Shown here: positions 1 through 64,000 of the stretch, in pieces
Position numbering within the stretch: the stretch's first letter is position 1
Layout: each line of letters opens with the position of its first letter
Assembly: GCA_016282685.1 (NCBI GenBank)
Contig: JAEELM010000016.1
Span: 1-64,000 of the forward strand
Source of the DNA: Elusimicrobiaceae bacterium
Lineage (GTDB): Bacteria > Elusimicrobiota > Elusimicrobia > Elusimicrobiales > Elusimicrobiaceae
Direction of reading: 5' to 3'
Length of the DNA stretch: 64,000 bases
Notes under the pieces: generated by a model
Database searches by the model: none
What the model saw: only the letters and a program-made list of their open reading frames with translations
Told to the model about the DNA's origin: nothing
Made by a program: the position numbers and the translations under genes

Positions 1-2
1 AA

Positions 3-119
3 AAAGGTGGTAAACCGAAAAAAGTCGAAAAATGCGGTATCAAAAAAGAAAAAGGATACTTGTATTTCTTAGACAAAAAAGGCGATATTTCCAGAGCCAA
101 AATGGTAAACGCCAAATAA
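3..119 (+). CDS. C-terminal end of an unknown protein (5' end outside window)
   Basis: An open frame enters from the left edge and ends at TAA 117-119, giving 38 residues. It is Lys/Gly-rich and ends with YLYFLDKKGDISRAKM followed by VNAK. One Cys is visible. The frame is followed directly by a strong terminator, which supports it as a real gene end. I do not recognise the family. The pattern of a positively charged stretch followed by a short hydrophobic-aromatic strand looks like the C-terminal part of a small basic protein, but nothing more can be said from the fragment. Confidence 0.55.
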   Translation, partial: KGGKPKKVEKCGIKKEKGYLYFLDKKGDISRAKMVNAK

Positions 120-135
120 GTTTACTAAACTTAAA

Positions 136-165
136 CCCCCGACTTCCGTCGGGGGTTTTTATTTT
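136..165 (+). terminator. Rho-independent terminator of the leftmost gene
   Basis: A perfect 8-bp stem (CCCCCGAC / GTCGGGGG, 136-143 with 148-155) with loop TTCC is followed by a T-rich tract. It lies 17 bases after the TAA of the plus-strand gene and just beyond the end of the convergent minus-strand gene. Confidence 0.9.
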
Positions 166-177
166 TCAAAACAACTG

Positions 178-1182
178 TTAATCAATAATAAACTTACGGC
201 CCTTGTACCGCTCCGCCAAAAAAGGAAATGCTTGTATGAGAGGTGTTAGATCTATCTTAAAATCCGGCACCGTTGCTTTGGTTTGAACTTGATTTATTAA
301 AATCCCACATTGCTCTTTCCCGGGTTTTAAAAATAATGTATTAAAAATGTAATCTGCTTTATCCTTTTCACATTTACAACTATTCAGTCCGGAGAGATAA
401 TCTTCAAATTTAAAATCATCTTTGTGTTCACTGGCAGCAATCGGGTTGTTCAAAATCTTCAAACGCACACAGGGAATTTTATAAGCATTGGCTATTATCA
501 AGCCATGCAAGGAAGAAGACAACACCGCTTTACATTGCAAAATTTCATCTACAAATGTATTCAGGGTTTCATATTTCCGGTTGATATTAATTATTTTAAC
601 TCCGGGAATATTTTCAAATAGAGGAATAAATTTTTCCTGGGACCAATGCAACACAATACCCAGTTCAAATTTTTTAGTTTGCTTTGGATAATAAATTTGA
701 GGCATTACCAAAGCCGGATCCGCATAAACTGCCGGGCATTGATACCCAGACTTAAGCAAGATTTCCCGCGTTAATTTTCCTCTTACGGCCAAGTAGAGCG
801 GCCGACCGGTTTTTCGCCGAATCCATTGCCTAAACTTCGTTAACTTTATCTTATAATAAGCTTGCGGTGACAAAAAACCGCTTCCCCACACCACCGCATT
901 TGAACACATTTCATTTCTGTTTAATACAGAACCCACCGAATCCAAATGATAAATGTTGTTTTCCGGATATTTTACCACCGCTTTGCCGGATAGTTGCTCT
1001 ACAATATATCGGGCCAATAAATCCCCATAGTTTCCTGCCGCATAGTCTGTAGCTATGCACACAGTGATTTTTCCGCTGTCCTTTCCTGCCAAACATTTTT
1101 TAAGTATACCATCTATAGACGGGTCTTTACCATTCAAAACAGAGATATTATCCTCTTTATTTAATCTTAGAAGCATAATCAC
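178..1182 (-). CDS. Polysaccharide pyruvyl transferase family protein
   Basis: The 334-residue protein resembles the polysaccharide pyruvyl transferase family (PF04230). These enzymes move a ketal pyruvate from PEP onto sugars of exopolysaccharides or cell-wall polymers. Visible signatures are VVWGSGFLSP near residue 97, AVRGKLTREIL near 132, a YADPALVMP block, and the C-terminal SSSLHGLIIANAYKIP segment with its conserved His. The frame opens with GTG at 1182; an ATG at 1176 two codons later is equally possible, and neither has a clear ribosome-binding site. It is a single gene with no glycan-synthesis neighbours, so its acceptor is unknown. Confidence 0.75.
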   Translation of the reverse strand: MIMLLRLNKEDNISVLNGKDPSIDGILKKCLAGKDSGKITVCIATDYAAGNYGDLLARYIVEQLSGKAVVKYPENNIYHLDSVGSVLNRNEMCSNAVVWGSGFLSPQAYYKIKLTKFRQWIRRKTGRPLYLAVRGKLTREILLKSGYQCPAVYADPALVMPQIYYPKQTKKFELGIVLHWSQEKFIPLFENIPGVKIININRKYETLNTFVDEILQCKAVLSSSLHGLIIANAYKIPCVRLKILNNPIAASEHKDDFKFEDYLSGLNSCKCEKDKADYIFNTLFLKPGKEQCGILINQVQTKATVPDFKIDLTPLIQAFPFLAERYKGRKFIID

Positions 1183-1258
1183 GGTGTCCGAAAGAGAATC
1201 TTTTAATCAAAAGCAAAATAGAAACCACTTTGGGGCTATTTTACTGCAACTATCTGCT

Positions 1259-1264
1259 ATTATA
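1259..1264 (-). promoter_or_regulatory. Candidate -10 box for the pyruvyl-transferase gene
   Basis: TATAAT on the minus strand about 77 bases before the start codon. No convincing -35 was found, so this is only a candidate. Confidence 0.3.
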
Positions 1265-1435
1265 GTAACAAAAATCAGCCTTGATTTTATAAAAAAATTC
1301 TTTATACTATTCGTATCTGCAGGGTTTGGAGGCTCACCAAAGAATTCTAATATCTACCCGTAATTTCCTTGTGCACCCCAAATAGGGGACAGGGGGATTG
1401 GTTTTTGTTCCGTACGCGCGGGCGCGAACTATTCG

Positions 1436-1465
1436 TTGACAACGCGTCCCTAATAATGATTTAAT
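1436..1465 (+). promoter_or_regulatory. Sigma-70-type promoter of the hpf-lepA operon
   Basis: TTGACA (1436-1441), an 18-base spacer and TTTAAT (1460-1465) match the consensus at 11 of 12 positions. A second -10-like GATAAT is at 1466-1471. The leader ends in GGAGGAG at 1500-1506 before the ATG at 1510. The rest of the 327-base gap 1183-1509 holds no gene I can support; a short CCCC/GGGG dyad lies at 1376-1388. Confidence 0.7.
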
Positions 1466-1509
1466 GATAATACGGGGGTATTCTCTCGTAATGACCAACG
1501 GAGGAGTAT

Positions 1510-2058
1510 ATGGATATTAAAATTACGGCAAAAAACATTAAATTAACTGCCGCTATCAAAGAATACATCAATACGCGTGTAAGCAAAGTGGAAAACTTTT
1601 TTGACAATATCGTTTCCGCTCAAGTGCTTATCTCTGTAGAGAAAAAAATTAACCAACGCGCGGAAATCATTTTATACACAGGGGCCAAATCTACTATTAA
1701 CGCCAGCGCCGTGGAAAACAACCTATATAAAGCCATCGACGCCGCCGCTACCAAAGCAGAAGCCCAAGCTAAAAAACTCAAAAACAAAGTAAAAAACCGC
1801 AAATCTTCTAAAAAATCCGTAAAAAATATGGAAGTAGAAGCATTTGAACCTGTCATCATGCCGCAAAATGACGTTAAGTTTTCCGTCATTAAACAAGTGG
1901 AAGTTTCCCCTATGAACCCGGAAGATGCCGCCTATGAAATGGAACGGTTGGGTTATTCCTTCTGGATGTTCTTAGACGAATCTTCCAAACAAATCAACCT
2001 TATTTTCAAACGGTTGGACGGCACATACGGTTTAATTAAACCGATTAAAAAGAAATAA
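1510..2058 (+). CDS. hpf: Ribosome hibernation-promoting factor, long form
   Basis: This 182-residue protein has the two-domain layout of long HPF. Residues 1-100 form the ribosome-binding domain, opening MDIKITAKNIKLT and ending in a Lys-rich helix. A basic linker follows. The C-terminal domain from about 125 has KQVEVSPMNPEDAAYEMERL and closes with DGTYGLIKP, typical of the part that dimerises 70S ribosomes into inactive 100S particles. Long HPF acts in the cytoplasm at the decoding centre during starvation. It leads the hprK-PTS operon, a position also common in Proteobacteria, and has a strong promoter and GGAGG ribosome-binding site. Confidence 0.95.
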   Translation: MDIKITAKNIKLTAAIKEYINTRVSKVENFFDNIVSAQVLISVEKKINQRAEIILYTGAKSTINASAVENNLYKAIDAAATKAEAQAKKLKNKVKNRKSSKKSVKNMEVEAFEPVIMPQNDVKFSVIKQVEVSPMNPEDAAYEMERLGYSFWMFLDESSKQINLIFKRLDGTYGLIKPIKKK

Positions 2059-2069
2059 GCCGGAGGGCG

Positions 2070-3020
2070 GTGGTGGAATTTACCAAATCTATTACCGTAG
2101 CAGAACTACTCCAAGTGAAAGCCCTTCACTTGGAGTTAGTTTGCGGTAAACGCTATATCCACCGCGAAATTGTCCAGCCCAGCGTCAACCGCCCGGGATT
2201 AGCCTTAAGCGGTCAACTTACCAATTTCCGTGCCGATTCCGTACAAGTTTTCGGCCACAGCGAATATGAGTTTTGTCTAAAAGAAAACAAAACCCGTCTG
2301 CGTGCAAACATCACCAAAATTTTAAGCGAAGGAACTGCCCCCTGTATTGTAATGACCGGGGACTTGGACCCGTTGCCGGCTATACGTAAAGGGTGTTTGA
2401 ACGCAGATGTTCCCGTTTTGAAAACAACCATGGATTCTTCCGCTTTTATGGCGGAATTTTCCCGTTTTGTAGATGAAAAACTTTCCCCCATCACGCACAT
2501 CCACGGCGTGTTGGTGCGTGTAAGCGGTATTGGGGTACTCATCCGCGGAGATGCCGGTATCGGTAAAAGCGAATGCGCTTTGGAGCTTATTAAACGCGGT
2601 CACATTTTAGTGGCAGATGATGTGGTGGAAGTACAAAAAAGATGGGGCCGATATTTAGTGGGTTCTTGTCCAGCAATGCTCAAACACTATATGGAAGTAC
2701 GTGGACTGGGAATTTTGGATGTACCTCTTTTGTTCGGGGTAGGGTCCACATTGGAAGAAACCAATATTGATATGGAGGTATTTTTAACCTCTCCTACCAA
2801 ACAACCCATTGACCGTTTAGGTGTTGAACAAAAGACGACCGACATTTTAGGCGTGGAAGTTCCCTCCTTGCATTTACCGGTTACACCGGGGCGCAACTTG
2901 GCTGTTTTAATAGAGGTAGCTTCCTTGAACCAGCAACTCAAAAGCCAAGGAATTTTCTCGGCCAAAGAATTTAGTCAAAAAATTTTAGATAAAATGAAAA
3001 AAGGAAATCATGGCAAATAA
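2070..3020 (+). CDS. hprK: HPr kinase/phosphorylase
   Basis: HprK phosphorylates and dephosphorylates Ser46 of HPr, coupling carbon state to PTS activity. The 316-residue protein has the usual N-terminal domain and a C-terminal catalytic domain with the P-loop GDAGIGKS at residues 160-167, followed by the [17 protein letters not shown] block and the [10 protein letters not shown] signature. The start is GTG; two GTG codons (2070, 2073) follow GGAGGG at 2062-2067, and the second has better spacing. Its 3' end overlaps rapZ by 11 bases. The target HPr, with Ser46 present, is encoded in the same operon, so a working HprK-HPr pair is likely. Confidence 0.95.
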
Positions 3021-3870
3021 TACAAAACGCCGTATCTTTATTATTACCGGCATGAGCGGAGCAGGAAAATCCCAAGCATTAAAAATTTTTGGGGACTTCG
3101 GGTTTTTCTGCGTGGACAACTTGCCCATCGCCTTATTCCAGCATTTTATTGACTATCTGCGCGCCTCCGGAAGCCGGCAAGATATCGCCCTAGGAATTGA
3201 CGTGCGCGAAGGAGACCGCTTAAAAGAGTTGCCAAAAATGCTTAACAGCATGACTGCCGATGATTTTATAGTAAAAGTGTTGTTCTTGGATGCCGCCGAA
3301 GATTGTTTGATCCGGCGTTTTTCTGAAACAAAGCATCGCCATCCTATTCACAAAAAATTATCTGCTGCCATTTCGCATGAACGCAAAACACTGAGCCCCA
3401 TTCGCTCCTTGGCTGACAAAGTAATTGATACTTCCAATTTGAAATTGGGAGAACTCAAAGAAAAACTTTCCGCTTTATTAGGATATACCCGCGAAGGGGA
3501 AATGCAAATCTCTGTGGCTTCTTTCGGATTCAAAAACGGTATTTTGCAAGATTGCGATATTGTAATGGACGTACGCTTTTTACCTAATCCCTATTACGTG
3601 GCCGATTTAAAAGAAAAAACCGGGCTGGACAAACCCGTTCAAGATTACATTCTTTCTTTTAAAGAAACACATGAATTTATTGATAAATTCGTAGATTTAA
3701 TTCAATACTTGATTCCTAAATATATTCAAGAAGGAAAAAGTTATCTTACCATTGCCATGGGTTGCACAGGCGGTCAACACAGAAGTGTTTTTATGGCACA
3801 TGAAATTGCACGCCGCTTAAACAAAATGGGGTTAACTGCTTCCGAATTTCACAGAGATATAGAGGTATAA
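3010..3870 (+). CDS. rapZ: RapZ-type RNase adaptor / nucleotide-binding protein
   Basis: The 286-residue protein matches the RapZ/YvcJ family. A Walker A GMSGAGKS lies at residues 14-21 and is followed by [10 protein letters not shown]. The C-terminal domain has the conserved [12 protein letters not shown] block. In E. coli RapZ guides RNase E to the GlmZ small RNA and senses glucosamine-6-phosphate; in B. subtilis the homologue is an NTPase. Which role applies here is unknown. The gene overlaps hprK and precedes the PTS EIIA gene by three bases, a neighbourhood conserved in many bacteria. Confidence 0.93.
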
Positions 3871-3873
3871 CAT

Positions 3874-4269
3874 ATGGTAAATATTATTCTGGTTACACAT
3901 GGCAATCTTGCCCAACAAATGCTAGATACTGCAGCGCAAATTATCGGCAAACCGGCCGAAGGATTTGCCACTTTTGCAGTGACTACCGTGGCTTCCGTAG
4001 AACAAGAAGCTGCCAAATTAAAAGCCCAACTGGAAACTTGCCAAGACGGTGCCCTCATCTTGACCGATATATTCGGTGGCAGTGCCACCAATATTTCTTT
4101 GACAGCCAGCAAAGATTTGTCCAATTGTTATGTTATCACCGGGCTGAATTTGAGCATGTTGTTAACAGCTATCAACAGCCGTAAAAAATTATCTACTAAA
4201 GAATTGGCCGAAAAAATTGAAGCTGATGGAAAACGTGCCGTCATTAACGCAACGGAATTATTGATTTAG
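3874..4269 (+). CDS. PTS mannose-family EIIA component
   Basis: A 131-residue cytoplasmic EIIA of the mannose/fructose/sorbose class. The phosphorylated His is His9 in ILVTHGNLAQ, and the domain shows TDIFGGSATNIS near residue 68, typical of ManX-like EIIA. It takes phosphate from HPr~P and passes it to EIIB. It is a stand-alone EIIA, as in the sorbose-type layout, and lies between rapZ and EIIB with short gaps. The substrate cannot be read from sequence. EIIA proteins in hprK-rapZ clusters can also be regulatory rather than transport parts. Confidence 0.93.
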   Translation: MVNIILVTHGNLAQQMLDTAAQIIGKPAEGFATFAVTTVASVEQEAAKLKAQLETCQDGALILTDIFGGSATNISLTASKDLSNCYVITGLNLSMLLTAINSRKKLSTKELAEKIEADGKRAVINATELLI

Positions 4270-4276
4270 GAGAAAT

Positions 4277-4744
4277 ATGCCTATTGTTTTTGCCCGCGTA
4301 GATGATCGTTTAATTCACGGTCAAATCGTGCAAGCGTGGTTGCCGGAGCTCAACGTGGATGAAGTACTCATCCCCGTTTCCAAGAGCCGTGCGGCCATGC
4401 TTAATCGCGGCCTGTTGCGCCTTAGTTTACCCTATGAATACAAGCTTACAATTTTAGATTCACACGATTGCATGCGTTATGCCTTGGATGCCAAACAACG
4501 CATTTTTTTGTTAATGGGCACATTGCAGGAATTTACAGACATGATTGAAGATGGCTTGCAAATTAAATCTCTAAATATAGGCGGAATGCATTTTAAAGAA
4601 AACGCACAAAAATTAGACGACAACGTTTTCTTGGATAATCAAGACAAACGTTTGCTAAAACTGGTGCGGGATTTAGGAATTACCATTGAAACCCGTGCTG
4701 TGCCAACGTCGCAATCGATCTCTGTGCTAGAGGTGTTAGGATGA
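4277..4744 (+). CDS. PTS mannose-family EIIB component
   Basis: A 155-residue EIIB of the mannose/sorbose class. The signature RVDDRLIHGQ holds the phosphorylated His14, and the chain follows the family through the NIGGMHF block. EIIB accepts phosphate from EIIA and transfers it to the incoming sugar at the EIIC/EIID membrane complex. A short AGGAGA precedes the ATG. Its TGA overlaps the ATG of EIIC (ATGA at 4741-4744), so the two are probably translationally coupled. Confidence 0.93.
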   Translation: MPIVFARVDDRLIHGQIVQAWLPELNVDEVLIPVSKSRAAMLNRGLLRLSLPYEYKLTILDSHDCMRYALDAKQRIFLLMGTLQEFTDMIEDGLQIKSLNIGGMHFKENAQKLDDNVFLDNQDKRLLKLVRDLGITIETRAVPTSQSISVLEVLG

Positions 4745-5349
4745 CCAGTCCCACTTTACTTCTTCTTTGTTTATTTGCCACTGTTTTGGAACTAGACACC
4801 ACTTATGCTTTCCAACTTACTTTTTCTCGCGGAATTATTGCCGGTCCGTTACTTTCCCTTTTAACCGGCGATTTAATAGCCGGTTTACAGGTAGGAATTT
4901 TTACCGAATTGTTGTTTTCCGATATTAATCCTTTAGGCGGAGTATTGCCTCCCAGTGCAGTAGGCTGTTGTGCTGTTACGTTGGCGCTAAATTTTTTAGG
5001 AACTCCCCTCCCCGTAGCTTTCTTTTTAGGGGTACTGGCCGCCTTTGCTTTTGCGTATGCGGAACGTTCTGTACGTAAAATTCGTTGCCGTTGGATTGGC
5101 AATTGGGAAAAAAAGATCATGGAACAACCCCGGTTAATTAATCGTACGGTTTTCCTTTCGTTACTTACTTCTTTTGCATCCACCTTTTTATTATTTAGTT
5201 TATTTATTATAGCAGGAACTGCTTTGTGCAAATGGCTACTGCCTCATTTGCCGGAACAGTCCCTCCTGGCGTTTAAATTGGCATTCATGGCGGTCCCGTG
5301 GATTGGGATTACAACCTTGTTGTATTCGTTCCGCCTAAAAACAAAATAA
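4741..5349 (+). CDS. PTS mannose-family EIIC membrane component
   Basis: A 202-residue hydrophobic protein matching EIIC of the mannose class: it starts with a membrane segment and contains GDLIAGLQVGIFTELLF and the PPSAVG turn. It should form the sugar channel with EIID. At 202 residues it is clearly shorter than typical ManY-type EIIC (about 260), mainly at the C-terminal side, which raises the question whether it still transports sugar or mainly signals. It starts on the ATGA overlap with EIIB and is followed two bases later by EIID. Confidence 0.85.
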   Translation: MTSPTLLLLCLFATVLELDTTYAFQLTFSRGIIAGPLLSLLTGDLIAGLQVGIFTELLFSDINPLGGVLPPSAVGCCAVTLALNFLGTPLPVAFFLGVLAAFAFAYAERSVRKIRCRWIGNWEKKIMEQPRLINRTVFLSLLTSFASTFLLFSLFIIAGTALCKWLLPHLPEQSLLAFKLAFMAVPWIGITTLLYSFRLKTK

Positions 5350-5351
5350 AT

Positions 5352-6176
5352 ATGAAATTCACATTGCAATTGCAATTATTTTTGCGATCATTTTTCCTTC
5401 AGACCAGTTGGAATTATGTAAGATATCAAAACATTGGGCTGACGTTCATAATGTGGCCCTGGCTTAAGTATTTGTATAAGGAAAATCCCCAACAATTACC
5501 CTCTGTTTTGGAACGTTATCTGGAAACTTTTAACACACATCCGGTAATGGCTTCCTTCTGCTTTGGAGCCTTAGCCAAGCAAGAAGAAAAAATTGCCAAA
5601 GACCGCTCCTCCGATCACGTACAAAAAAACTTATTGCGATGGGTAGATACCCGCCGAAGTCTTTCCATCACTACCGCTTCTATCGGGGACCGCCTTTTTT
5701 GGGGTTCTCTCAAACCGCTTACCCTACTTTTAGCTCTGTTTATTTGTTTGTTTCTGCACATTAATTTTTTTGAACCAGACTTGGCACAAACAGAGCCGTC
5801 TGCTTATATTTGGGTAGCATTGTTAAGTGCATGGTTAGTGTTCAACTCGGTGGCTTTATTCGTGAAATGGATTGGTATTTCGCTGGGGTATCGTTGTGAA
5901 GAAAATGTTTGTTTCGGGTTGATTTGTTTCGATTGGAACAAAACTATTTACTATGCCAAAAAGATTGGTATTTTATTGGCACTTTTGATGTTATTCTTGG
6001 GTGCGTATTTCTTTTTCAAAGCAACCGGACCTTTGCCCAATTACCACGCCATGGCCCGTGGAACATTAATGGTGTTTTTCATTTTGTGTAGTTGGATGGC
6101 ACACAAGTTGCGTGTTGCCAATCTTTATATTTATTTGATTGCCGTACTGATGTTTGGCTTGGTTAGTTTATTTTAA
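5352..6176 (+). CDS. PTS mannose-family EIID membrane component
   Basis: A 274-residue EIID homologue. The N-terminal cytoplasmic part has LQTSWNYVRYQNIG and a PVMASFCFGALAKQEE block matching the family's early 'hPym...g' region. The second half has four or five hydrophobic segments. I chose ATG 5352, two bases after the EIIC stop, over the upstream in-frame ATG 5298, which would overlap the EIIC gene and add an unrelated hydrophilic stretch. EIID makes the transmembrane sugar permease together with EIIC. No separate ribosome-binding site is seen, so coupling to EIIC is likely. Confidence 0.85.
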   Translation: MKFTLQLQLFLRSFFLQTSWNYVRYQNIGLTFIMWPWLKYLYKENPQQLPSVLERYLETFNTHPVMASFCFGALAKQEEKIAKDRSSDHVQKNLLRWVDTRRSLSITTASIGDRLFWGSLKPLTLLLALFICLFLHINFFEPDLAQTEPSAYIWVALLSAWLVFNSVALFVKWIGISLGYRCEENVCFGLICFDWNKTIYYAKKIGILLALLMLFLGAYFFFKATGPLPNYHAMARGTLMVFFILCSWMAHKLRVANLYIYLIAVLMFGLVSLF

Positions 6177-6188
6177 TAGGGAGTTACC

Positions 6189-6458
6189 GTGATACAGCAA
6201 GAACTTAAAATTATCAATCGTTTAGGGATCCATGCCCGCCCGGCAGCTCTTATTGCACAAACAGCTGCTAATTTTGTTTGTGAAATAAAACTTATAAAAG
6301 ACAACATCTCCGTTGATGCTAAAAGCATTATGGGCGTAATGATGCTGGCCGCAGAATGCGGTTCCAGTGTGCAAGTAATAACCAAAGGCGCAGATGAAAA
6401 AGAAGCTGCCGACGCTCTAAAAAATTTATTTGAAAACAAATTTAACGAGGAATTTTAA
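6189..6458 (+). CDS. ptsH: Phosphocarrier protein HPr
   Basis: An 89-residue HPr with both regulatory sites. His15 in RLGIHARPA takes phosphate from EI, and Ser46 in DAKSIMGVMML is the HprK target. The GTG start at 6189 is preceded by GGGAG at 6179-6183 and gives exactly the standard numbering of both sites. It sits between EIID and ptsI. The presence of Ser46 together with HprK in the same operon indicates that PTS flux and regulation are linked by serine phosphorylation. Confidence 0.97.
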   Translation: MIQQELKIINRLGIHARPAALIAQTAANFVCEIKLIKDNISVDAKSIMGVMMLAAECGSSVQVITKGADEKEAADALKNLFENKFNEEF

Positions 6459-6461
6459 TTC

Positions 6462-8201
6462 ATGCTTGTACTAAAAGGTGTGCCTGCAAGTCCTGGTATT
6501 GCCATCGGTCCGGCCATTTTGCTACCCGGTGAGCAGATTATTGTACCCGTGCAGCATATCAACGCCGCAGAGGCTTCTGCCGAGTTGCAAAAAATCTTGC
6601 GGGCCATTGAAAAAACATCGGAAGAATTAGACCAATGTGAAAAAAAAGTACAAGCTTCTTTGGGAACGGAATATGCTAATTTAATGTCCACTCATAAACT
6701 AATTTTGCAAGATCCGGCATTAAAAAATTCCATCATTCAAAAAATTACCAAAGAACACCTCTCCGCCCGTTCCGCACTTTGTGTTACGTTACAAGAACTG
6801 GCCGCTAATTTTGACAAGATAGAAGATCCCTTTTTCAAAGAACGCCGCAATGATATTTTTGACGTTGGCAAGCGTCTTTCTGCCAATCTGGTAGGAGGAA
6901 AACAAGAGTTTTTGGCTTCCATTCATACTCCTTCTTTATTGGTGGCGCATGATTTATTCCCTTCTGACACCATTGCCCTCCCGGAAAACCACGTAACCGG
7001 TTTCTGTACAGATTTAGGGGGTAAAACCAGTCACACGGCTCTTTTGGCACAAAGTTTAAACATCCCGGCAGTTGTGGGTTTGTCCACTGCTTCCAAAGAC
7101 GTGAAAAATGGGGATATTCTTATTATCGACGGAGAAAATGGTCTCCTTGTCATCAACCCGGACCGTTATACCCTTTCTAACTATCGTAAAATTCAGCGGG
7201 AGTTAAAGAAAACAGAATCCTTATTAAAAACAATCAACCATTTACCGGGGATTACCCAAGACGGTCATCAAATCAATCTGTACGTCAATTATGACCCGCG
7301 TACCGATACAAAAGAAAATAAACGATTGGTCACAGACGGGCTCGGTTTATTGCGTACTGAATTTTTGTTCATGAACACCCCGCAGCCTCCTTCGGAAGAT
7401 ATCCAGTATTCTACATATTTGGCAGTTGCCAAACGTTTTGATATGCGCCCCGTTACCATTCGCTTGGCTGATTTAGGGGCCGATAAAATGCCGGATTTCC
7501 CTTTAGATGAAATTGATGAGGACGACAATCCTTTCATGGGATGCCGCGGAGTAAGGTTACTTCTTAAGAACCCAGACTTATTACATACTCAATTGCGCGC
7601 CATTGTGCGTGTAGCTTGCGAAGTTCCCGCCCAAGTGCGCATCATGATTCCAATGGTGTCTTCCGTAGAAGAAGTACGCCATGTGCGAGCTGCTTTTGAG
7701 CAAGTTTTATCCGAAATAGAAAAAGATAATAAGAAACCTGTAAATAAAATTGCATTGGGAGCCATGATTGAGGTCCCGGCTGCTGCCATTGCCCTAGACG
7801 GCATGATTAATGACTTGGATTTTGTGTCTATTGGCACAAACGATTTAATCCAATACCTCGTAGCTGTAGACCGCGTCAACCCGGATGTAGCGCACATGTA
7901 TGATCCTTGCCATCCGGCTGTAGGACGCACTATTCACGATATTATTCAGACCACACACCAACGCGGGAAGAGTGTGACCATCTGTGGAGAAATCGCCTCC
8001 GACACGAAAATGTTACCATTACTTATTGGATGGCATGTGGACGGCCTTTCCGTTACCCCGCGTATGTATTTACGTGTTAAAAATTCCATTCGCAATTTGA
8101 ATTTTGATACCTGCTCTGACTTGGCGCAAGCTGCGCTGTTAATGGGCAGTTCCGAAGAAATCCGTAATTTAATCGAGCAAAACCAACATGAAGATTCGTA
8201 A
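6462..8201 (+). CDS. ptsI: PTS enzyme I (PEP-protein phosphotransferase)
   Basis: A 579-residue enzyme I, which moves phosphate from PEP to HPr. The N-terminal HPr-binding domain opens LKGVPASPGIAIGPA. The active His191 lies in GGKTSHTALLA. The C-terminal PEP-binding barrel shows LRTEFLFMN, RGVRLLL and IGTNDLIQYL with the ICGEIASD loop, all expected for catalysis. Length and motif order are normal. It starts four bases after ptsH. Its last 14 bases overlap lepA, which has no ribosome-binding site of its own. Confidence 0.97.
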   Translation: MLVLKGVPASPGIAIGPAILLPGEQIIVPVQHINAAEASAELQKILRAIEKTSEELDQCEKKVQASLGTEYANLMSTHKLILQDPALKNSIIQKITKEHLSARSALCVTLQELAANFDKIEDPFFKERRNDIFDVGKRLSANLVGGKQEFLASIHTPSLLVAHDLFPSDTIALPENHVTGFCTDLGGKTSHTALLAQSLNIPAVVGLSTASKDVKNGDILIIDGENGLLVINPDRYTLSNYRKIQRELKKTESLLKTINHLPGITQDGHQINLYVNYDPRTDTKENKRLVTDGLGLLRTEFLFMNTPQPPSEDIQYSTYLAVAKRFDMRPVTIRLADLGADKMPDFPLDEIDEDDNPFMGCRGVRLLLKNPDLLHTQLRAIVRVACEVPAQVRIMIPMVSSVEEVRHVRAAFEQVLSEIEKDNKKPVNKIALGAMIEVPAAAIALDGMINDLDFVSIGTNDLIQYLVAVDRVNPDVAHMYDPCHPAVGRTIHDIIQTTHQRGKSVTICGEIASDTKMLPLLIGWHVDGLSVTPRMYLRVKNSIRNLNFDTCSDLAQAALLMGSSEEIRNLIEQNQHEDS

Positions 8202-10017
8202 TTTTTCCATTGTAGCCCATATTGACCACGGCAAGACAACCCTTTCTGATCGTATTTTAGAAGACACCGGCACCGTTCCTAAGCGAAAGATGCAAGCCCA
8301 ACTTTTAGACGGTATGGATTTGGAACGGGAACGGGGCATTACTATCAAAGCAAAAGCCGTACGTATTGCCTACAAAGATTATATCTTAAACCTCATTGAT
8401 ACCCCCGGCCATGTAGATTTTTCTTACGAAGTAGCGCGGTCACTCCGCGCCTGCGAAGGTGTATTACTTTTAGTGGACGCCTCCCAGGGGGTGGAAGCCC
8501 AAACCGTTGCCCATGCACATCTGGCACAAAGTTTAGGCCTTAAAATTATTCCGGTAATGAACAAGGTAGATTTATCGCAATCTGATGCAGACGCTTCCGA
8601 AGAGCAATTGTGGGATATCTTGCGTGAACCTATCGAAGCGGAGCGTGTCAGTGCTAAAACCGGCATGGGTATCGAACATTTATTGGATCGTATCATCTCC
8701 GACATTCCGGCCCCTCAAGGGAAGATTCAATCCCCCTTGCGTGCCCTTATTTTTGATTCTTATTATGATCCTTTCCGCGGTGTAATCATGTATTTGCGCA
8801 TTGTGGACGGATCTATCAAAGCGGGCCAAAATATTCAATTTATGTCCTCCGGTTCAACTTATAAAGTGGAAGAAGTAGGGTTTATGACCCCCAAACAACT
8901 CCACAAATGTGATGTATTGTCTGCCGGAGAAGTAGGATATTTGGCTGCAGGCATCAAAGACATTCACCAAGTACAAGTGGGGGACACTATTACCTTGGCC
9001 GATAATCCTGCTACCCAACCTTTGCCCGGATATGAAGAAGCTAAACCTGTTGTGTTTGCCTCCATCTTCCCGGTAGAAACGACTGATTTCCCCCTTTTGC
9101 GCAAAGCGCTTGAAAAACTCAATTTGTCGGATTCTTCTTTTCACTATCAAAGTGAAACTTCCAAAGCATTGGGATTTGGTTTCCGCTTGGGATTTATGGG
9201 AATTTTGCATATTGAAATTGTGAAAGAACGGTTAGAGCGGGAATTTAATTTGTCACTTATCGCCACTTCCCCCAACGTAGTGTATCATGTAAAATTTACG
9301 CCTCGTAAATCGCACTCACAAGAATTGGCCGCCTTGCCCGAAGCGCCCGACGATCCCGGCTATCGCATCATTGATAACCCCGCCAATTTCCCGCCGTATG
9401 GGGATATTATCGATATCAAGGAACCAGTTATTCATATTACAATCGTAACCCCAGTGGAATTTATGGATGGGGTTATGACCTTGTTAAAAGAAAAACGGGG
9501 AACTTACATCAGCATGGAGCACTTATCCAATCAACGCGTTATTATCAAGTATGAAATGCCCATGGGAGAAATGGTCATTGATTTCTATAACAAATTAAAA
9601 TCCGTATCCAAAGGGTATGCTTCCTTCGATTATGAAGTGGCCGGCTTCCGCAGTTCTGATGTTGTTTTAATGGAAATTTTGTTACATGGTACCCCGGTAG
9701 ACGCTCTTTCTACGGTTGTTCACAAAGAAAAAGCTGCCACCATTGGCCGTGCCCTGTGTGCCAAATTAAAAGAATTAATCGGCCGCCAACAATTTGAAGT
9801 AGCCGTTCAAGCTGCCGTGAACGGAAAAGTAATTGCGCGCGAAACAATCCCGGCTTTCCGCAAAGATGTAATTGCCAAATGTTACGGCGGAGATATCACA
9901 CGCAAACGTAAACTATTGGAAAAGCAAAAAGAGGGAAAGAAACGGATGAAGGCCATTGGCAGTCTAAACATTCCGCAGGAAGCCTTCGTAGCTATGCTTA
10001 AGATTGATGAAGAATAA
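8188..10017 (+). CDS. lepA: Elongation factor 4 (LepA), back-translocating GTPase
   Basis: A 609-residue translation GTPase that acts on stalled or newly assembled ribosomes. G1 AHIDHGKTT is at residues 10-18, the G2 region has RERGITIKAKAV, G3 is DTPGHVDF and G4 is NKVDLSQ. The C-terminal LepA-specific domain ends with the Arg/Lys-rich DITRKRKLLEKQKEGK region and KRMKAIGSLNIPQEAF. It overlaps ptsI by 14 bases with no clear ribosome-binding site, so its translation likely depends on ptsI. It is the last gene of the operon. Confidence 0.98.
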   Translation: MKIRNFSIVAHIDHGKTTLSDRILEDTGTVPKRKMQAQLLDGMDLERERGITIKAKAVRIAYKDYILNLIDTPGHVDFSYEVARSLRACEGVLLLVDASQGVEAQTVAHAHLAQSLGLKIIPVMNKVDLSQSDADASEEQLWDILREPIEAERVSAKTGMGIEHLLDRIISDIPAPQGKIQSPLRALIFDSYYDPFRGVIMYLRIVDGSIKAGQNIQFMSSGSTYKVEEVGFMTPKQLHKCDVLSAGEVGYLAAGIKDIHQVQVGDTITLADNPATQPLPGYEEAKPVVFASIFPVETTDFPLLRKALEKLNLSDSSFHYQSETSKALGFGFRLGFMGILHIEIVKERLEREFNLSLIATSPNVVYHVKFTPRKSHSQELAALPEAPDDPGYRIIDNPANFPPYGDIIDIKEPVIHITIVTPVEFMDGVMTLLKEKRGTYISMEHLSNQRVIIKYEMPMGEMVIDFYNKLKSVSKGYASFDYEVAGFRSSDVVLMEILLHGTPVDALSTVVHKEKAATIGRALCAKLKELIGRQQFEVAVQAAVNGKVIARETIPAFRKDVIAKCYGGDITRKRKLLEKQKEGKKRMKAIGSLNIPQEAFVAMLKIDEE

Positions 10018-10019
10018 AA

Positions 10020-10043
10020 AAGGGGAGCGCAATAACGCTCCCC
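10020..10043 (-). terminator. Terminator between lepA and the outer-membrane gene
   Basis: Stem GGGGAGCG (10022-10029) / CGCTCCCC (10036-10043). On the minus strand it is followed by a T run, so it ends the outer-membrane protein gene. On the plus strand the T run is poor, but it may also serve lepA. Confidence 0.8.
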
Positions 10044-10061
10044 TTGGTAGTTCATTTAACT

Positions 10062-10742
10062 TCACCGGAAGCTAAATGTTAACGCTAACGACACATAGCT
10101 GTACCTTTTTTCTCCTATCGTTGTATCTACTCCTACTTTAGAGGCCAAATCTCCCATATCGTAGGTGAAGGAATTATAACGTCCTTCTATACCAAAGGCA
10201 TAATTGGCCCCCAAATCGACCTCCCAACCTAAGCCGGCGTAATATCCCAGCGAAGCGGAAGTATGGTCCCGCGAAGTTTCATAATAATCATTTTCAATAT
10301 ATTTAATTTCACCGTTGGTCAATGTTAATCCGGCTCCGAAAGGAATGTATAAACGAGTCGTTCCCTCCGGATTTAAGTAAAGCCGTCCGGCGGCCATTAA
10401 ATGCATTAAAGACGTGTCCAATTCCACTCTGTAATCGTCCAGGTGATGGCCATGCCAAACAAAGAATTCCTTATCACTTCCGGCAAAACCGCTTAAACGC
10501 AAATCTCCGCCGATACTTAAGTACGGGTTTACAAAATTCTGCACAGAGAACCCAAGCTCTCCGCCAAAATTTCCCCAGGCAAAATCTTTTTCTCCCGCAA
10601 ATTCTATACCGGTTCGCTGTAACCCTGCACTTAAACCGCCATACAAACTAAAGAATGTCTGGCCGGCATCCACGCCTTGCCCCATTGCCGTTAAAGGAAA
10701 AAACAGCATGCTAATAAAAATAAAAAAATATTGTTTACGCAT
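10062..10742 (-). CDS. Outer-membrane beta-barrel protein
   Basis: A 226-residue secreted protein. It starts at ATG 10742, preceded by AGGAGG, rather than at an in-frame ATG 63 bases upstream. The first 20 residues are a signal peptide (MRKQYFFIFISMLFF.. ending TAMGQ). The mature part alternates polar and hydrophobic residues with many Tyr/Gly, as in an eight-strand barrel: SLYGGLSAGLQ, GGELGFSVQNF, AAGRLYLN, GIEGRYNSFTYD and the final strand YVSLALTFSFR with aromatic residues near the end. This resembles OmpA/OmpW-like single-domain barrels, but its role is not known. Confidence 0.8.
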   Translation of the reverse strand: MRKQYFFIFISMLFFPLTAMGQGVDAGQTFFSLYGGLSAGLQRTGIEFAGEKDFAWGNFGGELGFSVQNFVNPYLSIGGDLRLSGFAGSDKEFFVWHGHHLDDYRVELDTSLMHLMAAGRLYLNPEGTTRLYIPFGAGLTLTNGEIKYIENDYYETSRDHTSASLGYYAGLGWEVDLGANYAFGIEGRYNSFTYDMGDLASKVGVDTTIGEKRYSYVSLALTFSFR

Positions 10743-10863
10743 ATTCGGCCTCCTTTTTTCTGTTTTCACACTCAAGGTTTTATACCTGATATTTTTATAA
10801 CACATTTCTCCCCTTTTTCATTGCATCTTCTTTTTTTTCTTATACGCCAGACAAGAGATTTGC

Positions 10864-10869
10864 TACAAT
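10864..10869 (+). promoter_or_regulatory. -10 box of folD, leaderless geometry
   Basis: TACAAT ends exactly 6 bases before the folD ATG at 10876. Transcription would start at or next to the start codon. No ribosome-binding site is present. Confidence 0.55.
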
Positions 10870-10875
10870 ATAACT

Positions 10876-11739
10876 ATGATTTTAGAAGGAAGAACCCTTG
10901 CCAAAAACATTCGTCAGCCCTTAGCGGAAAGGGCCGATGCCGTACGGCAAAAATTGGGGCGTCCGTTGCAGCTTTGTGCCATCGGTTCTACAGAAGATTA
11001 TGGGGCACGCATTTATCTTAACAAAGAAATACAAGCCGCTGAAAAACTGGGAATCAAAAGTAAAACTTTTGAAGTAAACAGCAAAACGCCTGTACAAGAT
11101 TTTTTATCTCTGGTACAACGTTTGTCGGCAGACCCGCAAGTAGATGCCATTTTAATTCCGCGGCCTTTACCCACCCATTTAGCCGCCAGTGATTACGCCT
11201 CTTACCTTAATCCGCAAAAAGATATAGATGGGATGTCTGCTTTGAATGCCGGGCATTTGTTTCTTTGTAAAAATTGGCAAGAAATCGAAAATTTAAAAGG
11301 GTTTGTACCTTGTACGGCCATGGCAGCAATTAAGTTGTTGGATTTTCATCAAGTTCCGCTTGCCGGGAAAGAAATAGTTGTAATCGGGCGTTCCAGCACT
11401 GTAGGACGTCCACTGGCACATTTACTTACATGCAAAAATGCAACCGTTAAAATTTGCCATACACAAACCGATTTGCCCCGCGCTATAAAAGATGCCGATA
11501 TTATTTGTTCCGCAGCAGGAAAACCCAATTTATTAAAAACAGCTTGGCTTAAACCGGGCGCCATCGTCATTGATATTTCCACTAATTGGCACAACGATCA
11601 GTTGCAAGGAGACGCCAACGCACAAGAATTGGACCAACGGGGCTTTTCGTATTCCCCGGTTCCAGGGGGAGTGGGGCCGGTAACGCTTGCAGTTTTGCTG
11701 GAAAACATTGTACTATCTGGAGAGAGGCATTTTCAATGA
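10876..11739 (+). CDS. folD: FolD-type methylene-tetrahydrofolate dehydrogenase/cyclohydrolase, divergent active site
   Basis: The 287-residue protein has the FolD fold: PQKDIDG (113-119, catalytic Asp118 kept), VPCTAMAA, the NADP site VIGRSSTVGRP, and the C-terminal PVPGGVGPVTLAVL. FolD interconverts methylene-, methenyl- and formyl-tetrahydrofolate. Two canonical residues are changed. By alignment from memory to E. coli FolD, Tyr50 matches Tyr47, but Lys54 falls on Glu51 (with Lys50 beside it) and Gln98 of VQLPLP falls on Pro95 in IPRPLP. Cyclohydrolase activity may be lost or altered. It overlaps the next gene by 4 bases (ATGA). Confidence 0.85.
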   Translation: MILEGRTLAKNIRQPLAERADAVRQKLGRPLQLCAIGSTEDYGARIYLNKEIQAAEKLGIKSKTFEVNSKTPVQDFLSLVQRLSADPQVDAILIPRPLPTHLAASDYASYLNPQKDIDGMSALNAGHLFLCKNWQEIENLKGFVPCTAMAAIKLLDFHQVPLAGKEIVVIGRSSTVGRPLAHLLTCKNATVKICHTQTDLPRAIKDADIICSAAGKPNLLKTAWLKPGAIVIDISTNWHNDQLQGDANAQELDQRGFSYSPVPGGVGPVTLAVLLENIVLSGERHFQ

Positions 11740-12152
11740 AGACATTGTTTAAAGCAGGGATAATCTTCCTTTGTACCTTTATAGTAGCTGCCTGTAGCGA
11801 GAACATTAGCGAAAGCGAGCGCACCCACCGCAAAATTTATCTTACCGAAGAAGATTATCTGGAAGATTTAACGGCCGAAGCTGCCAAAGAAAGACGCGAA
11901 GCTCCTGCACAAGTGGAATCGGATTATATTTTTAATATCCAACCGCATGTGGAGGATAACGTTTATTTCTTTGATGAACGCCAACAGCCCAAAATTCCGG
12001 GTCAACCCTCTGCCAAAGATTACAAACATGAAAAACGCTTGTGGACCAAACCGCGCCGCTACACGCCCGACGAGTATTATGGCCTGCAGGGTGGTTCCTC
12101 CGGCAGTAGTTCTTCTTACGAAGAATCATCCAGTTCCTCTGAATATTATTAA
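11736..12152 (+). CDS. Small predicted lipoprotein with Ser-rich tail
   Basis: A 138-residue protein starting on the ATGA overlap with folD. Residues 1-19 form a lipoprotein signal peptide and the lipobox VAAC places the acylated Cys at residue 20. The middle is charged and hydrophilic (YLTEEDYLEDL, DYIFNIQPHVEDN). The C-terminal 28 residues are a low-complexity Ser/Glu/Tyr tail ending SSSSSEYY. I do not recognise a domain. It should be processed by the lipoprotein pathway that includes the Lnt encoded in this window. Cotranscription with folD is probably positional. Confidence 0.8.
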   Translation: MKTLFKAGIIFLCTFIVAACSENISESERTHRKIYLTEEDYLEDLTAEAAKERREAPAQVESDYIFNIQPHVEDNVYFFDERQQPKIPGQPSAKDYKHEKRLWTKPRRYTPDEYYGLQGGSSGSSSSYEESSSSSEYY

Positions 12153-12153
12153 T

Positions 12154-12182
12154 AAAACCCCGGAGACAATCTCCGGGGTTTT
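12154..12182 (+). terminator. Terminator after the folD-lipoprotein unit
   Basis: A perfect 9-bp stem CCCCGGAGA (12158-12166) / TCTCCGGGG (12170-12178) with a CAA loop, followed by TTTT. The flanking A tract may make it active on both strands. Confidence 0.9.
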
Positions 12183-12248
12183 CAAAAGTCCCGAAAAGCC
12201 CAGCGTTTTCATAGGCCCAAAGGCTCTTTCAACGGAGGGCCTTTAATT

Positions 12249-12929
12249 TTACCAGCCATCTGAAAAAATACCGTCTGCCCCCATTTTGTCCACGCGTTCT
12301 TTTTCTTTGGCAGTATTAACGGTATAAACAAATATTTTTAATCCGTTTTCGTGACATGTTTGCACGATATCTTCCGTAAGGCGCGTTTGATTGATATGTA
12401 TGCTCTCTACCCCTAAAGCTAGCGCTTCAGAAATATCAAAATTACGCGTCAGCAGGCCTATGCGCGCGTTTTTATTCAAAGCGCGTAATCTGCGCAGGGT
12501 AGATTGATCAAAACTGGAAAACAAGGTTTTTAACGCAATTTGAGGGTACTTCTCAAGCAATGACATCAAGACTTTTTCTATCCCCGGATAAATATTCGCA
12601 TCATTTTTAACTTCAATATTTAATAGTTGCAGCCCCGGCATTACCAATGGAAATACTTCTTGTAAAAGAGGCACATAAACGGTGCTTTGTGTAAAGGGAT
12701 TATGTAATGGATATTTTTTTAAATCTTCCGCTGTTAAATCGGCTAATTTCACATCTATCCCTGCCGTAGAAAAAAGGGAATAATCGTGGTGGACAGCCAA
12801 TTGCCCGTCTTTAAGCAAATGGACATCTAATTCATAACAGGTGGCTCCTCTTTCACGTGCCAACGCAAAAGATTCACACGTGTTTTGGACACGCCGGGAG
12901 GAAAAGCCGCGATGAGCAAAGTAAATCAT
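12249..12929 (-). CDS. ugpQ: Glycerophosphodiester phosphodiesterase
   Basis: A 226-residue GDPD-family enzyme that hydrolyses glycerophosphodiesters to glycerol-3-phosphate and an alcohol. The catalytic start FAHRGFSS, the metal site ELDVHLLKDGQLAVHHD and the later LNIEVKND are all present, and the chain ends in FSDGW as expected (DGIFSD motif). There is no signal peptide, so it acts in the cytoplasm. It is a single gene with its own promoter, placed directly after the mscL terminator. The ATG follows the -10 box by only 6 bases. Confidence 0.92.
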   Translation of the reverse strand: MIYFAHRGFSSRRVQNTCESFALARERGATCYELDVHLLKDGQLAVHHDYSLFSTAGIDVKLADLTAEDLKKYPLHNPFTQSTVYVPLLQEVFPLVMPGLQLLNIEVKNDANIYPGIEKVLMSLLEKYPQIALKTLFSSFDQSTLRRLRALNKNARIGLLTRNFDISEALALGVESIHINQTRLTEDIVQTCHENGLKIFVYTVNTAKEKERVDKMGADGIFSDGW

Positions 12930-12935
12930 ACCTAC

Positions 12936-12941
12936 AGTATA
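12936..12941 (-). promoter_or_regulatory. -10 box of ugpQ, leaderless geometry
   Basis: TATACT on the minus strand, separated from the ATG (12929) by exactly six bases (GTAGGT). The -35 region overlaps the mscL terminator stem. Confidence 0.55.
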
Positions 12942-12945
12942 GAAA

Positions 12946-12984
12946 AGACAAAGCAGAAAAACAAAATGTTTTCCTGCTCTGTCT
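12946..12984 (-). terminator. Terminator after mscL
   Basis: A 17-bp inverted repeat with two G-U wobble positions (arms 12946-12962 and 12968-12984) with a 5-base loop, followed on the minus strand by TTTTC. It ends the secA-to-mscL gene run. Confidence 0.8.
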
Positions 12985-13007
12985 AAATTTTTGTTTCAAC
13001 GTACTCT

Positions 13008-13463
13008 TTATTTAAGTTCAGAAGTACAATGAGGGCAGCGGGTAGCTTCCAAAGCAATGTCACTGCAGCAGTGTGGGCATTTTTTGGTGGTGGGAGCAGC
13101 CGCCGGGGCCGGTTTGTTAAGTTTATTAATGGCTTTGATTAAAATGAAAATACAAAAGCCGACAATTAAGAAACTAATAATAGCGTTTAAAAACAAGCCA
13201 ACATTCAACGTGGTGGCCCCAGCTTCTTGGGCGGCAGCAGTGGTGGTAAATTCACGTACGCCATCGGCACCCGGTCTCAACACGATAAACCAGTTGGAAA
13301 AATCTACTTTCCCTAACAATAATCCCAAGGGCGGCATTAAAATGTCCGCTACCATAGAATTAACAATTTTCGTAAAGGCCCCGCCGATAATGATACCTAC
13401 GGCCATATCAATCACGTTGCCGCGCATAATGAATGTTTTAAATTCATTGATAATTCCTTTCAT
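13008..13463 (-). CDS. mscL: Large-conductance mechanosensitive channel with zinc-ribbon tail
   Basis: MscL opens under membrane tension to release solutes after osmotic down-shock. The 151-residue protein has the N-terminal helix, TM1 with GNVIDMAVGIIIGGAF, a periplasmic loop, TM2 near residues 88-110 and a Pro/Ala linker. A C-terminal extension carries two CPHC pairs (Cys129/132, Cys143/146; extra Cys133), a rubredoxin-like zinc ribbon in place of the usual plain helical bundle. The ribbon faces the cytoplasm and could bind metal or a partner. It is the last gene of the secA-led run. Confidence 0.95.
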   Translation of the reverse strand: MKGIINEFKTFIMRGNVIDMAVGIIIGGAFTKIVNSMVADILMPPLGLLLGKVDFSNWFIVLRPGADGVREFTTTAAAQEAGATTLNVGLFLNAIISFLIVGFCIFILIKAINKLNKPAPAAAPTTKKCPHCCSDIALEATRCPHCTSELK

Positions 13464-13472
13464 TTTAATCTC

Positions 13473-14180
13473 CTATTGTATTAATTTTACCGCTTTTAAA
13501 AGCGGTGCATACAAATCGTCTTGCGCCGGATATTTTATCTCTTGCGGATGGGTTTTTTCTACAAACTCTACAGGTGCGTTTTCAATCACACACAAAGGTT
13601 GCTGTTCGTTTGCTTCGCCCATCAGTAAAGTAGCCGCACTTGCCAAACTATCCGCTCTGTCTACCAGGGTTGTTTGGAGGGAACGGCCAAAAATATCTTC
13701 CTGTCCGCGCCAATCTTTTACGCCCTTAAACCCGGCATATCCTACGGCTGCGCCAATCACACCGGCCCGTAGGGGAAGAATCATACTATCTGTAATTATT
13801 ATACCCAAATTTTGCACCTTCCATAAAGTTTTTAATCCCTGGCGCAATTCTTGGGCGACCTTAAAGCAGTCTTTCGGAAACAAAAGCAATTTACCATCTG
13901 CGTTGGAGGCATCAATCCCGGCATTGGTCATCACCATTCCTTCTTTAATCGTCAACCATGCCAATTTTGTTTTTAATGCCGCAGAACTTTCCGTTTGAAT
14001 TAGTTTTTCTTTTTGCGCTTCATTTTGGTAGGGCACACTCTTTCCTTTCCACAAACAGACCAATTTAGAAGCAACTGCCAGAACCGTATTTTCCTTTACA
14101 GCCGGAATAAAATGCGTTATAAAAGAAGGCAAATCTTCCTTTTCTTTAAAAATGCGGGTGTGAATGGGTGTTAATTTCAT
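13473..14180 (-). CDS. CofE-like (F420-0:gamma-glutamyl ligase family) protein
   Basis: The 235-residue protein matches the PF01996 fold: LAVASKLV near residue 37, GMVMTNAGIDASN, a GIIITDSMILPLRAGVIGAAVGYAGF block and GRSLQTTLVDRADSLASAATLLMGE. CofE adds glutamates to coenzyme F420-0 in methanogens and actinobacteria. No other F420 gene is in the window and this type of bacterium is not known to make F420, so the substrate is probably different. The ATG overlaps the hemW stop (ATGA), suggesting coupled translation. Confidence 0.8.
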   Translation of the reverse strand: MKLTPIHTRIFKEKEDLPSFITHFIPAVKENTVLAVASKLVCLWKGKSVPYQNEAQKEKLIQTESSAALKTKLAWLTIKEGMVMTNAGIDASNADGKLLLFPKDCFKVAQELRQGLKTLWKVQNLGIIITDSMILPLRAGVIGAAVGYAGFKGVKDWRGQEDIFGRSLQTTLVDRADSLASAATLLMGEANEQQPLCVIENAPVEFVEKTHPQEIKYPAQDDLYAPLLKAVKLIQ

Positions 14181-15280
14181 ACTTCATCAAACGGGGCTAC
14201 AAAGCTGCAAAAGACTTCATTGGCCAGAAAAAGCCCCTCTCTAGATAATTTTACCTTTTTTCCCTCTCTTACTAAAAGACCGGATTGGAGATGTCTTTCA
14301 ATCTCCCGCCCAAACCAATGTTCTTGCCTGGGGGTTAATTCTACCCCGTCTAATTTGCGCAGCCCCAACATCAAACTTTCCCCTTCTTTTGCCTGGCCGG
14401 TTAATTGTTCGGAAAAAACAACGGGCGTTTCCCCCCGCTCTATTCGTTGAATATAATCGGTTATGTCTGCCGTGTTTTGGCTTCGCACTCCTTGCCAATA
14501 AGAGGCCGCCGCACTCCCTAAACCAATATAAGAACCATTATCCCAATAATGCGTATTATGTAGGGCTTCATAACCGGGTTTGGCAAAGTTGGAGATTTCG
14601 TAATGATGATATCCTTGTTGCGTTAACAAATCATGTGTTTGCTCCAACATTTGACGCATCAATAACTGGTCACATACGATCCCCCGTTCAAAGAAAGGCG
14701 TTCCCGGCTCTATCTGCAATCCATAGACGGATAAATGTTCCGGCTGCAACCGTAACAAATGCGTTAAACTGCTTAAAAAGCTTTCCAAAGTTTGCCCGGG
14801 CACTCCGGCAATCAAATCCACATTAATATTTGTAAACCCGGCCTTACGAGCTGCCTGGTAGGCAGTAGAGAATTGCTGCGCCGTATGCACTCGCCCCAAT
14901 GTTTTTAATTCTTGCTCGTTGAAACTTTGCAATCCCATGCTCAAACGGTTAAAACCCGCTTGTCTTAAAGAGCGCAGTTTGTCTTCCGTTAAACTTTCCG
15001 GATTGGCTTCAAAAGTACTTTCCGCAAAATTAATTACCGAATCAAAATTCCGTTTTACTATATCGGCCAAAAAATCAATCTGCCTTTCTGACAACAAACT
15101 GGGAGTTCCTCCCCCCACATACAACGTTTGTACAGATCTATTTTTATGAGAAACAGCCTCTTTGGCCAAGGCCTGCAGATAATTTTCCAAAAAAGATTCC
15201 CGCCCTGCAAACGAAGCAAAATCGCAATAATTGCATTTTTGTTTGCAAAACGGGATATGAATGTACAAACCGGTTTTCAT
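14177..15280 (-). CDS. hemW: HemW-type radical SAM protein
   Basis: A 367-residue radical SAM protein of the coproporphyrinogen-oxidase-like group. The Fe-S motif C12-x3-C16-x2-C19 lies in the opening IHIPFCKQKCNYCDF. Also visible are YVGGGTPSLL, the SMGLQSFNEQELKTLGRVH block and HNTHYWDNGSYIGLG. HemW is a haem chaperone in several bacteria; the older HemN-like name is less likely because the extra Cys of HemN is absent from the N-terminal motif. Its ATG shares one base with the prfB stop (TAATG). Confidence 0.9.
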   Translation of the reverse strand: MKTGLYIHIPFCKQKCNYCDFASFAGRESFLENYLQALAKEAVSHKNRSVQTLYVGGGTPSLLSERQIDFLADIVKRNFDSVINFAESTFEANPESLTEDKLRSLRQAGFNRLSMGLQSFNEQELKTLGRVHTAQQFSTAYQAARKAGFTNINVDLIAGVPGQTLESFLSSLTHLLRLQPEHLSVYGLQIEPGTPFFERGIVCDQLLMRQMLEQTHDLLTQQGYHHYEISNFAKPGYEALHNTHYWDNGSYIGLGSAAASYWQGVRSQNTADITDYIQRIERGETPVVFSEQLTGQAKEGESLMLGLRKLDGVELTPRQEHWFGREIERHLQSGLLVREGKKVKLSREGLFLANEVFCSFVAPFDEV

Positions 15281-16398
15281 TATTTTTTATGTTCGGCTTC
15301 GTAATTTAAAAAAGCTAAAATAAACGGATCCAAATCTCCGTCCATCACGGCATCAATTTGACTGGTTTCATAACCGCTTCTTAAATCTTTTACCAACTGA
15401 TAAGGCATAAACACGTAAGAACGGATTTGATGTCCCCAGGCAATTTCCCCTTTTTGGCCATAGCGTTTTTCTGCTTCTCCGCGTTTTTTATCCATTTCCA
15501 ATTCATACAACTTGGCCTTCAGCATTTTCATAGCAGTTTGCCGGTTTTGCAGTTGGCTGCGTTCAATACGACAGGAAACAACAATTCCGGTAGGGATATG
15601 CAGCAAACGCACAGCGCTTTCCACCTTGTTTACGTTTTGTCCGCCATGTCCCCCCGCACGGGAAGTTTCCAACTGAATATCTTTTTCCGGAATCTCGATG
15701 TTAATATCTTCATCAATATCCGGCAACACATCACACGAAGCAAATGATGTATGCCGCCGGGCATTGGCATCAAACGGAGAAACCCGCACCAGCCGGTGCA
15801 CGCCGTTCTCTCCTTTCAAATAACCGTAGGCAAACGGCCCTTCCACCATAGCAGAAAGCGTTTTAATACCGGCTTCATCACCCGGTTGGGCATCTAGTAC
15901 AGAGAACTTAAAACCATGTTGCTCGGCCCAGCGCGTATACATACGCACCAACATTTGTGCCCAATCGCAAGACTCCGTTCCGCCGGCTCCGGCATGAATC
16001 GTTAAAATAGCATTGAGCTTATCATTCGGTTCCGAAAGGCGAATCTCCCCTTCTTTTTGCGCGACTTGTTTTTCTGTTTCAGCCAAAGAATGATTTAAAG
16101 CAATTAGTTCGTTTTCATCTTGTATTTCTTTGCACAATTCGAACAAAGCCCGGGCGTCTTCCATCTTTTTTTGCAAGAGAGAAAAAGTTTCGATAGAATT
16201 TTTTAAAAAATCAATTTGGCGGCTTACTTCTTTGGCTTTTTGGGTATCATTCCAGAAGGCAGGATCAGCCGATTGTTTTTGCAAGGCGGATAATTGCGTT
16301 TGTTTTCCCCTGATATCATCAATAGCTTCTATCTTAGACACTCGGGAAGAAAGTTCTTCAATTTTTTGTTCCACATCTTTAAACTCAATGTTATTCAT
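15280..16398 (-). CDS. prfB: Peptide chain release factor 2, no programmed frameshift
   Basis: RF2 reads UGA and UAA stops and releases the peptide. The 372-residue protein has the anticodon-like tripeptide SPF in [15 protein letters not shown] and the catalytic GGQ in [14 protein letters not shown] chose ATG 16398; an in-frame TTG at 16410 is less likely. The frame is open throughout, so the TGA-dependent +1 frameshift that autoregulates prfB in many bacteria is absent. The start overlaps the lnt end by 8 bases and no strong ribosome-binding site is seen. Confidence 0.95.
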
Positions 16399-18010
16399 AA
16401 ACAAACACAACCGTAGAAATTAATACCGTAAAGAAAATAAAGGCACAGAACCAGGCGAACCAATCTCCCCATTGAGTATAGAAATTAGGCGCTTGCTTAA
16501 GAGATAGCGGGACCGATTCAATCAATGTTTCGCGCGTAAACAAACCGGATTTATCTTCTATTCGGCCGAAAGGATCAATATAAGCAGAAAACCCCGTGTT
16601 AGCCGCGCGCAGTACGGGGCGACCTGTTTCCACGGCACGCAACACATTCGCCGCCAGGTGCTGATAAGGTGCTGCAGTTTTGAAGAACCAAGCATCATTG
16701 GTAATATTTACAAACAACTGTGCTCCCATTTTATTCTGCGCTTGCCACAATTGCGGGAAAATAGATTCGTAACAAACGGTTGTACCGATTTTTACGCCCT
16801 CCATATCCAAAAGCGGTTGATCTTCTTTTCCCTTTTCGAATACGCCTAATTCCCCCAGTACTTCCACATTGCTAAACCATTTACGAATATATTTTTCAAA
16901 CGGAATATATTCGCCAAAAGGGACCAGTTTAATTTTTTGATAATGCTGACGTGCCAGAGTTTCGTTGGGTGCTACTAAATAGGCACCCACATATTGTTTA
17001 TTGTCTTGCAAGATAGAAGACCCGAGTAATTGATAGGCTCCTGTTTGGGCAGCTATTTTTTTCACAATTTCTTCGTAAGGTTCTTCTGTTAACGGACGGG
17101 GGAGGACACTTTCCGGCCATACTGCCAAACGAATATTTTTGTCACTCAGGCCATCCGCCATTGCTTCTAAATTATCGACAATTTCTTCTTCATATTCTTT
17201 AGACCATTTCTTATATTGGTCAATATTAGGCTGCAACAAAGCAGCTTTCAAGCTGAGTAAAGACTGTGAACGCTGTGTATTTTGCATCCGCGGCAATTGG
17301 TACGTTCCAAAAAAATAGATTCCTAAAAATAAACAAGCCGCAAAAAACATATGGCCAATGCTTTTTTTCAGTCCCGGTTCAGCGAAAGCCCACCCAATAG
17401 ACGTTCCGACCCATACGATTAGGAAGCTAATCCCGTAAGTTCCCATGTAACCGGCCAGTTGTATCATTTCCGGCGCATTCCATTGGGTATATCCCAACAT
17501 CAACCAAGGGAATCCCAAACCGTAGTAAGCAATCATCTGATGAGCCCATTCCAAAGCCACCCATCCTATGGCTGCCATTAAGGGGAAAAAACCGCGCAAC
17601 TTTACCAAGAAATGGCAGCAACCGCTCCAAAAGGCAAACTGTAAAGCTAACAATCCTGACAATCCCAACCAGGCAACTCTGGATAAACCCACAGTCATTC
17701 CGCCACCGTTCACACAGGTGTAGTAAATCCAATACAAAGCTGCCGCGTGGAACATAAACGAAGTTATCCAGCCATAAATGCAAGCTCCCCAAAAACCACG
17801 CGTTTTGCTTACCCCCCATGCAAAAGGAGCCAGTGCAAACCATGCTAACGCATGGTAAGATTGATTGGGAAAACTTTTATAAAGCAGCCAGGCACTCGCG
17901 GCACCGGTAGCTAACAAAAACAGCAAACGCACACTTTCGGAAAGAGTGCGTTTTAAGAAGTCAGAAGATTTTTTCTCCGGTTTTTTTTCAGTAATCTCTT
18001 GGTCTTGCAT
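16391..18010 (-). CDS. lnt: Apolipoprotein N-acyltransferase
   Basis: Lnt adds the third acyl chain to lipoproteins at the periplasmic face of the inner membrane. The 539-residue protein has about six membrane helices, then a nitrilase-like domain with the Glu-Lys-Cys triad: Glu in VWPESVLP (about 300), Lys in [14 protein letters not shown] (about 365), and Cys in [10 protein letters not shown] (about 413). A final membrane helix closes the chain. The first 25 residues are a charged cytoplasmic extension. It lies between a Cys-rich envelope gene and prfB in the secA-led run. Confidence 0.95.
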
Positions 18011-18012
18011 AA

Positions 18013-18447
18013 TTAATAAACAATTTTACATTGTCTGGATTGGCAAACAGCACGTGCAGAAGGGCTACATTCTCTTTTGCGGGAAGGGGCCGTCTCCGGG
18101 CACGTTTTTGACATAGATGCCTTTGATTGCATAGCATTAAAATCCACAGTGTAATTCAAATTAATAGCCGTTACCCCTTTAGGTCCAATTAAACAACCAC
18201 AAATGTCTTTGTCCACAATAATACAATCTTCATTTACTTTGCAGGAATACATTCTGCGCGCACGCTCTGCTGCGGCGGCTTCTTTGGCTTCTTTTTTCAA
18301 AGCGGCCTCTTTGGCATTCAATTCTTCCAATTTAAGCACAGGAGCCTCTACGTAGATAGGCTCATCCTTTTTCCAAAACGTAAAAGCGAGCAATGCAATT
18401 ATAATAGCTCCCAACACATTGGCTAAGTTTTTAACTGTTTTCTTCAT
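18013..18447 (-). CDS. Membrane-anchored Cys-rich protein of unknown function
   Basis: A 144-residue protein with one N-terminal membrane segment (about residues 10-27), an Ala/Glu/Lys-rich helical linker (about 40-66) and a C-terminal domain with eight cysteines, including [11 protein letters not shown] and the final [10 protein letters not shown]. The even number suggests four disulfides in the periplasm. I do not recognise the family. Its ATG overlaps the secA stop (ATGA) and it is followed three bases later by lnt, placing it among export and lipoprotein genes, but no direct function follows from that. Confidence 0.75.
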
Positions 18448-21038
18448 AGATCAGCTCCGCAACATTTCTTGTATTTTTTACCACTTCCACAAGGGCAAGG
18501 ATCATTGCGCCCAATTCGTTTAGGAGGCGTTTGATTGGCAGCATTTGGATTTTTAGCTGCCGCATCTTGCGCCCGTTCTGCCGCCGTACGACGAGGTGGC
18601 AGCTGTAAACGGAAAATATAACTTACCATCAAATCACGCACACGGTTGAGCATGGAAGAATACAATTTGTAAGATTCCTTTTGATATTCAATCAACGGAT
18701 CTTTTTGAGCATATCCCCGTAAACTAACGCTGTTTTGCAATTGGTCCAGCTCATACAAATTCTGTTTCCAAGCATTATCAATAATCTGTAAGAAAAGCAT
18801 GCGCTCGATTTCGCTAAAATTAATACCTTGTTCAGCAAAATAAATAGAGCGGGCTTGGTACAAATCTTCAATTTGCTTCATTACATCATCTATCAACGCT
18901 TCTTGTTTTTTGCCTTTTGTGTTTTCAAGCGTCAATTCAAACGGCAACGGGAAGAAATTGCGTAAGCCAACATTTAATGCACCGAAATCAGAACGCTGCG
19001 GATGTTCCGGATGATAATACTGTTCCACTAAATCCGCCACAATTTCTTCCATCATCATTTTAGAACGGGCCGTCATGCTTTCTCCGTCTAAAATAGCGTT
19101 GCGAATTCCATAAATAGCGGTACGCTGTTGATTCATTACTTTATCGTAATCTAACAACTGCTTGCGGATATCAAAGTTCCGCCCTTCTACCATGCGTTGG
19201 GCCCCTTCAATTTGGCGTGTCATCAAGCGTGATTCTATGGCCTCTCCTTCCTTCATTCCCATTGTGCTCAATAACGAAGCAATCTTGGTAGAGTTGGCAA
19301 ACAAACGCATCAGTTCATCATCTAATGCAATATAAAAACGAGAGCAACCCGGGTCCCCCTGGCGTGCACAGCGTCCGCGCAATTGGTTATCAATACGGCG
19401 TGATTCGTGGCGTTCACTACCAATAACGTGTAAACCGCCTAATGCAATCACTTCCTCTTGCTCTTTAGGGTCCGCCGGATTTCCTCCCAATACAATATCC
19501 GTACCGCGGCCTGCCATATTGGTGGCAATTGTTACAGCCCCTTTACGACCTGCCTGGCTAATGATTTGCGCTTCCATTTCGTGATATTTAGCATTAAGTA
19601 CTTTGTGCGGAATACCACGTTGACGCAACATATGGCTTAACGTTTCGGATTTTTCAATAGAGCGCGTACCTACCAACACAGGGGCACCCTGTTTCCATAA
19701 TCCTTCCACTTCATCCACAATAGCATTAAATTTCTCCCGTTCGGACAAATACACCAAATCCGGGTAATCAATACGTCTGGAAGGGCGATTGGGACGAATT
19801 TCCACTACATCTAATTTATAAATCTGCCAGAATTCATTGGCCTCTGTCATAGCCGTACCGGTCATACCGGAAAGTTTGTTATACAATTTGAAGAAGTTCT
19901 GGAACGTAATCGTAGCCAATGTCTGGTTTTCTTCTTTGATTTGTAACCCTTCTTTAGCTTCTACTGCTTGGTGCAGGCCGTCGCTCCATCGACGACCCGG
20001 CATCAAACGACCGGTAAATTCATCTACAATAATAACTTCCCCATCTTTTACAACATAAGCCACATCCCGTTCATATAAGTGATGCGCCCGCAAGGCTTGG
20101 TTGATGTGGTGCACCCACTCGGATTGCACATCATCATATAGGTTGGGAACATTTAAAAATTTTTCTGCTTTAGCAATACCGGTTTCGGTAAGTGTAGCCG
20201 TGTGTGCTTTTTCGTCGATAATAGCATCTACACCTTGGTTCAAATCGATCCCTTCATACTTGGCTTTTACCTCATCTTTTTCTGTGATAAGACGGACTTT
20301 TAAAGAGGGAATCAAACGATTGACAATATAGTATTTATCGGTGCTCTGTTCCGAAGGGCCGGAAATAATTAACGGAGTACGCGCTTCATCGATTAAAATA
20401 GAATCTACTTCGTCTACAATACAAAAATTCAGCGGACGGAGTACCCGGTCTTCCCGACGGATAACCATGTTATCACGCAGATAATCAAATCCCAATTCGT
20501 TGTTAGTTACGTAGGTGATATCTTTGGCATACATCTCACGACGTTCTGTATTTTCCATGTCGTGGCCGATAAAACCAACGGTTAATCCTAAAAATTCATG
20601 AATGGGCCCCATCCATTGGCGGTCACGTTTGGCTAAATAATCGTTTACCGTAACAACATGCACCCCTTTTCCCGTTAGAGCATTTAAGTAAGAAGGCAAT
20701 ACAGCCACCAAAGTTTTCCCTTCCCCGGTACGCATTTCTGCAATTTTGCCTTGATGCAAAATAATGCCACCCAGCAATTGCACATCATAAGGGCGCAAGC
20801 CGATTACACGTTTGGCAGCTTCCCGCACAACAGCAAAGGCTTCGGCAAGGATATCTTCCAGCGTTTCCCCGTTGGATAAACGGTTCTTAAATTCTTGGGT
20901 TTTAGCTTTTAATTGTTCGTCGGATAAGGCTTCAATTTCAGGAGCAAGCCGATTGGCTTTATCTACATAATGTTGAATTTTTTTTAAATCACGTTCACTT
21001 TTTGTTCCAAAAACTTTGTTAATTACTGTTTGAATCAT
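18444..21038 (-). CDS. secA: Preprotein translocase ATPase SecA
   Basis: SecA drives post-translational export through SecYEG. The 864-residue protein has Walker A MRTGEGKT near residue 102, the [20 protein letters not shown] block, [16 protein letters not shown], and [20 protein letters not shown]. The C-terminal zinc motif [14 protein letters not shown], which binds SecB or ribosomes in other bacteria, is intact. A short AGAGGT ribosome-binding site precedes the ATG. It leads the run of genes down to mscL and follows a secreted coiled-coil protein gene. Confidence 0.98.
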
Positions 21039-21105
21039 ACAAAAACCTCTAAAAATATAAAAAATGGCAGCCTTCTGCTCACACGCATCTCCTACACAAG
21101 CAAAG

Positions 21106-21828
21106 TTATTTGGCTACCGGCTTTTTATTTTTAGAGGTAACAGAAAGATTTTTGGCTTCTTTAGCAGCTTTTTCTTGTTCCATGGCTGCCGCAATACGTT
21201 GCTCTTCTTGGAAGGAAAGCAACGATTGCTCTTGTTCTTGTGCCACGTAATTTTTGATTACAAAATCAATTTGCTGAGAAGAATCTTTTTTCAGGCTTTT
21301 GATTTCTTTCTTCAGTAGAGAAAGTTGATTATTCAGTTCTTTCTTTACTTGCTCTTTTTCTTGTGCAGACAATGTTTTATTGTGACGAAGATCTTTGATT
21401 TGCTGCTTTTTATCTTTTACTTGCAACTCTCTTACTTGGACAGTTACCGCCCAAATTTTCCCAAATACAGGATGTAAGTTTTCTATAAAACGATCCGTAA
21501 TAGCGGAAGTATCCAAACCATAAGCATAGTTAATGGGGAAGGCGCGGTCATATTCTTGGGAAAGGGCACTTAATTCTAAAGAAGTGTCAAAATTGCGAAC
21601 AAGCGCAACTAATTCATAGTAGTTGTTTTCATTTTGTTCAACATTGTAGGAGGCCATTACGCTTTCTAAAAGAAGAGCATATCCTTTATCCTGTTGTGCT
21701 CTTTCCAACACAGCCGGATTGTATTTGGCAAAAAGATTCAACATCTGTTCGCGGGTATAATTTTCTGCAGCACAAAGAGACATGGAAGACAACGCCAATA
21801 TGGCAAAGATTGCTAAACTGCGTTTCAT
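21106..21828 (-). CDS. Secreted coiled-coil protein of unknown function
   Basis: A 240-residue protein with a signal peptide (MKRSLAIFAILALSSMSLCA, cleavage near AA|EN) and AGGAGG before the ATG. Residues about 125-205 are a Lys/Glu/Gln-rich coiled coil (LRHNKTLSAQEKEQVKKEL, LLKKEIKSLKKDSSQQ). The N-terminal half has a repeated Tyr/Leu helical pattern without known motifs. It should be periplasmic. I do not recognise a family. It lies 68 bases upstream of secA and may share its transcript. Confidence 0.75.
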   Translation of the reverse strand: MKRSLAIFAILALSSMSLCAAENYTREQMLNLFAKYNPAVLERAQQDKGYALLLESVMASYNVEQNENNYYELVALVRNFDTSLELSALSQEYDRAFPINYAYGLDTSAITDRFIENLHPVFGKIWAVTVQVRELQVKDKKQQIKDLRHNKTLSAQEKEQVKKELNNQLSLLKKEIKSLKKDSSQQIDFVIKNYVAQEQEQSLLSFQEEQRIAAAMEQEKAAKEAKNLSVTSKNKKPVAK

Positions 21829-21840
21829 ATATTCCTCCTA

Positions 21841-21866
21841 AAAAAACAGGAGCATCCGCTCCTGTT
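21841..21866 (-). terminator. Terminator before the coiled-coil gene
   Basis: A perfect 9-bp stem AACAGGAGC (21845-21853) / GCTCCTGTT (21858-21866); the minus strand continues into seven T. It ends the small secreted-protein gene at 21872. Confidence 0.9.
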
Positions 21867-21871
21867 AAATT

Positions 21872-22342
21872 TTATCGGGCGGCCGTGCGGAAAAAGTTCC
21901 CCTTAACATTCCGCGCTAATTGTACGGGGCCCAAAGTTTTGTCAGCCTGGACAACTACATTTTTATCCGTAGCATGAACGATCCCTTCTACAGAGCCGAA
22001 AATATCGCCCTTTTTCAAAACGCCCAACCGTCCATGATTGTTAATTTGAACTTCTAACTTCAAATCACCATCTACTTTTTCTGCTAACAAATCTTCTTCG
22101 CTCATGGCAAATTCCAACGGGAATTTTGGATTGATAATCCGTTTAATTGCCACGGGCACATCAGCTTCGTTTTTCACCACAATAGCACAAGAGTTATTGT
22201 CGCCTTGTGCCATACAAACCAACTGTTCGGGCACAGTGACCGTTCCCGCCAAAGAGAACCGTCCTTCTTCTACATGGCGGCTGGCACAAAAGAAATAAGC
22301 CCCAGCACTGCAAACGGCTAATAAAATAAAAAGTTTCTTCAT
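21872..22342 (-). CDS. Small exported/anchored protein of unknown function
   Basis: A 156-residue protein starting at ATG 22342 (an upstream in-frame start would add 15 non-signal residues). The first 20 residues are a membrane anchor or signal (MKKLFILLAVCSAGAYFF). The rest is a beta-rich domain with GTVTVPEQLVCMAQGDNNSCAIVVKN... character: two Cys could pair, and the 'VVKNEADVPVAI' segment is reminiscent of immunoglobulin-like folds such as those in DUF1573. That resemblance is weak. It has a leaderless-type promoter and an upstream AGACCTAG dyad. Confidence 0.7.
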   Translation of the reverse strand: MKKLFILLAVCSAGAYFFCASRHVEEGRFSLAGTVTVPEQLVCMAQGDNNSCAIVVKNEADVPVAIKRIINPKFPLEFAMSEEDLLAEKVDGDLKLEVQINNHGRLGVLKKGDIFGSVEGIVHATDKNVVVQADKTLGPVQLARNVKGNFFRTAAR

Positions 22343-22348
22343 ACTTAT

Positions 22349-22378
22349 ATTATATCTAATTCCAATCTTTCCTCGCAA
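22349..22378 (-). promoter_or_regulatory. Leaderless-type promoter of the 22342 gene
   Basis: Minus-strand TTGCGA (22373-22378), an 18-base spacer and TATAAT (22349-22354). The -10 ends six bases before the ATG. Confidence 0.6.
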
Positions 22379-22386
22379 GTAACGCA

Positions 22387-22410
22387 AGGCACAAAAGACC
22401 TAGGCCTTTT
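22387..22410 (-). promoter_or_regulatory. AGACCTAG dyad element (single copy)
   Basis: Plus-strand AGGCACAAAAGACCTAG (22387-22403), related to the 17-bp element found at 27758, 27781, 30474, 42802, 62204 and 62227. It lies about 9 bases upstream of the -35 of the 22342 gene. The overlapping near-palindrome at 22393-22410 (AAAAGRCCTAGGYCTTTT) could instead be a terminator of the SH3 gene. Confidence 0.45.
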
Positions 22411-22422
22411 GCTGACAATAAT

Positions 22423-22890
22423 TTATTGTTTAAAGAATCCCCACAGGTTGGCATTATATACCCAACCCTTACAAGTTCCCAAGGATGCTTTCTCCGGGTT
22501 ATCAACTACCTGAATCCATTTCCCTTGTCTGGAAAGATATTTGAAAGGATAGCCTTTTTCTACGGTACAAACGATATCCGCATTGGCAGAAGGACTTTCG
22601 CGAACGTTCAAATCTACCGTGGCGGCCATTCCTCCATTAGGGCTTAACAAGCTGGCAGAAATCCAACCTTGATATCCTTCGAAATCTTTGACCAATACCC
22701 AGCTTTTGTCTTCATTGGTTTTTAACATCAAGACAGGGGTATACTTCCACATATAAAACTTTACAGGGCAAGATGTTCCGGCGCAAGTACGCACATTGGC
22801 TCGTTGTGCAGTAACGCTAGCATATTTTTGAGCAAACACAGGAGCGCTGAGCAAAACAAAAAGGGCACTTAAAGCAATGAGTTTTTTCAT
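22423..22890 (-). CDS. Secreted bacterial SH3-domain protein
   Basis: A 155-residue protein with a clear signal peptide ending VFAQ. The mature part holds two tandem SH3-like repeats: ASVTAQRANVRTCAGTSCPV with WVLVKDFEGYQGWISASLL, and TVDLNVRESPSANADIV with KWIQVVD and GWVYNANLWGF. The VNVRSGPS-like start and GWI/GWV end of each repeat fit the SH3b family, which often binds peptidoglycan or peptides in the periplasm. The second repeat has an insert with one Cys. It has its own promoter and an AGGAGA ribosome-binding site. Confidence 0.85.
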   Translation of the reverse strand: MKKLIALSALFVLLSAPVFAQKYASVTAQRANVRTCAGTSCPVKFYMWKYTPVLMLKTNEDKSWVLVKDFEGYQGWISASLLSPNGGMAATVDLNVRESPSANADIVCTVEKGYPFKYLSRQGKWIQVVDNPEKASLGTCKGWVYNANLWGFFKQ

Positions 22891-22904
22891 ATTTCTCCTT
22901 TTCG

Positions 22905-22910
22905 ATTATA
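22905..22910 (-). promoter_or_regulatory. -10 box of the SH3-domain gene
   Basis: TATAAT on the minus strand, followed by a short leader with AGGAGA before ATG 22890. Confidence 0.5.
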
Positions 22911-22997
22911 AACGTAAAATTCGGTATATTTAAAGTATAGCAATACTTTGGAAAACATTGCAAGCGTTTTCTCCGTTTATCCGGCAGTCAAAAAAGG

Positions 22998-23003
22998 TAT
23001 AAT
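22998..23003 (+). promoter_or_regulatory. -10 box of the nfu-PHP unit
   Basis: TATAAT about 24 bases before ATG 23027, with GGAGAAAG in the leader. No good -35 is seen. Confidence 0.5.
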
Positions 23004-23026
23004 ATAAAAAACAATTGGAGAAAGAC

Positions 23027-23251
23027 ATGAAAGAACAAGTAGAGAAAGTAATTAATGAAATCCGCCCGATTTTGCAAGCCGACGGCGGAGATATTCAATT
23101 AATCGGCGTGGACGAAAAAACCGGGATTGTAACCGTTGGGCTGCGTGGGCATTGCGGCAGTTGTCCGCACGCACAGCTAACGTTGCAAGCCGTAGTAGAA
23201 CGCCGCTTGAAAGAATTAGTCCCCGGCGTAACCGCTGTAGAACGTGTATAA
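23027..23251 (+). CDS. NifU C-terminal domain (Nfu-type) Fe-S scaffold
   Basis: A 74-residue stand-alone Nfu domain. It has INEIRPILQADGGDIQL and the cluster-binding CGSCPHA motif followed by VERRLKELVPGV. Such proteins carry 4Fe-4S clusters to target enzymes in the cytoplasm. I chose ATG 23027, which is preceded by GGAG at 23017-23020, over an in-frame TTG at 23015 that overlaps this site. The TAA overlaps the ATG of the PHP gene (TAATG). Candidate clients in this window include HemW and MtaB, but no link is shown. Confidence 0.92.
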   Translation: MKEQVEKVINEIRPILQADGGDIQLIGVDEKTGIVTVGLRGHCGSCPHAQLTLQAVVERRLKELVPGVTAVERV

Positions 23252-24066
23252 TGCCCATTATCGATCTGCACACTCATTCAGATTATTCGGATGGCACCTC
23301 TTCTCCGGAAGAGGTGTTTCATGCTGCATTAAAAAATGGGGTGCAAATCTATGCACTTACCGATCACGACACAACTGACGGCATTCCAACTGTTGCCAAA
23401 ATTTGCCAGGAACACCAGGTACTATTCACTTGCGGAGTAGAAATTAGCACGCGGGACCATGATCACCTGCATCTCATTGGATACAACGTAGATATTACCC
23501 GCCCGGAATTTCAGGCATTCTTGGCCAATAACCGCCAAAAAAGACGCACCCGTATTCAACAAATCATTTTGCAACTCAACCAAGCCGGAATAGAATTAAC
23601 GGAAGGGGAAGTTTTTTCTCGGGCACCAAATACAATTTCCCGGGCGCACGTAGCGGACGCTCTTAAAGCTAAAAAATATGCCCAAACCCGACAAGATGCT
23701 TTCCGTAAGTATCTGGTTCCGGGCCAACCGGGGTATGTTCCCTCTGCCGGCGTTTCTGCTTTGGAAGCTATTGCACATATTAAAAAAGCCGGCGGGATGG
23801 CCGTTCTGGCACACCCGGGGCTTACTATCGGCCATTGGGATTTCCCCGCTTGGACAGAAGCCGGCTTGGAGGGAATAGAGGTCTTTTACCCGGGACATAC
23901 CTATTCTTTGAAACAAGATTTGCTCTCTTTAGCTTCTAAATACGGCCTTGTGGCTACAGCCGGTTCCGATTATCATGGTCCTCGCGGGGGGCGCATTACC
24001 ACTCCCGGGATGCAAATCCCGCAAAACCATTACGACAAGCTCCTGCGAAAACTTTTCAATCGCTAA
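23251..24066 (+). CDS. PHP-domain phosphoesterase (RNase AM/TrpH-like)
   Basis: A 271-residue PHP-domain protein with the full metal set: DLHTHSDYSDGTSSPEE at the start, LTDHDTTDG, the GVEIST Glu, AHPG, and the C-terminal GSDYHG. It matches the YciV/TrpH group, where the E. coli enzyme is a 5'-3' exoribonuclease/3',5'-bisphosphate phosphatase. The start was placed at ATG 23251, sharing one base with the nfu stop; the longer in-frame extension upstream would overlap nfu. Cytoplasmic. Function beyond phosphoester hydrolysis is by homology. Confidence 0.9.
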   Translation: MPIIDLHTHSDYSDGTSSPEEVFHAALKNGVQIYALTDHDTTDGIPTVAKICQEHQVLFTCGVEISTRDHDHLHLIGYNVDITRPEFQAFLANNRQKRRTRIQQIILQLNQAGIELTEGEVFSRAPNTISRAHVADALKAKKYAQTRQDAFRKYLVPGQPGYVPSAGVSALEAIAHIKKAGGMAVLAHPGLTIGHWDFPAWTEAGLEGIEVFYPGHTYSLKQDLLSLASKYGLVATAGSDYHGPRGGRITTPGMQIPQNHYDKLLRKLFNR

Positions 24067-24073
24067 ACCAATT

Positions 24074-24105
24074 AAAAACAGGCCTCTTAAAAAGGCCTGT
24101 TTTTA
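24074..24105. terminator. Bidirectional terminator
   Basis: Stem AACAGGCCT (24077-24085) / AGGCCTGTT (24093-24101), with A tract before and T tract after, between the convergent PHP and 1196-residue protein genes. Confidence 0.9.
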
Positions 24106-24121
24106 ATAAACTTATTTATTG

Positions 24122-27100
24122 TTATTGCGCCGGAGACGGTGTCGGTCCTTCCGTCGGACCTTCTCCGGGGGTATCTCCTCCCCGGTGAAAGAATCTCTTA
24201 AATCGCTCCCATACTTTTTGGATTTCTTGGCGCACCCCCGTCACAAGAGAAGAATTGCGCATCATCCGCGGAGTAAGCAGCAAACTGGTCAGTAACATAC
24301 CGCTTGCATAGAGTAAATTAGCCGGCACACCCAGCCCAGCCATTCCTGCCATATAACCTGCTGGAATAGCAACCGCGCCACCTACTGACATGGTTAATGC
24401 CATAAGAGAAGAAAGCTCTCGGTCTCGTTTTTCTTTTTCATACCGTCCCGTAATATAATTATACATTTGTGTGAAGAAGTTCCCTATCCCTATAGTGGCA
24501 ATTGTAGCACCGGCAATGGTTTGCGGTACACTGCCACCGGCGGTAACCATCATTGCCGTTCCGATTGCAGAAAGGGTAGAAAAGCCTATATACATGGAAG
24601 CTGGGCTCATCTCACGGTTGCTGAGGTCTCCTCCCGCCAGACGGCCGGCAATCATTGGTAGGTATAAGGTACTGGCAACCAAAAAGAGGGCTAATTCACC
24701 TTGCGGGATAAGATCTTTCATAATACCGGTAAATGAACTGGAAAGTACAAACTCGTGTACACACGCAGCCGACATGGCAGCCAATAACGAAGGCACCCCC
24801 GGGGAACGGAACATTGTCCACATGTTACCCAGGTTGTTTTCTTGCATTTTAATTGCATCAGACAAGCGCTCCATAATTTGCTTGGCTTCTTCCGGTGTTT
24901 TCTTGTATTCTTGGATCAATTTCTTTTCCACTGCAACCCACACTTTTTCCTTAAAATCTTCATAAAGAATTTTTTTGAGGGCTTTTTTATCTTTGGAAGG
25001 ATCAGAATCTATTTTGATATGTGCAAAAGCCAAGGCATCCAGAGACTCTTTAAACGAATACGCAACATCACGAATGTCTTGTTGGTTAAGGTCTTCTTTT
25101 GCCAAAGTCTTCGACCCCGTATCAATCATATTGATTACGATTTGCCGGCTTTCGTTCAATTTTTTAACGGTGTAGGCATCACGCAGTTTAGAACCCAATA
25201 TTCTGAACATGGTGTAAGTAGAGTATAAAGCATAAATCGGGAAAGCGATGGAAAAGTCAAACCCTAAATTTATGCCCGTTGTAAATTTAACTGCGTAGTT
25301 AATAACAAGTGCCATAGCCAAAAATGTTAATGTTCCTACATTCTTATAAGTAAAGCCCTTGTTATAACCGGCCAACGTGCTGAGAGAAATTTTTGGCTTT
25401 TGAAGAAAAATTTCCTTAAACCGCTGGGCAATTAATTTAAAACCTTCCGGTTTTCCCTCTGTCAATTCTTCTACAACTCCTTCAGTCTTTTCCTCTGATG
25501 ACAGAACCACCACTCCACGATTGCTTCTAATTAATGGATTACTTACCAACTGCTTTATAATTCCGGCTCCGGCCATGCAGATCATCCCCGCCATAAATAG
25601 TCCTTTCTGAACGGGGCCCAATGTCATTTGTTCCACAAACCCGTAAAACCCACCGGCAGTTGCCAATAGCCCAGATAGCGCAGATATTCCCATCGCGGTT
25701 ACCAGCAAATTCTTTTCCCCATACTTCTTAAGCGCCGGAGTCATTAAAGAAGCAAAACCCGGCATGACATAGTTGATAGAAAACATCAAAGCATTGGCAG
25801 TGGCATCACTGACTCCCAAAGGATCTCTTACAATAGATCCTACTTTCCCCAAACTAATGTTGGATAAGGCAGCATCACGCGCCACGAGAGACACTCTGTC
25901 TTCCGTTGGATTTATTATAAATTCCAATTGGGTTCCTTTCTCTAAGAAAGGTTCCAATTTCATAAATTGTTGGAGCTGATGTTTCGGGAAACGAACGTAA
26001 TATTCTTCCGGAAGGGGAACAATTTCATCAGAACCTTCGAATTTTAATCCAATTTCCCCATTTTCGCGTAAGAAGAATTGAGCGTTTAGAATAAGATTTT
26101 CACTCTGTGTGCCCGGCAACCCCAACGATTCCAACCAGTGCGAAAACGCCTGTTTTGCCTCTCTGCGCCACAAAGCAAGACTTAACTGTACATCTAATTC
26201 CACCGGTAATTCTTCCCCGGTTTTTTCATCATAAAGTTTCTTTTTTACCCGTTCCAATGATGCATTCGGATCGTGCTCCAATTTCAAGCTCAAACTCACG
26301 CCGGCTTTTTGTGCCGCACGCACGAGCGCACCTACGTCATTGGGAGAAATGGACATATAAAAGTGTTCCATATCAACGGGCTTTTCCCCATTTTCGACAC
26401 GTTTTACAATATATCCGTTTTCAAAACGGGGTTCTTCTTGGAATATTATTTCGTCATAATCTCCTTTAAAAGAGGAGCCTATGCTAAACGTAATGGGAAG
26501 AGCTCTCTTTTCTCCGGTCTTGCTTACCACACTTACCGGGAAAGAAGTACGTTCCCCTTTTTTGCCGGATAAAAACTGTTTAAACCGTTGTAATACGGTA
26601 GCCGATTCTTCTTGTGCGGGAACAACCTGCTCCGCAACGGCCTGCTCAACTGTAACCGGCGCTGTTACAACCGGTTCCGTTACAGCCGGAGTTATTTCCT
26701 CTGTCAGCGAAGAAGGTGGCAAAGCTAACACCAATGGTTCAACCGGCCCACCGGCTTTGCCGGCCACACCACGCTTAGGCGCGGAAGAAGGCACTACCCG
26801 AAATTCTTCCAATTCTCCCAGATTGCGCCAAGTAAATGTAGCAGAAGTTGAGAAATCACCGACTAAACCGGCAAACGGCCCATAACGAAGTAAACCTTTT
26901 TGGAAAGAAGGAGAAGCTACAGAAGCATCCGGAGCTTGATTCGTAAGCTCTGTTATTTGGTTGCGGAATGTTTCCCAGGAAATGTCTTGCGCATCTTCTT
27001 CAAACAACGATTTTAATTTACTTTCAGCCTCCTTCCCCATACGTTGTAAACTGCGGCCCAATAAAAGTTTTGCAGGGCTTTCAAAAATAGTTCCTTTGGC

Positions 27101-27712
27101 TGCTTTGTAAAAATCAAACAAAGAAGGAATATCTTTTTCATTCCCCATTAACCCCAAGGCAGCGGCATCAGCAAATAAACCAAAAACTTTTTCTTCCGGG
27201 CTATTTTCAGTTTTCAGCACCCGTTGCGAGAAAGATTCCAACGTTTCCCCTTTGCCGACCATGGAAAAAATCTGAGGAGCTTGCGCCAACTGTTCTTGGT
27301 AAAAACCAATTGCTTGCCCGCGTTCAAAACCGGGTAGGCGGCGTTTCAAAGCAAGGCCTACCATTTGGTTACGCATTAAAGCAAGGGAATAAGAACTTTG
27401 CGGAAGTTTTAGAATCTGAGCACCTAAACCAAGAAACTGATTATTTTGAAATTGAGAAGAGATAAGTTGAATTTCTGTCGGAACACCGGATTGCACAGTA
27501 AAGGAGGGAATACGTGCTAAATAGGCGGCTGTAATTGTTCCGTTAAACACGTGTCTTGAAAGTGCTGCCGGCAAAAAAAGACTTTGCCGAGGAGCTCCTT
27601 GGGCTGTAGCGCGAACGACAGATTCTCCCAACGGAGTTAGCTGCGCAAAAGCCGGCGCAGCCGTATTTACAAGCAGACAAGCACTTAATACGAGCGATAA
27701 AAATTGTTTCAT
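24122..27712 (-). CDS. 1196-residue protein: exported N-terminal region fused to MFS-like membrane domain
   Basis: A very large protein of unknown function. Residues 1-23 form a signal peptide (..TAAPAFA). Residues about 25-330 are helical with no known motif. A Val/Thr/Pro/Glu-rich linker lies near 335-370. Residues about 380-620 are a mixed alpha/beta hydrophilic domain. From about 636 to 1154 there are roughly ten to twelve membrane helices resembling the major facilitator fold, split by charged stretches near 724-795 and 847-966. The C-terminal tail is Gly/Pro-rich. A GGAG site precedes the ATG, and two tandem AGACCTAG dyads lie upstream. It may be a lineage-specific transporter-like protein. 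Confidence 0.7.
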   Translation of the reverse strand: MKQFLSLVLSACLLVNTAAPAFAQLTPLGESVVRATAQGAPRQSLFLPAALSRHVFNGTITAAYLARIPSFTVQSGVPTEIQLISSQFQNNQFLGLGAQILKLPQSSYSLALMRNQMVGLALKRRLPGFERGQAIGFYQEQLAQAPQIFSMVGKGETLESFSQRVLKTENSPEEKVFGLFADAAALGLMGNEKDIPSLFDFYKAAKGTIFESPAKLLLGRSLQRMGKEAESKLKSLFEEDAQDISWETFRNQITELTNQAPDASVASPSFQKGLLRYGPFAGLVGDFSTSATFTWRNLGELEEFRVVPSSAPKRGVAGKAGGPVEPLVLALPPSSLTEEITPAVTEPVVTAPVTVEQAVAEQVVPAQEESATVLQRFKQFLSGKKGERTSFPVSVVSKTGEKRALPITFSIGSSFKGDYDEIIFQEEPRFENGYIVKRVENGEKPVDMEHFYMSISPNDVGALVRAAQKAGVSLSLKLEHDPNASLERVKKKLYDEKTGEELPVELDVQLSLALWRREAKQAFSHWLESLGLPGTQSENLILNAQFFLRENGEIGLKFEGSDEIVPLPEEYYVRFPKHQLQQFMKLEPFLEKGTQLEFIINPTEDRVSLVARDAALSNISLGKVGSIVRDPLGVSDATANALMFSINYVMPGFASLMTPALKKYGEKNLLVTAMGISALSGLLATAGGFYGFVEQMTLGPVQKGLFMAGMICMAGAGIIKQLVSNPLIRSNRGVVVLSSEEKTEGVVEELTEGKPEGFKLIAQRFKEIFLQKPKISLSTLAGYNKGFTYKNVGTLTFLAMALVINYAVKFTTGINLGFDFSIAFPIYALYSTYTMFRILGSKLRDAYTVKKLNESRQIVINMIDTGSKTLAKEDLNQQDIRDVAYSFKESLDALAFAHIKIDSDPSKDKKALKKILYEDFKEKVWVAVEKKLIQEYKKTPEEAKQIMERLSDAIKMQENNLGNMWTMFRSPGVPSLLAAMSAACVHEFVLSSSFTGIMKDLIPQGELALFLVASTLYLPMIAGRLAGGDLSNREMSPASMYIGFSTLSAIGTAMMVTAGGSVPQTIAGATIATIGIGNFFTQMYNYITGRYEKEKRDRELSSLMALTMSVGGAVAIPAGYMAGMAGLGVPANLLYASGMLLTSLLLTPRMMRNSSLVTGVRQEIQKVWERFKRFFHRGGDTPGEGPTEGPTPSPAQ

Positions 27713-27757
27713 GGTATCTCCTTACCTCTATTGTGGCTTTTTTCAAACCATAAGAAA

Positions 27758-27797
27758 AGGGCCAAAAGACCTAGATAAACAGGGTTTTTAGACCTAG
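27758..27797 (-). promoter_or_regulatory. Tandem 17-bp AGACCTAG dyads upstream of the 1196-residue protein gene
   Basis: Two copies on the plus strand, AGGGCCAAAAGACCTAG (27758-27774) and AGGGTTTTTAGACCTAG (27781-27797), start exactly 23 bp apart. The proximal copy is about 46 bp from the ATG and abuts the likely -35 region (candidate minus-strand -10 CACAAT). The rest of the 209-base gap 27713-27921 holds only the coaD terminator. Confidence 0.6.
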
Positions 27798-27866
27798 AAA
27801 CGAACTGGTTCAAAGGTGCTTCTTTACCATTATTTTATTAAACCTGCCCACTCCCCCACAACGGCC

Positions 27867-27895
27867 AAAAGGCCCATTTTATTTCTGGGCCTTTT
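27867..27895 (-). terminator. Terminator after coaD
   Basis: Perfect 10-bp stem AAAAGGCCCA (27867-27876) / TGGGCCTTTT (27886-27895); the T run on the minus strand is the end of the stem. Confidence 0.75.
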
Positions 27896-27921
27896 GGGTT
27901 AGATGGAGAAAAAAATAAGAG

Positions 27922-28404
27922 TTAGTGAATAAGCTTTCTTTTCAAGGCACTAAAAACGCTGGCAGGTAGCAGCGGGCGAACATCTGCCCCATAAGAAAAC
28001 GATTCTTTGACGAGGGAAGAACTTACAAAAGCAAATTTTTCTGTAGCAGGCAAATAAACCGTTTCCAATGAAGGGTATAGCCATTGATTGTAGGCCCGGG
28101 CGGTATTTTCATAAGAGAGGTCCGCCCCATTGCGGATACCACGTACCAATACCGTTAAATGATGTTTTTTCATATAGTTCACCAATAACCCCGTAGCACT
28201 GGCTACCTTAATATGTTTATCTTTTTTGAACACTTCTTCCAATAACGCTTTACGTTCCTGCAAAGAAAACAAAGGGGTTTTTTGCGCATTGGGCATCACC
28301 AGCACCACCACCGAGCCAAAAATAGACTGTGCGCGGCGAATGATTTCCACATGGCCATTTGTAACGGGATCAAAACTCCCGGCAAAAACAACAGGTTTTG
28401 GCAT
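27922..28404 (-). CDS. coaD: Phosphopantetheine adenylyltransferase
   Basis: CoaD makes dephospho-CoA from 4'-phosphopantetheine and ATP, the fourth step of coenzyme A synthesis. The 160-residue protein has the nucleotidyl-transferase start VVFAGSFDPVTNGHVEI (TNGH at 15-18), LVRGIRNGADLSYE near 90-103, and the C-terminal FVSSSLVKE (the ISSTLVKE-type ATP site). Length is normal. It is a single gene divergent from dgt, with GGAAGGAG before the ATG. Confidence 0.96.
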   Translation of the reverse strand: MPKPVVFAGSFDPVTNGHVEIIRRAQSIFGSVVVLVMPNAQKTPLFSLQERKALLEEVFKKDKHIKVASATGLLVNYMKKHHLTVLVRGIRNGADLSYENTARAYNQWLYPSLETVYLPATEKFAFVSSSLVKESFSYGADVRPLLPASVFSALKRKLIH

Positions 28405-28442
28405 AGATACTCCTTCCTATTACAGAACTTCTTATATTATGG

Positions 28443-28448
28443 TATCAT
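28443..28448 (+). promoter_or_regulatory. -10 box of dgt, leaderless geometry
   Basis: TATCAT lies exactly six bases before the ATG at 28455. An alternative TATATT at 28433-28438 would give a leader of about 10 bases. Neither case leaves room for a ribosome-binding site. Confidence 0.4.
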
Positions 28449-28454
28449 AATTTT

Positions 28455-29576
28455 ATGATAAAAAACCCCTTTTCTGATGAAATTTATTTGAAACGCACCC
28501 ACCCGCACACTCCTGATTTGCGGGATGAATATTTTCGCGACCAGACCAAAATTATTCACTCGTTACCTTTTAGACGATTGAAACATAAAACACAAGTATT
28601 TTTTGCGCCCAATAATGACCATATCTGTACGCGCATAGAACACGTTTTACACGTAGCTACCATTGCTGCTACCATCTGCCGCGGACTTAACAAAAGCGGG
28701 AATTGGAATTTAAGCGAAGATTTAGCCTATGCTATCGGCTTGGGTCATGACATCGGCCATGCTCCTTTCGGACACGAAGGCGAACGTGCCATTGATTCCT
28801 GCATTCGGCCACACCGTTTTTTACATGAACTCAACAGTTACCGTGTTGTAGAACACTTGGCCAATTATGGGGAAGGGCTCAATCTAACTTTTGCCGTTAA
28901 AGATGGTATCATCTGCCATTGCGGAGAGGACTTTGCCAACAATCGGCTTCGCCCTGCTGAAAAACCAAATGATTTGGAAGCTATACAGGGCCGCACCCAG
29001 ATGCCTTCCACATACGAAGGCTGTATTGTACGTTTATCAGATAAAATTGCTTACTTAGGACGCGACATCGAAGATGCCATCAAAGCCGATTTAATTACCC
29101 GGAAAGATATCCCCCAACGGGTACGTGAAGAAGTAGGCACTTCCAATGGGGAAATTATTAACACCCTTACGCTGGATTTGATTCATCACTCCAAAGATAC
29201 AGACTATATTGGCTTTTCAGATGAAAAATTTGAATTGCTTTCCCAACTGCGTAATTTTAATTATCAATCTATTTACCACAACGAACAAATGTGCCGCCGC
29301 CAAGATGCTATCAACCATTGTATTGGGGATTTGTTTGCTTATTTCCGCAAACTATTTCAACGCTATCAGTTTGATTATGAAGGTTATCAAAAAGAACGTA
29401 AACTGGCCGCACGCGGATTTGGCAATTACATCAAATCTATGAACCGAGTGTATAAGGAAGATGCTGCGCAAATCAACACAATTATTTCTGATTATATCGC
29501 CGGAATGACAGACTCTTTTGCGTTAAGCATTATGCAAGAAGTTATTCTGCCCACCACCATAGACTTCTTTAACTAA
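28455..29576 (+). CDS. dgt: dGTP triphosphohydrolase-like HD protein
   Basis: A 373-residue HD-domain enzyme of the dNTP triphosphohydrolase family, which cleaves dGTP to deoxyguanosine and triphosphate. The metal site is made by RIEHVLHVA, GLGHDIGHAPFGHEGE and the later RLSDKIAYLGRDIEDA. The N-terminal DEYFRDQTKIIHSLPFRRLKHKTQVF is typical of the group. Cytoplasmic, probably in nucleotide-pool control. No ribosome-binding site is seen upstream, matching a leaderless start. Confidence 0.92.
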   Translation: MIKNPFSDEIYLKRTHPHTPDLRDEYFRDQTKIIHSLPFRRLKHKTQVFFAPNNDHICTRIEHVLHVATIAATICRGLNKSGNWNLSEDLAYAIGLGHDIGHAPFGHEGERAIDSCIRPHRFLHELNSYRVVEHLANYGEGLNLTFAVKDGIICHCGEDFANNRLRPAEKPNDLEAIQGRTQMPSTYEGCIVRLSDKIAYLGRDIEDAIKADLITRKDIPQRVREEVGTSNGEIINTLTLDLIHHSKDTDYIGFSDEKFELLSQLRNFNYQSIYHNEQMCRRQDAINHCIGDLFAYFRKLFQRYQFDYEGYQKERKLAARGFGNYIKSMNRVYKEDAAQINTIISDYIAGMTDSFALSIMQEVILPTTIDFFN

Positions 29577-29597
29577 TATTTGTTACAAAACAGACAA

Positions 29598-29632
29598 AAA
29601 AATCCCCGATCATTTTTGACCGGGGATTTTAT
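29598..29632. terminator. Bidirectional terminator
   Basis: Stem AAATCCCCGRTCA / TGACCGGGGATTT around a T5 loop with one mismatch, between convergent dgt and the secreted-protein gene. The minus strand has a long T run. Confidence 0.85.
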
Positions 29633-29635
29633 TAC

Positions 29636-30424
29636 TTATAATAAAGAGGTATGTTCTTTCAAAAACTTCAAGAGATGTTCCCGTTCTGCACTATTAGGGC
29701 TGCGTTCCACCAACGTGCCAATCGTATTCCCGGCGGCATCCGTTGCCCAACGTTTAATTTCTTCTTCGTAAATACCGGTAGAGCTGGCGCGTACCAATTC
29801 GCTGGAGTTGTTACGAACATTTTCTAATTTGGTCACATTTTCTGCTAAGTTAGAGTGGGTATATAAAGGATAGAAAGAGGCTACTTCACCGCGGCTTAAA
29901 TGGCTGATTAATGGGGTTTCCATTGCCATATTTCGTTCGTTTTTCAATTGATTGATTACAGAAAAATCTGTTGGGAACACGGTGCGGAATAAAGAAGCAA
30001 TCGATAACAATGTAGATAAATCTTGCGCATTATGTAACAAATTGTTTTGAAATTCATCTGTCTGCAACAATACTTGCGGATGAATACAAGCAGCTTGCGG
30101 TTGAATATCTGAAATAGAAATAAGAACTGTATCCTTGGGACAAGAGAGAGGTTGGTTGGCGCGGACTTGTTGAGTTTGTGAAACTAAGTTGGAAAAAGCA
30201 TTGGCTGCTCCCAAGCGGGCCCATTGATGAAACTGTTTGTTTAATTGTATTTCTAAGTTAGAAAAATCTGCAGCGTGTTGACGGTTTTTGTTCCAAGCAC
30301 GCCATACTTTTTGTTCGTATGGGCGGGCGCTTTCTTGCGTTTTTAAGCCATATTCCACCTCGTGCGCTTGTAGAGACATTACCGATAGCAAACTTATAAC
30401 CAACAGGTATATGATTTTTTTCAT
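29636..30424 (-). CDS. Secreted protein of unknown function
   Basis: A 262-residue protein with a signal peptide (MKKIIYLLVISLLSVMSLQA|HE) and an AAAGGAGAGG site before the ATG. The mature chain is mainly helical and polar with two Cys (CPKDTV and ACIHPQV, about 25 residues apart) that may pair. The C-terminal part is rich in Asn/Ser/Glu. No family is recognised. It shares with the 1196-residue protein and the 62142 gene the same upstream dyad, which suggests common control. Confidence 0.75.
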   Translation of the reverse strand: MKKIIYLLVISLLSVMSLQAHEVEYGLKTQESARPYEQKVWRAWNKNRQHAADFSNLEIQLNKQFHQWARLGAANAFSNLVSQTQQVRANQPLSCPKDTVLISISDIQPQAACIHPQVLLQTDEFQNNLLHNAQDLSTLLSIASLFRTVFPTDFSVINQLKNERNMAMETPLISHLSRGEVASFYPLYTHSNLAENVTKLENVRNNSSELVRASSTGIYEEEIKRWATDAAGNTIGTLVERSPNSAEREHLLKFLKEHTSLL

Positions 30425-30473
30425 AGGGCACCTCTCCTTTCCTATAGTATGCCCATTTAATATATAAATAACG

Positions 30474-30512
30474 AGGGTCTTTAGACCTATTGCAAATAAA
30501 AAAAAGACCTAT
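30474..30512 (-). promoter_or_regulatory. AGACCTA dyads upstream of the 30424 secreted-protein gene
   Basis: A full 17-bp copy AGGGTCTTTAGACCTAT at 30474-30490 starts 50 bp before the ATG. A second AGACCTAT at 30505-30512 is 22 bp further, but its left half is not conserved. The second copy is also one arm of an 11-bp inverted repeat (30502-30512 / 30520-30530) that could end transcription on the minus strand. Confidence 0.5.
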
Positions 30513-30551
30513 GTTTTTTATAGGTCTTTTAGGAACTGGATACCGGCCAAC

Positions 30552-30575
30552 AAAAAACCTCTCCGGAGGAGAGGT
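30552..30575 (-). terminator. Terminator after tRNA-Gly
   Basis: A perfect 8-bp stem ACCTCTCC (30557-30564) / GGAGAGGT (30568-30575), followed on the minus strand by six T, four bases after the tRNA end. Confidence 0.9.
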
Positions 30576-30578
30576 AAA

Positions 30579-30652
30579 TGGAGCGGGCGAAGAGAATCGA
30601 ACTCTCGTCTCAACCTTGGCAAGGTCGCGTTCTACCATTGAACCACGCCCGC
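30579..30652 (-). tRNA. tRNA-Gly (anticodon GCC)
   Basis: A 74-base tRNA with a perfect 7-bp acceptor stem GCGGGCG/CGCCCGC, discriminator U, encoded CCA, D-arm with GTTCAATGGTAGAAC, anticodon loop TTGCCAA (GCC) and T-loop GTTCGATTC. It reads GGC and GGT codons. Confidence 0.95.
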
Positions 30653-30714
30653 AAAATCGTTACTACCTATATAGTATATCAAATTTTATAGATTCCCACA
30701 ACTTTATTTTAGCG

Positions 30715-31797
30715 CTATTTTGCAGAAGACGCTGTCGAGGTAGCCTTCGGATTGCCGGATGTATTTCCCAACAACACCCCGGCTATTGGTTTCAAATAAC
30801 GATTTTCCGTTACAGCTCGGCGAATTGCCGGATTTTGCCGCAAATCGTCTAAATAAGGATTTCCGCTGATAATTTGCTCTGCTTCCCGTGGATTATTGCG
30901 GAAATACTTCAAAGAGGGGCTTACCAACAAATAACTCATAAAAAGGCTATCGCTCACTTCTTTTACCATTTGTTCGTTAGCAAGAACAGCCTGCACAGTA
31001 GGATCATTAAAAAAATCTCCCATAGCCACCGTATCCTGTGCAAACGCCGCCAATAACTGCGGATCCTCCAGCAAAGGGGCCACATCCGGCCGGCTGGTAA
31101 AAGCGACCGCCAATTCTTTACGAGAAAGCAGATATCGTATCAATTCCGGATCTGAAATATTAGCAGTAAAATTTTCCGTTAATGCCCACGGGGCCGATCC
31201 GGCCACTTCAAACATCTTGTCAGTAAAAGACTTGTAATTAAAACGGCTGATAATGGGCAATGTAGATCCTAAGTTAGAGGTAGCCACGCTGCGGTCCTGC
31301 CCCTCTTGAATGTTTAAGACCGTGGAATTTTGATGAGGATTAAATTCCCAATCGCCACGTAACCCTTGCACTTGCTGAGGATCAAGAGCATGGCTTAAAT
31401 TAGCAGAACGATGGTTTGCCCACAATACCCACAAGCCTGTGATGAATAAAAGAAACAACACCGTTCCCCCTACAAGCAACAACGGTTTATCTAAACTTTC
31501 GTTAGAAGAAGAATCTTTTTTCTCTGTTTTCTTCGGCGTTTTTTTCTTATTCCACGGAAGATTCTTCCCTTGGAGGAATGATTTTTTTTGCGGTTGTTTT
31601 TGGGGCTCTTGTTGCACGGAGGTCTCCTGCGAAAGCTTTGCAGAAGGCCCCGTCTGCGGTGCTTGTGATGCTGAATCAGTCCCTTGCGGCGTTACGGTCT
31701 TTTCGTCTCCCATATCCAATAAAGGCATGTGCCCCTCTTGAGGGGCCGGAGGTTCTTTGGGAGGGAAAAAGATAAGAAATAAATCTTTTATATCCAT
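30715..31797 (-). CDS. Single-pass membrane protein with helical STI1-like repeats
   Basis: A 360-residue protein of unknown function, started at ATG 31797 (an in-frame TTG lies three codons upstream). Residues 1-105 are hydrophilic, Pro/Gln/Ser-rich with a Lys-rich end. One membrane helix lies near 108-130 (LLLVGGTVLFLLFITGLW). The outer part has repeated short helices ending in DP/NP: DPELIRYLL, DPQLLAAFA, DPTVQAVLA, NPYLDDLR, NPAIRRAV. This pattern resembles STI1/DP domains of co-chaperones, though only by pattern. It is divergent from the thioesterase gene. Confidence 0.7.
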   Translation of the reverse strand: MDIKDLFLIFFPPKEPPAPQEGHMPLLDMGDEKTVTPQGTDSASQAPQTGPSAKLSQETSVQQEPQKQPQKKSFLQGKNLPWNKKKTPKKTEKKDSSSNESLDKPLLLVGGTVLFLLFITGLWVLWANHRSANLSHALDPQQVQGLRGDWEFNPHQNSTVLNIQEGQDRSVATSNLGSTLPIISRFNYKSFTDKMFEVAGSAPWALTENFTANISDPELIRYLLSRKELAVAFTSRPDVAPLLEDPQLLAAFAQDTVAMGDFFNDPTVQAVLANEQMVKEVSDSLFMSYLLVSPSLKYFRNNPREAEQIISGNPYLDDLRQNPAIRRAVTENRYLKPIAGVLLGNTSGNPKATSTASSAK

Positions 31798-31821
31798 AAT
31801 TCGCAATCCGCTTAAATCAAG

Positions 31822-31827
31822 TATAAT
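31822..31827 (+). promoter_or_regulatory. -10 box of the thioesterase gene
   Basis: TATAAT about 42 bases before ATG 31870; the leader carries AGAGGA as ribosome-binding site. Confidence 0.5.
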
Positions 31828-31869
31828 TTATTATATGAAATCTTTACTTTTCTAGAAAGAGGACACCCT

Positions 31870-32268
31870 ATGCAAAAAACAATTTTTTATCATGATACTG
31901 ATTGCGGCGGCGTAGTTTATTATGGCAACTACCTTAAATTTTTTGAAGAAGCCCGCACCCTCTATATGGCGCAAAAAGGTTATTCCGTAGCTTCTTTAAT
32001 GCAACAAGGTAAATTTTTTGTTGTAGCACGGCAAGAAGTGGAATATAAGTTCCCGGTGCGTTATGCTGATGTAATTACAGTAAGTACAAAGGTGCTGGAA
32101 GTTTCTGATATTAAAATTGTGTTTGAGAACACAATTATCAATCAAAACGGCCGTTTATGTACAAAAGGAAAAACCACTTTGGTTTGTGTAGATAAAAACG
32201 GCGTTCCTTCTTCTATGGGGGTAGAGGTAAAACATGCTATGGCAGTAACCCCGCAAACAAACGGCTAA
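31870..32268 (+). CDS. YbgC-like acyl-CoA thioesterase (hotdog fold)
   Basis: A 132-residue 4HBT/YbgC-type thioesterase. The catalytic segment YHDTDCGGVVYYGNYLKFFEEAR has the expected Asp followed by GVVYYGNYL. The second half has FVVARQEVEYKFPVRYAD and ends in the KTTLVCVDKNG strand. Such enzymes hydrolyse acyl-CoA thioesters; in Proteobacteria YbgC is linked to the Tol-Pal genes, but none are here. Cytoplasmic. Confidence 0.9.
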   Translation: MQKTIFYHDTDCGGVVYYGNYLKFFEEARTLYMAQKGYSVASLMQQGKFFVVARQEVEYKFPVRYADVITVSTKVLEVSDIKIVFENTIINQNGRLCTKGKTTLVCVDKNGVPSSMGVEVKHAMAVTPQTNG

Positions 32269-32304
32269 CCCTAAAATGATCCTGTCCTCTTCATCAAATA
32301 ATAA

Positions 32305-32336
32305 AAATAAGGCTCTTCTTTGCGAAGAGCCTTATA
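32305..32336. terminator. Terminator between thioesterase and coiled-coil genes
   Basis: A perfect 10-bp stem AAGGCTCTTC (32309-32318) / GAAGAGCCTT (32324-32333). The T tract is best on the minus strand, ending the pheST unit; it also lies after the thioesterase gene. Confidence 0.85.
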
Positions 32337-32355
32337 AAATATAAACCCAATATCC

Positions 32356-32616
32356 CTAGACGATTTTACTTTCTTCTTCTTGGGCTTTTTCAATTTCTTT
32401 TTCCAAACGGGTATGCAAACGACGCAAAACCGTTTGTGTATTTCTTTTCCACTCTTTTATGCTCTTCAAGTCCGCTTCCACTTCTTTCAATTTCAATGTA
32501 TTTTCTTCCAATACACGCATGCGTTGTTTGAGCGTCGCATTCTCCGTCATCAATTCCTTTTGACGGGAAAGAGCTTGAGAAATTAATAATTCCAGTTGTT
32601 TTAATTTTTCTTGCAT
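32356..32616 (-). CDS. Small coiled-coil protein, ZapB-like by context
   Basis: An 86-residue protein that is almost wholly coiled coil: heptads of Leu/Ile with Lys/Glu from KLKQLELLISQALSRQKEL to RLEKEIEKAQEEE. No signal peptide. It is the last gene of the pheS-pheT unit, 13 bases after pheT. A zapA gene is divergent from pheS, and in other bacteria zapA and small coiled-coil ZapB-like genes occur beside pheT. A cell-division role is therefore an inference from shape and context, not from specific residues. Confidence 0.65.
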   Translation of the reverse strand: MQEKLKQLELLISQALSRQKELMTENATLKQRMRVLEENTLKLKEVEADLKSIKEWKRNTQTVLRRLHTRLEKEIEKAQEEESKIV

Positions 32617-32629
32617 CAACGGGCTCCCG

Positions 32630-35011
32630 TTAGCGCAATTGTGCCCCTAATTGGGTGCGTAACTGTTCTACAATGCGTTCAAACGCTTCGTCGATTTCTT
32701 TGTCTTTGAGTGTTCCGTCTTTCTTAGAAAAAGCCAAACTAAACGTAACGCTTTTCTTCCCTTCGGGTAAGTGTTCCCCTTGATAAACATCAATCAAATG
32801 ATGATCCAATTGCACATCTAGCGGCGTCTTGTCCAAAGCGCTGACAATTTGCGCATAGGAAACGGTTTTTTCCAGCACCACAGATAAGTCTCTTAAAGAC
32901 GGCGGAAAAACAGCAATATCTTGCGCCGGTTTAAAATTTTGTGCAGAAAAAGTCTTTTCAATCAATTTTGTACCAAATTCAAAAGCCCACACTTCGGTAT
33001 TTTTAATATTAAAAGCCTTTAGCGTTAAGGGATGAATTTGTCCAAATACCCCTATTAGCTTCCCTCCCAACAGGATATCCATGCTAATTTTCGGATGCAG
33101 ATAAACCGGCGCTTGTTTGGAAGGAACAAAAGAAATACCTTCCACGTTCCCTATCAGCGCTTGTATTAATCCTTTAAGCCAATAGAAATCAACAGGTTGT
33201 TCCTTGCTGCCGAAAAATTTATCGGTCAAATTACCGCACAGCACTCCCCCCACGGTGTAATTTTCAACGGGGAATCCCTTCATAGACTGGAACGTTTTGC
33301 TTGTTTCAAACAAGGCCAAGTCATTGCTGCCAAACCGCAAATTACTTTCTACGTTTTTCAACAAAGACGGTAATAATGTTGGACGTAAGTAATCCCAGCC
33401 TTGCGCAAGCGCATTTTTAACACGAATACAAAATTTGGTATCTACTCCAAAAAGTTTCAGTTCCTTTTCGCCCAAGAAATCAATATTTTTGCATTCGCAG
33501 AAACCAGCTCCGATTAATTGGTTTCCGTAAATTTTCGCCAAATCAATTCCTTTGGGGTTATCGGCAAACACCACGCGTGCCTTTGTAGGAGCCGCAGGGA
33601 TTTGGTCATAACCGGCAAAGCGGGCGGCTTCTTCTGCCAGGTCCCACTTGTGGTTCAAATCGCGCCGGTGTGTAGGAGCCTGGAAACTCCATTTTTCCCC
33701 ATCCGTACGGAATTGTGCGGCTAATCGCGCAAAAATTTCTTTTAGTTTTTCTACCGGGATTTGTGCGCCTAAAATAGCGTTAATTTCTGCCGGCGTGAAT
33801 TCAACCGTTTTATTTTCAAATTTTTGCGGATAGACGTCATTGATTTCACTGGCTGTGCCGCCGCAAATTTGCACAAACAAATCACTGGCACGGCGCATAG
33901 CCAAAAGTGCACCTTCTATGTCGCTTCCTCGTTCAAACCGTTGGGAAGAATCGGAAGAAATAGCAAATTTTTTGACAGTTTTGTTAATGGTAGGTGGATT
34001 AAAGTAAGCCGCTTCCACAAAAATATCTTTTGTATCGTCTTGAATACCACTATTAAGTCCGCCCATAATACCTGCTAATGCAGTGGCTTTCTTTTCATCA
34101 GCAATAAGCAAGCAATTTTCGTTAAGTTCCAGTTCGCGCCCACCTAATACGGTAAATTTTTCTCCCTCTTTGGCGTTGCGGACAATAATCTTGCCCCCCT
34201 CCACCAAACGCAAATCAAATGCGTGGAGTGGGTTCCCCAATTCAAACATCACATAGTTTGTAATGTCAATAAGAGCATTTTTGGGATTAAGCCCCATGGC
34301 GGCCAAACGTTCTTTCATCCATTCGGGAGATTCTACATTCTTTACCCCGCGAATAATCCGTCCGATATAACGGGCGCATCCTTCCGGGTTTTGAATTTCT
34401 ACTTCTAGTGCTTTCCCTTGCCCTTTAATATCCTTGATTTCCGGCATTTTAACCGGTTTGTTGAGTAAAGCGCCCAATTCACGTGCTACTCCCAGATGAG
34501 ACAGCAAATCAGGCCGGTTAGAGGTAATTTCCAACTCAAACAGTGTATCCGCTTTCCCATAGAGAGTGGAAACATCTGTTCCCAGTTCCAAATTTTCATC
34601 CAGCACTAAAATTCCGTGGGCGCGCGTATGGGTAAGGCCTAATTCATCAGACGAGCAAATCATCCCTTCGGACTCTACTCCGCGGATAACGGCCGGTTTC
34701 ATTACAATCTTACCCAAACGTGCTCCAACGCGGGCCAAAGGAACCTTTTGTCCTACTGCAATATTGGGGGCTCCGCACACGACCCGTTGTGTTTGTCCGT
34801 TTCCACGGTCCAACGTTACCAAGTGCAAATGATCGGAGTTGGGATGTGCGTCAATTTGCGTAATTTGCGCCACATGCACGCCTTCGAAATCAGCCCCGGT
34901 TTTTTCCATAGAGGCTACTTCAATACCCAGGTCTGTTAATTTTTTAGCCAACTCTTCGGGAGTTAGATCCACATCCACAAAATCTTTTAACCAAGAATAT
35001 AAAATTTTCAT
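32630..35011 (-). CDS. pheT: Phenylalanyl-tRNA synthetase beta subunit
   Basis: The beta subunit of the alpha2beta2 enzyme that charges tRNA-Phe. The 793-residue protein has the N-terminal tRNA-binding EMAP-like domain (VAQITQIDAHPNSDHLHLV), the B3/B4 editing domain (ENCLLIADEKKATALAGIMGG), B5, and the C-terminal anticodon-binding FDX-ACB domain (FPPSLRDLSVVLE). I started it at ATG 35011, which has GGGAG at proper distance; a GTG two codons upstream is too close to this site. It follows pheS with a 9-base gap. Confidence 0.96.
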   Translation of the reverse strand: MKILYSWLKDFVDVDLTPEELAKKLTDLGIEVASMEKTGADFEGVHVAQITQIDAHPNSDHLHLVTLDRGNGQTQRVVCGAPNIAVGQKVPLARVGARLGKIVMKPAVIRGVESEGMICSSDELGLTHTRAHGILVLDENLELGTDVSTLYGKADTLFELEITSNRPDLLSHLGVARELGALLNKPVKMPEIKDIKGQGKALEVEIQNPEGCARYIGRIIRGVKNVESPEWMKERLAAMGLNPKNALIDITNYVMFELGNPLHAFDLRLVEGGKIIVRNAKEGEKFTVLGGRELELNENCLLIADEKKATALAGIMGGLNSGIQDDTKDIFVEAAYFNPPTINKTVKKFAISSDSSQRFERGSDIEGALLAMRRASDLFVQICGGTASEINDVYPQKFENKTVEFTPAEINAILGAQIPVEKLKEIFARLAAQFRTDGEKWSFQAPTHRRDLNHKWDLAEEAARFAGYDQIPAAPTKARVVFADNPKGIDLAKIYGNQLIGAGFCECKNIDFLGEKELKLFGVDTKFCIRVKNALAQGWDYLRPTLLPSLLKNVESNLRFGSNDLALFETSKTFQSMKGFPVENYTVGGVLCGNLTDKFFGSKEQPVDFYWLKGLIQALIGNVEGISFVPSKQAPVYLHPKISMDILLGGKLIGVFGQIHPLTLKAFNIKNTEVWAFEFGTKLIEKTFSAQNFKPAQDIAVFPPSLRDLSVVLEKTVSYAQIVSALDKTPLDVQLDHHLIDVYQGEHLPEGKKSVTFSLAFSKKDGTLKDKEIDEAFERIVEQLRTQLGAQLR

Positions 35012-35020
35012 AAACACTCC

Positions 35021-36061
35021 CTAGAATTGTTTGAGCAACCGCACATCATTTTCATAAAAAGCGCGAATGTCTTTAATGTTCAACATCATCATGGCCAAGC
35101 GTTCCACACCCATTCCAAACGCATAGCCGCTAAATTCATTGGGATCGATTCCGCAGTTTTTCAAAACATTGGGATGGACAACCCCTGCTCCCAACATTTC
35201 AATCCACCCATTTTGTTTACAAACGTTGCAACCTTTTCCCTGGCAGAACACACATTTTACATCTACTTCCACACTCGGTTCGGTAAACGGGAAAAAAGAC
35301 GGGCGAAAACGAATTTCAGCCTTATTGCCGAACAACCCTTTCATAAAAGCCGTCAAATCACTTTTAAGATCTGCCAACGATACGTTTTTATCTACATACA
35401 ACCCTTCAATCTGGTGAAATACCGGGCTATGGGTAGCGTCCAAACTGTCGTTACGAAATACACGCCCCGGCGCCATAATACGCAGCGGCGGTTTGTGCTT
35501 TTCCATATAGCGGCTTTGCACGTTAGAGGTATGTGACCGTAACACCAGCGGCATTTTGGTATCTACAAAAAAAGTATCCTGCGCATCACGTGCCGGGTGA
35601 TGAAGCGGTACATTGAGCAAATCAAAATTATGTTTTTCATCTTCCACCCACGGACCTTCTGCCCATTCAAAACCGAGATGAGCCAAAATAGTAGTCATAC
35701 GGTCCTGCGCCACGGAAAGAGGATGTTTGTGCCCTTTGGCCACCGGATAACCGGGCAAAGTTAAATCTAAATTTACTTTGTTTAGTTCGTCATTAATTTC
35801 TTTGGCAGCAAAAAATTCTGCTTTTTCATCCAATACAGCTGTCAGTGTTGCTTTCAAAGCATTGCCTAAGGGGCCCGCTTCCTTTTTTTCTTCAATAGAA
35901 AAATCTTTTAAGCCTTTTAATAAATCCGTAAGCGCACCTTTGCGCCCAAGAGCGGCTACACGCAAATCTTCCACTTCGGCAGAAGTTTGGGCAGCTGCTA
36001 TTTTTGTTTTGTAATCTTGCTCAATGGCAGAACATGCATTTTTAAATTCCAAAATAGTCAT
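35021..36061 (-). CDS. pheS: Phenylalanyl-tRNA synthetase alpha subunit
   Basis: The catalytic alpha subunit. The 346-residue protein has an N-terminal coiled coil (1-90), then class II motifs: HPLSVAQDRMTTIL, motif 2 APGRVFRNDSLDATHSPVFHQIEGL, RFRPSFFPFTEPS and motif 3 GFAMGVERLAMM-like GYAFGMGVERLAM. A CVFCQGKGCNVC insert with four Cys near residue 270 could bind zinc, a variation seen in part of the family. The ATG lies six bases after a TATAAT box with no ribosome-binding site. Confidence 0.96.
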   Translation of the reverse strand: MTILEFKNACSAIEQDYKTKIAAAQTSAEVEDLRVAALGRKGALTDLLKGLKDFSIEEKKEAGPLGNALKATLTAVLDEKAEFFAAKEINDELNKVNLDLTLPGYPVAKGHKHPLSVAQDRMTTILAHLGFEWAEGPWVEDEKHNFDLLNVPLHHPARDAQDTFFVDTKMPLVLRSHTSNVQSRYMEKHKPPLRIMAPGRVFRNDSLDATHSPVFHQIEGLYVDKNVSLADLKSDLTAFMKGLFGNKAEIRFRPSFFPFTEPSVEVDVKCVFCQGKGCNVCKQNGWIEMLGAGVVHPNVLKNCGIDPNEFSGYAFGMGVERLAMMMLNIKDIRAFYENDVRLLKQF

Positions 36062-36067
36062 AATATT

Positions 36068-36073
36068 ATTATA
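36068..36073 (-). promoter_or_regulatory. -10 box of pheS, leaderless geometry
   Basis: TATAAT on the minus strand, six bases (AATATT) before the pheS ATG at 36061. The -35 is poor. Confidence 0.6.
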
Positions 36074-36162
36074 GTAAATTCCGCACGCGTAAGTATGTGT
36101 ATAGGAAGACTTGTCTTAATCCTCCCAAACAAGGGCTCTGTCTAAATTGAAAAGAAATAAAG

Positions 36163-36168
36163 TACAAT
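36163..36168 (+). promoter_or_regulatory. -10 box of zapA, leaderless geometry
   Basis: TACAAT, six bases (AAAAGT) before the zapA ATG at 36175. The mirror arrangement holds for pheS, so both genes of this divergent pair appear leaderless. An AAGAC/GTCTT inverted repeat lies between them (about 36106-36117). Confidence 0.55.
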
Positions 36169-36174
36169 AAAAGT

Positions 36175-36468
36175 ATGGCAAGAGATATCGTTCAAGTAGA
36201 AATCAAACGTATTCCGCTGGAAATAGAAGATTCCGGCTTAGGCGTGGTGGAATTGTCCGATTTGGCCTCTAATGTAGAAAAATACATGCAACGTCTACAA
36301 GAAGAGGGAGAAATCGACACTTTGAAACAAGCTTTGCGTACGGCTCTTTTCTTTGCGGCACAAGCCTATTTGAGCAATCAAAACGAAGGAGGCAAACGGC
36401 AAGAAGAAGAGGCCCGTTTAGATTCTTTGATTTCCAAATTAAAAACATCTCTTGATAATACCCACTAA
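36175..36468 (+). CDS. zapA: Cell division protein ZapA
   Basis: ZapA binds and bundles FtsZ at the division ring. The 97-residue protein fits the family: an N-terminal beta part (VQVEIKRIPLEI), a DLASNVEKYMQRL helix like the ...VdekM.ei block, then a long C-terminal coiled coil. The match is by size, pattern and position beside pheST, a conserved zapA setting. It leads the zapA-rarA-xseA-xseB-tlyA unit. Confidence 0.75.
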   Translation: MARDIVQVEIKRIPLEIEDSGLGVVELSDLASNVEKYMQRLQEEGEIDTLKQALRTALFFAAQAYLSNQNEGGKRQEEEARLDSLISKLKTSLDNTH

Positions 36469-36470
36469 TT

Positions 36471-37715
36471 ATGGCCGAAGATTTAAGACCTTTAGCCGCG
36501 CGCCAAGCGCCGCAGAAATTAGAAGATTTTGCCGGGCAACCGCATCTATTAGGTCCGGGAAAAATGTTGCGCCGGTTGCTGGAAGCGGACATGATAAAAT
36601 CGGCCGTTTTTTTCGGCCCTCCCGGTTGCGGCAAAACAGCTACGGCCCGCTATATTGCTTCCCGCACACAATCTTATACCGTGGAACTCAATGCCGCCTC
36701 CGCTGGAGTAGCCGATCTAAAAAAAGTGCTGGCCCAAGCCAAAGAGCGTGCACAAATGCCCTCTTTCGATCAACGCCGCACTTTGGTTATTTTGGATGAA
36801 ATTCACCACTTTAACAAAACCCAACAAGACGTTCTGTTGCCGTCGGTAGAGAAAGGCGATATCATCCTCATCGGCATCACAACGGAAAATCCCTATTTTT
36901 ATGTTAACAATGCCCTATTATCCCGGTTTTCCGTATTTGAATTCAAACCCCTTGAAGATAACGATTTGCTCAAAATTTTAACACGTGCCGCCCAGACAGA
37001 AAACGCCAAAATTGACAAAGACGCTGCCGAATTTCTTATTACTCAATCCAATGGAGATTCGCGTAAAATGCTAAACGCAGCCGAGTTAGCTTTTGTAACG
37101 ACTGCTCCAGACAAAAAAGGCAAAAAACACATTACCCTGGCCATTGCACAAGAGTGTATTCAAAAACGTCATTTACGCTATGATAAAAAAGGGGATGACC
37201 ATTATGACATTATTTCCGCTTTTATCAAATCCATGCGCGGCAGCGACCCGGATGCTACTGTTTATTGGTTGGCCCGCATGCTTGAAAGCGGAGAAGATCC
37301 CCGTTTCATTGCGCGACGAATTCTAATTTGCGCATCCGAAGATGTAGGCCTGGCCGAACCTTACGCTATCATGATTGCACAGGCCGCTTTTTCCGCCGCA
37401 GAAGAATTGGGCATGCCCGAAATACGTATTCCTTTGGCACATGCAGCTATCTATGTGGCTTGCTGCCCTAAAAGCAATTCTGCTTATCTGGCAATTGATC
37501 ACGCTTTGGCCGAAGTACGCGAAGGCCGCTATCGCCCCGTACCGGATCATTTACGTTCCGGTGGAAAGAACCGCGGATATAAATATGCACACGACTTTCC
37601 CAACCACTACGTCAAACAACCATATATGCCCGACCCCCTCCAATTCTTTGAACCGGGCCAGCTGGGCAAAGAGCCTTCCTTAATTGAACGGCTCAAAAAA
37701 ATCAAAGGAGAGTAA
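36471..37715 (+). CDS. rarA: Replication-associated recombination AAA+ ATPase RarA
   Basis: RarA (MgsA) acts at stalled forks together with SSB. The 414-residue protein has the N-terminal LEDFAGQPHLLGPG, Walker A GPPGCGKT (49-56), Walker B VILDEIHHFNKTQQD, sensor GITTENPYF and the C-terminal tetramer domain with RGSDPDATVYWLARM, a strongly conserved RarA signature. It begins two bases after zapA and ends directly at the ATG of xseA. Confidence 0.95.
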   Translation: MAEDLRPLAARQAPQKLEDFAGQPHLLGPGKMLRRLLEADMIKSAVFFGPPGCGKTATARYIASRTQSYTVELNAASAGVADLKKVLAQAKERAQMPSFDQRRTLVILDEIHHFNKTQQDVLLPSVEKGDIILIGITTENPYFYVNNALLSRFSVFEFKPLEDNDLLKILTRAAQTENAKIDKDAAEFLITQSNGDSRKMLNAAELAFVTTAPDKKGKKHITLAIAQECIQKRHLRYDKKGDDHYDIISAFIKSMRGSDPDATVYWLARMLESGEDPRFIARRILICASEDVGLAEPYAIMIAQAAFSAAEELGMPEIRIPLAHAAIYVACCPKSNSAYLAIDHALAEVREGRYRPVPDHLRSGGKNRGYKYAHDFPNHYVKQPYMPDPLQFFEPGQLGKEPSLIERLKKIKGE

Positions 37716-38918
37716 ATGGAAGCCAACCCCTTTCAAGGGCAAGTCTTTACCGTTACCGCACTTACACTCGCCGTCAAACAAATGATGGAGGGCGTGTTTC
37801 GAGATGTATTTGTGGAAGGCGAAGTTTCCAATCTGCGAGAAGCCGGATCCGGGCATATTTACTTTGATTTAAAAGACCGCGATTCTTTACTTGGCGCCGT
37901 CATGTTCAAATGGGATGCCCGCAAATATTCCTTACAACTGCAAGAAGGCTTACAAGTACGTGTATGGGGAAATTTGTCCGTCTATGCCAAGTCCGGGCGT
38001 TACCAAATTGTAGTAAAAAAAGTAGAAGCTCTCTCCAAAGGAAATTTGTATTTGGCCTTTGAAAAATTAAAACAAAAATTAGAAGCGCAGGGATTGTTTG
38101 CCCCGGAACATAAAAAAGAAATTCCTCCTTACCCGCAACGTATAGGAATTGTCACTTCTCCTACCGGAGCAGCTATACGGGATATTTTATCGGTACTAAA
38201 AAGACGCAACCCTTATTTAGAGATACTAATTGCCCCTGTTTTGGTACAGGGAGAGGAAGCCGCCGGACAAATTGCCCAAGCCATAGAAGACTTAAATCGT
38301 TTTAAACCCAAATTAGATGTTTTACTTATCGGACGTGGCGGAGGCAGTATAGAAGATTTGTGGGTCTTTAATGAAGAAACCGTTGCCCGGGCTATTTATA
38401 AAAGTAAAATTCCAACCATTTCTTGCGTCGGGCATGAAGTAGATTTTACCATCGCCGATTTTGTGGCTGATTTACGGGCTCCCACTCCCTCTGCTGCAGC
38501 GGAATTAGTGGTAGAAAATTCGCAAAATACTTATGCGCATGTGTTGCAATTACAAAAACGTATCGGGCAAGCCGTTTCTTTGTTTTACGAACGTGCCAAA
38601 AATCGTTTGGATCTGGCTTCAAACAGCCCTGTTTTCAAAGATCCTCTCTTGCTTACGCAAAACAAAGAACAAGAAGTGGATGCTCTTTCTTTGCGCTTAG
38701 AAAGTGCATGGAAAAATCAATTGGGGCGCTGCGAACACCGCTTGGAAATGGCACGTCAAAAATTAGAGGCCCTGGGACCGCAGAATATTTTAAAACGCGG
38801 TTACAGCATTACGCGCAAACAAGATGGCAGTGTCATCAGTCACGTTACACAAACGGCCCCCGGTGAAACAATTTATGTACAAGTGCAAGACGGTATGATT
38901 TATACAGAGGTGAAATAA
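37716..38918 (+). CDS. xseA: Exodeoxyribonuclease VII large subunit
   Basis: Exo VII degrades single-stranded DNA in both directions to oligonucleotides. The 400-residue large subunit has the OB-fold (VEGEVSNLREAGSGHIYFDLKD), then the catalytic region PQRIGIVTSPTGAAIRDIL, LLIGRGGGSIEDLWVFN and CVGHEVDFTIADFVADLRAPTPSAAAE, followed by a coiled coil and the NILKRGYSI end. Its stop shares one base with the xseB start. Confidence 0.97.
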   Translation: MEANPFQGQVFTVTALTLAVKQMMEGVFRDVFVEGEVSNLREAGSGHIYFDLKDRDSLLGAVMFKWDARKYSLQLQEGLQVRVWGNLSVYAKSGRYQIVVKKVEALSKGNLYLAFEKLKQKLEAQGLFAPEHKKEIPPYPQRIGIVTSPTGAAIRDILSVLKRRNPYLEILIAPVLVQGEEAAGQIAQAIEDLNRFKPKLDVLLIGRGGGSIEDLWVFNEETVARAIYKSKIPTISCVGHEVDFTIADFVADLRAPTPSAAAELVVENSQNTYAHVLQLQKRIGQAVSLFYERAKNRLDLASNSPVFKDPLLLTQNKEQEVDALSLRLESAWKNQLGRCEHRLEMARQKLEALGPQNILKRGYSITRKQDGSVISHVTQTAPGETIYVQVQDGMIYTEVK

Positions 38919-39166
38919 TGGCAAAAATAACTTTTGAGAAGCAACTCTCCCGTTTGGAAGAAATCGTAACACAATTGGAAAGCGAACAAACCGATTTGGA
39001 TGCTTCCGTCAAATTATTTGAGGAAGGCATAACGCTATCGAACGATTTGTCTAAAAAACTGGAAACCGTTAAATTCAAGGTAGAAGAATTAAAGAAAAAA
39101 GGGCAAGCTCTCTCCACAATCCCTTTTCAAACAGAATTAGCCGAGGAAGATAATGGCGAAGAATAA
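38918..39166 (+). CDS. xseB: Exodeoxyribonuclease VII small subunit
   Basis: An 82-residue XseB with the typical FEKQLSRLEEIVTQLES start and the LFEEGITLSNDLSKKLE helix. It coats the coiled coil of XseA. It starts on the TAATG overlap with xseA and its last 14 bases overlap the tlyA-like gene. Confidence 0.94.
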   Translation: MAKITFEKQLSRLEEIVTQLESEQTDLDASVKLFEEGITLSNDLSKKLETVKFKVEELKKKGQALSTIPFQTELAEEDNGEE

Positions 39167-39917
39167 ACTGCGTTTAGACATGGCTCTGGTAGAACAGGGT
39201 TTTTTTCCCAGTCGCAACCGCGCGCAAGCCTCTATCATGGCCGGAGAAATTTTAGTAAACGGAGAAGTGGATACCCGTGCTGACCGCACTATTTTACCCG
39301 AAGATAAAATCACCCTTAAAGAAAAATCTTGCCCTTATGTTTCACGCGGCGGTTTAAAATTAGCCGGGGCACTAAAACACTGGAACATTGATGTAAAAGG
39401 AAAAGTTTGTGTGGATATTGGTGTGGCTACCGGTGGATTTAGCGACTGCATGTTACAAGCCGGGGCCAAATGTGTGTATGGCGTAGACGTTGGAAAGGGG
39501 CAACTGGCTGACGAAATGCGCCGCTACAAAAATTTTTATTTCAAGCCGGAAACAAACGCCCGTTTTATGACGCCCGATTTGTTTGATTTCCCGCCGCAAT
39601 TTGCCGCTGTAGATGTATCTTTTATCTCCCTTACCATGATTATGGAACCCCTATTTAAAATAATGGCACCGGAAAGCGAAGTGGTCTTCCTTATCAAACC
39701 GCAATTTGAACTTACCCCTAAACAAGTACCGCATGGTATCGTGAAAACGGATGAAAATCGCCAAGAGGCCATTAAACGCGTGCAACATTTCTTAGAAGAA
39801 AATTTAAAAGAGAAATACGGGGCTCAGCCGGGGGATATTATTGAGTCTCCCATCAAAGGGACCCACGGGAATATAGAATTTTTGTGGTATGTAACCTTAA
39901 AAAAACCCGCTGTTTAA
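39153..39917 (+). CDS. tlyA: TlyA-family rRNA 2'-O-methyltransferase
   Basis: A 254-residue protein with an N-terminal S4 RNA-binding domain (LDMALVEQGFFPSRNRAQASI, GEILVNGEV) and a C-terminal FtsJ-like methyltransferase (CVDIGVATGGFSDCMLQAGA for SAM binding, the catalytic Lys/Asp in VDVSFISL). TlyA methylates 16S C1409 and 23S C1920 in mycobacteria and can affect capreomycin sensitivity. Its older 'hemolysin' name is not supported by the domains. It ends the rarA-xseAB unit. Confidence 0.92.
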   Translation: MAKNKLRLDMALVEQGFFPSRNRAQASIMAGEILVNGEVDTRADRTILPEDKITLKEKSCPYVSRGGLKLAGALKHWNIDVKGKVCVDIGVATGGFSDCMLQAGAKCVYGVDVGKGQLADEMRRYKNFYFKPETNARFMTPDLFDFPPQFAAVDVSFISLTMIMEPLFKIMAPESEVVFLIKPQFELTPKQVPHGIVKTDENRQEAIKRVQHFLEENLKEKYGAQPGDIIESPIKGTHGNIEFLWYVTLKKPAV

Positions 39918-39926
39918 GCGGGTTTT
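39902..39926. terminator. Bidirectional terminator between tlyA and murD
   Basis: A perfect 9-bp stem AAAACCCGC (39902-39910) / GCGGGTTTT (39918-39926). The tlyA stop codon lies in the loop. Confidence 0.85.
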
Positions 39927-39938
39927 GGAAATGGTTGA

Positions 39939-41318
39939 TTACTGGGTACGCTCCTGATAAATTTTAGCTTCCACCAACTGCTTAAATACTTTGCCGCGCT
40001 GTTCATAATCTTTAAATTGATCAAAACTGGAACAAGCCGGAGACAGCAACACAACATCTCCTTTTTCGGCTTCTTCCATAGCAACGCTTACCGCATTTTC
40101 GAGTGTACCGCACCGAATGGTAGGAAAACCTCCCCGCAATTCCGCATCTATTTTTTCCATGGATTCCCCAATCGTTAACACCGTCTTGCAATAAGTTTGC
40201 AAAAAGGGTAACAATACTTCGTAAGAGGCCCCTTTATCTCTACCACCCAAAATTAATAAAACATGTGGGGTTTTTTCAAAACTTTTTAAAGCGGTAATCG
40301 TAGAATCCAAATTGGTCGCTTTGGAATCGTTTACATATATTACCCCCTTGTGATAAGCAAACGGCTCTATACGGTGTTCCATGGGAGAAAAGGTGTCAAA
40401 TACCTCTTGTATCACATCTGTTTTTACACCGGCGGCTAAAGCCATCAAAGCAGCCGCCATGGCATTTTCCACGTTGTGAATGCCTTTTAAGTGAGGCGGA
40501 CGAATTTGATATCCCGCACTAAAAACAATTTCATCTCCATCAAAAAACACTTCTGTACGGAGCAAATGTTTCGGTTGGGTAGAAAAACCCAACACCGTGC
40601 TTTTAATTTTAGGAGCCAACGCCACACACAAAGCATCTGCACCGTTAATGATCAAAAAATCATTCTCTCTTTGGTTTTTGAAAATCTTTGCTTTGGCTTT
40701 AATATAATTTTTCATGCCATTGTGATGGTCTAAATGGTCCGGCGTAATATTCAACAGGCAGGCTATATGCGGACGAAAATAAGTGCTATCTTCCAATTGA
40801 TAACTGGACACTTCAATCACCACATCATCTCCGGTTTTTACCCGATCGGCAAAATTAGAAACAGGGTTACCAATGTTGCCGCACACAAAAACATTTCGCT
40901 TTTTGTTTTGTGCATCCAATTGCAAAATTTGCCCCAATAAAGAAGTAGTCGTAGTTTTCCCGTTAGTTCACGTTACCGCAACAATACGGCCCCCTTTAGG
41001 CATACATCCAATGGCTACCTCCAGCTCGCTAAAAACGGGAATTCCTCTTTTTTTGGCTTCCAATAGTTCCGGTTTGCGCGGAGAAAGGCCCGGGCTTTTA
41101 ATCCAAAAATCACAATCAAAAATTTTATCAGTATGTCCCCCTCCTTCTATTTCAATAGAAGAAGGCAATTGATAAGAAGGGCCATGATTAATGGTGGAAG
41201 ATTCGCTGATAAGCACTTGAAATCCTCTGTGGGCCAGCAACGCAGCTACTGCGCGGCCACTACGACCAAAGCCCAATACACAAACTTTTTTCCCTTTCAT
41301 TTTTTCCACATTAAACAT
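39939..41318 (-). pseudogene. murD: murD (UDP-MurNAc-L-Ala:D-Glu ligase) interrupted by an in-frame TGA
   Basis: MurD adds D-glutamate in peptidoglycan synthesis. Two open frames lie in the same reading frame: 41318-40968 (N-terminal Rossmann domain, GFGRSGRAVAALLAHRG, ending RIVAVT) and 40937-39939 (central and C-terminal domains, with CGNIGNP, NITPDHLDHH and NDSKATNLDST). Between them the frame reads T, TGA, TNGKTTTTSLLG. The TGA (40970-40968, codon 117) replaces the first Gly of the P-loop GTNGKT; one base change (GGA to TGA) explains it. Everything else is intact and full length (about 459 codons). A base-call error, a recent mutation or readthrough are possible. The start overlaps murE by 8 bases. 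Confidence 0.9.
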
Positions 41319-42765
41319 GACTTTTCTCCCGCAAAAAGCGTTGTACGGTTTCCTGATCGGAAAAATGACGTTTCTCCGTTCCTACCAATTGATAATCTTC
41401 ATGTCCTTTGCCGGCAATAATTACAATATCATCCTTGTGCGCCGCACTTAAAGCTTCTTCAATGGCTTTCTTTCGATCCGGCTCTATATGATAATTGGTA
41501 CAACCTTGCATTCCTTGTAAAATATCGTTAAAAATTTGTTGTGGATCTTCACAGCGCGGATTGTCGTTGGTTAAAAAAACGTGATCTGCATGCGTGCAGG
41601 CAGTTTTTCCCATCAAGGGCCTTTTGGTACGATCCCGTTGGCCGCCACATCCAAACACTAAAAATACTTTCCCTTTTTTGAAAGGTTCCACGGTTGCAAA
41701 AGCACGTTGGAGCGATTCATTGGTATAAGCAAAATCTACAAATACAGTAAAATTTTGCCCCATGCGAATTTGTTCCATACGGCCCGGCACTCCCGGCAAC
41801 CGTTCCAAACCTTGCGCCACCGTTTCCAAAGAAATCCCGTTACAAGTGGCAGCCGCGCAAGCTGCCAAAGCGTTGGCAACATTATGGCGTCCCAACAAAT
41901 TAATTTTCATTGGGACTCCGTTCACCTTAAAATGTGTTTCCGTTAAACTTTCCCGAATATCTGTTCCTCTGTAATCAGCTTGTTGTTGCAAACTGAAAGA
42001 AGCTACTTTCACGCGCCCGTCGCAAAGAGACATCAGACGCTGCCCGTAAGGGTCATCTGCGTTGATAACTGCCACACGATTTTTTTTAGGGTTGTTAGGA
42101 TCGGTCAAATTCTCAAATAATTTTACTTTGGCCTGGAAATAATTTTCAAATGTTTGGTGAAAATCTAAATGATCTCTCTGTAAATTAGTAAAAAGCGCGG
42201 TATCATACCAAATGTTACGTACTCTTTGCAGTGCCAGCGAATGCGAGGAAACTTCCATAACAACATCAGAGCATCCCCCCTGGCGCATTTGTTGCAAAAG
42301 TTTGAAAAGCACCAACGCTGCCGGAGTCGTGTTGGGGGCAGGGCACAGCTGTGTTCCATTCAAACGATAATTAACCGTTCCAAATACGCCCACTTTGCGG
42401 CCCGCAACCTGTAAAATACTTTCCAATAAATAAGCAATGGATGTTTTCCCTTTCGTGCCGGTAATGCCAAACATTCGCAACTGATCAGAAGGACGGTTAT
42501 AAAATTCATACGCCGCATCTGCCATTTCCTTATCAATATCGGCCACTTGCAAAAAAGGAACGCCATAATCCATCTGCTGCGCTTGAGCAGACACAACCAA
42601 AGCAGCTCCGTTTTTTACAGCTTGTGCAATAAACAAATTCCCGTCAGAATTAGCCCCTTTTAATGCAAAAAAGGCAAAGTCCTTTTGCACTTCTTGAGAG
42701 CGAAACGTAAGGCCTTTCAAAAGAATATTTTTTTGCCGAGCGACGGTCAACACTGTACTAGACAT
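41311..42765 (-). CDS. murE: UDP-MurNAc-tripeptide synthetase, meso-DAP type
   Basis: MurE adds the third residue to the peptidoglycan stem. The 484-residue protein has ATP-binding GTKGKT at 103-108, the substrate loop with NTTPAAL, and DNPRCEDP near residue 400, the motif that marks meso-diaminopimelate as substrate; this fits the dapA-asd-dapB genes at 57-59 kb. I started it at ATG 42765, which lies six bases after a TACCAT box; upstream codons in frame lack a start context. It precedes murD with an 8-base overlap. Confidence 0.95.
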   Translation of the reverse strand: MSSTVLTVARQKNILLKGLTFRSQEVQKDFAFFALKGANSDGNLFIAQAVKNGAALVVSAQAQQMDYGVPFLQVADIDKEMADAAYEFYNRPSDQLRMFGITGTKGKTSIAYLLESILQVAGRKVGVFGTVNYRLNGTQLCPAPNTTPAALVLFKLLQQMRQGGCSDVVMEVSSHSLALQRVRNIWYDTALFTNLQRDHLDFHQTFENYFQAKVKLFENLTDPNNPKKNRVAVINADDPYGQRLMSLCDGRVKVASFSLQQQADYRGTDIRESLTETHFKVNGVPMKINLLGRHNVANALAACAAATCNGISLETVAQGLERLPGVPGRMEQIRMGQNFTVFVDFAYTNESLQRAFATVEPFKKGKVFLVFGCGGQRDRTKRPLMGKTACTHADHVFLTNDNPRCEDPQQIFNDILQGMQGCTNYHIEPDRKKAIEEALSAAHKDDIVIIAGKGHEDYQLVGTEKRHFSDQETVQRFLREKSHV

Positions 42766-42771
42766 ACCTAT

Positions 42772-42777
42772 ATGGTA
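42772..42777 (-). promoter_or_regulatory. Weak -10 box of murE, leaderless geometry
   Basis: TACCAT on the minus strand, six bases (ATAGGT) before ATG 42765. It matches TATAAT at only four positions, so it is listed because of the spacing shared with six other genes. Confidence 0.35.
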
Positions 42778-42801
42778 CAAAATTGAACAGAAGGGAAGGA
42801 A

Positions 42802-42818
42802 TAGGCCTTTGGACCTAC
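42802..42818 (-). promoter_or_regulatory. AGACCTAG-type dyad between tilS and murE
   Basis: Plus-strand TAGGCCTTTGGACCTAC matches the 17-bp element at 12 of 17 positions versus the 30474 copy. It lies 37 bases upstream of the murE ATG, at the tilS stop. Confidence 0.4.
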
Positions 42819-43549
42819 TAGTCCTGTAGGAACTTAGTGCCTATTTCTTGGGCCATTTGGGCCAGGTGCGAACGAATTTGGGGTTGTTTCTTTTCCAACA
42901 ACGGCAGTAGTTCATTGCGTATCCAGTTACGCGTAAAAACATCTTCAAAATTAGTGGCATCTGTCACGTGTGAAAGATGATTATTCTTTAAATAAGTTTC
43001 TGTTTCTTGGCGAGTAATACACATCAACGGACGTACAATTTCCACCCCCGGGATGAAAGCACGACGAACGGGAATCCCCGCCAATCCTTTGGCTTTTGTT
43101 CCTCGCAATAAATTAAGCAAAATTGTTTCCACCTGATCGTCTAAATGATGTCCCAGTGCCAATTTGCTTCCTCCCCACTCTGTACACACTTGCGCATAAG
43201 CATCATAGCGGGCTTTGCGGGCGCCGTGTTCGGGGCTGAGCCCGTACTGTTGCGCTACGGCCTTGGCATCTACCCGTTGCACAAAACAATCAATGTCTAA
43301 TCGTTTGCACAACTGTTCACAAAATTGCTGATCCCTTTCGGCTTCTTCTCCGCGCAAACCGTGATTTACATGCACAGCGGCCAAAGCAAAATGCTGTTTA
43401 GCCGCCAAATAATGTAAAAAATGTAACAGGCAAACCGAATCTGCACCGCCACTTAAACCCACCAAAACACAATCTTTTGGGCCGATTAAAGAAGAGGTGA
43501 AAAGACGCATTTTAGGTAACACGGAAGCAATAAAGCTTTTTTTTGTCAT
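42818..43549 (-). CDS. tilS: tRNA(Ile)-lysidine synthase, short form
   Basis: TilS converts the wobble C of tRNA-Ile(CAU) to lysidine so that it reads AUA. The 243-residue protein has the PP-loop LVGLSGGADSVCLLHFL, HVNHGLRGEEAERD, LGHHLDDQVETILLNLLRG and the RNW...LLPLLE region. It ends after the N-terminal catalytic domain; the C-terminal tRNA-binding domains of E. coli TilS are absent. I started it at ATG 43549, seven bases after TATACT; the longer frame upstream is a hydrophobic stretch that does not belong to the family. Confidence 0.92.
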   Translation of the reverse strand: MTKKSFIASVLPKMRLFTSSLIGPKDCVLVGLSGGADSVCLLHFLHYLAAKQHFALAAVHVNHGLRGEEAERDQQFCEQLCKRLDIDCFVQRVDAKAVAQQYGLSPEHGARKARYDAYAQVCTEWGGSKLALGHHLDDQVETILLNLLRGTKAKGLAGIPVRRAFIPGVEIVRPLMCITRQETETYLKNNHLSHVTDATNFEDVFTRNWIRNELLPLLEKKQPQIRSHLAQMAQEIGTKFLQD

Positions 43550-43556
43550 ATAAAAA

Positions 43557-43564
43557 AGTATAAT
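43557..43564. promoter_or_regulatory. Overlapping divergent -10 boxes of tilS and the response regulator
   Basis: The octamer AGTATAAT contains TATAAT on the plus strand (43559-43564, for the gene at 43585) and TATACT on the minus strand (43562-43557, seven bases before the tilS ATG). RNA polymerase cannot use both at once. Confidence 0.5.
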
Positions 43565-43584
43565 AAATATGGTAGGATAAATGT

Positions 43585-43950
43585 ATGAGAAAAAGAATTT
43601 TAATAGTGGAAGATGAAACAAGCCTTGTTGAATTGTTAACGCTTGTGTTGTCTCGCGAAGGATACGAAGTCCGCGCCTGCCAAAACGGCCGCGATGCCAT
43701 CGCCATGATGAAAACGGTCCACCCCCACTTGGTTATTTTAGATGTTATGTTGCCAGGATTGGACGGAACCAATCTCATCAAGATAATGTCCGAAGATGAA
43801 CAACTTGAATCTATCCCTGTTATCGTTACTTCCGCTCTTATTGAAGCCGAACGCTTATTCAAGCCTTATCCGCAAGTAAAATGTTTTGCTTATAAACCTT
43901 TTACGTTGGCAGATTTTATAGGGCAAGTTAAACGGTATATTGGTGATTAG
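43585..43950 (+). CDS. Single-domain response regulator
   Basis: A 121-residue receiver domain without output domain. It has the acidic pocket EDE at residues 8-10, the phosphorylated Asp in LVILDVMLPGLDG (about residue 53), the Thr/Ser site IVTSA and the Lys in CFAYKPFTLADF. Such CheY/Spo0F-like proteins act through binding partners. No histidine kinase is nearby. The leader carries TAGGAT as ribosome-binding site. It is a single gene with a terminator behind it. Confidence 0.92.
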   Translation: MRKRILIVEDETSLVELLTLVLSREGYEVRACQNGRDAIAMMKTVHPHLVILDVMLPGLDGTNLIKIMSEDEQLESIPVIVTSALIEAERLFKPYPQVKCFAYKPFTLADFIGQVKRYIGD

Positions 43951-43965
43951 TTTTTAAAATCTCTT

Positions 43966-43994
43966 AAAGCCCCGGGCAAACCGGGGCTTTATTT
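43966..43994 (+). terminator. Terminator of the response regulator gene
   Basis: A perfect 10-bp stem AAAGCCCCGG (43966-43975) / CCGGGGCTTT (43981-43990) with loop GCAAA, followed by ATTTTA. Confidence 0.9.
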
Positions 43995-44016
43995 TATCAT
44001 CAATAAGCAAAAATTA

Positions 44017-44033
44017 TATACTTTATATATACT
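44017..44033 (+). promoter_or_regulatory. Candidate -10 boxes for the marC-uvrB unit
   Basis: Two TATACT hexamers (44017-44022 and 44028-44033) precede a leader with AAGGAG before ATG 44057. Confidence 0.4.
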
Positions 44034-44056
44034 CATTTTTATAAGGAGTTTTAATT

Positions 44057-44743
44057 ATGACGGTAGATTGGAGCCTTTTAGTCAACTCTTTCATCGCTAC
44101 TATTGCTATTTTAAACCCCATAGGGAATATGCCTATCTTTTTGGGGCATGTAGAAAACGAATCTCCTCAAGTACAACGCGCCGTAGCCGTATTAATGGCT
44201 TGCTCCATCTTTGTATTATTACTCACCTTTTTCCTTTTTGGAACACGCATCCTTACCATGTTTGGTATCACGTTGCCCGCTTTCCGTTTGGCAGGATCTA
44301 TTATGATTTTACTCGTAGGTCTGCGCATGTTACAGGGGAAAAGCAAATTTGAAAATCACGGTATTGAAACCGCCGCTCATACCGGCAACACTTTTGACCA
44401 AGCACGCAGCTCATTGAGCCATATTTTAGTTCCGGTGGCTATGCCATTATTTATCGGCCCCGGTTCTATCACCACAGTTATTTTGTATGCAGAAAAAAGT
44501 CCTTCTGTGCTAATGTCTTTTTTGATGGTATTTGTGTTGGCCTTATGCGCCACGATTGTAGGAATAGTCCTTTTTTCTTCTCGCTGGATTTTTGACCGCA
44601 TTGGAACAAACGGCACGCAAATTGTCATTCGTTTTATGGGAATGATTCTATGTGCTATCGCTATGCAATTTATGATAGACGGAGTTGATCAACTTCTTCC
44701 CGGCGTGCTTAATGATGCTTTTACTCATGCGACTAAAATGTAA
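44057..44743 (+). CDS. MarC-family integral membrane protein
   Basis: A 228-residue inner-membrane protein of the MarC/UPF0056 family with six predicted helices. Family marks are NPIGNMPIFLGHV near residue 20, the FRLAGSIMILLVGLRML helix and PVAMPLFIGPGSITTVILYA. The family's molecular role is not established; it is not a proven antibiotic-resistance determinant. It has AAGGAG before the ATG and lies 27 bases upstream of uvrB. Confidence 0.9.
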   Translation: MTVDWSLLVNSFIATIAILNPIGNMPIFLGHVENESPQVQRAVAVLMACSIFVLLLTFFLFGTRILTMFGITLPAFRLAGSIMILLVGLRMLQGKSKFENHGIETAAHTGNTFDQARSSLSHILVPVAMPLFIGPGSITTVILYAEKSPSVLMSFLMVFVLALCATIVGIVLFSSRWIFDRIGTNGTQIVIRFMGMILCAIAMQFMIDGVDQLLPGVLNDAFTHATKM

Positions 44744-44770
44744 TCACCAAAAAGCAATTGTTGCAGACGT

Positions 44771-46762
44771 ATGAACAAATTTAAACTTGTTTCTCGTTTT
44801 ACCCCTGCAGGAGATCAACCAAAAGCGATTGAAGCTTTAACTCGCGGTGTGCTCGAAGGGCAAAAACGTCAAACGCTCTTGGGGGTTACCGGATCGGGCA
44901 AAACTTTTACCATGGCCAATGTGATTGAAAAGCTCAATCGGCCTACGCTTATTTTGTCTCCCAATAAAGTTTTAGCTGCTCAGCTATATGGTGAATTTAA
45001 GCAGTTTTTCCCCGAAAATGCCGTCGAGTATTTTATTTCTTATTATGATTATTACCAACCCGAAGCTTACATCCCGCAAACCGATACATACATAGAAAAA
45101 GATTCTGCCATTAATGAACAAATTGATAAGTTACGATTGAAAGCTACCACCTCTTTACTCACACGCAAAGATGTACTGGTTGTAGCCTCCGTTTCATGCA
45201 TTTATAATATCGGCTCGCCGGAAAGTTTTAATGAAATGCGCATTTATGTAAAAAAAGGGGGCGAAATGACCCGCTCCCAACTATCAGGGCATTTGATCAA
45301 AATTCAGTACCACCGGGATGAATTAGAATTTACAACAGGAAATTTTCGCATGCGGGGCCCATTCGTTGACGTAATGACTCCTTATTCTGCCAACGCTATT
45401 CGTGTGGAAATCACCGGCAAAACTATTGCCCATATTTATGAAATTCACCCTGTTACCGGTAATATACTGGCTGAATTAGAAGAAGCCTGGATTTATCCCG
45501 CCAAGCATTTCGTGGCCACCGAACAAGATACACAAAACGCACTGAATCAAATTGAAAAAGATTTGGAAATTCGTCACGCACAACTACTGCAACAAGGAAA
45601 AGAATTGGAAGCTTTCCGTTTGAAACAACGCACAGAATACGATTTGGAAATGTTACGCCAGGCAGGCTTTTGTTCCGGAATAGAAAATTATTCGCGTTAT
45701 ATAGATGGGCGACAACCGGGGCAACGTCCGCAATGTTTGCTGGATTATTTCAAACGATTTGACGATTTCTTGTTGTTTGTTGACGAATCTCACGTAGCTT
45801 TGCCACAAGTGCGCGGAATGTTTAACGGAGATCGCGCCCGCAAGCAAATGTTAATAGATTTCGGTTTTCGCTTGCCTTCCGCGTTAGATAATCGCCCATT
45901 AAGATTTGAGGAATTTGAGCAGCTGTTACCTTCTACTATTTTTGTATCTGCCACCCCGGGGCCATACGAACTCACCGTATCCGGCAATCAAATTGTAGAA
46001 CAAGTCATTCGCCCTACCGGCCTGGTAGATCCCGAAGTAACGCTACATCCCAGTGAAGGCCAAATCGACCATTTAGTACAAAAGATTAACGAACACAAAA
46101 AACGCGGAGAACGCACCCTCGTGCTGGCCTTGACCAAAAAAACTGCGGAAGATCTAAGTGCCTATTTTGTGGAAAAAAATATCAAAACCCGCTACCTCCA
46201 CTCCGATATAGAAGCGCTGGAACGTTTGGAAATCTTAAAACAATTCAAACAAGGTGATTTTGATGTATTGGTGGGGATCAACCTGTTGCGCGAAGGAATT
46301 GATATTCCGCAAGTGGGATTAGTGGCCATTATGGGGGCAGATAATGAAGGCTTCTTAAGAAACACCACTACTCTTATTCAAATAGCCGGGCGGGCCGCAC
46401 GCAACGTTGACGGAGAAGTAATTTTGTATGCAGACCGTCAAACCGATTCTATCCGTTACGCCCTCAATGAAATGAACCGACGACGGCAACTGCAACAAGC
46501 TTATAATAAAGAACATCATATCACCCCCAAAACCATTCAAAAAACGGAGGCGCAACTGGAAGAATTTGAACAACAAACCAAAACTTCTGCCTTTGGTATT
46601 TTAAGCAAAACATTACCAGAACCAACCGTTAAAAATATCAAAGCAATCGAAAAAGATATCGAACAACAAATGCACCAGGCTGCCGACGCTCTCAACTTTG
46701 AATTGGCCGCTGAATTACGCGACCGATTATTTGAAATTCGCCAAATGAAAGTTAAAAATTAG
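44771..46762 (+). CDS. uvrB: Excinuclease ABC subunit B
   Basis: UvrB verifies DNA lesions after UvrA loading and directs UvrC incision. The 663-residue protein has Walker A GVTGSGKT (38-45), the beta-hairpin region SYYDYYQPEAYIP, the DESH Walker B box LLFVDESHVALPQ, helicase motifs LVGINLLREGIDIPQV and QIAGRAARNVDG, and the C-terminal UVR domain (IEKDIEQQMHQAADALNFELAAELRD). Length and order are normal. Confidence 0.98.
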   Translation: MNKFKLVSRFTPAGDQPKAIEALTRGVLEGQKRQTLLGVTGSGKTFTMANVIEKLNRPTLILSPNKVLAAQLYGEFKQFFPENAVEYFISYYDYYQPEAYIPQTDTYIEKDSAINEQIDKLRLKATTSLLTRKDVLVVASVSCIYNIGSPESFNEMRIYVKKGGEMTRSQLSGHLIKIQYHRDELEFTTGNFRMRGPFVDVMTPYSANAIRVEITGKTIAHIYEIHPVTGNILAELEEAWIYPAKHFVATEQDTQNALNQIEKDLEIRHAQLLQQGKELEAFRLKQRTEYDLEMLRQAGFCSGIENYSRYIDGRQPGQRPQCLLDYFKRFDDFLLFVDESHVALPQVRGMFNGDRARKQMLIDFGFRLPSALDNRPLRFEEFEQLLPSTIFVSATPGPYELTVSGNQIVEQVIRPTGLVDPEVTLHPSEGQIDHLVQKINEHKKRGERTLVLALTKKTAEDLSAYFVEKNIKTRYLHSDIEALERLEILKQFKQGDFDVLVGINLLREGIDIPQVGLVAIMGADNEGFLRNTTTLIQIAGRAARNVDGEVILYADRQTDSIRYALNEMNRRRQLQQAYNKEHHITPKTIQKTEAQLEEFEQQTKTSAFGILSKTLPEPTVKNIKAIEKDIEQQMHQAADALNFELAAELRDRLFEIRQMKVKN

Positions 46763-46774
46763 TAGGATAATTAT

Positions 46775-47332
46775 ATGAAAACAAATACTATTGCTTTGCA
46801 ATCTGTTACAAAAGTGATTGGACTGGGAAAAACTACTAGCACACAGTCACTGGCCCGTTCTTTATCCTTATTGGAAACGCACGGCACCCTTATTTTAGCC
46901 TGCCAACAGACGGAAGCTTTTGACCGTTTCGGCAAAAAATTCCCGGCAGGAGACGGGGGAATCTATTTTACTTTAATCCTTAAGCCCTCTATTAAATTTT
47001 CTTTAGAGTCGCTCACGCGCGCCATGCAAAATGCGGTTACGGATACGTTGCAAAAGGTTTTCGAACTGAAAACAAAAATTACCGCAGAAGGCGACGTCTT
47101 AACGTGGGACAAATCCACCCGAAATTACAAAAAAATTGCAGGTATTTTAGTAGAAGAAAATGAGACCGGTTCTTACTTGGTAGGTTGTGGAATTTTCCTC
47201 AACAACAAAATAACCGGTGCCTTCCAAAATTCCTGTATTTCTCTAAAAAAGATAATCGGCTCGGACACGAGCAAAGAATTATTTTTGGATGAGGTCCTGA
47301 ATAATTTCTGGAAAGAATACTCTTTCTTATAG
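46775..47332 (+). CDS. BirA-fold protein with degenerate active-site loop
   Basis: A 185-residue protein that aligns by pattern with the catalytic domain of biotin-protein ligase: GKTTSTQSLARSL (GSTN-type start), LACQQTEAFDRFGKKF, GGIYFTLIL, KKIAGILVEE and YLVGCGIFLNN. The normal GRGRRGR biotinyl-AMP loop reads AFDRFGK, and the KWPND motif reads TWDKS. The Lys in KIAGIL is kept. It lacks a DNA-binding domain. It may be a divergent ligase or have lost adenylation activity. It follows uvrB by 12 bases. Confidence 0.65.
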   Translation: MKTNTIALQSVTKVIGLGKTTSTQSLARSLSLLETHGTLILACQQTEAFDRFGKKFPAGDGGIYFTLILKPSIKFSLESLTRAMQNAVTDTLQKVFELKTKITAEGDVLTWDKSTRNYKKIAGILVEENETGSYLVGCGIFLNNKITGAFQNSCISLKKIIGSDTSKELFLDEVLNNFWKEYSFL

Positions 47333-47374
47333 AGGCGCCTCTCCAGATTATTCCCCCCGTTTAGAGAAATAAGT

Positions 47375-47380
47375 TATAAT
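47375..47380 (+). promoter_or_regulatory. -10 box of tRNA-Val
   Basis: TATAAT 18 bases before the tRNA 5' end. No clear -35 is seen. Confidence 0.5.
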
Positions 47381-47397
47381 ATAAAGGTACCGTTTTC

Positions 47398-47469
47398 GGG
47401 CAGTTGGCGCAGCGGTAGCGCGTCCGCTTCACACGCGGAAGGTCACAGGTTCAAATCCTGTACTGCCCA
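47398..47469 (+). tRNA. tRNA-Val (anticodon CAC)
   Basis: A 72-base tRNA with a perfect 7-bp acceptor stem GGGCAGT/ACTGCCC, D-arm TGGCGCAGCGGTAGCGC, anticodon loop TTCACAC (CAC), T-loop GTTCAAATC and discriminator A. CCA is not encoded, unlike the tRNA-Gly of this window. Confidence 0.95.
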
Positions 47470-47475
47470 AATTTT

Positions 47476-47504
47476 AAAGCATCTCCTCCGGGGGTGCTTT
47501 TTTT
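47476..47504 (+). terminator. Terminator of tRNA-Val
   Basis: An 11-bp stem with two G-U pairs (47476-47486 / 47490-47500), loop TCC, followed by a run of T to 47504. Confidence 0.8.
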
Positions 47505-47566
47505 GGCAACAAAGTAGCTTTTTCCCCTCTCCAAAGGGTCTCTCTCTTTTTCACGAAGAAACGCTC

Positions 47567-47597
47567 TTGTCAAACCCCTATTCATCTATGCTATACT
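47567..47597 (+). promoter_or_regulatory. Promoter of the AI-2E/peptidoglycan-recycling operon
   Basis: TTGTCA (47567-47572), a 19-base spacer and TATACT (47592-47597). GAGAGG precedes ATG 47617. Confidence 0.6.
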
Positions 47598-47616
47598 AAC
47601 TTTAAGAGAGGGTTTT

Positions 47617-48633
47617 ATGTTTCGTTCGAAAACAGCAGAACAATTAGCACCAATCAATACCGTTTGTTTGATTATCCTTACCACCTGTGCAGCTACCGGG
47701 GTACTTGTTTATACCAAAAGCATCTTGATGCCTTTTGTAATCGCTTTGTTTTTTGTAATGGTAATGGCCACTATCGCAAAATGGATGACTCAGCGTTGGA
47801 AAACACCTTACTGGGTGGGACTACTCTCCTGCTTCCTAGCTTTTTTAGCCATTACCATGCTGGCCTTTTCTTTTATCTCCAACTCTATTGAATCTTTTGT
47901 AAATGGGGCCGGTATTTATACTGATCGCTTAAACGATAGTTTGGATTGGGTATTAGCCAAGGCCAACCATTATCACATTAATATCAATGCAGAGTTTGTA
48001 ACGGAAGCCGTCGCCAAGTTGCCGGTATTCAATATGGTAAAAAGTGTGGGCAGCATTATCATGTCTGTTTTTACCAATGCACTTTTGATTTTATTATTTG
48101 TCATCTTTATCTTAATGGGAAAAGCTTCCGACGAAAAACATTCTTTCGTCAGCTCCATGCAAAAACAAATCTCTTTTTACCTCATTGTTAAAATATCCGT
48201 TTCCTTATTGGCCGCTTTTTGCACCTGGATTGTATTAACTTTCGTTCATACGGAATTGGCTTCTATGTTAGCCGTACTTACTTTTATTTTGAATTTCATT
48301 CCGAATATCGGTCCCTCTATTGCCACATTGTCCCCCGTTCCTGTTTTGTTTTTACAATACGGTTTTGACTGGCACATTGTGTTTGTATTAGGCTGTTTAA
48401 TTGCAATTCATTTCTTAATCGGTAATATACTGGAAACGAAATGGTTAGGAAAGGGAATGGATTTGGACCCCGTTGTCGTTGTTGCCAGTTTAATTTTTTG
48501 GGCACTAGTCTGGGGAGTTATGGGCGCCCTTTTAGCAGTCCCGCTGACAGCTATCATAAAGATGGTTCTGGAACAAAATGAAACCACCCGGCCGTTGGCT
48601 AAAATTTTAGGAGGGAATTTTACTCTCAAATGA
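47617..48633 (+). CDS. AI-2E family membrane protein
   Basis: A 338-residue inner-membrane protein of the AI-2E/PerM family with about seven to eight helices: an N-terminal pair near 15-55, SLLAAFCTWIVLTFV, LTFILNFIPNIGPSIATL (a strong family signature) and the C-terminal LIFWALVWGVMGALLAVPLTAIIKM. Members export small molecules or act as Na+/H+ antiporters; the substrate here is unknown. Its stop overlaps the AmpG-like start (ATGA), so it is part of the recycling operon. Confidence 0.9.
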   Translation: MFRSKTAEQLAPINTVCLIILTTCAATGVLVYTKSILMPFVIALFFVMVMATIAKWMTQRWKTPYWVGLLSCFLAFLAITMLAFSFISNSIESFVNGAGIYTDRLNDSLDWVLAKANHYHININAEFVTEAVAKLPVFNMVKSVGSIIMSVFTNALLILLFVIFILMGKASDEKHSFVSSMQKQISFYLIVKISVSLLAAFCTWIVLTFVHTELASMLAVLTFILNFIPNIGPSIATLSPVPVLFLQYGFDWHIVFVLGCLIAIHFLIGNILETKWLGKGMDLDPVVVVASLIFWALVWGVMGALLAVPLTAIIKMVLEQNETTRPLAKILGGNFTLK

Positions 48634-49958
48634 AAACAACACCCTGGCTGTATATTCCTTCTCTCTATTTGGCAGAAGGATTTCCGTATATTATCATTAA
48701 TACCGTTTCGGTCATTTTGTACGGTGCTTTAGGCTATTCAAACGAGCAAATTACTTTGTGGACCGGATGGCTCTATTTGCCCTGGGTACTTAAAATGTTT
48801 TGGAGCCCTCTTATAGATGCCAACTCCACCAAACGCCGTTGGCTCTTGGGTGCGCAAACGGCCATGAGTGCAGTTTGGTTGTTGATTGCAGGATTAATTA
48901 CATGGCATGCCTTTGCTCATGCACAAGAAACACAAAATTTAACCTTCTTCATTCTTTCCCTTTTTGGTTTCTTATTGGGTGCTTTTGTATCTGCCACGTT
49001 AGATATTGCCACTGATGGTTATTATCTTCTGGCGCTTACTCCGCAAGAACAGGGCTATTTTGTGGGGGTGCGCACTTTCTTCTATCGTGTAGCCATGATT
49101 TTAGGCAGTGGGATCCTTGTTTCGTTGGTAGGATTGCTGGCCAAACACGGTGTTGCTTCCCCTTATAACTGGGCAATATTCTTTGGCACAATGGCTTTGT
49201 TTTTTGGCGTTTGTGCTCTTTTCCATTCTTTTTGCTTACCCCGGCCAACGGAAGATAAACCTGTGGCCAAAACCCAGGGAAAAGCCTGGGCGGAATCTTT
49301 CGGAGAATATTTTAAACAAAAAGATATTGTTTATATACTCCTTTTCATTTTACTGTATCGTTTCGGAGAAGCCCTGTTAGAAAAAATTGTTCCGCTTTTC
49401 TTGCTTAAACCTACTGCAGAAGGCGCTCTGGGCATTTCTATGCAAGCTTATGGCTTGATTAAAGGAACGTTTGGATTGGGGGCTATTATTGCCGGGAATT
49501 TACTGGGCGGTTGGTTGTTGGGGAAATTTGGCTTCAAAAAATGTATTTGGCCTTTCGCCATAGCGTTGGTATTACCCAATATCTTTTATGTTTATCTTGC
49601 AGCAGTTCACCCCGGTCTTACTATGGTGGGAGTACTTATCACATTAGAAAATTTCGGTTATGGGCTCGCTATGATGGCCTTAACTGTCTTTATTATGTAC
49701 ATCTCACAGGGACAGTATAAAACTTCCCATTATGCTATCTCTACCGGTATCATGGCTTTAGGGATGATGATTCCTTCTATGTTATCCGGTAAATTGCAAG
49801 CCTTGCTGGGCTATCAAGGTTTCTTTGGAGTAGCTTTCTTAATTAGCTTGGTTACTTTTGCGATCGTTCCCCTTTCTTTTAAAATAAAAACATTGGACGA
49901 AACTGAAGCAAAATTCAATCATCACTTAACGGAGAAAAAAGATGAAAAAACCAATTAA
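48630..49958 (+). CDS. ampG: AmpG-like muropeptide permease (MFS)
   Basis: A 442-residue major facilitator protein with about twelve helices. The N-terminal YLAEGFPYIIINTVSVILYGALGYSNEQI and LPWVLKMFWSPLIDANSTKRRW are characteristic of AmpG-type permeases, as is LDIATDGYYLLAL. AmpG imports GlcNAc-anhydroMurNAc muropeptides during wall recycling. The neighbours murQ, anmK and nagZ process exactly these products, which strongly supports the assignment. It overlaps murQ by 17 bases. Confidence 0.9.
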   Translation: MKTTPWLYIPSLYLAEGFPYIIINTVSVILYGALGYSNEQITLWTGWLYLPWVLKMFWSPLIDANSTKRRWLLGAQTAMSAVWLLIAGLITWHAFAHAQETQNLTFFILSLFGFLLGAFVSATLDIATDGYYLLALTPQEQGYFVGVRTFFYRVAMILGSGILVSLVGLLAKHGVASPYNWAIFFGTMALFFGVCALFHSFCLPRPTEDKPVAKTQGKAWAESFGEYFKQKDIVYILLFILLYRFGEALLEKIVPLFLLKPTAEGALGISMQAYGLIKGTFGLGAIIAGNLLGGWLLGKFGFKKCIWPFAIALVLPNIFYVYLAAVHPGLTMVGVLITLENFGYGLAMMALTVFIMYISQGQYKTSHYAISTGIMALGMMIPSMLSGKLQALLGYQGFFGVAFLISLVTFAIVPLSFKIKTLDETEAKFNHHLTEKKDEKTN

Positions 49959-50841
49959 TTTAAACCTCTTAGCCACAGAAACCCGCAACCCCAATACATT
50001 GGATTTAGATCGCCTGACGCCGCGCCAAATTGCGCACAAAATCAATGCAGAAGACAAAGTAGCTGCTCTCGCTGTACAAAAAGCCGAAAAAGAAATCGGG
50101 CAAGTAATGCGCATGGCCGCTGATGCTTATTCTCATAAGCATAAAATTATTTTTATGGGAGCCGGAACCAGCGGACGCCTGGGGATTTTGGAAGCGGTAG
50201 AATGTGTGCCTACTTTTGGAACAAAACCTTCTGAGATTATCGGCATCATTGCCGGTGGGAAAAAAGCTATTTTCCGTGCACAAGAAGGAGCTGAAGACAG
50301 CGCCACTTTAGGGGCCGCTGATGTGATGAAAAATGCCAAAAAAGGGGATTTGGTAGTAGGGCTTTCCGCCAGTGGGCGTACCCCCTATGTTATGGGAGCA
50401 TTAAAAAAAGCGCAACAAATCGGTGCACGCACGGCGCTTGTTTCCTGCAACGGCCGCGCCGATACTACAAATGCCGAAGTCCATATTTTCTTACCCACCG
50501 GGCCGGAAGCTTTGTGCGGTTCTACCCGCATGAAAGCCGGAACTGCCACTAAAATGGCCCTTAACGCTATTACCACCGGCGCAATGACCTTGTGTGGCAA
50601 AACGTATCACAACCTTATGATTGACGTACAACCTACTAATTTAAAACTGGTTGCCCGTGCTACACGTTTGATTAGCGAAGTCGCAAAAACAGATGAAAAA
50701 ACTGCCCAAAAATTGTTAAAACTTTCCGGGCAAAAAGTAAAAACAGCCGTTGTCATGCATTGTAAAAAAGTCAACAAACAAGAAGCCGAACAATTACTTA
50801 AAAAGAACAACGGTTTCTTGACGAAGGTAATAGATGACTAA
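49942..50841 (+). CDS. murQ: N-acetylmuramic acid 6-phosphate etherase
   Basis: MurQ removes the lactyl ether of MurNAc-6-phosphate, giving GlcNAc-6-phosphate and D-lactate. The 299-residue SIS-domain protein has TETRNPNTLDLD at the N terminus, the AGTSGRLGILEAVECVPTFG block, GLSASGRTPYVMGAL, and GPEALCGSTRMKAGTATKMALN. A GGAG site lies inside the end of ampG. It uses the product of AnmK, encoded next, so the two steps are adjacent in the genome and pathway. Confidence 0.97.
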   Translation: MKKPINLNLLATETRNPNTLDLDRLTPRQIAHKINAEDKVAALAVQKAEKEIGQVMRMAADAYSHKHKIIFMGAGTSGRLGILEAVECVPTFGTKPSEIIGIIAGGKKAIFRAQEGAEDSATLGAADVMKNAKKGDLVVGLSASGRTPYVMGALKKAQQIGARTALVSCNGRADTTNAEVHIFLPTGPEALCGSTRMKAGTATKMALNAITTGAMTLCGKTYHNLMIDVQPTNLKLVARATRLISEVAKTDEKTAQKLLKLSGQKVKTAVVMHCKKVNKQEAEQLLKKNNGFLTKVIDD

Positions 50842-51925
50842 ACTGGCTTTAGGACTAATGAGCGGCACAAGCGCTGACGGATTAACCATTAGCGCTGTGT
50901 CGTTGCGTCCTTTTAAAATCCTCCACTTCAAAAACTATCCATATACGCCCTCATTTCAACAGAAATTATTATTGGCATACGATCTAAAAGCACCTCAGTT
51001 AAGTGCGCTGCATTATGAAATTGGACGCGTGTATGCTACGTTGGTAAAACGATTTTTAAAAGATTTTCACTTGTCAGTGCGTGACGTTGCTGTTATCGGT
51101 TCACACGGCCAAACCATTTATCATGGCCCCGGAGACAAAACCCCCAACACACTACAAATTGGGGAACCTTCTTTTATGGCGGCCCAGATAGGGTGTCCCG
51201 TTGTGAGTGATTTTCGTGCTATGGATATGGCTTTGGGAGGAGAGGGCGCTCCCCTTATGCCATTTTTCGATCAATATTTTTGGGGGCGCCGTACTAAACC
51301 CGTCATTTTACTTAATATCGGCGGTATCTCTAACTTTTCGGTCGTCGGAAAAAACATTAAAACTTTTGGATTTGATGTAGGCCCCGGGAACACTTTAATT
51401 GATCTAATTTGCCAGGAAGCCTTCAAAAAACCTTTTGATAAAAATGGGCAATTTGCTGCAAAAGGAACGCCTCATATCCAACATGTACAATCTTTGCTCA
51501 AACAACCTTATTTCCGCCAAAAACCTCCTAAAAGTTTGGACAAAAACACTTATGGGCAAGATTATGTAAATCATTATTTTCCGGCGAAAAATTTTGCAAA
51601 TGCATATGACCGGATAGCTACTGCCACTTATTTTACAGCCGCCACCATTGCCGACGCCATCAAACGTTTTGTCCCTAAAAAAGCACAATATAAGTTGATT
51701 GTTTCCGGCGGTGGATGCTACAATAAAACCCTTTTAAAATATTTACATACCCAATTGCCGCATTTAATAATTACTACTTCCCAAGCAGAAGGAATAAATC
51801 CCCAAGCCAAGGAGAGTGCGGCTTTTGCGTTGTTTGGCTATTTAGCTCTACAACAGAAAACAAACCACTGCGCCTATGCTACCGGCGCGTGTAAAAATGC
51901 AATCTTAGGAAAAATATGTCGATGA
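50834..51925 (+). CDS. anmK: Anhydro-N-acetylmuramic acid kinase
   Basis: AnmK opens the 1,6-anhydro ring of anhydroMurNAc and phosphorylates it to MurNAc-6-phosphate. The 363-residue protein has GLMSGTSADGLTISAV (the family usually reads GTSmDGID; here the Asp is kept, with Thr/Leu changes), GSHGQTIYHGP, ALGGEGAPLMPFFDQYFW, LLNIGGISN and GFDVGPGNTLID. It overlaps murQ by 8 bases and nagZ by 10. Confidence 0.95.
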   Translation: MTKLALGLMSGTSADGLTISAVSLRPFKILHFKNYPYTPSFQQKLLLAYDLKAPQLSALHYEIGRVYATLVKRFLKDFHLSVRDVAVIGSHGQTIYHGPGDKTPNTLQIGEPSFMAAQIGCPVVSDFRAMDMALGGEGAPLMPFFDQYFWGRRTKPVILLNIGGISNFSVVGKNIKTFGFDVGPGNTLIDLICQEAFKKPFDKNGQFAAKGTPHIQHVQSLLKQPYFRQKPPKSLDKNTYGQDYVNHYFPAKNFANAYDRIATATYFTAATIADAIKRFVPKKAQYKLIVSGGGCYNKTLLKYLHTQLPHLIITTSQAEGINPQAKESAAFALFGYLALQQKTNHCAYATGACKNAILGKICR

Positions 51926-53334
51926 ATACTAATCGTTTAGTTTTCCCCGGCTTTTGGTTCGGGAAAACATCAGAAGAAGAAGCCTTGGCCCTTTCACGTG
52001 CGGGCGTAGGCGGGTTCTGCATTTATGGCGGTACCAAACAAAAAGTAGTAGATTTGATCCGTAAACTACGGGCAGCTTCCCCCCTGTCTCGCATTTTAAT
52101 CGCTGCCGATTATGAAGACGGTCTGGGCCGGTGGCTTCCTGATGCGGAATTGCTTCCCTCCAATTTGGCTTTGGGGGCTGCCAATCAAGAAGATTTGGCG
52201 TTTGAAAAAGGATTTATTACTGCCTATCAGGCTCGTTTGTTACGAGTGGATTGGGTCTTTGCGCCGGTTCTGGATTTGGCAGATAATCCCGACAATCCCA
52301 TTATCAACACACGCTCTTTTGGGCAAGACCCGGAAAAAGTAATTCGTTTGGCACGGGCTTTTATGAAGGGGCTCTCCCAAGGAGGTGCCTTAAATTCCCT
52401 CAAACATTTCCCGGGGCACGGAAACACTTCCGTTGATTCTCATTTAGCTTTACCGGTCATGAATGCCAGCAAAGAAAATTTGAAAAAAGCTTTGCGACCC
52501 TTTCAAGAATTGTTAAACGAAGCCGATTCTGTGATGATGGGTCATTTATTAGTTCCGTTATTAGACGAAAAATATCCGGCCTCTTTATCTCCTATATTGA
52601 TTAAAGAGCTGTTGCAAAAACGGTTAAATTTTAGAAAATGCGTTTGTACAGACGCTCTATGTATGAAAGCTTTGGGGGATGAAAAACAGGCAGCTCTCCA
52701 AGCATTGCATGCCGGCGCGCATGTATTATTAGTGCCGGAAAAACCTTTTGAATTGATGGACTTTTTGAAAAAAGCTTCTATACCGGAAGATATTCTAAAA
52801 GCCGCAGAGCAACAACTCAATGCCCTGTGTGCCCAAGCGGATGAAATCTCTTTTTCCGCTCCGTCCTCTTGTCCTCCTGTGGCGGAATATATTTCCCGTT
52901 CGGCCCACCGTTGTTTAGTGCTGGAAGGAACCATTCCTCCTATCGAACCGGGAGAAACTATCCACTATCTATCTATCGGCAATGATGAGAATTTGTCGGA
53001 GATTCCCTTTTTAAACACGTTAACGGCTCATGGGATTAATGCCCAGGCATGGGAAAAACAAGCCGACACGCTGGTCATTTTATTTTGGCGCCGTTATCAG
53101 GCATTCAAAGGGAAAATTGGTCTTTCCAAAGAAGAGCAAGCCCTAATAGAGCAAGCCTCTCTTCAGGCCAAACATACGGTCCTTATTTGTATGTCAAACC
53201 CATGGGCTGCAGGTTCTATTTCCGCACAAGCTAAAATTTTTACCTTCAGTCCTGCGCCCATTTTCCAACAAGCTGCGGCAGAAACATTAGTAGGAAAATT
53301 ACATCCCACCGGCAAATTACCCATTACTGTTTAA
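51916..53334 (+). CDS. nagZ: Glycoside hydrolase family 3 beta-N-acetylglucosaminidase
   Basis: NagZ cleaves GlcNAc from GlcNAc-anhydroMurNAc peptides in the cytoplasm. The 472-residue protein has no signal peptide. It shows IAADYEDGLGRWLP, the catalytic loop LKHFPGHGNTSVDSHLALP (His-Asp pair) and the nucleophile region VCTDALCMKAL. It is longer than the compact E. coli enzyme (about 340) and carries an additional C-terminal domain as in B. subtilis NagZ. It closes the ampG-murQ-anmK-nagZ set. Confidence 0.93.
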   Translation: MSMNTNRLVFPGFWFGKTSEEEALALSRAGVGGFCIYGGTKQKVVDLIRKLRAASPLSRILIAADYEDGLGRWLPDAELLPSNLALGAANQEDLAFEKGFITAYQARLLRVDWVFAPVLDLADNPDNPIINTRSFGQDPEKVIRLARAFMKGLSQGGALNSLKHFPGHGNTSVDSHLALPVMNASKENLKKALRPFQELLNEADSVMMGHLLVPLLDEKYPASLSPILIKELLQKRLNFRKCVCTDALCMKALGDEKQAALQALHAGAHVLLVPEKPFELMDFLKKASIPEDILKAAEQQLNALCAQADEISFSAPSSCPPVAEYISRSAHRCLVLEGTIPPIEPGETIHYLSIGNDENLSEIPFLNTLTAHGINAQAWEKQADTLVILFWRRYQAFKGKIGLSKEEQALIEQASLQAKHTVLICMSNPWAAGSISAQAKIFTFSPAPIFQQAAAETLVGKLHPTGKLPITV

Positions 53335-53367
53335 GGCGTTGCCCAAATTTTCTGCTTACTTTAAGAA

Positions 53368-54591
53368 CTAGGGAAGAATTTCCCCAAAACACATGGCGTG
53401 TTCACAACGTGTGATTTTGGCTCGCACCAGTCCGTTGGCAGGACGGTCTACCTTTACGTTTTGGAAATTTCCGGTCAACCCCTGGGGGACACCTTTGCGT
53501 TCTTCCATAAATAAGGTTTGTTCCGTTCCCACTAAATTCGCCGCAAAACGGTTGCGCAATTTGCGATCCAACTCACGCAATTTATCGGCGCGTTGTTTGA
53601 TAATCGTTGAAGGAAGTTGTTTGAGTTTTGCCGCCGGCGTACCGGGGCGAGGTGAATAACTAAATACATGCAAACCTGCCAGTTGCATTTTTTCAATAAA
53701 AGCAAACGTCTCTTGAAATTCTTTTTCTGTTTCGGTAGGATACCCGGCAATCACATCTGCAAAAATTCCAATACCCGGAACTTCCCGACGTAGCTGTATC
53801 ACTTTATTTTCATAATCATTTGTTTGATAATGGCGGTTCATATCTTTCAAAATTTTATCGCTGCCGGCTTGCAGTGGCAAATGAAAATAATTGCAAAATC
53901 GAGCCGGATATTGATGCATAGCCTTGATAATACCCTCGCTTACTGTCGGCAATTCAATCGAAGAAAACCTCACGCGAAAAACCCCAGGCAGGCGGGCAAT
54001 CTCTTCACACAGCATAGCTAAATCTGCCCCCGTTTTTGGGCAACAATAATTGCCGATATTAATGCCGGTTAATACAATTTCTAAAAATCCCTTTTCTTTC
54101 AAGGATTGCAATTCTGTTAATACGTCTTGCAAGGGTTTTGATCGCTTTTCACTACGAGCATATGGCACTAAACAGTACGAACAAAAATTATCACATCCAT
54201 CTTGAATTTTGATAAACGCCCGACTATGGCCTTCGTGCCCGGAAACAGTCCAACACACATCTTTAACTCCAAAAAGGATGCGCCCCAAATCATATTTCCC
54301 TATGATTTCTGCTTGTGGAAAATGTTCCTTAATCTGCGCTTGATGAGTAGCAGCATAACACCCGGTTAATATCAATCGGGTAGAAGAATTGCGACGTAAA
54401 ATTTGACGAATGAGTTTCTCTACATCCTTATCTGCCTGATGAGTGACACTGCATGTATTGAGCAGACAGAGATCAGCCGTCTCAAAAGAAGAAGCTTCTT
54501 CATAACCGGAACGCAAGAATTGTTCCAAAATAGCTTGGCTTTCCACCTGATTTACACGACAGCCAAATGTTTTTAAAAAGAAAGTCGGCAT
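53368..54591 (-). CDS. mtaB: tRNA t6A37 methylthiotransferase MtaB
   Basis: MtaB adds a methylthio group to t6A37 of tRNAs reading ANN codons. The 407-residue protein has the N-terminal UPF0004 domain with three Cys (TFGCRVNQVESQ, NTCSVT, TGCYA), the radical SAM motif in QDGCDNFCSYCLVPYARS, LQAGSDKILKDMNR and a C-terminal TRAM domain. I started it at ATG 54591, behind GGAGAG and after a TATAAT box about 20 bases upstream; the frame extends further but runs through the promoter. It shares no operon with rsmE, which ends 74 bases upstream. Confidence 0.93.
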   Translation of the reverse strand: MPTFFLKTFGCRVNQVESQAILEQFLRSGYEEASSFETADLCLLNTCSVTHQADKDVEKLIRQILRRNSSTRLILTGCYAATHQAQIKEHFPQAEIIGKYDLGRILFGVKDVCWTVSGHEGHSRAFIKIQDGCDNFCSYCLVPYARSEKRSKPLQDVLTELQSLKEKGFLEIVLTGINIGNYCCPKTGADLAMLCEEIARLPGVFRVRFSSIELPTVSEGIIKAMHQYPARFCNYFHLPLQAGSDKILKDMNRHYQTNDYENKVIQLRREVPGIGIFADVIAGYPTETEKEFQETFAFIEKMQLAGLHVFSYSPRPGTPAAKLKQLPSTIIKQRADKLRELDRKLRNRFAANLVGTEQTLFMEERKGVPQGLTGNFQNVKVDRPANGLVRAKITRCEHAMCFGEILP

Positions 54592-54609
54592 TCGCTCTCC
54601 ATATCTGCC

Positions 54610-54615
54610 ATTATA
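54610..54615 (-). promoter_or_regulatory. -10 box of mtaB
   Basis: TATAAT on the minus strand, 18 bases before ATG 54591, leaving a short leader that still contains GGAGAG. Confidence 0.5.
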
Positions 54616-54664
54616 CTTTGCATTTCTTTTGCAGAAAAAATTTTCGGGGTTTTTTCGCAAGATG

Positions 54665-55360
54665 TTACAACAATTTAGCCGCAGCAGCTATACACGCCGT
54701 TTCTGCCCGCAAGATGTTTACTCCCAACGTAACAGGCACAACGCCCGCTTGCGTTGCCATGGCTACTTCTTCTTGTGTCCAGCCGCCGGCCGGTCCAATA
54801 AAAACCCGTACCTCTTTTGGCATATTCAACTGCTGCATGCCCCAAGACAAAGTATGTTGCTTTTCAGCCTCGTAAGCCAACAAGGTTGGGGCTTTTACAC
54901 TAATTGCTTGTGAAAAAGGAAGAGGATTGGATACCCGGGGAATAAAAGGGGTGTCGCATTGTTTACAAGCCGCCACCATAATTTGATGCCACCGTTCGTT
55001 TTTACTTTCCCACTTACTAGTGACATCATATTCGCTGCGTGCGGAAATTAACGGCTGGAAAACGGCTACTCCCAGCTGTGTCCCCTTATCCAAAACTTCT
55101 TCTAATCCTGTGCGGGAATTGGGTACAAAACAAAGAGTCAAGTGCAAAGGAACTCGACGAACCGAACATGGTTCCAAAAGCGTTCCTCGGACAAATTTTT
55201 TCTGCAATGTATCAATACGCGCCATGAATTGTTTGCCGGTTCCGTCAAACACGCGAATGATATCTCCCTCATGATGACGTACCACAGCGCACACGTGATG
55301 GGCCTCTGCATCATTTAAGAAAAATTCTTTTTCTCGGATATCTGCAAAGTACTGTACCAT
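54665..55360 (-). CDS. rsmE: 16S rRNA m3U1498 methyltransferase
   Basis: RsmE methylates U1498 of 16S rRNA. The 231-residue SPOUT protein shows the N-terminal PUA-like part (HHVCAVVRHHEGDIIRVFDGTG) and the knotted SAM site VFIGPAGGWTQEEVAMATQAGVVPVTLGVNILRAETA, which is the family signature. It follows a membrane-protein gene by eight bases and belongs to the sppA-led unit. Confidence 0.95.
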   Translation of the reverse strand: MVQYFADIREKEFFLNDAEAHHVCAVVRHHEGDIIRVFDGTGKQFMARIDTLQKKFVRGTLLEPCSVRRVPLHLTLCFVPNSRTGLEEVLDKGTQLGVAVFQPLISARSEYDVTSKWESKNERWHQIMVAACKQCDTPFIPRVSNPLPFSQAISVKAPTLLAYEAEKQHTLSWGMQQLNMPKEVRVFIGPAGGWTQEEVAMATQAGVVPVTLGVNILRAETACIAAAAKLL

Positions 55361-55368
55361 GTCCGCTC

Positions 55369-55935
55369 CTACTCAAACAACCAAACAAGGCCCCACACTC
55401 CAAAAATAAATACGATACCTAATAAAAGAAATACCGGCCAAATCCCCATCATCCATGCCAGAAAAGCACGGTCCACGGATAGATTTCCAAGACGTTTTAA
55501 CTCGCGGGTTAAATAACAAATTTGCAAGAGCACAACGGCCCCTAGCCAGAAAAAGCCTATATCGCTTAATCCCAAGTTAGGGAAAACAGCCGCGATCAAT
55601 GCCCACGGGACGAGCAGCGTTTTTAAAAACCCGGCAAGACTGATCATGGAAAATAAATCAGAACACACAATGGGTTTTTTTCGGAAATGAAGATACAGCC
55701 CCGTCAGGGAGGCTATAAAATAACCTGCTGTAACCTCTGCTACAAAAAGGAAAAGAAGTCGGGCAAAAAGGCCCATTACGCTTAATCCTTCCCCTATGTT
55801 AAAGAAAATAACCAGAGATACTGCCGCCGCTAAATATCCCGCACAAGATTGCAAAAACGAACCTCGGCGAAAATAAGAAAACCAACCGGGTTGTGGGTTT
55901 TCCATGTAAGAAAAATAAGATTTTAGCAACCTCAT
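55369..55935 (-). CDS. Integral membrane protein of unknown function (Yip1-like)
   Basis: A 188-residue protein with five predicted helices and an N-terminal PQPGWFSYFRRGSF segment before the first one. The layout (short cytoplasmic N terminus, then five helices) resembles the Yip1 family, but similarity is by topology and I give no function. It lies between sppA and rsmE with short gaps on both sides. Confidence 0.7.
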   Translation of the reverse strand: MRLLKSYFSYMENPQPGWFSYFRRGSFLQSCAGYLAAAVSLVIFFNIGEGLSVMGLFARLLFLFVAEVTAGYFIASLTGLYLHFRKKPIVCSDLFSMISLAGFLKTLLVPWALIAAVFPNLGLSDIGFFWLGAVVLLQICYLTRELKRLGNLSVDRAFLAWMMGIWPVFLLLGIVFIFGVWGLVWLFE

Positions 55936-55944
55936 GCTTCCCCC

Positions 55945-57090
55945 TTATTGCACCCACAGGTACGAAACGCTGGGAGTAGACAAACTCTGCAATTGTTTTG
56001 CTACATTGCGCCCTTCCATAGAAGAACCGAACGAGAAAATAAAATCACGAAAATCTCCCGTACGAGATCCAATAATTTTAGGATCTTTAATCCCGGCCAA
56101 TTCTCCGGCCAATTTTAACGCCGTCTCTTCTCCTCCCAACTGGTCCACAAAGCCCAAATTAAACGCACGTTGACCCGTAAAAATACGCCCATCCGTGTAT
56201 TCTACCAAGTCACTTTCCTGCACATTGGGACGGCCTTTCTTTACCGCTTCAAAAAATTGCGTGTACGTATCATTTACCATATCTTGCAATAAAGCTTTTT
56301 CTTCTGCGGTCATGGGGCGATAAGCAGATCCAATATCTTTGTATTTCCCGGAAGTAATCGGCACCATTTTCACTCCGATTTTTTCAAACAAACCTTCCAA
56401 ATTGCTGGTCTGCATAATAACCCCTACCGATCCCGTAATTGTTCCCGGTTCGGCTACAATTTTATCTGCCGCCATGGCTATATAAAAACCACCGCTGGCT
56501 GCCACGTCACGGAAAAGAGCGACTACTTTTTTGTTTTCTTTTGCTTTCAAAATTTCACTATAAATGTTCTGAACGGAAGCAACGGTCCCACCGGGTGAAT
56601 TAATGTCTAGGACAATAGCCTTTACATTTTTATCTTTACCCGCTTCACGGATTTTTTTAGCAATGGCGGAAGCTCCGGAAGGACGAGAAAAAGGATTGGA
56701 GTTTTCGTCTTGAGAAATAACCCCGTAAATTTTAATCCAGGCTACCCCCGGCTTATTAGAACGCGCCATAGCAAGGGCCATTTCTTCTTGTGAATCAGTT
56801 TGTTCTTCTGTGTAGGGCAAGGTTTTAACCGTTAAAAAAAGCCCACAAAGAGAAGCTACTAAAAATAAAATTACCAACCCTTTGGCCCACCAAGAAGGAG
56901 TATGCTGCGTCTGCGCCTGTGCCTGTAACTGTGGTTGGGGCTGCTGTTTTTGTGCCACTGTTTCTTTTTTAGAAGCAGATTTCGAAGGCAAAGTAGTGCG
57001 AGCCGTTTTTTCTTTTTCTTTCAATCTTTTTTCCCAAATTTCTTTGGGAAGGCTGGTGTTACTTAAAGTTGATTGTTCTTTTTCTTCCAT
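55945..57090 (-). CDS. sppA: Signal peptide peptidase SppA
   Basis: SppA degrades leftover signal peptides at the membrane. The 381-residue short-form protein has a long Gln/Lys-rich cytoplasmic N terminus (1-66), one helix near 68-92 and the protease domain. The Ser nucleophile lies in DVAASGGFYIAMAADKI (about 197) and the general-base Lys in PITSGKYKDIGS (about 249), the spacing expected for the Ser-Lys dyad. LDINSPGGTV is also conserved. It leads sppA-(membrane protein)-rsmE and is divergent from dapA. Confidence 0.93.
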   Translation of the reverse strand: MEEKEQSTLSNTSLPKEIWEKRLKEKEKTARTTLPSKSASKKETVAQKQQPQPQLQAQAQTQHTPSWWAKGLVILFLVASLCGLFLTVKTLPYTEEQTDSQEEMALAMARSNKPGVAWIKIYGVISQDENSNPFSRPSGASAIAKKIREAGKDKNVKAIVLDINSPGGTVASVQNIYSEILKAKENKKVVALFRDVAASGGFYIAMAADKIVAEPGTITGSVGVIMQTSNLEGLFEKIGVKMVPITSGKYKDIGSAYRPMTAEEKALLQDMVNDTYTQFFEAVKKGRPNVQESDLVEYTDGRIFTGQRAFNLGFVDQLGGEETALKLAGELAGIKDPKIIGSRTGDFRDFIFSFGSSMEGRNVAKQLQSLSTPSVSYLWVQ

Positions 57091-57117
57091 AAAATCCTCA
57101 CTAAAAGATGTTAATTT

Positions 57118-57123
57118 ATTATA
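57118..57123 (-). promoter_or_regulatory. -10 box of sppA
   Basis: TATAAT on the minus strand, with a leader carrying GAGGA before ATG 57090. Confidence 0.5.
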
Positions 57124-57172
57124 CTATTTTAAATTGGTAGAATAAGAATAAGTTCTTTGCAGGGAGGCTTTC

Positions 57173-58057
57173 ATGTTCAAAGCAGTTTATACGGCATTGG
57201 TAACACCTTTTCGTGCAGATGGCAGTGTTGATTACGAATCTCTGGAAAAATTATTATTTGCCCAATTGACAGCCGGGGTGGAAGGCTTTGTTTTTTTAGG
57301 CACCACGGCAGAGGCTGCCACGTTGAGCTTCCCTGAAAAGCAGGAAATTCTTTCTTTCTGCACACAACGTGTGCGCGGCAAAGCAAAATTTATCATTGGA
57401 GCGGGAACGAACGATACCGTTACCACCCTTGAAAACGTCCGCATGGCAAAAACATTCCAACCGGACGGAATTTTAATTGTTACCCCTTACTACAATAAAC
57501 CCAACCCCAGCGGACTGATTGCCCATTACCAACAAATTGCCAAAGAGAACGTACCGCTGGTTATGTACCATATCCCGGGAAGAACCGGTTTAAAAGTACC
57601 GGCTGCCGTGTTAGAAAAACTATTAGCGCAAGTACCTCTCATTGCCGCAATAAAAGAGTCCGATTATGATATGGCTCACGTAACAGATACGGCCGTAAAA
57701 TATCACACACGGATTGATTACCTATGTGGCAACGACGATCTATTCCCTCAATATTTAGCAATCAATGCCACGGGCATTATCAGCGCCGCTGCAAATATTT
57801 TTGCGCCTGCTTTCGTAAAAATTTACAATTTATTTAAGCAAGGTCAAACGGAAGAATCTTTCCGTGTGTTTGCTTCCATCTATCCGCTGATTAAGGCCTG
57901 TTATTTGGAAACAAACCCCACCTGTGTAAAATATATGCTGTCTAAATTGGGTTTTGGCACCCCAACGGTTCGTTTGCCGTTGGGAGAAATCAGCCAAGAA
58001 AATAAGGCTAAAATAGATGTGCTGCTTTCCAAGGTGGATACTTCGCTTAGGATTTAA
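57173..58057 (+). CDS. dapA: 4-hydroxy-tetrahydrodipicolinate synthase
   Basis: DapA condenses pyruvate with aspartate semialdehyde, entering the diaminopimelate branch. The 294-residue TIM barrel has ALVTPF at the start, FLGTTAEAATLS (normally GTTGE; Gly is Ala here), VTPYYNKP with the proton-relay Tyr, HIPGRTG with the carboxylate-binding Arg, and the Schiff-base Lys in AAIKESDYD (about residue 161). GGGAGG precedes the ATG. It starts the dapA-asd-dapB-murC-type operon. Confidence 0.95.
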   Translation: MFKAVYTALVTPFRADGSVDYESLEKLLFAQLTAGVEGFVFLGTTAEAATLSFPEKQEILSFCTQRVRGKAKFIIGAGTNDTVTTLENVRMAKTFQPDGILIVTPYYNKPNPSGLIAHYQQIAKENVPLVMYHIPGRTGLKVPAAVLEKLLAQVPLIAAIKESDYDMAHVTDTAVKYHTRIDYLCGNDDLFPQYLAINATGIISAAANIFAPAFVKIYNLFKQGQTEESFRVFASIYPLIKACYLETNPTCVKYMLSKLGFGTPTVRLPLGEISQENKAKIDVLLSKVDTSLRI

Positions 58058-58060
58058 TCT

Positions 58061-58936
58061 ATGAAGACCGTTGGAATTATAGGAATCAATGGTAAAGTGG
58101 GCCAAACATTGCTGGCCCAAATGCAACGTGTAAAAAAGCCGTTTCAGTTAAAAACTTTTGGCCGGAATGATGAAATTCCGCCATTGGATATTGCCGTACT
58201 GTGCACAGATAACCCTGTTAGCGCACAACTGGTGCCACAACTGAAAACGCGGGTAAAATTTTTGATTGATATGTCTTCCGAGTTTCGCATGGCAGAGGGA
58301 GTTCCCCTAGTCATTCCGGAAATTAACCCACATGCCATCACCTCGCAAACACACCTCATTGCAAGCCCCAACTGCACTACTACGGGGTTAGTTATGAGTT
58401 TAGCCCCATTAAAAGCTTTTTATAATTTTAAGGAAGTTTTTTTCTGCTCTTATCAAGCCATCAGCGGTGGCGGTAAAATTCTTTTAGACGATTTTCACAA
58501 ACCCGGCTCTCTTTATGCCAACAACTGCGTTCCGCTGATTGGTTCTATACAGAAAAACGGCCACACCAGCGAGGAGTTAAAGGGCCTCTATGAAACACGC
58601 AAAATCATGGAATTGCCTTCTTTAAAAGTTTACTGCCATACAGTACGCGTGGCTGTAGAAAACGCCCATTCGTTAGGTGTTACGCTAAAGGCAGACAAAC
58701 CTTTTGATTTGCAACAAGTAAAAAATTTATGGAATCATTTCCCTAATTTATCCTACAGCGAAAAAGTGATTACTCCCAAAGAAGCCAGTGGGCAGGAAAC
58801 CACTTTTATTTGCCGTTTACGCTTAGACGTGGAAGACCCGCATATTATCCACTATTTTGTAACGTTTGATAATTTGCTGAAAGGAGCTGCCATGAACGGA
58901 CGACAAATTGTAGAACTGTTATTGGAGAAATTTTAA
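58061..58936 (+). CDS. asd: Aspartate-semialdehyde dehydrogenase
   Basis: Asd reduces aspartyl phosphate to aspartate semialdehyde, the substrate of DapA. The 291-residue protein is shorter than the usual 330-370. It has an NAD(P)-binding start (VGIIGINGKVGQTLL), the catalytic Cys in IASPNCTTTGLVMSL, SYQAISGGG, GHTSEELKGLYETRKIM and CHTVRVAVENAHSLG. These mark ASD rather than ArgC. It lies three bases after dapA, so product and consumer are coexpressed. Confidence 0.9.
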   Translation: MKTVGIIGINGKVGQTLLAQMQRVKKPFQLKTFGRNDEIPPLDIAVLCTDNPVSAQLVPQLKTRVKFLIDMSSEFRMAEGVPLVIPEINPHAITSQTHLIASPNCTTTGLVMSLAPLKAFYNFKEVFFCSYQAISGGGKILLDDFHKPGSLYANNCVPLIGSIQKNGHTSEELKGLYETRKIMELPSLKVYCHTVRVAVENAHSLGVTLKADKPFDLQQVKNLWNHFPNLSYSEKVITPKEASGQETTFICRLRLDVEDPHIIHYFVTFDNLLKGAAMNGRQIVELLLEKF

Positions 58937-58937
58937 T

Positions 58938-59612
58938 ATGAAAAAAATACTCATTAACGGGGCCAACGGAAAAATGAGCCAGGCCATCATTCGCCTGATG
59001 AAGGAACAACCGGAGCTGGATTTAGAACCCGCCGTGTTGCGCAGCAAAGGGCAAACTATTACCGAACCTTTTGACGCTGTCATTGATTTTTCTACCCCGC
59101 AGGGCGCGCAAGAAGCTTTTGCTCTGGCCAAACATCACAAAAAACCATTTTTAACCGGAACTACTAATTTGCCTGATTTATTCTTGTTCCAAATGCAAGA
59201 AAACACTAAATTCCCGGTTTTTTATTCCCCTAATGTAAGTTTGAGTGTCTATTTTTTCTCCCAACTTTTAAACCGGGCCTCCCAAATGTATAAGGGATAT
59301 GAAATGGCCTTACACGAAATTCATCATGTACACAAAAAAGATGCCCCCAGCGGCACCGCCAAACGTTTGGCAGACGTGATGGGTCTTCCGCAAGAACAAA
59401 TAACGTATGAACGTACCGGGGAAGTTGTTGGCACGCATCAGGCTGCTTTCACCGGAGAAATGGATAAAATCGTTCTCACCCACCAAGCCACCAACCGGGA
59501 CTTGTTCGCTCAATCTGCTTTGCACATTACCGCCTGGCTTATCAAACAACCGGGTGGGTTTTACGCTATGAAAGACTATGCTAATTTTATACTAAAGGAA
59601 AATAAAAAATGA
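58938..59612 (+). CDS. dapB: 4-hydroxy-tetrahydrodipicolinate reductase
   Basis: DapB carries out the next step after DapA. The 224-residue protein has the nucleotide loop INGANGKMSQAI, VIDFSTPQGAQ, TGTTNL, SPNVSLSVY and the catalytic HEIHHVHKKDAPSGTAKRL with its His-His pair and Lys. It is compact compared with E. coli DapB (273). Its TGA overlaps the ATG of the next gene. Confidence 0.94.
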   Translation: MKKILINGANGKMSQAIIRLMKEQPELDLEPAVLRSKGQTITEPFDAVIDFSTPQGAQEAFALAKHHKKPFLTGTTNLPDLFLFQMQENTKFPVFYSPNVSLSVYFFSQLLNRASQMYKGYEMALHEIHHVHKKDAPSGTAKRLADVMGLPQEQITYERTGEVVGTHQAAFTGEMDKIVLTHQATNRDLFAQSALHITAWLIKQPGGFYAMKDYANFILKENKK

Positions 59613-61024
59613 AAATTCACTTTATAGGAATCGGCGGCGTAGGAATGAGTGCTTTGGCACAACTGCACGCTATGGGAAAAGACGAGGTGACCGGTTCGGA
59701 TCGGTTAATCAGCAAAGGGTACACGGACATGGCCCTTTGGAAGTATTTAAAAGATTTAAATATACAACTTTATCCGCAGGACGGGAGCGGCATTGACGAA
59801 AAAACCGAACTTGTTGTTTTGTCTTCCGCTATTGAAGAAGATAATCCGGAACTTCAAAAAGCCCGTAAATTAAAAATTCCAACAATACACCGTTCGGAAT
59901 TGTTGGCCAAACACGTTGCCGCCCATCGTACAATTGCAGTTTCCGGCACCAGCGGCAAAAGCACCACCACCGCTATGGTATATGATATTTTGGCCTTTGC
60001 CGGTTTGAGCCCGTCTGTCATTACCGGGGCATCTATTTTATCGTTGCAAAAAGACCAAGGTGTTTTTGGCAATGTTTATAAAGGGGAATCCGATATTTTA
60101 GTCATTGAAGCCGACGAAAGCGACGGTTCTATTGTAAATTACAAACCACACTTAGGCCTTTGTTTAAACTTGCAAAAAGATCATAAAGAAATTGATGTGC
60201 TGCAAGGATATTTCAAACAATTCATCTCTCATTGTAAAACGGCTATTATCAATGCTGAAGAAGAAAATTTGCGTTCCATTGCTCCGCAAGCCAAAACATT
60301 CGGCCTTTCATTGGGGGATATCCACCCCGGAGAAATCAAAGTAGACGGGTTCGGTTCTGATTTTACTATTCAAGGCCAGCCGTTCCGCCTGCAAATCCCC
60401 GGTGTACATAACGTGGCCAATGCCACCGCTGCAGTGGCAGCTGCATTGGAGATGGGCGTAGATTTAGAAACCTGCGCCAAAGCTTTAAGCCGCTTTACAG
60501 GGATTGCCCGCCGCTTTGCCAGCGTAGGCAGTTTCAACAAAATAGAAGTAGTGGATGATTTTGCCCACAATCCACACAAATTAGCTGCCACTATTGCGGC
60601 TGCACACTTGCGCGGTAAACGCGTATTGGCTTTTTACCAGCCCCACGCTTTCACTTCTATCAAATTGCTTTCCAATGAGTTTATCGAAAGTTTTTCCAAA
60701 AGCATTGGCAAAGATGACCACTTGTGGCTTACTGAAGTATATTATCCGGGCGGCACAATTCCGCAAGGGGTTTCCTGCCGGACGATTTACGAAGGGCTAA
60801 AAGGCCGCGGGGTAAACGTAAGTTACAACGAATGTCGCGAAAAATTGTTGGCCCAAATGGCGGCGGCAGCCCAACCGGGAGATATCGTTCTTATTCTCGG
60901 AGCGCGGGACCCAACCCTTACGGATTTTGCCCGTAAACTTTTAAGCGCTCTTAAAGAAACACAATCGTCTAACATGTGCAAAACGTGTATGTTGGGTAAT
61001 TGTTGTATGGCCTATAAGAAATAA
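59609..61024 (+). CDS. murC: MurC-type Mur ligase (UDP-MurNAc:L-alanine ligase or relative) with Cys-rich tail
   Basis: The 471-residue Mur ligase has the MurC/Mpl-specific start FIGIGGVGMSALAQL, P-loop GTSGKST (113-119), EADESDGSI and a third domain with DDFAHNPHKLAAT, where MurC and Mpl usually read HHP. LGARDPTLTDFA replaces the usual ending, and the last 16 residues add four Cys (457, 460, 465, 466). Its place after dapB, and the recycling genes elsewhere, leave open whether it is the primary MurC, an Mpl-like recycling ligase (adding tripeptide) or a subfamily of its own. Confidence 0.8.
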   Translation: MKIHFIGIGGVGMSALAQLHAMGKDEVTGSDRLISKGYTDMALWKYLKDLNIQLYPQDGSGIDEKTELVVLSSAIEEDNPELQKARKLKIPTIHRSELLAKHVAAHRTIAVSGTSGKSTTTAMVYDILAFAGLSPSVITGASILSLQKDQGVFGNVYKGESDILVIEADESDGSIVNYKPHLGLCLNLQKDHKEIDVLQGYFKQFISHCKTAIINAEEENLRSIAPQAKTFGLSLGDIHPGEIKVDGFGSDFTIQGQPFRLQIPGVHNVANATAAVAAALEMGVDLETCAKALSRFTGIARRFASVGSFNKIEVVDDFAHNPHKLAATIAAAHLRGKRVLAFYQPHAFTSIKLLSNEFIESFSKSIGKDDHLWLTEVYYPGGTIPQGVSCRTIYEGLKGRGVNVSYNECREKLLAQMAAAAQPGDIVLILGARDPTLTDFARKLLSALKETQSSNMCKTCMLGNCCMAYKK

Positions 61025-61036
61025 CGAACGTAAGAT

Positions 61037-61070
61037 TAAAAAAGAGCCATCCGTTTGGATGGCTCTTTTT
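61037..61070. terminator. Bidirectional terminator
   Basis: A perfect 14-bp stem around the loop GTTT (AAAAAGAGCCATCC / GGATGGCTCTTTTT), between the convergent murC-type and secreted-protein genes. Confidence 0.95.
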
Positions 61071-61113
61071 ATTATACAAGAAGTCTAGGGAGATAAAGAA
61101 AACAAAAATTCCT

Positions 61114-62142
61114 TTAGTCTCTGTGGACATGTTTAGTGTTTATGATGGGAGCGTTATCCATTAACATTTTCCAATTCCACGAATTAGATTTCCATTTTTG
61201 AAGGGTCCGTTCTATCTCTTTACGCCCACGGGGTTCCTTCGGGCTTGCCGTTACAGCAGGTTCTTCGCCCATCAATCTGATATAAGCTTCTCTCAACCGG
61301 CCCAAAACGGAATCCAACTTCAATAAATAGGTTGTATCCGTAGCCAAAGAAGAGTTGAAGTGTTCTACGGCGAAAGTACGCACGATTGCTTGTGTTTCAA
61401 GAATGTGCCCAAGTTGTACTTCTGCTGCGGCCGGAGTAATGGTTATCTCTCCGGTAGCCAATTTTTCCAATTCTCTTTTAGTTTCTTCAGCTACGCGAAG
61501 GCCATTGTTAAATACATCCCTATAATTCGCGTACACTCTATCTTCTTCGTAAGGCGTGAAATAACCCGATTTTAAGGTAAACATTACACTTAATCTGTCG
61601 GCCGTACCAACCGCATCCAAAAAATCAATATCTTTCCATGTTGCGGCCACCGCATCTTTGGCAAGCTGCGTGGACACATAATTCGGAAGAATTTCTTTCG
61701 GAAGGGCATTATTCATTGCACGAGCAACAGAAGAACTTAAAGACGATGAAACAAGTGCTTGCAGCGGTGGGATAGAAGCCATCAACTTCGGTCCGGCACT
61801 TGTTATGGCGCTTGTTCTGCTCAGTTCTTCTTTTACAAAATTAGGAGGTAATACAGAAAGAGGGACCTCAATCGCATTAGTAGGCACTGCATAAAAAGGC
61901 TTTTCAACCGCTTTTAATCCAGCGTTTGGTATAGCTTCTCTAAGCGTCATTCCTTCCGGAAGTCGGTAACATCTTAACCCGGCTCTTGTAGGAATAGTAA
62001 GAAATATTGTGCCACTTCTCATTTCCACTGCTTTGGCACCATTACCTATGAGAATTTCCGATACAATTTTACTTTCAACCCCTGCATTGGCAACCAATGA
62101 AAGACACAAACATCCAATTAACATGGCCCATTTTTGTTTCAT
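61114..62142 (-). CDS. Secreted protein of unknown function
   Basis: A 342-residue protein starting at ATG 62142 behind AAGGAG (an upstream in-frame ATG lies before this site). The first 21 residues are a signal peptide ending VANA|GV. The mature chain is mainly helical with a Pro/Lys/Glu region near the C terminus (TASPKEPRGRKEIE) and no recognised motif; a hydrophobic Ser/Ala stretch lies near residues 135-165. It shares the upstream tandem dyad with the 1196-residue protein gene, and the N-terminal layout (signal peptide, then a Val/Leu/Ile-rich strand region) is loosely alike. Confidence 0.75.
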   Translation of the reverse strand: MKQKWAMLIGCLCLSLVANAGVESKIVSEILIGNGAKAVEMRSGTIFLTIPTRAGLRCYRLPEGMTLREAIPNAGLKAVEKPFYAVPTNAIEVPLSVLPPNFVKEELSRTSAITSAGPKLMASIPPLQALVSSSLSSSVARAMNNALPKEILPNYVSTQLAKDAVAATWKDIDFLDAVGTADRLSVMFTLKSGYFTPYEEDRVYANYRDVFNNGLRVAEETKRELEKLATGEITITPAAAEVQLGHILETQAIVRTFAVEHFNSSLATDTTYLLKLDSVLGRLREAYIRLMGEEPAVTASPKEPRGRKEIERTLQKWKSNSWNWKMLMDNAPIINTKHVHRD

Positions 62143-62203
62143 TTTATTCTCCTTATTCGGCATTTGCATACTTATACTGTAATTCTTATATGCAGGTAAA
62201 ACC

Positions 62204-62243
62204 AGGGTCCTTAGACCTGGTTTTAAGGGGAATTAGGACCTAG
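62204..62243 (-). promoter_or_regulatory. Tandem 17-bp AGACCTAG dyads upstream of the 62142 secreted-protein gene
   Basis: Plus-strand copies AGGGTCCTTAGACCTGG (62204-62220) and a related GGGGAATTAGGACCTAG (62227-62243) start exactly 23 bp apart. The proximal copy ends directly upstream of the likely -35 region; a minus-strand TATAAG 17 bases further is a candidate -10. The rest of the 175-base gap 62143-62317 holds a GGGCCC palindrome near 62252 and the dnaK terminator. Confidence 0.6.
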
Positions 62244-62270
62244 TTAAATCTGGGCCCTGGGTACCAGAAC

Positions 62271-62302
62271 AAAAAAGCCCCCGGCAAAAACCGGAGGCTT
62301 TT
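62271..62302 (-). terminator. Terminator of dnaK
   Basis: Stem AAAAGCCCCCGG / CCGGAGGCTTTT with one mismatch, with a T run on the minus strand, about 16 bases after the dnaK stop. Confidence 0.85.
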
Positions 62303-62317
62303 GGAACTGCAAAATAC

Positions 62318-64000
62318 TTATTTATCTACAACTTCCGCTTCCACTACATCTTCTTTATTACCGGAAGCTTGCGCTTGCTGGGCACCTGGTTGCGGGCCGG
62401 CTTGTTGTGCACCGGCAGCACCCGCTTGGGCACCTTGTTGCGCTTTATACATAGCTTCGCCCAGTTTTTGGCTGGCTTGCAAAGCCGCATCCGTAGCGGA
62501 TTTCATACGGTTGGCATCATCCCCTTTTAACGCTTCTTTAAGGTCGTTTAACGCTTGTTCGATCTTACCGCGTTCTTCTTGGGAGACTTTATCCCCGTAT
62601 TCTTTAAGTGCTTTTTCCGTTTGGAAAACCACACTGTCACCGGTGTTTTTGGCTTCAATAATTTCTTTTTGCTTTTTATCTTCTTCCGCAAACTTTTCGG
62701 CTTCTTTTACAAATTTATCCACTTCGGCGTCGCTTAATTTGTTAGACGAAGTAATTGTAATGTGTTGTTCTTTATTGGTGCCCAGGTCCTTAGCGGTTAC
62801 ATTTAAAATACCGTTGGCATCAATATCAAACGTCACTTCGATTTGCGGGACCCCGCGCGGAGCAGGCGGAATGCCGTCTAAGTCAAATTTCCCAAGCGGC
62901 ACATTGTCTTTGGCCATGGGGCGTTCCCCTTGCAAAACGTTAATCGTTACGGCCGGTTGATTATCGGAGGCCGTAGAGAAAATCTGCGTTTTGCGTACCG
63001 GGATCGTGGTGTTGCGTTCAATAAGTCTGGTGCATACACCGCCCAATGTTTCCAAACCTAAGGAAAGAGGTGTAACGTCCAAAAGGAGTACATCTTTTAC
63101 TTCCCCGGTCAAAATACCGGCTTGTACGGAAGCACCGATTGCCACACATTCCATTGGGTCAATACCGCGTTCAATCTTTTTGCCTACAAGTTCTTCCACA
63201 TATTTTTGAACAATCGGCATACGGGTCGGTCCGCCGACTAAAATAATGCGGTCAATTTGGCTGGTGGTCAAATTAGCATCCGACAAGGCTTGATTGACAG
63301 ATTTACCGCAGCGTTTAACAATATCGTCTACCAAGCTTTCCAATTTGGCACGTGACAAACGCATTTCCAAGTGTTTGGCACCGTCGGCACCGGCAGTGAT
63401 ATACGGCAAATTGATATCCGTTTCCATGGTGGTGGAAAGTTCAATTTTTGCTTTTTCCGCCGCGTCTTTCAAGCGTTGTTGGGCTTGTTTATCTTTGGAC
63501 AAATCAATACCGGTTTGTTTGCGGAAATCATCTACCATCCATTTGATGATAGCGTTATCCATATCGGTACCGCCCAGTTGCGTATCGCCGGAGGTGGACA
63601 ACACGTCAAACGTGCCTTCTTTCCCCATTTCCATAATAGTTACATCCAGCGTTCCGCCGCCCAAATCAAACACCATGATTTTTTGTTCTTTGCCGGCTTT
63701 ATCAATCCCGAAAGCCAGTGCGGCAGCCGTCGGTTCGTTTACCAAACGCACCACATCCAACCCGGCAATACGCCCGGCGTCTTTGGTGGCTTGGCGTTGG
63801 TTATCGTTAAAATAGGCAGGCACAGTAATGACTGCTTTTTCTACCGGTTCGCCTAAGAAAGCTTCGGCATCTTTTTTCACTTTTTGAAGTACAAAGGCGG
63901 ATAATTGTTGGGGTGTAAATTCTTGTCCGCGCAAGTTGTATTTAAAATTTTCCCCCATTTTGCGTTTAAAAGCAGTTACCGTTCCTTCCGGGTTGGCAAT
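62318..64000 (-). CDS. dnaK: Chaperone DnaK (N-terminal end outside window)
   Basis: The C-terminal 560 residues of the Hsp70 chaperone. The frame continues to the right edge (..[14 protein letters not shown]), so the start lies beyond 64000. Visible are [70 protein letters not shown] and the substrate domain ending with a Gln/Ala/Gly-rich stretch and EAEVVDK. It is transcribed leftward and ends at a terminator. No grpE or dnaJ is in the window. Confidence 0.97.

What the first reader, a model, noticed from the sequence alone, without database searches (positions are those of the whole stretch)
24122..27712. 1196-residue fusion of an exported helical region and an MFS-like membrane domain
A signal peptide, about 300 helical residues, a repeat-like Pro/Val/Thr/Glu linker, a soluble domain and then ten to twelve membrane helices in one chain is an unusual architecture. 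I cannot name a family. It is one of the genes with tandem dyads upstream, tying it to the possible regulon.
Basis: partly seen in the sequence, partly recalled or inferred. Interest (0 to 1): 0.58.

Follow-up and report, generated by a model that had tools for sequence, protein, structure and literature searches.

The report
Exported-domain MFS protein missing its first helix
A gut bacterium of the phylum Elusimicrobiota makes a large, unusual membrane protein in which a sugar/drug-transporter-type membrane domain has lost its first membrane helix and carries about 600 residues of domains exported to the outer side of the inner membrane; related bacteria have swapped its membrane half for a different version at the same chromosomal position.

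Summary
Window 24122-27712 (-) is one 1196-residue gene: signal peptide, all-helical domain (76-300), disordered Pro/Val/Thr/Glu linker (301-384), tandem beta domain (385-606), then an MFS-fold membrane domain. No profile matches the whole chain; only MFS_1 is recognised (E 6e-9). The model's MFS part matches known MFS structures; the beta domain matches nothing in PDB or viral models.

New points. (1) The membrane domain has 11 helices: TM1 is reduced to two short helices, and charge distribution gives N-out/C-in, which agrees with the signal peptide. (2) The family is confined to Elusimicrobiaceae and in the genus lies between a PHP gene and coaD; 'missing' cases that I checked end at a contig end there. 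(3) It is mosaic: the N-domain tracks the species (SecA), while the beta+MFS part has been exchanged (AU p 3e-29). (4) A paralogue family has the same N-domain on an ordinary 12-TM MFS without the beta domain. (5) The tandem dyads upstream recur before exported ORFs genome-wide (41 sites vs 6 control), next to a sigma70-type promoter.

Best reading: a permease with its own periplasmic receptor domains. The architecture is well supported; the transport role is inferred. New variant of a known kind.

The parts
24122..27712 (-). whole gene, 1196 aa
   Evidence: homologues
27781..27796 (-). first dyad TAGGTCTAAAAACCCT
27758..27773 (-). second dyad TAGGTCTTTTGGCCCT
27730..27735 (-). -10-like hexamer CACAAT, 24 nt after the dyad; genome-wide the -10-like hexamer sits at about this offset
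27644..27712 (-). signal peptide, residues 1-23
   Evidence: sequence; conserved in all complete homologues
26813..27487 (-). N-terminal all-helical (HEAT-like) domain, residues 76-300
   Evidence: shared with paralogue families, hhalign E 2e-46
26561..26812 (-). disordered Pro/Val/Thr/Glu linker, residues 301-384; recombination breakpoint zone in an orthologue
26276..26560 (-). first beta5-alpha-beta domain, residues 385-479
25907..26251 (-). second beta5-alpha-beta domain, residues 488-602, with an inserted helix 514-529
25817..25894 (-). TM1 remnant, residues 607-632: two short helices with the conserved SLGK motif (K623)
24278..25807 (-). MFS membrane domain TM2-TM12, residues 636-1145
24797..25195 (-). 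cytoplasmic loop between TM6 and TM7, residues 840-972, four long helices
24125..24259 (-). cationic C-terminal tail, residues 1152-1196, predicted cytoplasmic

Best explanation
An inner-membrane permease of the MFS fold with its own periplasmic receptor. SHOWN by sequence and model: the signal peptide exports residues 24 to about 606 (a helical HEAT-like domain on a flexible tether, then a tandem beta domain next to the membrane); the chain then enters the membrane through 11 helices equivalent to MFS TM2-TM12; TM1 is reduced to two short helices, so an outside N-terminus and the normal MFS orientation of the other helices fit together. INFERRED: the helical domain binds a substrate or an envelope partner, the beta domain sits on the periplasmic mouth, and the MFS core, with invariant polar residues in TM5, 7, 8 and 10, moves or binds a ligand there. 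Expression is probably set, together with dozens of other exported proteins, by a factor that binds the tandem dyad beside the -35 region.
For: MFS membership: Pfam MFS_1 6e-9, above the cut-off; 28 of 40 homologues hit MFS_1; the 50 best Foldseek PDB matches are MFS proteins, target TM-scores about 0.45-0.72. Topology: over 40 aligned homologues the loops alternate strictly (summed K+R: 3.2 in, 0.2 out, 12.9 in, 0 out, 20.2 in, 0.7 out, 1.6 in, 0 out, 5.1 in, 0.5 out, 8.1 in), giving N-out/C-in with 11 helices. TM1-equivalent segments: best 19-residue hydropathy at most 1.03 in all 39, against 1.29-1.69 in 13 paralogues that keep TM1. Function: K790, N791, T794, E987, S991, Y1017, R1024, N1078, Q1082 and T1107 are invariant inside helices across sequences down to 25% identity; the TM7 Glu is shared with the 12-TM paralogue family. 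The beta domain always travels with this MFS type. Co-regulation.
Against: No transporter without TM1 is known to me, and TM1 lines the cavity and the gate in ordinary MFS members. Averaged over the membrane core, polar columns are not significantly more conserved than non-polar ones (permutation p 0.077). No substrate, enzyme or transport neighbour: the flanking genes are housekeeping. The beta domain has no fold match. Rapid evolution and cassette exchange are unusual for a nutrient permease.
Confidence: 0.45

Rival explanations
1. A pseudo-transporter: the MFS part lost transport when TM1 decayed and now serves as a membrane anchor or receptor for the periplasmic domains, for example as an envelope scaffold or ligand sensor.
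For: Loss of a core helix; the N-domain also occurs on chains without any MFS domain (653-aa paralogue; L184), so the exported part is the shared element; fast divergence of the locus (23-54% identity in the MFS part against 82-94% in SecA).
Against: The MFS C-half is the most conserved part of the chain, with 46 of 179 columns at 90% or more, and invariant charged/polar residues lie in the middle of cavity helices; an anchor needs neither.
Confidence: 0.37
2. A variable envelope component under diversifying selection (phage, host or rival pressure), whose membrane half is exchanged as a cassette and whose exact transport activity is secondary.
For: N-domain tree follows SecA, MFS tree does not: AU tests reject {window,L066} for MFS (p 3e-29), {L038,L061,L068} for MFS (p 1.3e-4) and {window,L038} for the N-domain (p 3e-6); L038 switches partner at the linker and back at the tail; contigs end inside this gene more often than expected (14 of 32 against 6.7; 4 of 11 against 0.4 in genomes of at most 10 contigs).
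Against: Only two main MFS types, both deeply conserved, not a spectrum of alleles; exchange could be old and neutral; contig ends may reflect low-complexity DNA rather than strain variation; an inner-membrane module is not an obvious phage or host target.
Confidence: 0.2
3. An ordinary 12-TM MFS protein with a cytoplasmic N-terminus; the signal peptide is not functional or acts as an extra anchor.
For: The paralogue family (own genome C15, 790 aa) has signal peptide plus 12 full helices whose charges point to N-in, so the combination exists in this genome.
Against: In the window protein and all 39 homologues tested there is no hydrophobic TM1 and parity demands N-out.
Confidence: 0.06
4. An artefact: two adjacent genes read as one, or a misassembly.
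For: None beyond the odd architecture.
Against: The same chain in many independently assembled genomes, at one syntenic position, and no internal stop.
Confidence: 0.01

Closest known systems
Major facilitator superfamily (Pfam PF07690 MFS_1; folds such as SV2A, FLVCR1/2, EfpA, Rv1410 homologue MHAS2168, AmpG)
   Same: Fold of the membrane domain, two-halves layout, charged central loop, positive-inside pattern of TM2-TM12
   Different: TM1 reduced to two short helices; N-terminus outside; about 580 exported residues in front; no known MFS subfamily profile matches the whole
Rv1410 and lipoprotein LprG of mycobacteria (PMC10576003)
   Same: MFS transporter that works with a periplasmic protein at its outer mouth
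   Different: Two separate proteins, full helix set (14 TM), LprG not known to be related; here the periplasmic part is in the same chain
MFSD1 and GLMP of lysosomes (PMC6819133)
   Same: MFS transporter dependent on a luminal (extracytoplasmic) accessory subunit
   Different: Separate, eukaryotic, glycosylated subunit; no sequence relation tested or claimed
12-TM paralogue family of the same genomes (own genome C15:29179-31548, 790 aa)
   Same: Homologous signal peptide, N-domain and linker (hhalign E 2e-46); MFS domain with the same TM7 Glu
   Different: TM1 intact, no beta domain

Membership tests
Major facilitator superfamily | Profile match to MFS_1 | tested here: met
   35.7 bits against cut-off 33.4, E 6e-9 over 983-1176; 28 of 40 homologues
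Major facilitator superfamily | MFS fold | tested here: met
   AlphaFold2 model; Foldseek top 50 PDB matches are MFS proteins, E 3e-6 to 1e-4
Major facilitator superfamily | 12 (or 14) transmembrane helices as two six-helix repeats | tested here: not met
   11 helices; TM1-equivalent 607-632 is two short helices with hydropathy at most 1.03 in 39 sequences
Major facilitator superfamily | N- and C-termini in the cytoplasm | tested here: not met
   Predicted only: signal peptide plus 11 helices and charge alternation give N-out, C-in; no experiment
Major facilitator superfamily | Motif A in the loop after TM2 | tested here: inconclusive
   TPxLKKYGEK is conserved at the right place but lacks the usual Asp and Arg
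Major facilitator superfamily | Transport activity | not testable with these tools
   needs experiment
Any described family with the full architecture | One profile covering exported helical domain, beta domain and MFS | tested here: not met
   Pfam, NCBIfam, PDB sequences
12-TM paralogue family (C15 type) | Shared N-domain followed directly by MFS with intact TM1 and no beta domain | tested here: not met
   N-domain met, TM1 and layout not met

The most novel reading that the evidence does not exclude
An MFS transporter whose topology was rebuilt by evolution: fusing a signal-peptide-exported receptor in front of an MFS domain put the N-terminus outside, and the conflict was settled by decay of TM1 into a short periplasmic or re-entrant element that keeps a conserved Lys (K623), giving a working 11-helix permease with built-in receptor; its beta+MFS cassette is exchanged between species at one fixed locus. 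The 12-TM paralogues would be the unsettled ancestral form.
Probability: 0.3. Interest if true: 0.75.

Novelty: new variant of a known kind. Interest (0 to 1): 0.55.

Why it matters
MFS is among the largest transporter superfamilies, and its 12-helix, N-in layout is treated as fixed. A natural, conserved family without TM1 and with an exported N-terminus would show that this layout can change, and how a soluble receptor can be fused to a secondary transporter from the outside. The paired paralogues in one genome (TM1 kept and TM1 lost, same N-domain) make the topological question directly testable in E. coli. The gene also gives a handle on a large set of exported proteins of gut Elusimicrobiota that have no known family and share one promoter type.

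Tried and rejected
First genome-contig scan with the single protein: nothing; an alignment was needed. PDB sequence searches with the protein and with the profile: nothing. Fold search of the beta domain in PDB and in viral models: no match below E 0.018, probabilities low. Idea that the hydrophobic stretch 171-189 is an extra membrane helix: rejected, it lies in a confident soluble helical domain and would break the charge parity. Idea that polar membrane positions are more conserved overall: not significant. Idea that the gene is absent from part of the genus: not safe, all four 'negative' genomes checked end at a contig end beside coaD, one with the start of an SP ORF there. Gene-neighbour function: only housekeeping neighbours. 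Pfam scan of ten regulon or neighbour exported proteins: no family. Literature: no paper found on this protein or on an MFS with exported N-terminus in the open library, which is not proof of absence. I did not fold the 12-TM paralogue: it came from the fetch from genomes, which is not on the structure tool's stated list.

Full report
WHAT IS THERE. The gene at 24122-27712 (-) encodes 1196 residues. The N-terminus MKQFLSLVLSACLLVNTAAPAFAQ is a signal peptide with an AxA cleavage site and no lipobox; complete homologues keep it. An AlphaFold2 model on a 40-sequence alignment (mean pLDDT 77, pTM 0.63) shows helices 79-296, no structure at 302-384, beta/alpha at 389-602 and long helices from 636. 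A separate model of 385-606 is confident (pLDDT 88, pTM 0.81) and shows two copies in tandem of a five-strand, helix, strand unit, the second with an inserted helix. Foldseek finds no convincing relative of this domain in PDB or in viral models. The full model matches MFS transporters (SV2A, FLVCR1/2, EfpA, an Rv1410 homologue, AmpG, GLUT). Pfam gives MFS_1 at 6e-9 and nothing else of weight; NCBIfam and PDB sequences give nothing.

TOPOLOGY. Hydropathy averaged over 40 homologues gives five helices before the long cytoplasmic loop (840-972) and six after it. Summed Lys+Arg per loop alternates strictly between high and near zero, and puts the loop after the first helix inside and the N-terminal part outside. 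That agrees with the signal peptide. The missing helix is TM1: the conserved loop TPxLKKYGEK, where MFS motif A belongs, follows the first membrane helix. In a paralogue family of the same genomes TM1 is intact (QRASLYLASFVMGLEVATPVIANFG, best 19-mer hydropathy 1.29-1.69 in 13 sequences), while the equivalent segment in the window family (RDASLTNVSLGKTMGPVV) never exceeds 1.03 in 39 sequences and holds a nearly invariant Lys (K623). In the model it forms two helices of 10 and 11 residues (607-616, 622-632). So the window family is an 11-helix MFS with an outside N-terminus. This is prediction, not experiment.

A PARADOX IN THE PARALOGUES. The paralogue family (own genome C15:29179-31548, 790 aa; alignment A4) has the same N-domain and linker (profile comparison over 392 columns, E 2e-46), no beta domain, and all 12 helices. 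Its charges place TM1's start inside, yet it starts with a signal peptide. Signal peptide plus 12 helices plus that charge pattern cannot all be right. The window family looks like a solved form of this conflict. The MFS domains of both families are related (C-half, E 1e-5), and share a Glu in TM7.

FAMILY AND DISTRIBUTION. 49 of 61 genomes of the genus have a match; in the phylum the family is seen in three genera of Elusimicrobiaceae and hardly elsewhere. Named loci are gut and rumen Elusimicrobiaceae, among them Candidatus Avelusimicrobium. In the genus the gene lies between a convergent PHP gene and coaD, with secA nearby. Negative genomes are not reliable: four of four checked have a contig end right at this place. 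Contigs end inside this gene more often than expected from contig number (14 of 32 against 6.7; 4 of 11 against 0.4 in the best assemblies); strain variation and hard-to-assemble linker DNA are both possible reasons. In other genera the beta+MFS unit sits in much longer chains: about 2000 aa; a 4510-aa frame with TPR, ankyrin and receiver-domain matches; and 3965 aa in G090, which by its 1,643,562-base contig I take to be E. minutum Pei191 (recalled size). The latter has two stretches of MFS-like helices and then chymotrypsin-like (Trypsin_2) domains.

MOSAIC EVOLUTION. Using SecA as the species yardstick, window and L066 are sisters (94%), as are L038, L061 and L068. The N-domain follows this. 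The MFS part does not: window groups with L038 (54%), while L066 has a different type (23%). AU tests reject {window,L066} for MFS (p 3e-29), {L038,L061,L068} for MFS (p 1.3e-4) and for the middle domain (p 2e-7), and {window,L038} for the N-domain (p 3e-6). Along L038, identity to L068 is 51-73% up to residue 300, then 15-50%, while identity to L042/L070 rises to 40-78% from about residue 420; the last residues are again L068-like. So a cassette from the linker to the tail was exchanged at a fixed locus. Some branches are long, so exact numbers depend on the model.

REGULATION. The motif TAGGTCTWWWRRMCC occurs 41 times in this genome with at most one mismatch, against 6 for the reversed pattern. 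About 25 of 30 inspected sites lie 35-105 nt before an ORF with a signal peptide, judged by eye. Aligned, 24 sites give TAGGTCTWWWGRCCC-TTGT with a -10-like hexamer most often 22-24 nt after the motif (14 of 24), so the dyad abuts the -35 region of a sigma70-type promoter. Nearly all complete orthologues carry it, usually as a large inverted repeat, and so does the G090 homologue. The exported proteins I scanned match no Pfam family.

MECHANISM. Best reading: permease with built-in periplasmic receptor. Shown: export signal, order of domains, MFS fold in the model, 11-helix pattern, conserved polar residues. Inferred: ligand capture by the exported domains, transport. The main rival is a pseudo-transporter anchor. 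The invariant charged residues inside TM5, 7 and 8 and the high conservation of the C-half favour a working cavity; the loss of TM1 and the non-significant overall test (p 0.077) argue for caution. Known systems that work alike, without shared origin shown, are Rv1410/LprG (PMC10576003) and MFSD1/GLMP (PMC6819133).

VERDICT. Observation confirmed, interpretation supported and extended. It is an MFS-superfamily protein by profile and fold but departs from two defining features of that superfamily (helix number, side of the N-terminus). New variant of a known kind.

Noticed in passing
window 27758-27796, 30474-30489 and 41 sites genome-wide: Dyad motif TAGGTCTWWWGRCCC-TTGT beside sigma70-type promoters of signal-peptide genes; looks like a regulon of exported proteins without known families, present up to the putative E. 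minutum genome.
   Followed up: partly
L153:7180-9549 (own genome C15) and alignment A4: Paralogues with signal peptide, the same N-domain and a full 12-TM MFS: export signal and charge pattern contradict each other.
   Followed up: partly
L054:766-12660 (G090, probably E. minutum): 3965-aa homologue with two MFS-like helix stretches followed by at least three chymotrypsin-like domains whose nucleophile looks like Cys (GFCGSP, GYCGSA, GFCGAP).
   Followed up: partly
L169:96-13625 (G096): 4510-aa frame with trypsin-like, TPR, ankyrin and receiver-domain matches ending in the beta+MFS unit; 5' end not in hand.
   Followed up: no
L036:11703-13661 (own genome C23:71699-73660) and L184:1088-3733: N-domain of this protein on chains with a hydrophilic C-terminus and no MFS domain: the N-domain is a mobile module.
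   Followed up: partly
L156:47-8380 and L157:579-4734 (own genome C2, C48): Tandem arrays of seven and three exported paralogues, some with the dyad motif upstream; no Pfam match for those scanned.
   Followed up: no
L194-L197 and contig ends in L004-L035: Contigs of many Elusimicrobiaceae MAGs end inside or beside this gene, also in assemblies of ten contigs or fewer.
   Followed up: partly
L047, L073 (G045, G051): Some orthologues carry about 550 further residues after the MFS domain; not examined.
   Followed up: no
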